Shown: positions 1-33,136 of the stretch, one piece after another
How positions within the stretch are numbered: the first letter of the stretch is position 1
Layout: each line of letters begins with the position of its first letter
Source of the DNA: Armatimonadota bacterium
GTDB taxonomy: Bacteria > Armatimonadota > Zipacnadia > Zipacnadales > VGFC01
Direction of reading: 5' to 3'
DNA length: 33,136 nt
Assembly: GCA_016869045.1 (NCBI GenBank)
Contig: VGFC01000031.1
Span: forward strand, 1 to 33,136
Notes under the pieces: generated by a model
Database searches by the model: none
Told to the model about the DNA's origin: nothing
What the model saw: only the letters and a program-made list of their open reading frames with translations
Position numbers and translations under genes: made by a program

Positions 1-1451
1 GCCTCACTGCCCCCGCAGGGGAAGTTGTCGATCTGCACGACGGGACAGCCGAGGTCGAGGCACTGCAGCAGGATGTCGGCATGTAGCTCCAGCGCCGCGG
101 GTGGCTCGGGGCACAGGCGCACGACCTCCCAGGTGTCGTACCAGCTCATCACCGTGTACTCGCCATCGGGCCGGCGGAGGGCAAGCGCTTCCCCCTCGGC
201 GCGGAACTGCGGCCAGCTGTCCCACGGGGGATCGTAGCCGGTCTTCACATACCAGTTGTTGCCGGTGATGTAGACGAAGCCGAAGTTGCCGGCCTCGCGG
301 AGCTTCGCCATCGCGTCGCGGAAGGCCGCTTCGCCCTCGCGGGGAGGGAAGAAGCCCTTCGGTCCGGTCCACGCCCCGCCGCCCTCCCAGTTGAAGAGCA
401 GGCCGAGCAGCGGCACGCCTGCGTCGGCGGAGATGGCGTTCACCGTGTCGGCGATCTGCGCGAGGGAGTGGTTGAGGGTCAGCCGTGGCATGTGGTAGTT
501 CGACATCTGGAAGAAGCCGCCGACGCCCTTGCGCATCCAGCCGGCGATGTCCCGGTCCCAGAGCTTCTGCGCGCACCACCACTGCTGCGTGGCCCACGCC
601 TTGTAGATCGCCGCGGCGTCGTACCAATCGCCGTGGAAGACGCCCACGATGCTCTCATAGGGGATTGCCACCCCCTCGCCCGGGTGCTCACTGACGAGGT
701 GGGTCAGCGAGAGCACCGGCGCCGAGCCGAGGTCCGGCCACGGCCCCATGCGGAGGTCCTTGGGATGCTGCCCGGAATCGTGAGCTGCGAAGTAGAGGCC
801 CGCGCGCTCGTTGTAGAGAGCCATCATCTGCACGGCGATGGCGCCGGGATAGCGCCCGCCCACGCTGCCCACGCCCACGTCGGCCATCTCCGGCCCGGGA
901 CCCGCGCAGAGCGGCAGCCCGTCGCGCACCGGAAAGGGGTCGCGATACAGGTAGGCCTCGCCCTGCACGGGCGCGAGCAGTGACTCCCCGGGAGCCGGAT
1001 CGCCCAGCTTCACGAGCCCCGAGAGGATGGGGCACGTGAGCTGCGCGACGGCCACGTCCTCGCCGATGCCTCTGACGGCCATGCGCCACGAGGACAGTGC
1101 GGAATCGTCGGGCAGCGTCACCTGCACGCTCACCTCGATGCTACTGCCGGGCAGGCCGGAACTGATGAGCGTGAGCGTCGCGCCGTCTTCCTCTCGGCGG
1201 CTCTCCCACTCGATGCGGCCCGCCTCGGCGCTGGTCAGCCACTCCGTCTCCCCGGTTGCCGGCCGGCGCAGGCCCAGGCGCCAGAGGAGCCGTGGCGCGT
1301 CCGGGTCGCGCACCAGCTCGGCGCCAGTGGTCAGGTCCGCGATTGAGACGAGAACACCCTGGTCCGCCGGGTCGAACCCGAAGCGCACCAGGGCGTTCGC
1401 CAGGGCGATACGGCCCTCGTGCTCCTGAACGGTAGCCGTGCCGGCCGGCAT
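1..1451 (-). CDS. DUF6259-like glycosidase-type protein (3' end cut by window edge)
   Basis: An open frame runs from ATG at 1451 to the window edge (483 complete codons, no stop), so the C-terminus is missing. AGGAG lies about 7 bases upstream of the ATG. The N-terminus (MPAGTATVQEHEGRIALAN) has no signal peptide. About 290 residues of beta-rich domain follow, with phrases such as LTTGAELVRD and LYNERAGLYFAAHDSGQ. A TIM-barrel-like half then begins with DWYDAAAIYKAWATQQWW, followed by GGFFQMSNYH, LLGLLFNWEGGGAW, GFVYITGNNWY and finally CPVVQIDNFPCGG. This layout, an N-terminal sandwich, a Y-KAW-WW linker and a barrel with a late Asp, resembles DUF6259 and GH31/36-like proteins. The family name is from memory of the pattern and the substrate is unknown. 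D in VVQIDN is a candidate catalytic residue by position only. The gene diverges from the FGE-fold gene about 100 bp away. Confidence 0.72.
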   Translation of the reverse strand, partial: MPAGTATVQEHEGRIALANALVRFGFDPADQGVLVSIADLTTGAELVRDPDAPRLLWRLGLRRPATGETEWLTSAEAGRIEWESRREEDGATLTLISSGLPGSSIEVSVQVTLPDDSALSSWRMAVRGIGEDVAVAQLTCPILSGLVKLGDPAPGESLLAPVQGEAYLYRDPFPVRDGLPLCAGPGPEMADVGVGSVGGRYPGAIAVQMMALYNERAGLYFAAHDSGQHPKDLRMGPWPDLGSAPVLSLTHLVSEHPGEGVAIPYESIVGVFHGDWYDAAAIYKAWATQQWWCAQKLWDRDIAGWMRKGVGGFFQMSNYHMPRLTLNHSLAQIADTVNAISADAGVPLLGLLFNWEGGGAWTGPKGFFPPREGEAAFRDAMAKLREAGNFGFVYITGNNWYVKTGYDPPWDSWPQFRAEGEALALRRPDGEYTVMSWYDTWEVVRLCPEPPAALELHADILLQCLDLGCPVVQIDNFPCGGSE

Positions 1452-1551
1452 GGTGAGTCTCCTGTTGGCGTGGGTTTGGGGCCGGAGGTGCGATCGTCGA
1501 GCAACATCCTCGGAGGCAGGCCCTTCGCCGCCGGGAAGACGGGCTCCTTGA

Positions 1552-2580
1552 GTGCCAGCGGCGGCGAGCACAGAGGTGGGCGCGCCGGCAGCGCGAAGTG
1601 CAGAGCCGAGGCGAAGCGACGTGGAATCTCCCGAGGCTCCATCCCCTGAGCAGGAAGCGAAGAGCGGGCCGCCGCACGAGGGCGGGTGGGGGCGGCGTCT
1701 GCGGCTGCCGGCGATGGTGGGCGGCCTTGCGGTTCTGGTGGTCCTCGTCGCGCTATGGTGGGTGCGCCGAGGGACCGGGCCGCTCGGGCCGCCGCCGTTG
1801 CCGGGCGGATGCTCGTGGGTGACGGAGGCGGCGCCGGAGTGCCCGGCGGCCGACGCGCGCGCCTATCAGGCGTGGGTCAAGCGGAACGGACCGCTGACGA
1901 TCCGACAGGACCGGAGCGGGATCGAGTTGGTGTGGGTACCGGGCGGGGCCTTCAGGATGGGGTCGAAGGAGGGCTGCAAGGATGAGGAGCCGGCTCACCG
2001 AGTGGAGCTGGATGGGTTCTGGATCGGGCGGACCGAGGTGACTGTGAAGCAGTGGCGGGCGGTGACGGGATCGGTCCTCGGGCCGGACAACGACCAGGGG
2101 GAGGATCACCCCATCGTCGATGTGAGCTGGGAGGAGTGCGGGAAGTTCGGCCAGAAGGCCGGGCTCGCGCTGCCGACCGAGGCGCAGTGGGAGTACGCGG
2201 CGCGAGGTCCCGAGGGCTCGGAGTACCCGTGGGGCGATTGGTGGGCGGCGACGCTGTGCCGGTCGGCGGAAACCCGGAGGCGGCACTCCAAGACCGCGCC
2301 CGTAGGGAGCTTCCCCAAGGGTGCAAGCTGGTGCGGCGCCCTCGACATGGCCGGGAATGTCGCCGAGTGGTGCCGCGATTGGTACGACAAGGGCTTCTAC
2401 GAGACCCGGGAGGCGCGTCACCGGAACCCGGAGTGCACGGACAAGCAGTCCGGCAACCGCGTGTTACGCGGCGGGAGTTGGTTCAACTACGCCGACACGT
2501 GCCGCTCGGCCGCGCGGGCGTTCAACTTCCCGTGGCTGCAGGACTTCGATGTGGGTGTGAGGGTGGTGTTGACGCGGTGA
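1552..2580 (+). CDS. Membrane-anchored FGE-sulfatase-fold (SUMF1/EgtB-like) protein
   Basis: 342 aa from GTG 1552, which directly follows an in-frame TGA and has no clear Shine-Dalgarno. GTG 1621 and ATG 1714 are later alternatives. A polar 50-residue N-tail precedes one hydrophobic helix (about 53-71, ending WWVRR). The FGE-sulfatase domain spans about 120-342 and is recognised by LVWVPGGAFRMGS, DGFWIGRTEVTVKQW, LPTEAQWEYAARG, MAGNVAEWCRDWY and RVLRGGSWFNY. In true formylglycine-generating enzymes two cysteines lie just before the AAR motif. Here, by my hand alignment, those positions are A314 and S319, and C317 sits at a non-catalytic position. It is therefore probably not a sulfatase activator but one of the many fold relatives of unknown role, perhaps binding at the membrane surface. 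No sulfatase gene is visible in the window. A strong GC hairpin follows the stop codon. Confidence 0.85.
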   Translation: MPAAASTEVGAPAARSAEPRRSDVESPEAPSPEQEAKSGPPHEGGWGRRLRLPAMVGGLAVLVVLVALWWVRRGTGPLGPPPLPGGCSWVTEAAPECPAADARAYQAWVKRNGPLTIRQDRSGIELVWVPGGAFRMGSKEGCKDEEPAHRVELDGFWIGRTEVTVKQWRAVTGSVLGPDNDQGEDHPIVDVSWEECGKFGQKAGLALPTEAQWEYAARGPEGSEYPWGDWWAATLCRSAETRRRHSKTAPVGSFPKGASWCGALDMAGNVAEWCRDWYDKGFYETREARHRNPECTDKQSGNRVLRGGSWFNYADTCRSAARAFNFPWLQDFDVGVRVVLTR

Positions 2581-2587
2581 GACGGCG

Positions 2588-2618
2588 GGGGCCGGATGGC
2601 CTTCGGCCATGCGGCCCC
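2588..2618 (+). terminator. GC-rich hairpin after the FGE-fold gene
   Basis: The hairpin begins seven bases after the stop of the FGE-fold gene. It has a 7-bp outer stem (2588-2594 with 2612-2618), one G-G mismatch, a 6-bp inner stem ATGGCC/GGCCAT and a TTC triloop. No T-run follows, so intrinsic termination is uncertain. It could equally be a REP-like palindrome related in style to the hairpins at 18721 and 29154. Confidence 0.45.
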
Positions 2619-2671
2619 TCCCAACAACACGGCCTGAGGCGGACGGCAAACGGGGGACAGTCCGGAGCGGC

Positions 2672-2701
2672 TTGACAAGGGGTTTGGGGTCGGGGTAATA
2701 T
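2672..2701 (+). promoter_or_regulatory. Sigma70-type promoter of the marR-efflux operon
   Basis: A perfect TTGACA -35 box (2672-2677) is followed, after an 18-base spacer, by TAATAT (2696-2701, 4 of 6 matches to TATAAT). It points toward marR and sits just upstream of an inverted repeat. A and T are rare in this GC-rich DNA, which makes the pair stand out. Confidence 0.6.
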
Positions 2702-2703
2702 GC

Positions 2704-2725
2704 TTCGGGTCCCGAAATGTTCGGG
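2704..2725 (+). promoter_or_regulatory. Candidate MarR operator (overlapping inverted repeats)
   Basis: TTCGGG (2704-2709) is followed one base later by CCCGAA (2711-2716) and three bases later by TTCGGG (2720-2725). The central CCCGAA can therefore pair with either flank, giving two overlapping perfect inverted repeats. The site lies 3-24 bases downstream of the -10 box, where the transcript should start, and ahead of the marR Shine-Dalgarno. This is where MarR-family proteins commonly bind to repress their own operon. Assignment to this MarR is an inference from position. Confidence 0.5.
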
Positions 2726-2746
2726 GAGCGTAACGAAGGTCGGGCC

Positions 2747-3232
2747 ATGGATCACCACAGAGCACAGGGCGCCGAGCGGATCGGGTTGCTGCTGCATGGC
2801 ATCATGGGGGGCCTGCGTCCGAAGGGGCGAGGGCCGGACCACGGCCATGACCTCGACATCACACTGGGCCAGCTCCACTGCCTGCACCGGGTGACCGATC
2901 TGGGCCAGCCGACGATGGGCGATCTGGCGGAGGACCTGCACCTGAGCCCGAGCACGGTGACGGGGCTGGTGGACGGGTTGGTGGCGCGGGGATTGGTGGA
3001 GCGGCTGGAGGACGCGGAGGACCGGCGGATCGTGCGGGTCACGCTCGCCGCAGGCGGGCGCCGGCACCGGGACCAGCATCGGCGCGCACATCAGCAGCGA
3101 TTGGCGGCGGTGTTCGCCGCGTTGAGCGACGAAGACTTGCAGCGGATCGAGTCGGCGCTGGAGCGCCTGCATGAGGTGGTCGTCCAGGCCGCCGAGACGG
3201 AAGGCTCTCCGGTCTGCCGGAAGGAGCCCTGA
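2747..3232 (+). CDS. MarR-family transcriptional regulator
   Basis: 161 aa. ATG 2747 is preferred over the in-frame ATG 2717. It has GAAGG a few bases upstream, and 2717 lies inside the inverted repeat. The protein has the MarR winged-helix layout: an N-terminal dimerisation helix (about 8-22), then helix-turn-helix segments (TMGDLAEDLHLSPSTVTGLV), then a wing with the typical D-x-R signature (EDAEDRRIVRVTL). A long C-terminal helix (EDLQRIESALERLHEVVVQ) completes the dimer. Family members usually repress a neighbouring efflux or stress gene and are released by a small aromatic ligand. As the first gene of the efflux operon it probably controls tolC and the macA/macB-type genes and itself. 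The ligand cannot be read from the sequence. Confidence 0.9.
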   Translation: MDHHRAQGAERIGLLLHGIMGGLRPKGRGPDHGHDLDITLGQLHCLHRVTDLGQPTMGDLAEDLHLSPSTVTGLVDGLVARGLVERLEDAEDRRIVRVTLAAGGRRHRDQHRRAHQQRLAAVFAALSDEDLQRIESALERLHEVVVQAAETEGSPVCRKEP

Positions 3233-3245
3233 TACGGCGACGGCG

Positions 3246-3273
3246 GTTCGGGGTTTGGCGTTCGGGGTTCGGG
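3246..3273 (+). repeat. 7-bp tandem repeat array, marR-tolC spacer
   Basis: Four adjacent heptamers: GTTCGGG, GTTTGGC, GTTCGGG, GTTCGGG. They fill part of the 81-bp spacer between marR and the tolC-like gene. The unit shares TTCGGG with the operator candidate at 2704-2725. The array resembles the short tandemly repeated heptamers (STRR) described in cyanobacteria, but its function here is unknown. Confidence 0.6.
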
Positions 3274-3313
3274 GCGTGAGTTCGAAGGCTGCCAAGTTCC
3301 ACGGGGGATTGCC

Positions 3314-4732
3314 ATGGGCGAAGTCTCACTACCGGCGGCCGGCGTGCAGCCTGCGCGTCGCATCCGTGCGTCCGAAGTAGACGGACCGCGTGCACGACCC
3401 CCGATCAAGGCTCTGGCGCTGGCGGCGCTGGCGCTGGTCGCGTCAGTGGGCCAGGGCCAACCGGCGACTCCCGCGCTGCCTGAGGGCATGGAGTTGAGCA
3501 AGCCCCTGAGTCTGGTGCAGTGCGTGCGCATTGCGTTGGCCGTGAGCCCCGGGGTTTTCGTCGCACAGAACGGCGTGCGCCAGGCGACGGCCGCCGTCAC
3601 GCAAGCGCGGTCGGCGCAGCTGCCGAACCTGGCCTTCGAGGGCAGCGCGGGCGCGAGCCGGCGGCGGGGGACCTTGGGCGGCGGCGGAGGGGCGCCCACG
3701 GGGAGCCCTTCGTCAACGTCCTGGGGCACCGACCTCGTGCTGAGTCAGACGCTGTATCAGAGCGGTCTGTCGGAGGGGATTCGGTCGGCGAGGGCATCGG
3801 AGCGGGCCTCGCGGCTGGGCCTAGATGATACGCGGCGCACCACCATTCTGAATGTGGCGCAGAACTACTACGCGGCGCTGGCGGCCACGGCGCTGGTTGA
3901 CGTGGCGGGCCGGACACTGGAGAACGCGGCGCGGCACGTGGAGATGGCGACGGCGAAGATTGCGGCGGGGACGGTGGCGCAGAGCGACCTGTACCCCTTC
4001 GAGGTGGAGATGGCGCAGGCGAGGTTGGGCGCGATCACTGTCGAGAACCAGGCGCAGACGAGCCTGACCGCCCTCAAGGAGGCCATGGGTCTGCCGGCCG
4101 GGACGCAACTGCAACTGGCCGACGAACTCGGCCGACCGCCGCTGACCGGGACGCTGCCGGACCTGCTGCAGACGGCCTATCGGGAACGCCCCGATGTCCG
4201 GCGCCAGCAGGCGCTCATCGAGGCGGCGCGGCTGAACGCGCGGGTCGCGGACATCGAGCGGGGGCCGGTCCTGGATGTCAGCGGCGGCGCTACCTACGGA
4301 ACCGGCAGCGGCGCGACGGGCACCGACGCGCAGGTGCAGGCCGGCGTGACCTTCCCGCTGTTCGATGGGGGCTTCACGAAGGCGCGAGCCCAGAGCGCGC
4401 GGGCCGCGCTGGACTCCTCCCGGCAGGCCCTGCAGCAACTGCACATCGCGGTCGGCGCGGAGGTGGAGTCCAGCTACCTGAACGCCGTCGAGGCCAACAA
4501 CCGCATCGACGCAGCCGAGGCCGCCGTACGCGCGGCGCAGGTCAGCCTGGAGGTGGCTGAAGAGCGGTACGGCGCCGAGGTCGGAATCGGGACCTTCATC
4601 GAGGTGACGGACGCGCAGGTCAGTCTGCGGCAAGCCGAGGTCGATCGGGTGCAGGCGTATTACGACTACAACACAGCGCTGGCGGCGTTGAGGGCGGCGA
4701 TCGGGCAAGCGGCAGTGGAGGGGGTGGAGTAG
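3314..4732 (+). CDS. TolC-family outer-membrane efflux protein
   Basis: 472 aa from ATG 3314, with GGGGGA upstream. About 30 polar residues precede a hydrophobic signal segment (KALALAALALVASVGQG), so the true start could be slightly later (GTG 3344). The mature part has the two tandem OEP repeats of TolC proteins. The first holds the long helices VCIAL-type start, LNVAQNYYAALAA and AKIAAGTVAQSDLYPFEVEMAQA. The second begins near ERPDVRRQQALIEAARLNARVAD, shown here only in part: RPDVRRQQALIEAARLN. It continues with VTFPLFDGGFTKARAQSARA, VESSYLNAVEANNRIDAAE and AEERYGAEVGIGTFIEVTDA. These motifs form the outer-membrane barrel and periplasmic tunnel. It would be the exit duct for the adaptor and MacB-type pump encoded next. 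Confidence 0.93.
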   Translation: MGEVSLPAAGVQPARRIRASEVDGPRARPPIKALALAALALVASVGQGQPATPALPEGMELSKPLSLVQCVRIALAVSPGVFVAQNGVRQATAAVTQARSAQLPNLAFEGSAGASRRRGTLGGGGGAPTGSPSSTSWGTDLVLSQTLYQSGLSEGIRSARASERASRLGLDDTRRTTILNVAQNYYAALAATALVDVAGRTLENAARHVEMATAKIAAGTVAQSDLYPFEVEMAQARLGAITVENQAQTSLTALKEAMGLPAGTQLQLADELGRPPLTGTLPDLLQTAYRERPDVRRQQALIEAARLNARVADIERGPVLDVSGGATYGTGSGATGTDAQVQAGVTFPLFDGGFTKARAQSARAALDSSRQALQQLHIAVGAEVESSYLNAVEANNRIDAAEAAVRAAQVSLEVAEERYGAEVGIGTFIEVTDAQVSLRQAEVDRVQAYYDYNTALAALRAAIGQAAVEGVE

Positions 4733-4734
4733 AG

Positions 4735-4762
4735 GTTTCGAGTTTCGGGTTTCGAGTTTCGG
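4735..4762 (+). repeat. 7-bp tandem repeat array, tolC-macA spacer
   Basis: Four adjacent heptamers alternate GTTTCGA and GTTTCGG, forming a perfect tandem duplication of a 14-bp unit. The array starts three bases after the tolC-like stop codon. No gene function is evident. Confidence 0.65.
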
Positions 4763-4838
4763 GTTGACGGCGACGGCATGCGCGCAAGGGTGCGCGCGGT
4801 CCCAGGAACGACACGACGACGGCGTTGGGAGGCGAAGG

Positions 4839-6848
4839 ATGGCCGAGTCGGAGTCCATAGTCGAGCTGACACGGAAGCGGCCGAAGTCGCGGCGGTGGTT
4901 GCGCCTGGCGCCCATCATCGTGGTCGTCCTCGCGGTCGTGGCGGGCGGCGTGTGGTTCAAGTGGTTCCGGGGGAAGGGCGAGGAGGGCGGGCGTGTGAGG
5001 ACGGCCCCCGTGACGCGCGGCAACATCGAGCGGACCATCGACTGCACGGGAGTCATCGCGGCCGAGACGGGGGCGGATGTCAGGATCGGGTCGCAGATCA
5101 GCGGGCGGATCAAGCGGCTGTACGCCGACCTGGACCAGCAGGTGACGGCCGGGCAGGTGATCGCCGAGATTGATGTGCCGGAGCTGCAAGCGAACCTTGA
5201 GGGCTCACGGCGTAGCCTTGAGCAAGCCCGCGCGAGGTACGAGCAGCAGCTCCAGGGCGTGGGCATGCAGCACACGCAGGTGCAGAGCGCCTTCGAGCAG
5301 GCGGCGCAGAGCGTGCGCCGGGCCGAGGAGTCGAAGAGGCAGGCGGCATCGGCGGTGTCGGCGGCGAAGAGCCGGCTCGACAGCGCGCGCGCCGCCGTGG
5401 AGGGAGCGCAGGCGCGGCAGAGACAGGCGGAGGCGAAGCGGCGGTCGGCCCAGGTTGCGGTGCAATCACAGACGACCCAGACCGGCACGGATGTGCAGAA
5501 GGCGCAGGCCGCGTTGGAGGCGGCTCAGGCCAACCAGACTCAGGTGGAGAAGAGCGCGGACCTGGAGGTCGCCAACAGCCAGGCGGCGGTGACGCAGGCC
5601 GAGGCGACGGCGAACCTGGCGGCGAAGGACCTCAAGCGGCTGGAGACGCTGCTGGCGAAGGGCTTCGTCTCCGCCCAGGCGGTTGACACGCAGCGGACGC
5701 AATCGGAGGTCACCGCGCAGCAGGCGGAGACGGCGAAGTCGACGCTGCAGATGACGCGGGAGAAGGTGGCGGCGGACCGGGCGGCGGCGAAGTCGCAGGT
5801 GACGCAGGCGCAGGCGGCGCTGACGGCGGCGCAGGCGGGCTCGTTCCAGGAGACCATTCGCTCGGAGGATGTGCGCAGCGCAGAGGAGGACGTGCAGAAC
5901 GCCACCTCGGCAGTGGCCCAGGCGAATCTGTCGGTGCAGGCGGCGCTCGCGGATGTGGAGTCGGCACAGAGCCAGCAGAGGTCGGCGGAGAGCGACCTGA
6001 AGAGCGCGCAGGCCGCGGAGCGGGCGGCTCTCGGCAACCTGACCCAAGACAGGCTGAAACAGCAGGACGTGAAGGCGGCGTACGAGGCGATGCGGCAGGC
6101 CGAGGCGCAGGTGAAGAACCAGGAGGCACAGTACCAGAAGAGCTTCATCCGCAGCCCGATCTCGGGAACGGTCGTGAGCCTCACACAGCAGGAGGGCGAG
6201 ACGGTCGCCGCCCAACTGAGCGCGCCGACGCTGATCGAGGTGGTGGACCTGTCGCGGCTGCAGGTCGATGCGTACGTGGATGAGACGGACATCGGCGAGC
6301 TCAAGCCGGCACTGAAGACGACGCTGACGGTGGATGCGTACCCCGACCGGGAGTTCCCCGGGCAGATCACGAAGATCGCCTCCGTGGCGACCGTCAAGGA
6401 CAACGTGGTGACCTACAAGGTCACGATCGGCCTGGACAAGTACCCGCTGGGGATGCTCAAGCCGCAGATGACGGCCGATGTGCGGATCAAGCTGGGGGCG
6501 CACCAGAACGTGCTGCTGGCTCCGAGCGAGGCCATCAAGCAGCGACGCGGCGGCGCGCAGGTAGTCGTGATGAAGGACGGCAAGGCCGAGGTGACCCCGG
6601 TGAAGACGGGGATCGCCGACGAGGACTCGACGGAGATCCTGGAGGGCCTCGAGGAGGGCGACCAGCTGGTGCTGGCGGGCTTCGAGCAACTCGGAATCGA
6701 GGGCTTCAGCAGCGCGGCCGAGGTGCCCGGCTTCATGCGGCAGTCTCCCTTCGGCGGACCGCCGAAGGGCGGGACCAAGGGCGGAGGAGGCTCTGGCGGA
6801 GGCAAGGGCGGGGGGAGTTACGGCGGCGGCAAAGGTGGCTCACGGTGA
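4839..6848 (+). CDS. MacA/HlyD-type periplasmic adaptor with very long coiled-coil hairpin
   Basis: 669 aa. ATG 4839 is chosen because GGGAGG lies 6 bases upstream and the next codons give a positive N-tail followed by an inner-membrane anchor (about 25-42, APIIVVVLAVVAGGVWF). The first lipoyl half (IGSQISGRIKRLYADL, VTAGQVIAEIDVP) ends near residue 113. The second half starts near 433 (FIRSPISGTVVSLTQQEGE). Between them lie about 320 Ala/Gln/Glu-rich coiled-coil residues. The conserved TolC-contacting tip pattern (RLETLLAKGFVS, 267-278) falls almost exactly in the middle. A beta-barrel and membrane-proximal domain follow (LQVDAYVDETDIG, PQMTADVRIKLG, VVVMKDGKAEVTPVKTG), then a Gly/Lys-rich tail (about 640-669). 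E. coli MacA is about 371 aa with a far shorter hairpin. The stop overlaps the start of the ATPase gene by 4 bp, implying translational coupling. Confidence 0.93.
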   Translation: MAESESIVELTRKRPKSRRWLRLAPIIVVVLAVVAGGVWFKWFRGKGEEGGRVRTAPVTRGNIERTIDCTGVIAAETGADVRIGSQISGRIKRLYADLDQQVTAGQVIAEIDVPELQANLEGSRRSLEQARARYEQQLQGVGMQHTQVQSAFEQAAQSVRRAEESKRQAASAVSAAKSRLDSARAAVEGAQARQRQAEAKRRSAQVAVQSQTTQTGTDVQKAQAALEAAQANQTQVEKSADLEVANSQAAVTQAEATANLAAKDLKRLETLLAKGFVSAQAVDTQRTQSEVTAQQAETAKSTLQMTREKVAADRAAAKSQVTQAQAALTAAQAGSFQETIRSEDVRSAEEDVQNATSAVAQANLSVQAALADVESAQSQQRSAESDLKSAQAAERAALGNLTQDRLKQQDVKAAYEAMRQAEAQVKNQEAQYQKSFIRSPISGTVVSLTQQEGETVAAQLSAPTLIEVVDLSRLQVDAYVDETDIGELKPALKTTLTVDAYPDREFPGQITKIASVATVKDNVVTYKVTIGLDKYPLGMLKPQMTADVRIKLGAHQNVLLAPSEAIKQRRGGAQVVVMKDGKAEVTPVKTGIADEDSTEILEGLEEGDQLVLAGFEQLGIEGFSSAAEVPGFMRQSPFGGPPKGGTKGGGGSGGGKGGGSYGGGKGGSR

Positions 6849-7570
6849 GCGTCATCCGCATGGAAGGCGTAACGAAGGTGTACGACCTGGGCGAGGTCGA
6901 GGTGCACGCCCTGCGGGGGGTCAGCGTGTCGATCGACGCCGGTGAGCTCGTCGCGATCACAGGCCCCTCCGGCTCGGGCAAGAGCACCATGATGCACATC
7001 ATGGGCTGCCTGGATGTGCCGACGGAAGGCTCGTACCAACTGGAGGGCGTCGAAGTCGGGGACCTGGACGACGAGCAACTCTCCCGAATCCGCAACGCGC
7101 GCCTGGGCTTCGTCTTCCAGCAGTTCAACCTGCTGCCGCGCCTGAACGCGGTGGGGAACGTGGAACTGCCGCTGCTGTACAACGGGGCGAAAGATCGGCG
7201 GGAGCGGGCGGTGGCCGCGCTGAAGCGGGTGGGCCTCGGCGACCGCCTGCGGCACATGCCGAACCAGCTCTCCGGGGGACAGCAGCAGCGAGTCGCCATC
7301 GCGCGGGCGCTGGTCAGCAACCCCTCCGTGATCCTGGCCGACGAGCCGACGGGCAACCTCGCGAGCCGACAGAGCGAGGAACTGATGGCGATCTTCCAGG
7401 AGCTGAACGCTGCGGGGATCACCATCGTCATGGTCACCCATGAGGCCGACATTGCGCGCCACGCGACTCGCGTCATTCGCTTCCGGGATGGGCACATCGT
7501 GGGCGATGAGCCCGTGACCGATCGGCTGGATGCCAGTGAGCTGCTGAAGGGCATACCCGTGGAGGTCTGA
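6845..7570 (+). CDS. MacB/LolD-type ABC transporter ATP-binding protein
   Basis: 241 aa from GTG 6845, overlapping the adaptor stop in a GTGA. Walker A is GPSGSGKST (40-48). The Q-loop region is FVFQQFNLLPRL, the signature is LSGGQQQR (about 143-150), Walker B is VILADEPTGNLAS, and the switch histidine is in VMVTHEADIA. The MacB/LolD subfamily is indicated by HALRGVSVSIDAGELVAI, the short total length, and the permease encoded separately downstream. In E. coli MacB the ATPase and permease are fused, whereas here they are split. The ATPase would power a mechanotransmission-type pump that pushes substrate from the periplasm through the adaptor and TolC-like duct. Confidence 0.96.
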   Translation: MSVIRMEGVTKVYDLGEVEVHALRGVSVSIDAGELVAITGPSGSGKSTMMHIMGCLDVPTEGSYQLEGVEVGDLDDEQLSRIRNARLGFVFQQFNLLPRLNAVGNVELPLLYNGAKDRRERAVAALKRVGLGDRLRHMPNQLSGGQQQRVAIARALVSNPSVILADEPTGNLASRQSEELMAIFQELNAAGITIVMVTHEADIARHATRVIRFRDGHIVGDEPVTDRLDASELLKGIPVEV

Positions 7571-7688
7571 GGTCTCAGGTCTCGTGTCTCATGTCTGACG
7601 TCCCAGGTCTCCAATTCCAGGTCAGCCCCCGCGACCTGCTGATGGGTTGAGTTCCGAGACGTGAGACCTGAGACGTGAGACCCGAGAC
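7571..7688 (+). repeat. Inverted pair of 7-bp tandem repeat arrays, ATPase-permease spacer
   Basis: The left array (7571-7612) has six heptamers of the form GGTCTCA (variants GGTCTCG, TGTCTCA, TGTCTGA, CGTCCCA, GGTCTCC). The right array (7654-7688) has five heptamers of the reverse-complement type (CCGAGAC, GTGAGAC, CTGAGAC, GTGAGAC, CCGAGAC). About 41 bases separate them, so the whole spacer can fold into a long imperfect hairpin. It separates two genes that must be made in fixed ratio. Confidence 0.65.
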
Positions 7689-7706
7689 CCGCCGTGAGGT
7701 GCTGCG

Positions 7707-8939
7707 GTGAACCTGTGGGAGAGCGTCAAGATTGCGCTGCGGGCGTTGCGCAGCAATAAGCTGCGGACTTTCCTGACCACGCTGGGGATGATCTTCGGGG
7801 TGGGGGCCGTCATCGCGATGGTGGCGATCGGGCAGGGGGCGGCGAAGCGCATCCAGGAGCAGTTTGCGGCCATGGGCACGAACCTGCTCGTGGTGCGAGG
7901 CGGGCAGCCCCACCGGCCGGGCGCTCCACACATCGACCGGGGACAGAACAGCCTTGTCCCGGAGGATGCGCAGGCGATCGCCCGCAAGTTCCCGGACACG
8001 ATTGCGCTGGTCGCCCAGGTCTGCCGAGGGAACGGTACGATCAAGATGGGCTCGGAGTCGGGGCCCACGAACATCATGGGGGCGTCGCCGGAGTACCCGG
8101 AGGTGGCGAAGTGGACCGTCAAGGAGGGGCGCCCGATCAGCCAGCAGGATGAACAGGGGCGGGCGCGCGTGGCGCTGCTGGGGCGCACGGTGGTGGAGAC
8201 GCTGACGGGCGACCCGAACAACAGCCCCCTCGGGATGGACTTCCTCATCAACCGCGAACGGTTCACCGTGATCGGAGTGCTGAAGTCGAAGGGCATCGGG
8301 AGTTGGGGGCAAGACCAGGATGACCTCGTCGTCGTCCCGTGCAGCACCGCCATGCGCCGGGTCTTCAACCGGACCAACCTGAGCGAGATCGACGTCATGT
8401 GCACCAGCGAGGCGGACATGGAGCTGGCGACCGAGCAGATCGTCAGCCTTCTGCGCAACCGGCACCGCCTGCGCCCACCGTTCCCGGATAACGACGACTT
8501 CAACGTGCGGAACCAGGCGCAGATGCTGGAGGCGCGCCAGGAGAGCTCCAACGTGATGACCACGCTGCTCGGGGGCATCGCGCTGGTGTCGCTTCTGGTC
8601 GGCGGGATCGGTATCATGAACATCATGCTGGTCTCGGTGACGGAACGCACGCGGGAGATCGGCATCCGCAAGGCCGTCGGCGCGACCGGGCACCACATCC
8701 TGGTGCAGTTCCTCATCGAGGCCGTCGTCATCGCGATCATGGGCGGGCTGCTGGGGATTGGGCTGGGAGTGGCCACGGCGGAGATCATGGGGCGCGTGCT
8801 GCAGTGGGCCATCTACATCAATCCGTGGTCGGTCGCGGTTTCGGTCGCCGTGTCCGGTTCGGTCGGCATCTTCTTCGGCATCTACCCCGCGCGGCGCGCC
8901 GCGCGCCTCAACCCCATCGACGCGCTCCGGTACGAGTAG
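7707..8939 (+). CDS. MacB-type ABC transporter permease (FtsX domain)
   Basis: 410 aa from GTG 7707, with GAGGTG about 6 bases upstream. Topology is that of MacB-family permeases. TM1 (about 18-42, TFLTTLGMIFGVGAVIAMV) is followed by a large extracytoplasmic MacB_PCD domain (about 45-275). Three C-terminal helices of the FtsX domain follow (LLGGIALVSLLVGGIGIMNI; LIEAVVIAIMGGLLGIGLG; VAVSVAVSGSVGIFFGIYPA). The protein ends with the usual PIDALRYE tail. The cytoplasmic coupling segment (SVTERTREIGIRKAVGA) is well conserved. It completes the tripartite pump. Substrates in the family include macrolides, peptides, siderophores and lipopeptides, and nothing here discriminates among them. Confidence 0.95.
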   Translation: MNLWESVKIALRALRSNKLRTFLTTLGMIFGVGAVIAMVAIGQGAAKRIQEQFAAMGTNLLVVRGGQPHRPGAPHIDRGQNSLVPEDAQAIARKFPDTIALVAQVCRGNGTIKMGSESGPTNIMGASPEYPEVAKWTVKEGRPISQQDEQGRARVALLGRTVVETLTGDPNNSPLGMDFLINRERFTVIGVLKSKGIGSWGQDQDDLVVVPCSTAMRRVFNRTNLSEIDVMCTSEADMELATEQIVSLLRNRHRLRPPFPDNDDFNVRNQAQMLEARQESSNVMTTLLGGIALVSLLVGGIGIMNIMLVSVTERTREIGIRKAVGATGHHILVQFLIEAVVIAIMGGLLGIGLGVATAEIMGRVLQWAIYINPWSVAVSVAVSGSVGIFFGIYPARRAARLNPIDALRYE

Positions 8940-9029
8940 CGGCTACCGGTTCACCCCCGACGCAACGTTTGGGTGGGTTCAGACGTCCAAGAGGAGGACG
9001 GGCTGAACTCGCGCGTCAGGGGGGTTTGC

Positions 9030-10385
9030 GTGCGGCGCTTCCTCTACGTCTCCGCGTACGTCCTCGGTCTGGCTTCCTGTGTGTCAGCGGCCCCGGTGGT
9101 GGTGGAAGATGTCCCGAGCATCAACTGGGGCTCGGGCATGGCTTCGCACTATGAGGCCGCCCTCTACTCCATCCTCACTGCCTTGGGTTGTCCGGTCCGT
9201 TACGACGAGCTGATGATCGCCTCGGGATCGGCGTTCCGGACGGCGTGGTGGCCGGGGCACTACGGCTACTACTCGCGGACGGTCGCGCCGGATGATCTCC
9301 TCGCCCTCGGCGCCGAGGCCTTCGGCGCGATCGCCACGACCCAGGCCTTCAAGAGCGACGAGGAGGCCTGGCCGGCCATCTGCAGGAGCATCGACGAGGG
9401 GCGGCCGGTGATCCTGTGCCACGCCAGCGCGGCAGACGTCATCTGCGGCTATGACGCCGATCAACACCAGATGATCCTGCAGGTGTACGACACCTCTGAG
9501 CCCGGTACGCAGACCCGCCCCTTCAAGCTGCTGGAGGGGCGCACGTGGCGGCCGCGCGAAGTGATCTTCGTCGAGTACGAGGGGGGCGGCAAGCCGGTGG
9601 AGTTGGACTGGCCGACGATCCTCGCGCGGGCCGTGACCTACGCGGACTGGCCGCCGGAGCAGACCCTCCTGAAGGGGCATGTGTTCGGCCTGGGGGCCTA
9701 CGATGCGTGGGCGCAGACGCTGAGGGGTGGGCTGGATCCTCAGGACCCCAAGGTCAGCGCGAAGTTCACCTACACGTATGCGCTCGTGATCCAGGATGCG
9801 CGGGAGGCGGCGAGCGTCGTCCTCAAGGACAACGCCACGCTGCATGAGAGCTTCGCGGAAGCCGCGGAGCACTACATGCGCGAGGCCGAGATCCTGGCGA
9901 CTATGCGGAACACGCTGGCCGGCGGGATGGCGGGTGGCTGGCAGGAGGTGTCTGAGACCATCGACCGGCGCTTCCCCGAGCCAGCGATTCGTGAGGCTGC
10001 GGCGCAGGTTGTCGAGCAGGCGAAGGCGGAGGAAGTGCTCGCGGTGGATGCACTGCGGGAGGCCCTCGCGGACCTGGCACCGCAGGCAGCGCCGCTGAAG
10101 CCTCCTGAGACGACAGGCGCGCAGCCTGCGAATCCGGGCGAGGCCGACTACCAACGCGGCCTCGAGCTGAAGCGCGCGGGGAAGTTCGCCGAGGCGGCGG
10201 AAGCCCTCAAGGCAGCGATCACCGCCGATCCGAAACACGTCGAGGCGCATTGGACGCTGGGGTGGGTGCTCATCGAGCTGAAGGACCGTGAGGGCGCAGC
10301 GGCGGAGTTCCGCAAGGTCATCGAGCTGGCGCCGGGCACGGAGCGGGCGACGGAGGCGCAGAAGGCACTGGAGCGACTGAAGTGA
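9030..10385 (+). CDS. Exported BtrH/C39-like papain-fold domain + TPR protein (paralogue 1)
   Basis: 451 aa from GTG 9030. This start is chosen because it gives a textbook signal peptide (VRRFLYVSAYVLGLASCVSA, cut before APVV). A 19-codon longer form from GTG 8973 is possible. The N-terminal domain (about 25-190) carries YDELMIASGSAFRTAWWPG, VILCHASAADVICGYDA and a beta-strand ending. This resembles BtrH_N/C39-like papain-fold domains. The residue aligned with the catalytic cysteine of its paralogue is alanine (EAALYS), and no histidine precedes the GYD strand, so it is probably not a peptidase. A helical middle (about 215-360, ITLARAVTYADWPPEQ-like and FGLGAYDAWAQTL) leads to a low-complexity linker and two C-terminal TPRs (AEAAEALKAAITADP, HWTLGWVLIELKDREGA). 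The next gene overlaps or abuts the stop. Confidence 0.75.
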   Translation: MRRFLYVSAYVLGLASCVSAAPVVVEDVPSINWGSGMASHYEAALYSILTALGCPVRYDELMIASGSAFRTAWWPGHYGYYSRTVAPDDLLALGAEAFGAIATTQAFKSDEEAWPAICRSIDEGRPVILCHASAADVICGYDADQHQMILQVYDTSEPGTQTRPFKLLEGRTWRPREVIFVEYEGGGKPVELDWPTILARAVTYADWPPEQTLLKGHVFGLGAYDAWAQTLRGGLDPQDPKVSAKFTYTYALVIQDAREAASVVLKDNATLHESFAEAAEHYMREAEILATMRNTLAGGMAGGWQEVSETIDRRFPEPAIREAAAQVVEQAKAEEVLAVDALREALADLAPQAAPLKPPETTGAQPANPGEADYQRGLELKRAGKFAEAAEALKAAITADPKHVEAHWTLGWVLIELKDREGAAAEFRKVIELAPGTERATEAQKALERLK

Positions 10386-10387
10386 CC

Positions 10388-11842
10388 ATGAGATGCGTTG
10401 GGTCGGGAGCATGTCTGGTTTTGGTGGCCGGGCTGGGTTGGGGGCAGGCGGCGGGGCCGCTCGTGCTGGAGGACTTCACCAAGGCGCTTGGCGAGCGGTG
10501 GAAGGGTGGGATCGAGCTTGCCAAGGCCGAAGACGGGAAGCCGGTTGGCCGGTGGTACGGGGCGCGCGAGGGCGACCAGCTGAGCCTGATGACGGTCCCC
10601 AAGGACTGGACCCCCTACAAAGCCGTGGACCTGTGGGTCTGGTCGGCCACGGCGAACAAGCAGGAGTTCATGCTGATCGTCGATTCCGGCAACCCGGACA
10701 CCGGAGGCGCGGACAGCTTCTACCGGAAGGTCGTCGTGGACTGGGAGGGCTGGAGGCAGCTGGCCTTCAGGCTGTCTGGTCTGACGGCCTACCGCACCCC
10801 GAAGTGGGATCAGGTGGCCTCGCTGACCCTCGCGACGGCCGGGTGGGGAGTTCAGGCCAGGCCTGATACCGACCTGTGCCTGGGTGAGGTCCGGTTGCTG
10901 ACCGAGGCGCCCGAAGGGGCGATCCCGCGGGCGGATGTGGTCTCGGCCTTCGAGATCGGCGACATCGGGGCGTGGAGGAGTCTGGTGCCGGACACGGAGC
11001 ATGTGAAGGAGGGCGAGTGCGCCGGGCGCTGGGAGGGGTTCGGCGACCTCGAATACGTGCGCGCCGAGCTCGAGATGGACTGGACGGCGTACCAGTTCCT
11101 GGAGTTCGACTGCTACTCGGCCGCACCGACGGGCGACCGCTTCATCTTCTGCATCGTGTCGATGGATCAGCCCAGGCCACGGAACGACTACTGGGCGTAC
11201 ATCCTCAAGGTCGATTGGGAGGACTGGAAGCACTTCAGGATCCCCTTCCGCCGGCTGCACCACATCCGCAACCCCCTCGGTTGGCAGAAGATCACTGGAA
11301 TCGAGATGTACCCGAACGGTTGGGGCATGCGGCCGAGTGCTTCGCCAGACACAGTGCTGGTCTTCGACGACATGCACCTGACCAAGGGTGAGGCGCGCAC
11401 GGCGCCGCCGGGGATGGTGGAGGACTTCGAGGACGGTCCGTGGGGTTGGTGGTGGATGGATGAGGGCAGCGTGCCGGCGAGGGTGGGCGAGCACTGCGGC
11501 GAGCTCCCGCTCCATGAAGGCTGGCGGGAACTGGAGGGCGACAGCTTCGCGACGACGGACTGGACGCCGTACAAGACGCTGAAGCTGTGGGTGTATGCGA
11601 AGCAGCTCCCCGGGGAGGTGCTGGAGATCAGGGCGTACGGTGAGGGGGGAATGTGGACGGGGGACGTCCCGCTGGACGGCGAGGGCTGGCGTGAGGCGGC
11701 GCTGCAATTGACCCCCAATCCCGGCAAGGTGAGTGCGATCACCCTGCAGCTCCGGAACCTCGAGGGCGATGACAACGGCAAAGCCAACCGCGACCTCGAT
11801 CCGGCAGCAGTGTTGTGCCTGGACGACATTCGGCTGGAGTAG
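10388..11842 (+). CDS. Exported protein of three tandem carbohydrate-binding-like jelly rolls
   Basis: 484 aa from ATG 10388. GTG 10382, overlapping the previous stop as GTGA, is an alternative. The signal peptide is RCVGSGACLVLVAGLGWG followed by QAAGP. The rest is a threefold internal repeat of about 150 residues. Each repeat begins with a V-EDF/FEIGD-type strand, carries DWTPYKAVDLWVWS, DWTAYQFLEFDCYS or DWTPYKTLKLWVYA, then WEGWRQLAF, WEDWKHFRI or GEGWREAAL. Each ends with LCLGEVRL, LVFDDMHL or LCLDDIRLE. This D-W-T-x-Y and terminal D-D-x-x-L pattern fits galactose-binding-like/CBM11-CIA30-type beta-sandwiches. No catalytic domain is present, so a binding or scaffolding role is inferred. 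It is encoded between the two BtrH-like/TPR paralogues and closely spaced to both, which suggests they act together. Confidence 0.78.
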   Translation: MRCVGSGACLVLVAGLGWGQAAGPLVLEDFTKALGERWKGGIELAKAEDGKPVGRWYGAREGDQLSLMTVPKDWTPYKAVDLWVWSATANKQEFMLIVDSGNPDTGGADSFYRKVVVDWEGWRQLAFRLSGLTAYRTPKWDQVASLTLATAGWGVQARPDTDLCLGEVRLLTEAPEGAIPRADVVSAFEIGDIGAWRSLVPDTEHVKEGECAGRWEGFGDLEYVRAELEMDWTAYQFLEFDCYSAAPTGDRFIFCIVSMDQPRPRNDYWAYILKVDWEDWKHFRIPFRRLHHIRNPLGWQKITGIEMYPNGWGMRPSASPDTVLVFDDMHLTKGEARTAPPGMVEDFEDGPWGWWWMDEGSVPARVGEHCGELPLHEGWRELEGDSFATTDWTPYKTLKLWVYAKQLPGEVLEIRAYGEGGMWTGDVPLDGEGWREAALQLTPNPGKVSAITLQLRNLEGDDNGKANRDLDPAAVLCLDDIRLE

Positions 11843-11860
11843 CACGGGAGGGAGGGTGTC

Positions 11861-13252
11861 ATGCACGTCACGACTCGCACGGGGGCCAGACTGGCCGTCG
11901 GCGTCCTGGTGGTCGCGCTCGCCGCACATGGCCTCGCGGCGCCGGTCGTCATCGAGGGCGCCCCCCAGACCGGGTGGGCGGTCCGGCACTTCAACCAGAC
12001 GGCAGACTGCCTCTACTCGGGCCTGGCTGCGATGGGCGCGGCGATCTCCTACGACGAACTCATGGTCGCCTCGGGCTATGCCTTCCGCATGGGTTGGTGG
12101 CCGGGCTGGTATAGCTATATGGCGCCGGAGGTTGTTCCGGAGGACCTGATCGCCGCGGGCGCGGAGGCGGCGGGCGGCGGCGCGCAACGGCTCGATCACA
12201 AGTCGCTGGACGAGGCCTGGGTCACGGCCTGTCGGAGCCTCGACGAGGGGTGCCCGGTGCTCGCGCGCAACGGGTGCGCGTACCGGCTCATCTGCGGCTA
12301 CGACGCGCAGGGGCGCGTCATGTACACGCGAGAGTACCACTCGCAGAAGCCGGAGTACGATGTGAAGCCCTTCGACGTGACGGAGCCCCCGTGGCCGGAG
12401 AAGGGCGGGCGCGAGGTCGTCATCCTCGCCTACGACGCCAAGGCCAAGCCGCCGGACCTTGACTGGACCGTGATCCTGGACCGGGCGGTGCGCTTCGCTG
12501 ACTGGCCGGCCGAGCAGAAGCTCAGCCAGGTCTTTGTCTTCGGCCTGGGCGCGTACGATGCCTGGGCGGAGACGCTGCGCAACGGGCCTGATCGGAACGG
12601 CGTCAAGACGGATGTGGAACTGAATGACTACATGTGCCGGACAATCGGCGAGGCCCGAGCGTGTGCGGGGGCTGTGCTGCAGCAGCACGCGGCGGTGCAC
12701 GGGTCTCTGGACGAGGCGGGCACCCTCTACGCCGAGGAGGCGCAGCTGTTCAGCCAGGTCTCAGACCTGCTGCGGGGCGGGGTCGTCGGGACCTGGCCCG
12801 AGATGCAGGCGGCGATGCGCGCGAACTTCGTCCTGCCCGAGGTGCGAGACCAGGCGGCACAGCTCATCGAGCAGGCGAAAGAGCTGGACGCTCAGGCGGT
12901 GGATTGCCTGCGCACGGCGCTGGCCGACCTGAAGCCGGAGCCGGAGGACAAGCAGCCGCCGCCCGTGGTGAACGAACCACCGAGGGACGACAAGGCGGCG
13001 ATAGCCAAGGAGCATCTCGAGAAGGGCAAGGAGCTGAAGAACGCCCGGCAGTTCAGCGAGGCGGCCGAGGAGCTGCGGAAGGCCATCGAGGCCGACCGGA
13101 CGCTCGTGGAGGCGCACTGGGTCCTGGGCTGGGTTCTCATCGAACTGAAGGACACGGATGGCGCGAAGGCGGCGTTCCGGAAAGTCATCGAGTTGGCGCC
13201 GGGCACGGACCGGGCGAAGGAAGCGCAGAAGGCGCTGGAACGGCTCGGTTGA
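11861..13252 (+). CDS. Exported BtrH/C39-like papain-fold domain + TPR protein (paralogue 2)
   Basis: 463 aa from ATG 11861 with a strong GGGAGGGAGG upstream. Signal peptide about 1-27 (LAVGVLVVALAAHGLAA). It is clearly homologous over its full length to the gene at 9030: shared YDELMVASGYAFRMGWWPG, LICGYDAQG, DWTVILDRAVRFADWP, FGLGAYDAWAETL, and an almost identical TPR end (HWVLGWVLIELKDTDGA, FRKVIELAPGTDRAKEAQ). Unlike paralogue 1 it has Q46-T-A-D-C50, a plausible oxyanion Gln and nucleophile Cys. The position before GYD (146-148) is Tyr-Arg rather than His, so activity is doubtful. A Pro-rich linker (EPEDKQPPPVVNEPP) separates the helical middle from the TPRs. It converges tail-to-tail with the GH3 gene 53 bp away. 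Peptidase, acyl-transfer or pure binding functions are all possible. Confidence 0.77.
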   Translation: MHVTTRTGARLAVGVLVVALAAHGLAAPVVIEGAPQTGWAVRHFNQTADCLYSGLAAMGAAISYDELMVASGYAFRMGWWPGWYSYMAPEVVPEDLIAAGAEAAGGGAQRLDHKSLDEAWVTACRSLDEGCPVLARNGCAYRLICGYDAQGRVMYTREYHSQKPEYDVKPFDVTEPPWPEKGGREVVILAYDAKAKPPDLDWTVILDRAVRFADWPAEQKLSQVFVFGLGAYDAWAETLRNGPDRNGVKTDVELNDYMCRTIGEARACAGAVLQQHAAVHGSLDEAGTLYAEEAQLFSQVSDLLRGGVVGTWPEMQAAMRANFVLPEVRDQAAQLIEQAKELDAQAVDCLRTALADLKPEPEDKQPPPVVNEPPRDDKAAIAKEHLEKGKELKNARQFSEAAEELRKAIEADRTLVEAHWVLGWVLIELKDTDGAKAAFRKVIELAPGTDRAKEAQKALERLG

Positions 13253-13305
13253 CGGCGAAGGAACCACGGAACTCGACAGTACACGCAAGGGATACGGCGG
13301 ACGGC

Positions 13306-15432
13306 CTAACGGACCTGCAAGGCACCGATTGCGCAGGCGGTGGGGGCGCCGCCGGGGATCGGTTGGCCGCCGCCGATGGAGAGGGTGAAGCGGCCGGGCT
13401 CGATGAGGGGCTGCCCATCGTCGGCGTAGCAGGCCAGCTGGCGAGGCTCGAGGACGAAGCGGACGGTTTGCGTTTCGCCAGGCTGCAGGTGGATTCGCTG
13501 GAAGCCTTGGAGCTGGCGGAGCGGGACGGGAAGGGACGCTTCGTCGTCGGTTACGTAAAGCTGGACGACCTCGTCGCCTGAGAGGGGCCCCACGTTGCGC
13601 ACCTCGACGGAGACCTCTACCGGCTGGCCGGCGGCGACGGTCGCCGGGCTGATCTGCAGGTTCCCATACTCGAAGCGCGTGTAGCTCAGACCGAAGCCGA
13701 ACGGGAAGAGCGGCGTGCCGCGGAAGAAACGGTACGTGCGATTCGCCATGTCGTAGCACTCGAAGGGCGGGAGTTGATCGACGGACGCGTAGACGGTGAC
13801 GGGCAAGCGGCCTGCTGGATTACAGTCGCCGAAGAGGACCTCGGCCAGGGCGGCACCGGCCTCCTCGCCGCCGTACCAGGTTGCGAGGATCGCGTCCACG
13901 TGCTCCTTCGCCCAGCCTATTGCGACCGCGCTTCCGCTCAGCAGGACGAGGACGGTTGGCCTGCCCTGCGAGGCGACCTCGCGGAGGAGCTGCTCCTGAG
14001 CCTCGGGCAGGCCGAGATCGCGGCGATCGCCGGACTTGTCGATGAGGTTCGTCTCGCCCTCTTCCCCTTCGAGGCGCGGTGAGAGGCCCAGTAGCAGGAT
14101 CACCGCGTCGGCGCGGGAGGCGGCGGCGCAGGCCTCGGCGAGGCCGCCCTCGATCGGTTCGATGAGGCCGCAGCCCTGGGTGTAGGTGACCTCGACGGAC
14201 GCACCGGCTCGCCCGCGAATGCCGGCAAGGGGCGTGACCGCGTGGGAGGGCGTGCCGTTGTAGTTGCCAAGGAGCACCTCGACATCGTCCGCGTTCGGCC
14301 CGATGACGGCGAGGGAGCGCACGTCAGGACCGAGGGGGAGAAGGCCGCCCTCGTTCTTCAGGAGGACGATGGACTGCCGGGCAGCCTCGAGCGCGAGTTC
14401 CCGGTGAGCGGCGCAGTCGTTGACCGAGAGCGGAATCTGCGCGAACGGCACCATCTCGGGTGGGTCGAACATGCCGAGGCGGAAGCGGGCCTCGAAGAGA
14501 CGATGCAAGGCGCGGCCGAGGTCCGCCTCGGCAAGGAGGCCGCGCTGGACTGCAATGGTGAGGGCCTTGTAGGTGCAGCCGCAGTTGAGGTCACAGCCGC
14601 CCTTCACGGCCAGGGCGGCGGCAGCGTCGGCGGTCTCCACAAGACGGTGCCCGTTCACGATGTCGTCGATGGCGCCGCAGTCCGACACGACGTACCCCGT
14701 GAAACCCCACTCGCCGCGTAGGATGTCCCGGAGCAACGTGTCGCTCGCGCTGCAGACTTCACCGTTCACCCGATTGTAGGCCGACATGATCGACACGGCG
14801 CCGGCCTCCTCGACGCAGGCCTGGAAGGCGGGGAGGTACGTCTCGCGGAGGTCGCGGAGGCTGACGCGCGCATCGAAGCCGTGACGGTCCTTCTCGGGGC
14901 CGCTGTGCACGGCGAAGTGCTTGGGGGTCGCGACGAGCTTGACGTACTGCGCGTGATCGCCCTGCAGGCCGCGCACGAAGGCGACGCCCAGGCGCGCGGT
15001 GAGGTAGGGGTCCTCACCGTAGGTCTCCTGCCCGCGGCCCCAGCGCGGGTCGCGGAAGATGTTGATGTTCGGCGACCAGGAGGTCAGGCCGAAGTACCAC
15101 TCGGAGGCGCCGTCGGGGGCGAGGGCCGCATGATGCTTTGCGCGCGCCTCGTCGCTGATGGCGACCGCGACGCGATGCAGCAGGTCGGGGTTCCACGTGG
15201 CCGCGAGGCCGATGGCCTGGGGGAACACGGTGGCGATCCCCGCGCGGCCGACGCCGTGCAGGCACTCGTTCCACCAGTTGTAGGCGGGAATCCCGAGGCG
15301 CTCCACGGCCTCGGCCTCGTGGACCATCTGACCGACCTTCTCCTCCAGCGTCATGCGGGAGATCAGGTCGGCGGCCCGGACCGAGGCCGGAAGGGATGGG
15401 TCCTGGTAGGGAGGAGGGTCGCTCTGGGCCAC
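13306..15432 (-). CDS. Glycoside hydrolase family 3 (beta-xylosidase/beta-glucosidase type)
   Basis: 708 aa from GTG 15432, chosen because GAGAGGTG precedes it and because any longer frame would translate a palindrome. Domain order: GH3 N-barrel (about 20-330), GH3 C-domain (about 365-580) and a C-terminal fibronectin-III-like domain (about 620-690, VSVEVRNVGPLSGDEVVQLY). Motifs include YNWWNECLHGVGRAG, FPQAIGLAATWN, WSPNINIFRDPRWGRGQETY and ATPKHFAVHSGPE. The nucleophile is D251 in VVSDCGAIDD. NWWNE-LHGV and CDLNCG are typical of the xylosidase-like GH3 branch. The enzyme would release terminal sugars from oligosaccharides by a retaining mechanism. No signal peptide is seen at this start, unlike nearly all neighbours, so it may act in the cytoplasm on imported oligomers. 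A 69-nt palindrome lies immediately upstream of its ribosome-binding site. Confidence 0.93.
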   Translation of the reverse strand: MAQSDPPPYQDPSLPASVRAADLISRMTLEEKVGQMVHEAEAVERLGIPAYNWWNECLHGVGRAGIATVFPQAIGLAATWNPDLLHRVAVAISDEARAKHHAALAPDGASEWYFGLTSWSPNINIFRDPRWGRGQETYGEDPYLTARLGVAFVRGLQGDHAQYVKLVATPKHFAVHSGPEKDRHGFDARVSLRDLRETYLPAFQACVEEAGAVSIMSAYNRVNGEVCSASDTLLRDILRGEWGFTGYVVSDCGAIDDIVNGHRLVETADAAAALAVKGGCDLNCGCTYKALTIAVQRGLLAEADLGRALHRLFEARFRLGMFDPPEMVPFAQIPLSVNDCAAHRELALEAARQSIVLLKNEGGLLPLGPDVRSLAVIGPNADDVEVLLGNYNGTPSHAVTPLAGIRGRAGASVEVTYTQGCGLIEPIEGGLAEACAAASRADAVILLLGLSPRLEGEEGETNLIDKSGDRRDLGLPEAQEQLLREVASQGRPTVLVLLSGSAVAIGWAKEHVDAILATWYGGEEAGAALAEVLFGDCNPAGRLPVTVYASVDQLPPFECYDMANRTYRFFRGTPLFPFGFGLSYTRFEYGNLQISPATVAAGQPVEVSVEVRNVGPLSGDEVVQLYVTDDEASLPVPLRQLQGFQRIHLQPGETQTVRFVLEPRQLACYADDGQPLIEPGRFTLSIGGGQPIPGGAPTACAIGALQVR

Positions 15433-15447
15433 GCGGGCACCTCTCTC

Positions 15448-15516
15448 AGAGCCTATCCCGAAACTCGGACGGCGACAGGCAGAAATGCCTGTCCTCCGAG
15501 TTTCGGGATAGGCTCT
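15448..15516. repeat. 69-nt near-perfect palindrome upstream of GH3 start
   Basis: Two perfect 22-nt arms (15448-15469 and 15495-15516) enclose a small internal loop (CGGC against C). Inside is a perfect 8-bp stem GACAGGCA/TGCCTGTC capped by GAAA, a tetraloop of the stable GNRA class. It lies between the divergent GH3 and beta-propeller genes, and its near end abuts the GH3 Shine-Dalgarno. It could be a REP/MITE-type element or a transcript structure that controls GH3 translation. No transposase or target duplication was recognised. Confidence 0.8.
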
Positions 15517-15635
15517 CTGCGGTGGGTTCTGCGCGGGGGTGATTCGCAGAGGGGCTACGCGGGTCCTTCGTGCACTGGGCAGGATGACTGCAGGCCGGCA
15601 GGGAAGGGCGTGCCGATGCAACCGGAGGTGTCTCG

Positions 15636-17564
15636 ATGAACATCCCACAACAGGTCGTGCTCATACCGCTCTCGATGGTGGTGTTCGGAACCATGGCCAA
15701 CGGCTTCTCATCAGCTGCCAGCAAGGACCTCGGGAACGGCTTCATGGATCACGGGGTCTGCACGCCGCTCTCCAATCACCGGGGGATCGTCGCGACGAAG
15801 GACGGCAACGGCAAGGACATCGTCCTGGCGTGGCTGATGGACCACCGTGGCTGTTACGAGCTGCTGCTGGTCGACGCCGAGACGGGGAAGAGCGAGGAGT
15901 TCCCCATTCCCGCCCCGACCGGCGGCGATGCGCCGTATGCCTCCATCCTATCAAGCGGCGGCAAGTACTACACGCACTTCGGGAGCCACTTCTACGAGTT
16001 CGACCCGGCGCAACGCAGGTTCAGCTTCGTGCACGAGACCGCGCCGCAGATGGCGATGGGCATGACGCAGGACGACAACGGCGTCATCTGGTCGGTGAGC
16101 TACCCCCAGAGCGGGGTGGTCTCCTACGACCCGAAGACCGGCGAGTTCATTGACTACGGCCACGTGTACAAGCAGGGCTGGGCCCAGTATCAGCGTTCCG
16201 TAGCGGCCGATGACGCGGGGTGGATCTACTTCGGCATCGGGAGCACGGCGAGCCAGATCATCGCCTTCGATCCGGCCACGCGCACGGCCACGCCGCTGCT
16301 TGCGGAGGCCGAACGGCTGCCGGCTGCCGGCGGAGTGGTGTACCGGGACGTCAACGGGAAGGTCTACGGGAGCAACGGGGGCGCGGCGGACAAGTGGATG
16401 GAGCTATACCGGGGGCAGCGCACCGATCTTCCGCAAGCGCCGGTGGTCAACAAGAAGTCGATCATCACGTCCTCGCAGGGGCTGTTCCATCAGCAGTTCC
16501 CGGACGGCAAGGTGCTGAAGGAGTTCGATACCATCGAGCGCCGGATGGTGATCGAGGACCCCGCGACGAAGCAGGCGACGGAGCTGAGCTTTAGCTACGA
16601 GAGCGAGGGGGCGCACATCATGGCGATGTGCGCGGCGCCCGACGGCACGATGTGCGGCGGCAGCGCGTTCCCCTTCCGGTTCTTCTCGTACAATCCGGCG
16701 ACGGATGAGTGGGTCCGTCACAAGGCATACCTGCAGTTCAACACGGTGGTTCGGCAGGGCGATCGGTGGTACACCGGCGGCTATGGCGCGGGCTTCCTGC
16801 TGGAATGGGACCCAGCGCAGCCGTGGGTGGGTACGGTCAAGGAGACGCCGGGCTGCAACCCGCTCTTCCTGGCGGAGGCGAACCCGGACATCAACCGCCC
16901 GCACGATCTGCTCGCCCATCCCGACGGGAGGACGTTGGTGCTTGCCGGCACGCCGGGGTACGGCCTGACCGGCGGCGCATTGATGTTCTGGGACCGCGAG
17001 AAGCGGGAGGCGCAGGTCATCAAACATACGGAGCTGGTCCCCGACCACGCCCCAATGAGCCTCGTCGCCCTGCCGGAGGGCAAGCTCCTGGTAGGCACGA
17101 CCATCGAGCCGGGCACCGGCGGGGCGGTGAAGGCCAAGGTGGCGGAGCTGCTCATCATGGACATGGCCGGCAAACAGGTGGAGTGGCACGAGGCGCTCCT
17201 GCCGAACGTGCGGAGCTACACGGACATGTGCATGGGTCCGAAGGGTCTCGTGTTTGGCTTCGCGGACCATCGGCGGTTCTTCGTCTTCGACCCGCAGACC
17301 CGCACGATCGTGACGGAGCGGGACATCACGGGAGAGCTCGGGCGCACCAACAGCGGCCAACAGACCCGCACGTTCGTGCTCGGGCCCGACGGGACGATCT
17401 ACGTGCTGCTGAGCAAGGGGATCGCTCGGCTCGACCCGGAGACGTTCGCGATCACGCTGCTGACGGAGTCGCCGGTCGGGATCGGCGCGGGCGGGGACTG
17501 GCTCGACGGCCGCATCTACTTCGGCAGCGGCTCGCACATGTACAGCTGGGATGTGACCGAGTAG
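15636..17564 (+). CDS. Exported beta-propeller protein (paralogue A)
   Basis: 642 aa from ATG 15636 with GGAGGTG about 6 bases upstream. Signal peptide about 1-28 (VVLIPLSMVVFGTMANGFSSA). The remainder consists of repeated four-stranded blade patterns, each with a phrase of the type I-AFDPATRTATPL, SYDPKTGEFIDYG, MFWDREKREAQVI or FVFDPQTRTIVTE. Each is preceded by G-IYFGIGS-like or KGLVFGFADHR-like strands. This is the PQQ/SMP-30/NHL-like beta-propeller architecture. No catalytic motif or cofactor site is recognisable. It is a clear paralogue of the propeller at 26007: YGLTGGALMFWD against YGLLGGPLCIFD, and LVGTTI against VGGTTI. Such exported propellers often bind ligands or act as lyases or lactonases, but no specific function is assigned. 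Confidence 0.8.
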   Translation: MNIPQQVVLIPLSMVVFGTMANGFSSAASKDLGNGFMDHGVCTPLSNHRGIVATKDGNGKDIVLAWLMDHRGCYELLLVDAETGKSEEFPIPAPTGGDAPYASILSSGGKYYTHFGSHFYEFDPAQRRFSFVHETAPQMAMGMTQDDNGVIWSVSYPQSGVVSYDPKTGEFIDYGHVYKQGWAQYQRSVAADDAGWIYFGIGSTASQIIAFDPATRTATPLLAEAERLPAAGGVVYRDVNGKVYGSNGGAADKWMELYRGQRTDLPQAPVVNKKSIITSSQGLFHQQFPDGKVLKEFDTIERRMVIEDPATKQATELSFSYESEGAHIMAMCAAPDGTMCGGSAFPFRFFSYNPATDEWVRHKAYLQFNTVVRQGDRWYTGGYGAGFLLEWDPAQPWVGTVKETPGCNPLFLAEANPDINRPHDLLAHPDGRTLVLAGTPGYGLTGGALMFWDREKREAQVIKHTELVPDHAPMSLVALPEGKLLVGTTIEPGTGGAVKAKVAELLIMDMAGKQVEWHEALLPNVRSYTDMCMGPKGLVFGFADHRRFFVFDPQTRTIVTERDITGELGRTNSGQQTRTFVLGPDGTIYVLLSKGIARLDPETFAITLLTESPVGIGAGGDWLDGRIYFGSGSHMYSWDVTE

Positions 17565-17600
17565 CTTCGCCGGGCTCTCTCGCCGAGAGGAGGCGCAGTC

Positions 17601-18713
17601 ATGCTCAGGGCGGGTGTTCTTCCGCTGATCACAGCGCTCAGCGCGGGGGCGATGGCGGAGGGCTGGCGGATGCCGGAGTTCATGATCTCGGGCTGGGGCG
17701 CGCCGACCGATGAGGCCACTGCAAGGGCCTTCGAGAGCGCGGGCTTCAACACGGTGATGTGCAAGGTCGAGCAACTGGAGCTGTGTCGGGCTCACGGCCT
17801 GAAGGCCATCCTGTTCGACGCGACCCCGGAGTTCGCGGCGCAGCACCAGGGCGACGAGGCGATCTGGGGGTACTACGTCCAGGATGAGCCGAAGGCCGAG
17901 GAGTTCGCCGCGGCGGGCGCGCGCGTGGCGGCCTTCGAGGCCGCGGACCCGACGCATCCGGGGTACGTGAACCTCATGGCCTGGATGGACCTGAAGCAGT
18001 ACTTCGCGACCGTGAAGCCTCGGTTCCTGAGCTACGATTACTACCAATGGTGGTGGGGCGAGAAGAACCACTTCGGCCGGCTGGCGGCCCATCGGCAGGC
18101 CGCGCTCGAGGCGGGCGTGCCGCTCATCTGCTGGGTCGAGGCCAATGCCGACAAGCGGTACGAAAGGGGCGAGGCGGGCGCCGGCTACCTGCCCGACAAC
18201 GCGGCGAAGCTGCGCCAGAGCGTCTTCACCGCGCTGGCGTACGGCGTGAAGGGCATTCAGTGGTTCACGACCGGGCTTGTGTTCGGGAAGGATGGCGCGC
18301 TCACGGAGTCCGGCGCCGACATCGCGCGGATCAACGCGGATGTCAACGCGCTGGGGCCGATCCTGGTCCGGTTGCGCTCCACGAACGTGTGGCACACGGG
18401 CCCCGTGCCGGAGGGTGCGCAGGCGCTGCCTGGAGACGGCAGGATCGCGACCAAGACCGGAGAGCTCGTCATCGGCGAGTTCGTCGAGGACGGCACGGGT
18501 GCGCAGTACCTGATGGTGGTCAACGAGAGCATCGAGAAGCCGAAATGGGTGGTGTTGGCGCTCAGCGGCGTGGCGGGGCCGGTTGAGGTGTTCCACCGCG
18601 AGGCGCGCAAGTGGTCGGCGGTGAGCGCGCCGGATGGCGACGGCCGGGCGAACGTGGAGTTCATCCTGCAAGCGGGGGATGGGGTGTTGATGCGGGTGAG
18701 GTGGAAACAGTAG
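17601..18713 (+). CDS. Exported TIM-barrel glycosidase-like protein
   Basis: 370 aa from ATG 17601 with AGAGGAGG upstream, 36 bp after the propeller gene, probably in the same transcript. Signal peptide about 1-19 (LRAGVLPLITALSAGAMA). The body looks like a single (beta/alpha)8 barrel: FMISGWGAPTDE, FESAGFNTVMCK, HGLKAILFDA, WGYYVQDEPKAEEF, PRFLSYDYYQWWWG, VPLICWVEAN, YGVKGIQWFTTG. E96 in QDEP is a plausible acid/base and E180 in CWVEAN a plausible nucleophile, as in clan GH-A-like barrels. A small C-terminal beta-domain (about 275-370, YLMVVNESIEKPKWVVLAL) follows. Family and substrate are unrecognised. Two palindromic repeats follow the stop codon. Confidence 0.75.
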   Translation: MLRAGVLPLITALSAGAMAEGWRMPEFMISGWGAPTDEATARAFESAGFNTVMCKVEQLELCRAHGLKAILFDATPEFAAQHQGDEAIWGYYVQDEPKAEEFAAAGARVAAFEAADPTHPGYVNLMAWMDLKQYFATVKPRFLSYDYYQWWWGEKNHFGRLAAHRQAALEAGVPLICWVEANADKRYERGEAGAGYLPDNAAKLRQSVFTALAYGVKGIQWFTTGLVFGKDGALTESGADIARINADVNALGPILVRLRSTNVWHTGPVPEGAQALPGDGRIATKTGELVIGEFVEDGTGAQYLMVVNESIEKPKWVVLALSGVAGPVEVFHREARKWSAVSAPDGDGRANVEFILQAGDGVLMRVRWKQ

Positions 18714-18720
18714 GACGGCA

Positions 18721-18771
18721 GGGGGCGTGATGAATCACGCCCCCACACGCGGGCGCGATGAATCGCGCCCC
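18721..18771. repeat. Paired palindromic repeats (locus 1)
   Basis: Hairpin 1 has arms GGGGGCGTGAT (18721-18731) and ATCACGCCCCC (18734-18744). Hairpin 2 has arms GGGCGCGAT (18751-18759) and ATCGCGCCC (18762-18770). Both have a GA centre. They lie between a stop codon and the next ribosome-binding site. The same paired arrangement recurs at 29154-29203. The GCGATGAATCGC core creates false ATG starts upstream of the next gene. Confidence 0.85.
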
Positions 18772-18796
18772 TACCTGGCGGAGGTTGGGAGACAGC

Positions 18797-21343
18797 ATGC
18801 GGCGCTCTGTGAGGATCGTGGCGGGTTGCACGGCGCTGGTCACGGCGATTGCGGGAGCAGCGAGGGCCGAGGCGGGTCTCGTGGAGTGGATCGCGGGGCA
18901 AGGGTCGCCCGCTGGTCAGGGGGCGCTGCGGGCGATCCGGGGTGGGAAGGAGTGGGTGCAGGTTCGGTGGAGGACGGTGGGGGTGAAGGAGTGGGAGGGT
19001 GAGTTGGGGGCGTGGGAGGCTGTGGGGAAGGGGTTGAGGGCGGAAGGCAAGGGTGATGGACTGCTCAAGGCGGTGGTCACGGCGGAGGGATGGCGAGGCG
19101 GGTTGCGGCTGAAGGTGACGATGGCGGCTACGCGGGCGACGACGCAGCCGACGGAGGTGTTCGTGGGCTGCGGCTTTGAGCCGGCGGAGTGGGAGAGGCA
19201 GTTCTTCCCGCGTCTCCCTTACCTGGTGCAGGCGCCCGAGGCGCCGACGATGATGCGCTTCGCGGCGGATGCAAACGATGCCACGACACCGGCAGATGCG
19301 CCGCGCAGCGCGTTCTACCCCTTCGGCGTGCTGGAGAGCGACCGCGTCTTCGTGCTCTGGGGCTCCCCGGACGTGGGGCGGTTCGCCGTGATCAGCCCGA
19401 ACCTTGTGGCGCCGAGCGCGCCGGGGTTCTCGCTGCGGCCCAAGCGCTTGGCGGCCGGACAGGGGCTGACGTTCGACCTCGTCCTGAAGCGCTTCGACAA
19501 GCCGCAGTGCCGGTACCGCGATGTGCTGCGGTGGTATCTGCGATCGGCGGAGAGTTCGGACCCGCTCGTTCGCGACCTGTTCCCGTGGGATGGACGGCGG
19601 CGCGCACGGCGGTTCCCGGTGGGCAACCTGGGCAGCGGGATGGGGCGCATGGGAGAGCCGCAGACGCCGGAGGCGAGGCTGCTCGACGACCTGCGCAAGC
19701 GGCGCGTAGCGGGACTGTGGTTCCAGGGCTGGAATGCGTGGGATGAGACGTACCCTACCGAGGGGGAGTGGTTCAACGAGTACTGGACGCGCTTCTCGGC
19801 GGACCAGATGCGCGATGAGATCGCGTGGCAGCGGAGGAACGGCCTGTTCCCGCTGTTGTACTGCCGGCAGTTCCTGACCGAGCAGGGGCTGCACGACGAC
19901 CGGCCGCCGTTCCGGGACTGGATCGGTCGCGACCAGGACGGCAACCGGCAGGCCTGGGGCGACTACCCGGTGCCCGAGAAAGCCGCCGCGCAGGTCGGCT
20001 TCCCGGTCCTGCAGCAGAGCTGCGCGGACTTCGGCAACGACGCCTACCGCGCGTGGTACGAGGAGCGAGTGAAGGCTTGCCTGGAGGAGTACGAGCCGGC
20101 GGGAATCGCGTGGGACATGGGTTGGGGAGCGGGGGATACGTGGGGGTACTCGCGGGGGAATCCGCGCACTCCGAACGGCGACGGGATGCTGCGCGCACAG
20201 GCGGACCTGTGGGGGTGGCTGCACGCGCACCACCCGGAGATGCGCACGATCTCGAACGAGGCGTTCGGGACGCCGTCGCAGATGTTCTCCGACGGGATCC
20301 TCATCGAGGGCGGGTTCGCGGTCGGCAAGACCGAACTCGACTACGAGGCCGCAAAGGCGCTCGGGACGACCGTCATCAGCTACGAGTACCCCCAGCAGTA
20401 CGCGGCGCGGCTGCGAGGGCTCCCGACGCAGCAGGCGCGCTACGTGCAGATGCGCTACCGCGCGATCGGGGTGAACACGAACTCCGGGCGGTACGTGGTC
20501 TACCCGTCACAGGAGATCGTCGGCAAGGAGGGCCCGGCCATCGCGTGCAGCGATCTGGTCGCCGATGGCCAGTGGCACGTCGCGACGTACGACATGCGCG
20601 GCTTGCCGAATGTGGAGGAGATCAAGGGGCTGGCGTTCGGGATGGAGTCGGGCGCGGAGGAGGCGCACCTGTGGGTTGACTACCTCCGCTTCAGCGCGAC
20701 GCCCGATGGGCCGCCGCTCGCCGCCGGGCCGGACAGCTTCCCCTCGAGCGTCACTTCCGCGCAGGCGGGCGCCTTCGAGGCGAGGCCGGGCTGGCTGGGT
20801 AATCCGGCGGCGGAGTACGAGGTGCGGAGCGACCAAGGCACCATCGAGTTCACGGTTCGCGGCGCAGGGAAGGGCATGAGCTGGTCGTTCTTCCCAGCGA
20901 GCGGGGTTCTCGCGCAGGAGTACCTGAAGGTGCTCAGCCTTGGCGCGTGCATCGGGGCGGGTGTGCGGGCCGAGTGGCCGACGGCGAACGCGTTCTCGGC
21001 GCAGGCCATGGCGCTCCCGCCGCTGGTGGGAAGCCACGACATCGAGATCAGCCCGCCTTCCAGCCCGCTGACTGCGTCGGCGTGGGGAGGTGAGGGGCGG
21101 CTACTGGTTGCGGTGCACAACGGCAGCACCGAGACGCAATCGGCGACGGTGGAGGTCGCGAGGGAGGCGCTCGCGGCGTCCGGCGTGGGGCGCGAGATGC
21201 AGGCGCGGAGCTGGGTCCTCGCGGCGAACGCCGAGCCGCTGAAGAAGGGACCAGCCGCCTCGATTGAGGCGGGGCGACTGAGGCTCGCGGTGACGCTGGA
21301 GCCGGGGCAGGCGCTGTTGTGGGGCAGTTGGGGGTGGGAGTGA
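18797..21343 (+). CDS. Large exported glycosidase-like protein with TIM-barrel core
   Basis: 848 aa from ATG 18797, preceded by GGGAGA. An in-frame ATG 13 codons earlier belongs to the palindromic repeat and is rejected. Signal peptide about 1-24 (SVRIVAGCTALVTAIAGAA). A beta-rich N-domain (to about 235) leads to YRDVLRWYL and a barrel-like core (about 260-560): LWFQGWNAWDETYP (D316-E317), NGLFPLLYCRQFL, AGIAWDMGWGAGDTWGY (D440), MRTISNEAFG, DGILIEGGFAVG, VISYEYPQQY. A beta-sandwich region (about 570-650, WHVATYDMRGLPNVEEI) resembles a binding module, and a C-terminal beta-domain ends the protein. The layout recalls GH31/36/97-like alpha-glycosidases and the DUF6259-like gene at 1-1451. I cannot name a family. 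D440 is the best nucleophile candidate by position alone. Confidence 0.7.
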   Translation: MRRSVRIVAGCTALVTAIAGAARAEAGLVEWIAGQGSPAGQGALRAIRGGKEWVQVRWRTVGVKEWEGELGAWEAVGKGLRAEGKGDGLLKAVVTAEGWRGGLRLKVTMAATRATTQPTEVFVGCGFEPAEWERQFFPRLPYLVQAPEAPTMMRFAADANDATTPADAPRSAFYPFGVLESDRVFVLWGSPDVGRFAVISPNLVAPSAPGFSLRPKRLAAGQGLTFDLVLKRFDKPQCRYRDVLRWYLRSAESSDPLVRDLFPWDGRRRARRFPVGNLGSGMGRMGEPQTPEARLLDDLRKRRVAGLWFQGWNAWDETYPTEGEWFNEYWTRFSADQMRDEIAWQRRNGLFPLLYCRQFLTEQGLHDDRPPFRDWIGRDQDGNRQAWGDYPVPEKAAAQVGFPVLQQSCADFGNDAYRAWYEERVKACLEEYEPAGIAWDMGWGAGDTWGYSRGNPRTPNGDGMLRAQADLWGWLHAHHPEMRTISNEAFGTPSQMFSDGILIEGGFAVGKTELDYEAAKALGTTVISYEYPQQYAARLRGLPTQQARYVQMRYRAIGVNTNSGRYVVYPSQEIVGKEGPAIACSDLVADGQWHVATYDMRGLPNVEEIKGLAFGMESGAEEAHLWVDYLRFSATPDGPPLAAGPDSFPSSVTSAQAGAFEARPGWLGNPAAEYEVRSDQGTIEFTVRGAGKGMSWSFFPASGVLAQEYLKVLSLGACIGAGVRAEWPTANAFSAQAMALPPLVGSHDIEISPPSSPLTASAWGGEGRLLVAVHNGSTETQSATVEVAREALAASGVGREMQARSWVLAANAEPLKKGPAASIEAGRLRLAVTLEPGQALLWGSWGWE

Positions 21344-21364
21344 GGCGGGCGCGGGACGTGCTGC

Positions 21365-23338
21365 CTACCTCGGCGGGCCGACCTTGCGGGCCAGTTCCCC
21401 GATGACGCGCCTGACGGCGTCCCAGTGAGCGGGGTCGGTCTTCACGCTGTCCCATCCCGTCCAGTCGCCGCCGTAGCTGTACCACCAGATCGCCTGGGCG
21501 CCCGCATCGAGGGCATGTTGGGCATACAGGCGCATGTCCTGTTCGCTCGGCAGCGGGCCCTCCGGCCCGGAGCGATGGCCCTGGGCGACGAACCAGATGG
21601 GGCGCTCGGGCAGGGCCTCCTTCGCCTGCTGGAGGACTCGCGGCAGGATTCCCGCGTTGCCGGCGCCGGGGTAGCAGTCGAACAGGTCGGCGTCGCACGC
21701 ATCGCGGAACGGGCGACTGCCCGGCCCGCCGAAGACGGGCATGGCCGGGTGGTAGGGGTCGGCGCGGGTGACCGCATCGTACAGGGCCTGCACGCGGGGC
21801 GCGTTCGAGACGTCGAAGTTGGGCTCGTCCCAGAGCGTCCAGCAGAGCAGGGCCGGGTGGTCCTTCAGTCGGCGCACGCGCTGCTCGATCGGGGCGAGGT
21901 TGAGGGCCTCTCCCTGGTACCACTCGCGGCGGAGGCCCATCATCACCTTGAAGCCGAACTCCTGGGCGGTGTCGAGGTAGGCGAGGGCGTTCTCGTCCGT
22001 GTCGGGCGCGTCGCTGTGCTCGAAGGCGTAGGTGTGGAGCGAGTTGAAGCCCGCTTCGCGCAACTCCCGCAGCTCGGCCTCTTTGCGGGCCGGCCCGGGC
22101 TTCCACCCGGCCGGGTCGGCGAAGACCCAGTAGAGGCCAATCGGGAAGAAGGGCTCGCCGTCAACCAGCGTCTGCCCCTGCGGGCTGAAGACGACCTCGT
22201 GGGGCGCGGGAGGGAGGATATCGAGCGGCCGCTCGTGCTCGTACCTCCGCCGCCCGGCGCCATCCACCACCGTCACGGTCAGACGGTACCGGCCGGGGGC
22301 CAGACGGCCGCCGTCGAGCGACGCGACCAGGGCCTCGCCTGACGAACGAGCGGCGAAGGTCGCCACCTTCCGGCCTGCCAGGTTGCGGAGGACGACGGCG
22401 GCCTTCACGCGCGAGAGCCTCTCCGGCGGGAACTGCTGAACCAGGATGCGGAGCGGCCAGCGATACTGCAGGCTCGCGAAGAGGGCGTTCTTGTAGGGAT
22501 AGCGGACATCCCACGGCGTGCCCCCGAGCAGCGCGGTCGGCGATCCGCCGAGCAGCTCGCCGGTCTGTGCGTCGCTCGCCTCCACCACGAACGTCCGTTC
22601 GACCTCGAGCGGCAGGGCCAGCTCCACGGTGACGGCGCCCTCGGGTGGCAACGTCACGGATGCCGGCTCACTCAGCTCGGATCGCGGAGCGGCATCCGCG
22701 ATCGCCTGGACGCGCACGCGGCGGGGCTCTTCGCCCGGCAGGCACGAGACCGCGACGCGGTAGCGCCAGTGGTCGCCGAGATCGTAGGGCTGCACTTCGG
22801 GAGCGCTGACCTGAACCGCGGCCGGGGAGACCTCGACATCGTCGATGAGGAACTCGGCCTGCGGAGCCGCGACGAGGTACAGATGCGCCCCGCCGTCGAT
22901 CGGGGTGAGCCCGACCGTGAGGCGCGTCCAGCCGGTGCTCTGCCCATCGAGACGCCGCATCACCGCGGAGCCCCAGGCGTAGGGGTAGGCCTCGACTGCG
23001 AGCGTCCCCGAGAGCCGCTTCACCCAGGCGGAGACGAGGTAGGTGCGGCCCTGCTCCAGCGGCGCGAGGGTCTCGTACACACCCGCGTCGCTGCCGAAGG
23101 TCTTCACTCGCAGGCACTGGCCGGAACCCGGACGGTCGGAGGGCTCGACGGAGAGCCGGTCGCCCCGGTTGACGTCGATGTTGACGGGCGTCCAGGCCTC
23201 CGGCGTGACCAGTTGTCCGGCGCCGGCCGAGTGGTCCTGGGCCGCGCCCTCCATGGCCCCGTTCCGCACGATGTCGGCCGGCACTGCGCCGGCGAGGCAC
23301 AGCACCAGCAAGCACGCGAGACTGAAGTGGTGGGACAC
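21365..23338 (-). CDS. Exported CBM + Ig-like + GH2/GH5-type TIM-barrel protein
   Basis: 657 aa from GTG 23338, chosen for AAGGAG 8 bases upstream and an immediate signal peptide (HFSLACLLVLCLAGAVPA). An N-terminal CBM4/9-like sandwich (about 22-165) shows VRNGAMEGAAQ, GQCLRVKTFG, YLVSAWVKR and AEFLIDDVEVSP. Beta-sandwich spacer domains (about 175-390) follow. The C-terminal barrel begins at VDGEPFFPIGLYWV and includes LREAGFNSLHTYAFEH, FGFKVMMGLRREW, HPALLCWTLWDEPNFD (E505), LFDCYPGAGN, RPIWFVAQGH and AIWWYSYGGDW. E505 matches the acid/base position of clan GH-A. The usual beta-7 nucleophile Glu appears as Q586 in WFVAQG, so catalysis may be absent or rearranged. It converges with the 848-aa gene 21 bp away and diverges from the beta-helix gene. 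Confidence 0.8.
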   Translation of the reverse strand: MSHHFSLACLLVLCLAGAVPADIVRNGAMEGAAQDHSAGAGQLVTPEAWTPVNIDVNRGDRLSVEPSDRPGSGQCLRVKTFGSDAGVYETLAPLEQGRTYLVSAWVKRLSGTLAVEAYPYAWGSAVMRRLDGQSTGWTRLTVGLTPIDGGAHLYLVAAPQAEFLIDDVEVSPAAVQVSAPEVQPYDLGDHWRYRVAVSCLPGEEPRRVRVQAIADAAPRSELSEPASVTLPPEGAVTVELALPLEVERTFVVEASDAQTGELLGGSPTALLGGTPWDVRYPYKNALFASLQYRWPLRILVQQFPPERLSRVKAAVVLRNLAGRKVATFAARSSGEALVASLDGGRLAPGRYRLTVTVVDGAGRRRYEHERPLDILPPAPHEVVFSPQGQTLVDGEPFFPIGLYWVFADPAGWKPGPARKEAELRELREAGFNSLHTYAFEHSDAPDTDENALAYLDTAQEFGFKVMMGLRREWYQGEALNLAPIEQRVRRLKDHPALLCWTLWDEPNFDVSNAPRVQALYDAVTRADPYHPAMPVFGGPGSRPFRDACDADLFDCYPGAGNAGILPRVLQQAKEALPERPIWFVAQGHRSGPEGPLPSEQDMRLYAQHALDAGAQAIWWYSYGGDWTGWDSVKTDPAHWDAVRRVIGELARKVGPPR

Positions 23339-23685
23339 GGCGGTGACTCCTTCCGGCTCCCGCGGGCGGACGTGGCAGGGCCGTGCGGCAGTCGTCGCGG
23401 CGAGGGCCTCGGCCTGCAGGTTCTCGTACCCCGCCGCCACGGCCTCCTCGGCTACGTGCCCAAACGCAGCCGCCCCGCCTGCTTCTCCGTCGGCTGCAGC
23501 GACGGCGGGGGCGGCAGGTGTCCGGTGTACCCTTAGCTAAGCACGCTGTGTCGGCGTCTACTGCCCTGCCGCCGTCCGGGAGACCCGAGATGACTCGCCT
23601 GCACGCCCGGCGTCGCTCTCACCTTGCCGGCCGATGCTCAGACGCGCATCTTCGCACTGCGGGAGCAATAGGAGGTCACGTAGGC
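23339..23685. other. Divergent intergenic region without a gene
   Basis: 347 bp separate the starts of two divergently transcribed exported-protein genes. I see no tRNA, no sigma70-like promoter pair and no convincing small reading frame. The only symmetric motif noticed is the 10-bp palindrome CTTAGCTAAG (23532-23541), AT-rich in a GC-rich setting and a possible protein-binding site. Frames open through here on both strands are GC-driven. Confidence 0.5.
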
Positions 23686-26022
23686 ATGAGGATTGCGTCT
23701 TTGGCCCTGGTGATCGTCGCACTGATGGGCCTGCACGAGTTGGCTCGGGCGCGGGAGCTGCACGTCGCGGGTCTGGCCGCGAACGCGAGCGATGAGAACG
23801 ACGGCTCGGTGGAGCGTCCGTGGAAGACGATCTCCCGCGCGGCGAAGGCCATCGAGCCGGGCGATACGGTGTGGGTCCATCAGGGGGTCTACCGCGAGAC
23901 GGTGCTCGTGGACAAGTCGGGCGCGGGGCCGGAGAGGATGCTGTCATTCCGCGCGGCGCCGGGCGAGAAGCCGGTGGTGAAGGGCTCGGAGGTGCTGAAG
24001 GGTTGGACGCGGTGCGCGGACGAGCCGGAGCGCGCGATCTGGGAGACGGATTGGCCGTTTGAGTACGTCTTCCCGGGCATGATCGCGTGTAACGAGACGG
24101 CACTGGTGCCGATGAACGTGCCGCCGGACACCGAGGCACTCAAGCCCCCCAAGGCATACTGCCAGTACTTCCTCGGCTTCGGGCGCGGACGGGAGGCGAT
24201 GACGCCGGGGAGCTTCTACTACGACGAGGCGCGGAGGAAGCTGCTGGTCTGGCTGAAGGGCGACGAGGACCCGAACGCTCACGAGATGGAGGCGGCGGTG
24301 CGTGCGTGCTGGCAGTCGCAGGGCGACTACATCCTGGTCGAAGGGCTGACGTTCCGGTTCGCGCCGCTCGTGGTGCCGATCGGCGGAGTGGTGTTCGTGA
24401 TGTGCGGGCCGGGCGGCGGAGGCGCGCCGGCGGATGGGTGCATCGTGCGGAACTGCGAGGTGTCGCTGGGCGCGTTCGAGGGCATGGTGGTGCGCGGCGG
24501 GAAGCGCGTCAGCACGCTGGTGGAGGACTGCTGGGTGCACCACAACGGCAACGGGTGTGGGAGCTTCGAGGGGATGGGGGATGCGGACTCGGACTCGTGG
24601 ATGATCGTGCGGCGCTGTCGGGTCACGGACAACAACCTGTTCAACTGGAACCCCTCGTGGCACTGCGGCGGGAAGCACTTCGGCACGCGCATCTTCTTCG
24701 ACGAGTGCGAGTTTGCGCGCAACTACAACTCGCCGGGCCTGTGGTTCGACATCCACGAGCGCGACTGCATCGTGAACCGCTGCCACGCGCACCAGAACGG
24801 CACCTCGGGCCTGTACTACGAGATCGGCGAGACGGGCGCGTTCATCAACAACCTCGCGGAGGGCGGGCCGCACTACAGCGCGGTCCCTCTGGCGGGCTCG
24901 TCGCGCACGCTCGTGGCGCACAACATCGTGACCAGCGGCGCGCGGGGGATCACGGTAGGCGGCGAGAGCGGGCCCCAAGAACCGGTCAGCCGCGTCACGT
25001 GCCACAACGCGGTGTACAACAACGTGCTGCTCGGGCGCGGGCAGCCGATGATCTCCATCAGCGCGGAGAGCGACATCGCGCGGGCGAACGTCTCGGACCA
25101 CAACCTGCTGTGGCAGCTGAGCGGCGCCGGGACGGGCTTCTTCGAGACGACGGGCGGAGCGCCGCTCACACTGGCTGAGTGGCAGACCGCACGCAAGCTG
25201 GACGCCAACTCGCGTGCGATGGACCCGCTGGTGGAGGTGAGGAACGGGCGGTGGACCCGCCTGCCGGGGAGCGCGTCCGTCTCGGGCGGCAAGCGGCTGA
25301 CTGCGGACGACCTGCGGGCGCTCTTCGCACTGCAGCCGATGCCGGAGATTCCCTCCGAGTCCGGTTCGTCATCCATCCGCGACCACAAGCCGCCAACCGA
25401 GGCGTTCCTGCGCAAGGTGACGGAGCTGCTGACCGTCCCGGCCGGCGAGCCGGCGCCCATCGGGCCGATCCCGTATGATGACGGCGCCGTCACGCTGCCC
25501 ATTGCCAATGCGGACTTCGAGAACCCGACGCTGCCGGCGAACGGCACGACGGGTATGGTGGCGGGCTGGGCCGCCGAGGGCACGACGCCGCTGATCTGGC
25601 ATGCAGCGGACACGGGGCAGTGGAACTGGTACATGCCCTCGGGGAGCAACATCCTCGTGCTCCCGCCGGGAGAGGGCGACTGCAGCGTGTCACAGGAGCT
25701 GACGGAGGGCTTGCGGCCCGATACCCGCTACCGGCTGAGCGTCTGGGCGGGCCAGCGAATCGACCAGGGCGCGCTGCCGTGGCCGCGAATCGTGCTGGAG
25801 CTACGGGCGGGCGAACGGCTGCTGAACTCAGTGGACATCCCCGACCCCATCATCCGGCCGCACCATGGGATCTGGGTCGAGACGGCGCTGGTCTACACGT
25901 CTCCGCACGAACCGCCGGACCAGCCGCTGAGGATCGTGCTGCGACGCAAGGGACCGGCGAGAGTTCAGGCGTGCTTCGATGATGTCACGCTGACGGCGAC
26001 GCGCGATCAGGGCAGCGTGTAG
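23686..26022 (+). CDS. Exported right-handed beta-helix protein with C-terminal binding domain
   Basis: 778 aa from ATG 23686 with GGAGGT 10 bases upstream. Signal peptide about 1-22 (RIASLALVIVALMGLHELARA). The N-terminal cap is the standard one for parallel beta-helix proteins: NASDENDGSVERPWKTISRA, PGDTVWVHQGVYRETV. PbH1-type coils follow (about 215-450): VRNCEVSLGAFEGMVV, VEDCWVHHNGNGCG, VRRCRVTDNN, FDECEFARNYN, VNRCHAHQNGTSGLYY, FINNLAEGG, AHNIVTSGARGITVGG and YNNVLLG. A C-terminal CBM-like jelly roll (about 605-775) shows ADFENPTLPANG, SVSQELTEGLRPDTRY and QACFDDVTLTA. The fold is that of polysaccharide lyases and GH28-type enzymes. Family and substrate are not assigned. Its 3' end overlaps the convergent propeller gene by 16 bp. 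Confidence 0.85.
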   Translation: MRIASLALVIVALMGLHELARARELHVAGLAANASDENDGSVERPWKTISRAAKAIEPGDTVWVHQGVYRETVLVDKSGAGPERMLSFRAAPGEKPVVKGSEVLKGWTRCADEPERAIWETDWPFEYVFPGMIACNETALVPMNVPPDTEALKPPKAYCQYFLGFGRGREAMTPGSFYYDEARRKLLVWLKGDEDPNAHEMEAAVRACWQSQGDYILVEGLTFRFAPLVVPIGGVVFVMCGPGGGGAPADGCIVRNCEVSLGAFEGMVVRGGKRVSTLVEDCWVHHNGNGCGSFEGMGDADSDSWMIVRRCRVTDNNLFNWNPSWHCGGKHFGTRIFFDECEFARNYNSPGLWFDIHERDCIVNRCHAHQNGTSGLYYEIGETGAFINNLAEGGPHYSAVPLAGSSRTLVAHNIVTSGARGITVGGESGPQEPVSRVTCHNAVYNNVLLGRGQPMISISAESDIARANVSDHNLLWQLSGAGTGFFETTGGAPLTLAEWQTARKLDANSRAMDPLVEVRNGRWTRLPGSASVSGGKRLTADDLRALFALQPMPEIPSESGSSSIRDHKPPTEAFLRKVTELLTVPAGEPAPIGPIPYDDGAVTLPIANADFENPTLPANGTTGMVAGWAAEGTTPLIWHAADTGQWNWYMPSGSNILVLPPGEGDCSVSQELTEGLRPDTRYRLSVWAGQRIDQGALPWPRIVLELRAGERLLNSVDIPDPIIRPHHGIWVETALVYTSPHEPPDQPLRIVLRRKGPARVQACFDDVTLTATRDQGSV

Positions 26023-27839
26023 CTCACGATCTCGGGGCCGGAGGTGAAGAAGATGTCCCGGCCGCGGATCGCGAAGCCGCTGTGGACGCCGGGTGGGTAG
26101 GCCGCGAGAAGGCGGGCGCGGCGCTCCGCGCGGTCGATGGTGAACACGCCTATAGACGAGACGCCGTACAGCTCGCCGCCGGGACCGGGGGCGACGGCAT
26201 TGGAGATCACATTGCCCACGTCCTGCGGGGCGCTGTTGGTCACCTTGCGGGCCTGTGGGTCGAAGACGAACAGCGAGGCTCCCGCGAAGCCGTAGACCAG
26301 GCCGTCGGGGCCGACCGCAAGCGCGACCACGGTGCCCTCGCCCGGCACGGGGACGATCTCGAGGAGCTTCTCGCGCTTCGCGGGATCGTAGAGGAAGAGC
26401 TTCGCCTCGGTCTGCGTTGGGTGGCTGCCCCCGCCCCCGCCGATCGTTGTGCCGCCGACGATGATCCCGTCGGGCAGGACCGCGAGAGCGGCCACGCTCT
26501 GGTCCTGGACCAAGTGCACGTACTGATCGACCTTGCCGGTTGCGGGGTCGAAGATGCACAGCGGCCCGCCGAGCAGGCCATACCCCGACGTCGCGCCGAC
26601 GTAGACCTGATCCCCCGTGCCGGCGACCATTGCGGCCGGCCGCCAGCCGGCGTTCTCGCCCTCATAGTGGATGAGCCACGGGTTGCCGGAGGGGTCGGTC
26701 TTGGGCTCCCACGGCTGACCGGGCCGATAGACCATCAGGGGCGAGTCCCCGCTGTAGGCGGCGCAGAGGAGCACGTCCTTCCAGGCGAGGAGCGAGTAGA
26801 ACTCGCCGCCGCCGGGCTGGCCCAGCTCCTGCCACTGGTCGCTGTCGGGATCGGCCTGCAGGAAGTGGATCGGCATGGCGGTGCTGCCGTACAGCTTGCC
26901 ATCCGGCCCGAGCGCGATGCGGAAGAGGGACTGTGAGCGGCCCTGGTAGCCGGTCTCGTGGCGCTCTGCCGCACCGGTCTGCGGGTCGGTGAGGGTGATG
27001 CTCCTGCCGTCGTAGGCCACGGTGCGGCCATCAGCCAATCGCAGCGGGGGTTCGTTGCTGACCTGGTCGGGGGGAATCGGGACTGCGTTCCAGCCCTCGA
27101 GCCGGAGGTTCTGACTGCCTGCGGTTCCGTAGGCGCGACCGTCCGCTCCGCCCCAGACGCTGCACCAGCCGGGGCCGCCGAGGTCCTGCGGGAGGATGTC
27201 ACGGTGCTCGCCGGTCGCGATCTCGTAGGCAACCAGATGGCACGCGCTCGGCCCGATTCCGGTGTAGACGAAGCCCTGGTCGTCGGCTGCCACGCTCCGG
27301 GCGTACTGCTCGGTCGGGTTCATCGAGCCGAGGTCCTCGCCCACGCCGGTCGCGGGATCGAAGCGCACGAGCTTCGCGGTCGGGTACGTGCAACCGTAGA
27401 GCTTCCCGTCCTTCGCCAACGCGAGCTGCCAGATGTAGCTCTCCGTCGCGCTCGGGCGGCCCACGTCCACGAGTGCGCGCTGCTGCCAGTCCAGCCTCAG
27501 GACGTGCGCCGCGGGTAGCGTGCCGACGTAGACCTGGCCATCCGGTCCGAGCGCCATCGCCCACGCCCCGACCTCGCCGGGGATGGGGCTCGCGAAGGCG
27601 TCCGTCTTCCCTGTGGCGGGATCGACTGCCACGATCTCCAGCGCGTCCCCGCCGTAGATGTGTGAAGCGTAGAGGCGCTCCGAACCGGCCTCGGGGCCCG
27701 GCCCGACGAGGGTCTTGAGGCAGGCGCCGATGCCCCGGAAGCGCGCATGGACGCGGAAGCCCTCCGGCTGGGCGGCGCAGGTCGCGCTCGCCAGAACGAC
27801 GACCAGGACGACTGCGGAGATGGTTGTGAGAGGGTTCAT
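26007..27839 (-). CDS. Exported beta-propeller protein (paralogue B)
   Basis: 610 aa from ATG 27839 with GGAGG 6 bases upstream. Signal peptide about 1-23 (TTISAVVLVVVLASATCAA). Repeated blades carry IVAVDPATGKTDAF, LALAKDGKLYGCTYP, LVRFDPATGVGEDLG, VAADDQGFVYTGIGPS, IALGPDGKLYGSTA, CIFDPATGKVDQYVHL, VAVGPDGLVYGFAG and LFVFDPQARKV, typical of SMP-30/NHL-like beta-propellers. It aligns with the propeller at 15636 over the central and C-terminal blades, including the unusual YGLLGGPLCIFD and VGGTTIGGGGG segment. A good promoter lies just upstream. The 3' end overlaps the beta-helix gene by 16 bp on the opposite strand. A binding or lyase-type function is possible and no active site is identified. 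Confidence 0.82.
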   Translation of the reverse strand: MNPLTTISAVVLVVVLASATCAAQPEGFRVHARFRGIGACLKTLVGPGPEAGSERLYASHIYGGDALEIVAVDPATGKTDAFASPIPGEVGAWAMALGPDGQVYVGTLPAAHVLRLDWQQRALVDVGRPSATESYIWQLALAKDGKLYGCTYPTAKLVRFDPATGVGEDLGSMNPTEQYARSVAADDQGFVYTGIGPSACHLVAYEIATGEHRDILPQDLGGPGWCSVWGGADGRAYGTAGSQNLRLEGWNAVPIPPDQVSNEPPLRLADGRTVAYDGRSITLTDPQTGAAERHETGYQGRSQSLFRIALGPDGKLYGSTAMPIHFLQADPDSDQWQELGQPGGGEFYSLLAWKDVLLCAAYSGDSPLMVYRPGQPWEPKTDPSGNPWLIHYEGENAGWRPAAMVAGTGDQVYVGATSGYGLLGGPLCIFDPATGKVDQYVHLVQDQSVAALAVLPDGIIVGGTTIGGGGGSHPTQTEAKLFLYDPAKREKLLEIVPVPGEGTVVALAVGPDGLVYGFAGASLFVFDPQARKVTNSAPQDVGNVISNAVAPGPGGELYGVSSIGVFTIDRAERRARLLAAYPPGVHSGFAIRGRDIFFTSGPEIVSYTLP

Positions 27840-27868
27840 GGTGCCTCCGTGGGGTGCTCGTGGGCGGG

Positions 27869-27897
27869 AGGATACGGCGCGGGGAAGAGGCTGTCAA
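27869..27897 (-). promoter_or_regulatory. Sigma70-type promoter of beta-propeller B
   Basis: On the minus strand TTGACA (27897-27892) is separated by 17 bases from TATCCT (27874-27869). The start codon lies 29 bases beyond the -10 box, leaving a short leader that contains GGAGG. Together with the 2672 promoter this is the clearest sigma70-type pair in the window. Confidence 0.6.
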
Positions 27898-27960
27898 GGA
27901 CAACGGCACATCAATAGGGAACCGAGTGCGACACGGTAGCTGATCGTAGGAGGTGGTCGC

Positions 27961-29151
27961 ATGAGCCGGCTCTGTGCGTGCATGGTGCTCATCGTTCTGG
28001 GCTGGGGTCTGGCGGCGGATGAGCCGCAAGTCGGCGCGGGGGTGTCGCTGTCTCCGCCGCAGGAGCGGACGCTGGGCGACTACGGCGGACACGGGAACCA
28101 CCGCCAGCGGACGATCACCGCGAGCTTCAGCTTCGGCAAGAACCCCTACGCGATCTCGTATCAGGCGTGCATCGATCCGGCCCACGGCGAGCAGGTCTCG
28201 CCGCTGGAGGGCTACATCGGGATGCCGCAGCCGGTCAGCACCGGCTGGTATCACGGCGGCTTCCTGTTCGTGCAGCTCAACGGGCAGGACATCGGCACGA
28301 CACCGCTCAGCAGCATGACGGTCGCGGAGAGCGGCGACCGCGCGATCCTGGACATGGTCTGGCACCACGCGATCGCCAACGTGCGGGTTCGTTTCCTGGG
28401 ACTGCCGAACCACGATGGGCTGTACTGCGAGATCGCGCTGGAGCCGAAGCAGGAGATCACCTCCATCGTGGTGCAGGCGCGCTGCTATCCCAGCTTCTTC
28501 ACTTCGTGGAATCACCGGGACGGCGCCCGGCGCATCTGGACGCCCGGCGCGCTGGTCGAGCAAGGGCAAGACGTCACCGTGCTGGCGGCGGACAACTGGT
28601 GGGCAGTGTGCTACGACGAGGTCTTCGACGTGGCGAGAGGTGAGGGCGACGGGCCGTGCGCCCTGATGCTCCTGCCCCAGGAGGCCGCCGACGTTCGGTT
28701 CAACCCACAGAGCTACCCGGTGGACACGTGGATCACGTACCGGCCCGACCAGCGGCGCCTGCACCTGGCGTTCTGGAAGTACCCGGGTCGCACGAATGCC
28801 GATGTGCTCGCGGAGATGACTGTGGACGCCGACACCATCCGCAACGAACTCGCGACGACGGACTTCACGCCGGCGGCGGTCAAGGACCTGGACATCGCGG
28901 CCCTGCGCGCGGAAGTCGAACGGGCGACGCAGTCGGAGGCGGTGAAGGAGTACCTCGGGGATCGGCTCGCTGAGGTGCAGGCGTGGCTCGCGGGGATCCA
29001 GGGACACGATCCCAATTCGGAACGACCCGAATTGGGTCATGTCCCTGGATTCCCGCGCATCGAGGCCGAGGAGAAGCTGCTGGCGTCGGTGGGGAAGTAC
29101 TACGGGTTCATGTGGGAAGTGAGGTTGGCGGAGTTGTTGGCGGGGCTGTGA
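27961..29151 (+). CDS. Exported protein of unknown function with in-frame palindromic insert
   Basis: 396 aa from ATG 27961 with AGGAGGTGG immediately upstream. Signal peptide about 1-19 (RLCACMVLIVLGWGLAA). The first 300 residues are beta-rich (ITASFSFGKNPYAISYQA, GWYHGGFLFVQLNGQDIG, LYCEIALEPKQEITSIVVQ, WITYRPDQRRLHLAFWKYPG), like a sugar-binding sandwich. A helical tail follows (about 300-396, ALRAEVERATQSEAVKEYLG, EKLLASVGKYYGFMWEVRLA). I do not recognise the family. Between the two tail helices, about 23 codons coincide with a 69-nt palindrome (28989-29057), giving GIQGHDPNSERPELGHVPGF. This looks like an inserted element that kept the frame. Paired hairpins follow the stop. Confidence 0.7.
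   Translation: MSRLCACMVLIVLGWGLAADEPQVGAGVSLSPPQERTLGDYGGHGNHRQRTITASFSFGKNPYAISYQACIDPAHGEQVSPLEGYIGMPQPVSTGWYHGGFLFVQLNGQDIGTTPLSSMTVAESGDRAILDMVWHHAIANVRVRFLGLPNHDGLYCEIALEPKQEITSIVVQARCYPSFFTSWNHRDGARRIWTPGALVEQGQDVTVLAADNWWAVCYDEVFDVARGEGDGPCALMLLPQEAADVRFNPQSYPVDTWITYRPDQRRLHLAFWKYPGRTNADVLAEMTVDADTIRNELATTDFTPAAVKDLDIAALRAEVERATQSEAVKEYLGDRLAEVQAWLAGIQGHDPNSERPELGHVPGFPRIEAEEKLLASVGKYYGFMWEVRLAELLAGL
28989..29057. repeat. 69-nt palindrome inside a coding sequence
   Basis: Arms 28989-29020 and 29027-29057 are reverse complements apart from two substitutions and one unpaired base. The loop is about 6 nt. The core ATCCAGGGACA pairs with TGTCCCTGGAT, and CCCAATTCGG with CCGAATTGGG. The length is a multiple of three and the host frame stays open. 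The composition (AATTC) differs from the surrounding GC-rich codons. Confidence 0.8.
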
Positions 29152-29153
29152 GC

Positions 29154-29203
29154 GGGCGCCATGAATGGCGCCCCTACACGATTGGGCGCGATGAATCGCG
29201 CCC
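29154..29203. repeat. Paired palindromic repeats (locus 2)
   Basis: Hairpin 1 has arms GGGCGCCAT (29154-29162) and ATGGCGCCC (29165-29173). Hairpin 2 has arms GGGCGCGAT (29184-29192) and ATCGCGCCC (29195-29203). Both have a GA centre and are followed by CTAC. The spacing between centres is 30 bp, close to the 28 bp at locus 1 (18721). The pair starts three bases after the preceding stop codon. Confidence 0.85.
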
Positions 29204-29247
29204 CTACATGAGGCGGAAGAACTGGCGGTTACCGAAGGAGGAGGACC

Positions 29248-32200
29248 ATGCGCAGGCTGATGGTTGGTGTGCTGTGCTGCGTGACGTCGTGGGCAGTGGG
29301 GCAGAGCGCGGAGGAGCTGGAGGTTGACCACGCGCTGACCTTCGAGTTCCCGACGCCGCACACGGATTGGGCGCAGCCCTATGCGCTGGGCAAGACGCGC
29401 GTGCTGTTCTTCACGAACGGGCACGGCACGCAGCCGCGAGAGTGTGTCGAGCTGATGCAGCGCTTCGACCTCGACGCGCAGGCGGTGTTCTACGCCACCA
29501 TCGTGGACAGCCCGCAGACCCAGTGGCATGGCGCGAGCGTCGGGGAGCGGCGGATGCTCAACCTGCTGGAGCAGAAGTGGGACTGCTTCGCGTGCATGGG
29601 CGGGGTGTCGTTGGGCAAGCTCGCCCCCGAGCCGCTCTACAAGATGCTGAAGCAAGTGGTGGACGGCGCGGGGCTGGTGGTAGTCGGGACCGACGACCGG
29701 CGTGTGTTCAAGGACAAGAACCGGATTCTGGACTTGCCGCCGTTCCTGGCGGGGGAGGAAGTCGGCGAGGCGTTCACGATCGGGAAGGGCCGCGGGATGC
29801 GGCTGCCGGCGCGGCCGGACATCGGCTACTACCCGGGCTGGGAAGTGGCCTACGACTACTGGGCGGAGCGCCTGGGGCGGGCGGTCATCTGGGCGGCGGG
29901 CAAGGAGCCGAAGGTGCAGCTCGACATCGCTCTCGATGAGCCGGCGTTCGCGAGGGAGGAGCTGGGCAGCAACACCAAGGGCTTCACGTGGACGCTGTCG
30001 GGTACAGAGGGGCTGAATGCTCTGCAACCTGAGATCCGCTTGCGCACGCCGGGGCGGCCTGCGCGGGAGATAGCGGCGCAGCTCGACAAGCCCTACGACG
30101 GCGAGCGGCACTGCACACTCGGGGAGCTGCCCGCGGGTGAGTACCATGTGGACATCCGCGTCCTGGGGCCGCGCGGCGTCGAGGCGTGGGCGACGAAGCC
30201 CGTGAAGGTCACCTCTCAGGTGAACGTGGCCGAGGTGAATCTGCTCGACCCCTCGGGCGAAGTCGGGGAGCACCTCGCAGGCAGCGTGACCCTCGAAGGC
30301 GTGCCGGGGCCCACGGACCGGCTCTCGGTGCAGTTGAGGGATCGCCGCGGGCGAGTGCTGCAACGGAAGGTGATGCCGGCCAGCGACCCGCAGCGGCGGT
30401 TCGACTTCACGATCCAACCGTGGATGCCGATGCTGGTGACGGTCGAGGCCACGCTGAGCGAGGCGGACGGCAAGGAGATCGCCTCGGCGAGCAAGTACTT
30501 CCACGTCACGAAGCGCAATCGAGACCGGTGGAACTTCCTGATCTGGGACGTGCCGAGCGGCACGCTGGCGCCATATGGCGAGGAGAGCCTGGCGAAGACG
30601 GGCATGAGCCTGCAGTTGCGAGGGGGCACGCCGCCGGACTACGTGGGCGCCTACGACGTGGCGTGGGTGCCCTACACGACGCGCATCCTGTCGCAGAGCA
30701 AGGATGAGGCGGGCGTGATGCGCCCGTTCTGCTGGAACGACGAGCAGAAGGTGCAGGAGCACCTCGCCAAGCTCGCTCAGGACCATGTCCCGGCCCGCGA
30801 GCACGGCGTGTTCGTGTACTCGCTGGGCGATGAGAACGACACGCTCGGCTGCTGCCTCTCGCCGCACTGCGCGGTCGCCTACCGCAAGTACCTCCAGGAG
30901 ACCTACGGCAGCCTCGAGGCCCTCAACCAGTCGTGGGGGACGGCGTTCACCGCGTGGGAGGAGGTCGGGATCTCGAAGGCGGACGACAACGAAGAAGCCA
31001 ACTCGCTGCAGCAGAGGAACTACGCCCGCTGGTTCGACCGGCAGGCCTTCAAGTCCTACAACTACGTGCAGTACTGCCGGAAGTACGGGGAGGCGTACCG
31101 CACCATCGACCCTGAGTCGCGTACCGGCTTCGAGGGGGCGGGGACCTTCGCGGGCGGCGATGACCTGGACCTGATCGCGCGGAGCCTGGAGTTCTGGTCA
31201 CCGTATCCGGGGACGGCGGACGAGGTGCTGCGCTCGCTGGCGAAGCCGGGCTTCCCGCACGCGAACTGGATGGGCTACACGAAGGACGCGTCCAGCCTGC
31301 TCGGCAAGTTCTGGCGGATGGTGACGCGCGGGATGGATGCGGTGTGGTTCTGGCGCTGGGACTGTATCGGCGCGTTCCACGGCTGGCTCGCGCCGGACCT
31401 GCGGCCCTACCCGGCGGTGCAGGAGATCGTGAAGGACACGCAGATCGTGCGCGACGGGCTGGGCGACCTGTTGCTGAAGTCCGAGATGCAGGATGACGGG
31501 ATCGCGGTGCTCTACTCGTACCCCTCGGTCTTCGCGCACAAGCTAGAGGACGGCGGGAGCTTCGGCTCGTACGAGAGCGGGCACCTCGCGGTCCACACGA
31601 TGATCCGCGACCTGGGGCTGCAGTTCCGCTACGTCACCGACCGGCAGATGCGGCTGGGCGAGTTCGACGCGAAGCACTGGAAGGTCCTCTTCCTGCCGCG
31701 CACGGACGCCCTCGGCGACAAGGAGGCGCAGGTCATCCGGCAGTTCGTCGAGCAGGGCGGCGCGGTAGTCGCCGATGTGCGACCGGGCCTGTTCGACGAG
31801 CACTGCAGGCCCCGAGAGAAGGGCGTCCTGGATGACCTGTTCGGCATCACGCGGGAGGGCACGGGCGCGGCGAAGACCGCGACGGTGACGCTCAAGGGCG
31901 AAGGGGGATTCAGCTTCGAGAAGGCGCTCGTCGACCCGGCCGTCAAGCTCGCGGGCGGTGAAGCTGGTGGGGACGCCGAGGGCGTGCCGGTCGCGATCAG
32001 CCGCAAGGCCGGACAGGGTCGGGCAGTGCTGCTGAACTTCGCGGCCGCGAACTACCCGAAGCTCAGCGTCGCGGGCTCACCGGAAGAGGCGGCCACCTTC
32101 GTGCGGTCGCTGCTCGCCGCCGCAGGCGCGAAGCCTGCGATCACGGTGACGGACGCGAAGGGCGCTCGGGCGCGCGGCGTCGAGGTCATCCGCTGGCGCG

Positions 32201-32673
32201 ACGGCGACATCGAGGTCGTCGCGCTCTTCCGAGAGGGGGGCGGCGACACGGAGACCGTGAAGGTCCAGCTCGCGCAGGCGCGGTACGCCTACGACCTGCG
32301 ACACCGCAAAGCCCTCGGCAAGCAGACCACGTTCACTACGGAGCTGATCCCGAACCGCGCGAGCTTCTTCGTGCTCTACAGCAAGCCCGCGCCGGCGCCG
32401 ACGATCAAGCTCGAGCCGGGCTCGGTAGCACGCGGCGAGGTCGCGAAGGCGACGATCTCGGTGCCGGGAGCGGAAGGGCTGCACGCCTTCCGCATCCGCG
32501 CGCAGACGGCCAAGGAGCCGCTCGACTGGCTCGACCAGAACGTGCTCGCGGGGAAGCAGGCAGCGTCCTTCGATGTGCCGGTGGCCTTCAACGACCCGCC
32601 GGGCGAGTACCAGATCAGCGCCATCGACCTGTTCACCAACCAGCCGACCACGGCGAAACTCGTGGTGAGGTGA
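29248..32673 (+). CDS. Large exported GH42-like (beta-galactosidase-type) protein
   Basis: 1141 aa from ATG 29248 with GGAGGAGG a few bases upstream. Signal peptide about 1-19 (RRLMVGVLCCVTSWAVGQ). A Rossmann-like N-region (about 30-215, TRVLFFTNGHGTQPRE, GLVVVGTDDRR) and Ig-like beta-domains (about 225-425) precede a GH42-type barrel. The barrel is recognised by FVYSLGDENDTLGCCLSPHC, FRKYL-like YRKYLQETYGSLEALNQSWG, then GMDAVWFWRWDCIGAFHGW. E529 in GDEN fits the acid/base, with a cysteine cluster just after as in metal-binding GH42 enzymes. The usual nucleophile context (M-E-Q before N-W) is not found, the matching place reading NWMGYT. A GATase-like trimerisation domain (about 755-870, VLFLPRTDALGDKEAQVIRQ, GGAVVADVRPG) and C-terminal beta-domains follow. 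An unusual or non-catalytic relative is possible. The next gene starts 11 bp later. Confidence 0.82.
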   Translation: MRRLMVGVLCCVTSWAVGQSAEELEVDHALTFEFPTPHTDWAQPYALGKTRVLFFTNGHGTQPRECVELMQRFDLDAQAVFYATIVDSPQTQWHGASVGERRMLNLLEQKWDCFACMGGVSLGKLAPEPLYKMLKQVVDGAGLVVVGTDDRRVFKDKNRILDLPPFLAGEEVGEAFTIGKGRGMRLPARPDIGYYPGWEVAYDYWAERLGRAVIWAAGKEPKVQLDIALDEPAFAREELGSNTKGFTWTLSGTEGLNALQPEIRLRTPGRPAREIAAQLDKPYDGERHCTLGELPAGEYHVDIRVLGPRGVEAWATKPVKVTSQVNVAEVNLLDPSGEVGEHLAGSVTLEGVPGPTDRLSVQLRDRRGRVLQRKVMPASDPQRRFDFTIQPWMPMLVTVEATLSEADGKEIASASKYFHVTKRNRDRWNFLIWDVPSGTLAPYGEESLAKTGMSLQLRGGTPPDYVGAYDVAWVPYTTRILSQSKDEAGVMRPFCWNDEQKVQEHLAKLAQDHVPAREHGVFVYSLGDENDTLGCCLSPHCAVAYRKYLQETYGSLEALNQSWGTAFTAWEEVGISKADDNEEANSLQQRNYARWFDRQAFKSYNYVQYCRKYGEAYRTIDPESRTGFEGAGTFAGGDDLDLIARSLEFWSPYPGTADEVLRSLAKPGFPHANWMGYTKDASSLLGKFWRMVTRGMDAVWFWRWDCIGAFHGWLAPDLRPYPAVQEIVKDTQIVRDGLGDLLLKSEMQDDGIAVLYSYPSVFAHKLEDGGSFGSYESGHLAVHTMIRDLGLQFRYVTDRQMRLGEFDAKHWKVLFLPRTDALGDKEAQVIRQFVEQGGAVVADVRPGLFDEHCRPREKGVLDDLFGITREGTGAAKTATVTLKGEGGFSFEKALVDPAVKLAGGEAGGDAEGVPVAISRKAGQGRAVLLNFAAANYPKLSVAGSPEEAATFVRSLLAAAGAKPAITVTDAKGARARGVEVIRWRDGDIEVVALFREGGGDTETVKVQLAQARYAYDLRHRKALGKQTTFTTELIPNRASFFVLYSKPAPAPTIKLEPGSVARGEVAKATISVPGAEGLHAFRIRAQTAKEPLDWLDQNVLAGKQAASFDVPVAFNDPPGEYQISAIDLFTNQPTTAKLVVR

Positions 32674-32684
32674 GGGGGAAGACT

Positions 32685-33136
32685 ATGCGTACTCTGGCGG
32701 CGTTAGCGATCCTGACCTGTAGCATCGCGACGGCGCGCGCGGAGGACAGCTACGACATCAAGGTCTACCCGTGCCCGAGGGCGAGTGGGCCGATCGTGGC
32801 GGATGGGGTGCTCAGTGAGGCTGCGTGGCAGGACGCGCCGCTGGTCACGGGCTTCACGTGGTACAACAAGCCGGAGCTGCTGCCGGTGCAGGCGCTCTTC
32901 CGCGTGTTGTACGACGATCAGAAGCTGTACTTCGGCGTGGTGAACGATGAGCCGCTGATCGGCAAGCTCGCACCTGTCGCGCAGGCGCGCGACACGCACG
33001 CGGTGTTCGACACCGAGACAATCGAGATCTTCGTGGACCCGAAGCACGACGCCAACTACTACCAGTTCGCGGCCAACGCCGCGGGTAGCGTGTGGGACTC
33101 ACGCGGCTCAGATACGAACTGGAATGCCGACGTGTC
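32685..33136 (+). CDS. Exported CBM9-like protein (3' end cut by window edge)
   Basis: An open frame of 150 complete codons runs from ATG 32685 to the window end. GAGGGGGA lies upstream, and the gene starts 11 bp after the GH42-like gene, so it is probably co-transcribed. Signal peptide about 1-19 (RTLAALAILTCSIATARA). The sequence then follows the CBM9-like pattern: PIVADGVLSEAAWQDAPLV, FRVLYDDQKLYFGVVNDEP, DTETIEIFVDPKHDANYYQF and ANAAGSVWDSRG. CBM9-type domains bind reducing sugar ends, or serve as N-terminal modules of outer-membrane or secreted enzymes. The rest of the protein lies beyond the window. Confidence 0.85.
   Translation, partial: MRTLAALAILTCSIATARAEDSYDIKVYPCPRASGPIVADGVLSEAAWQDAPLVTGFTWYNKPELLPVQALFRVLYDDQKLYFGVVNDEPLIGKLAPVAQARDTHAVFDTETIEIFVDPKHDANYYQFAANAAGSVWDSRGSDTNWNADV

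Follow-up and report, generated by a model that had tools for sequence, protein, structure and literature searches.

The route by which palindromes such as the Rickettsia palindromic elements (RPEs) end up in frame within proteins, and the agent that mobilizes them, are unsettled questions. They are raised here by a near-perfect inverted repeat that spans positions 28989-29057 of the window (the whole 33,136-nt stretch of Armatimonadota DNA that was analyzed). A sequence-only reading had described this repeat as an almost fully paired, 69-nt (23-codon) apparent insertion in a protein gene, placed between two predicted tail helices. The pairing is borne out: 28989-29012/29034-29057 is among the strongest inverted repeats in a window-wide listing, and the folding energy is -67.5 kcal/mol, against -39.95 +/- 3.65 for shuffled sequences (z -7.55, 0/200). 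An Rfam search gave no match. The palindrome is thus real, but its extent needs correction, as comparison across the repeat family described below gives a repeated unit of 63 nt, or 21 codons (28992-29054). The three outer CGC/GCG pairs of the 69-nt version are local and lie outside the family unit. Base pairing beyond the unit is at chance level in 94 copies, which rejects entry into pre-existing host palindromes; a long pairing extension at C354 is a single case. The features of the locus are as follows:

27961-29151, forward strand: host gene for a 396-aa protein (open reading frame; orthologues in 29 of the 61 genomes searched; structure model)
28992-29054, forward strand: palindromic repeat copy, 63 nt (21 codons), encoding most of residues 344-365 (AGIQGHDPNSERPELGHVPGFP)
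28992-29019, forward strand: 5' arm of the hairpin (fold and pair counts)
29001-29008, forward strand: near-invariant core GGGACACG; the family consensus GGGGACAC fits the GGGGWSAS motif (PMC3733652)
29020-29027, forward strand: hairpin loop region, the site of most of the 62/63/64-nt length variation
29028-29054, forward strand: 3' arm of the hairpin (fold and pair counts)

The host protein, in which the element is indeed in frame, consists of an N-terminal signal-like stretch, a beta-rich body and a helical tail, and has no Pfam match. Orthologues from 12 related genomes align along its entire length and across the insertion site. In these orthologues the linker between the tail helices is variable (about 11-15 residues), lacks the element peptide and is non-palindromic; the corresponding linker of the window protein is 22 residues long, and the element encodes 21 of these. 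Orthologues carrying the same peptide without palindromy, which would mark it as native, were looked for and did not occur. One of the 12, G001, is the only genome of the same genus, and its orthologue has a 14-residue linker with no palindromy. The placement between two tail helices also agrees with the AlphaFold model, in which residues 348-364 (pLDDT <50) lie between helices 334-345 and 366-395; the model predicts the insert to be a low-confidence, disordered interhelix loop. The 21-codon element has displaced most of a native 14-residue linker. The expected insertion of 20-25 residues is therefore supported as an in-frame event, but not as a pure addition, the net gain being only 8 residues.

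The CAGGGACA...TGTCCCTG element recurs elsewhere in the genome. A BLAST search with the core returned 40 scored loci, of which 29 were used to train a covariance model; this identified at least 96 full copies and one fragment, dispersed through the 7.9-Mb genome (a lower bound, since scores were computed for 150 of the 4946 initial candidates). The copies measure 61-65 nt, mostly 62-64, and share the consensus GGGAATTCGGGGACACGATCCCAATTCGnTACGACCGAATTGGGTCATGTCCCCGAATTCCC, whose ends are GGGAATTC / GAATTCCC. The hairpin is supported by covariation: among 26 distinct sequences, standard pairs make up 98.8% of the pair cells and eight pairs have changed on both sides, which none of 500 shuffles matched. 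Across 95 copies the outer arms vary yet tend to remain complementary; within the core, the GGGAC/GTCCC portion hardly changes, and GGGACA is near-invariant. From this we infer that the fixed core is recognized by a protein and that the arms are constrained mainly to pair. Half copies (single arms) adjoin full copies at L011, L019, L086 and L095, some of them also in frame. Two copies, L151 (C107:10449) and L152 (C320:4054), have identical immediate flanks, which suggests that a segment was duplicated or that the assembly includes strain variants.

The window contains other repeats as well. The palindrome at 15448-15516, also 69 nt long, belongs to a separate dispersed family with five near-full copies, including the one in the window, and its inner 24 nt (GACAGGC..GCCTGTC type) recur in dozens of further places. 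A link between this palindrome and the element at 28992-29054 was rejected, and their equal length, noted in the earlier reading, is a coincidence. In addition, pairs of 25-nt palindromic repeats (GGGCGCNATGAATNGCGCCCCTACA; zero expected by chance) occur at 18723-18775 and at 29154-29208, the latter pair directly 3' of the stop codon of the host gene.

Many copies of the family are associated with coding sequence. About 28 of the 96 lie in frame inside open reading frames with coding signal on both sides, as assigned by the stop-aware version of a simple codon score, which supersedes a stricter classification (18 in frame, 4 out of frame). The window copy scores marginally under the threshold on the 3' side, which is short, and is counted among the 28 by hand, because its orthologues prove the host gene. 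One further copy is in frame but carries a stop. Eleven copies have same-strand coding in different frames. In all 11 the upstream open reading frame terminates either within the element or no more than about 90 nt from it, several times at a TGA that the element supplies (tail NSGT*), and a second open reading frame is open across or just after the element. These copies look like gene junctions, so that no clear frame-breaking insertion was found among the at least 96 copies classified; even if all 11 were breaks, the in-frame bias (28 versus 11) has p about 1e-6. Each in-frame copy should, on translation, yield a flexible stretch of about 21 residues (an example of a predicted junction peptide is AGIQGHDPNSER). 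Their hosts include a PabB/TrpE-like enzyme, a DUF58 protein, and pyruvate-formate-lyase-like, GH2, NAGidase and Fer2/FAD proteins, in which the inserts sit in linkers and loops.

Element-derived TGA stops at gene ends are found at L009, L110, L111, L119, L130 and L134 (C356:6703, C208:2619, C159, C2:65954, C163 and C365:2838), where they give the upstream protein a new carboxy-terminal tail such as NSGT. The reverse orientation reads ...CATGACC..., and the ATG that overlaps the TGA could restart translation.

The consensus is stop-free in five of the six frames, and in-gene copies use all five of these and never the closed one. Of the 30 copies that measure exactly 63 nt, 17 are in frame, compared to 12 of 66 for other lengths, the in-frame copy with a stop being counted among the 12 (p = 0.0003); this enrichment holds when copies adjoining half elements are left out (p = 0.0006). 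We give an even chance to the view that survivorship is the whole account, that is, that elements insert at random, that genic copies are mostly purged, and that neither the peptide nor the length classes signify anything more. With about 28 of 96 copies inside genes, in bacterial DNA that is generally mostly coding, genic copies look depleted; the position of inserts in linkers and loops points in the same direction, and the open frames could be due to chance, since shuffles are open at that level in about 4-7% of cases. What survivorship alone leaves unaccounted for is the 63-nt class together with the five open frames.

The orthologous site was found in G001 for eight copies, including the one in the window, and all eight sites lack the element; a ninth candidate (C356) was uninformative, as the site lies outside the G001 contig. 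Comparison with solved homologues likewise shows a 17-residue gap at the element of the PabB-like protein. None of the eight sites gained as much as the length of the element (or of element plus half copy), and roughly 8-39 nt of host sequence are missing (sign test, p = 0.008), a shortfall that a simple clean insertion without later trimming does not predict. The flanks of 95 copies show no significant excess of 3-8 nt direct repeats that would indicate target-site duplication, and no flanking target motif was found around the copies. These observations raise the possibility, which we consider less likely than not, that a single replacing event (insertion with deletion, or template switching at the hairpin) swaps the native loop for the element, rather than a clean insertion followed by trimming. 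The net loss at every informative site, the half copies beside full copies and the absent target-site duplication all fit such an event. The compared loops evolve fast, however, and at these loci G001 shares only about 54-85% identity, so that later trimming by codon multiples would look alike, and the excess of 63-nt copies in genes is what a clean first insertion would give. At the distance of G001, either loss during insertion or subsequent trimming of the variable loops could account for the missing bases.

The family is genus-restricted: G001 contains about 20 diverged matches (both strands counted), and each of the other genomes searched within the taxonomic order at most two weak ones. 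The genome contains 11 Y1_Tnp matches. A search for the consensus repeat around all 11 found none flanked by this exact repeat in this draft metagenome-assembled genome of 723 contigs, from which the cognate transposase could be missing. The Y1 gene on C183 has a palindrome of this architecture on each side, and the family model recognizes the two at E about 1e-9:

L038 (C183), 1140-1210 and 1893-1963: 67-nt sibling palindromes around a Y1 transposase gene

In G001, too, a palindrome near a Y1 gene is matched by the family model (E 7e-6). The sibling palindrome is itself dispersed, with about 40 scored copies. It was considered as an equally in-frame element and rejected, with two of 19 copies in frame and two more with a stop. 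The 3' end of the transposase open reading frame on C183 contains one of its two palindromes in frame. At L040 (C140), another Y1 gene is flanked on both sides (1260-1440 and 1990-2160) by short GGGGACAGCAT/GGGGACACCAT hairpins, which may represent a third specificity of the same kind.

The absence of target-site duplication is typical of IS200/IS605-type transposition and fits a RAYT/TIRYT-like class. Together, the sibling palindromes at the Y1 gene and the GGGGWSAS consensus make RAYT/TIRYT-like mobilization the best inference, short of a demonstration. A miniature element (MITE) moved by a DDE transposase, with terminal inverted repeats and target-site duplication, would also be short, palindromic, dispersed and gene-less, but we regard it as improbable, given the lack of direct-repeat excess or target motif at the flanks and the attachment of the sibling family to a Y1 gene instead. 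A native protein sequence that is palindromic by chance, or an RNA structure selected in one gene, could draw on the strong RNA-level fold, but is refuted by the orthologues without the element and by the same DNA at about 96 dispersed, unrelated places, in both orientations and five frames.

The window feature is thus best read, with a probability of roughly 80%, as a copy of a genus-specific, non-autonomous palindrome of the RAYT/TIRYT type that is tolerated in protein loops. The palindrome would have spread through this Armatimonadota genome by means of a Y1 (HUH) transposase of the RAYT/TIRYT-like kind, whose substrate would be single-stranded hairpins that carry a GGGGWSAS-type core. Copies that landed in frame within interdomain linkers or loops at the protein surface would be tolerated, because the element is stop-free in most frames and one length class is an exact multiple of codons, and would be translated as a peptide that is probably near-neutral; in the window gene, it is the linker joining the last two helices that gave way to the element. 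A more ambitious proposal, which we consider possible but doubtful, is that a codon-compatible RAYT/TIRYT palindrome (63 nt, five open frames) enters genes by a loop-replacing event and constitutes an independently evolved system outside the Rickettsiales with an identifiable transposase class. The genome offers an independent case in a distant phylum, with empty sites in a same-genus relative and length classes that test frame selection, and the sibling family attached to a Y1 transposase makes the mechanism testable. It also suggests that mobile DNA remodels the loops of metabolic enzymes such as the PabB/TrpE-like protein.

Among known systems, the RPEs, which the earlier reading named as precedent, are the right functional analogue. 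As outlined in PMC10969869, RPEs (Ogata et al. 2000, 2002) are elements of about 150 bp that each encode a conserved ORF peptide. RPEs and the present element are both dispersed palindromes, mobile by inference, that lie in frame inside many unrelated genes, add a peptide and are absent from orthologues (here, 28 in-frame copies and eight of eight empty sites). Membership in the RPE family is not supported by length or host group: RPEs are longer (about 100-150 nt) and come from Rickettsia, whereas the present element is 62-65 nt and genus-restricted in Armatimonadota, and it uses five frames where each RPE has one conserved peptide. In architecture it corresponds to the TIR palindromes linked to transposases.

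The terminal inverted repeats (TIRs) of TIRYT (RAYT-like) transposases carry a GGGGWSAS motif and form dispersed families (Di Nocera et al. 2013; PMC3733652). The present element shares with them the motif in its arm, self-complementary arms, dispersal and sibling palindromes that flank a Y1 transposase; it differs in that no transposase flanked by the exact repeat was found, and in its frequent in-frame coding positions, which are not described for TIR families in PMC3733652. REPs lying inside open reading frames have been described, including intragenic GTAG/CGTC REPs in Opitutus terrae and R. conorii (PMC3733652). Like the present element, these are palindromic repeats encoding about 20-30 residues, but the Armatimonadota element has no GTAG or CGTC tag at its end and forms a single long hairpin, in contrast to the 20-40-nt REP. 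Finally, with REPINs (PMC3116915) it has in common two inverted arms in one hairpin, a non-autonomous nature and a probable link to RAYTs, whereas it is shorter, of other sequence and often inside genes.
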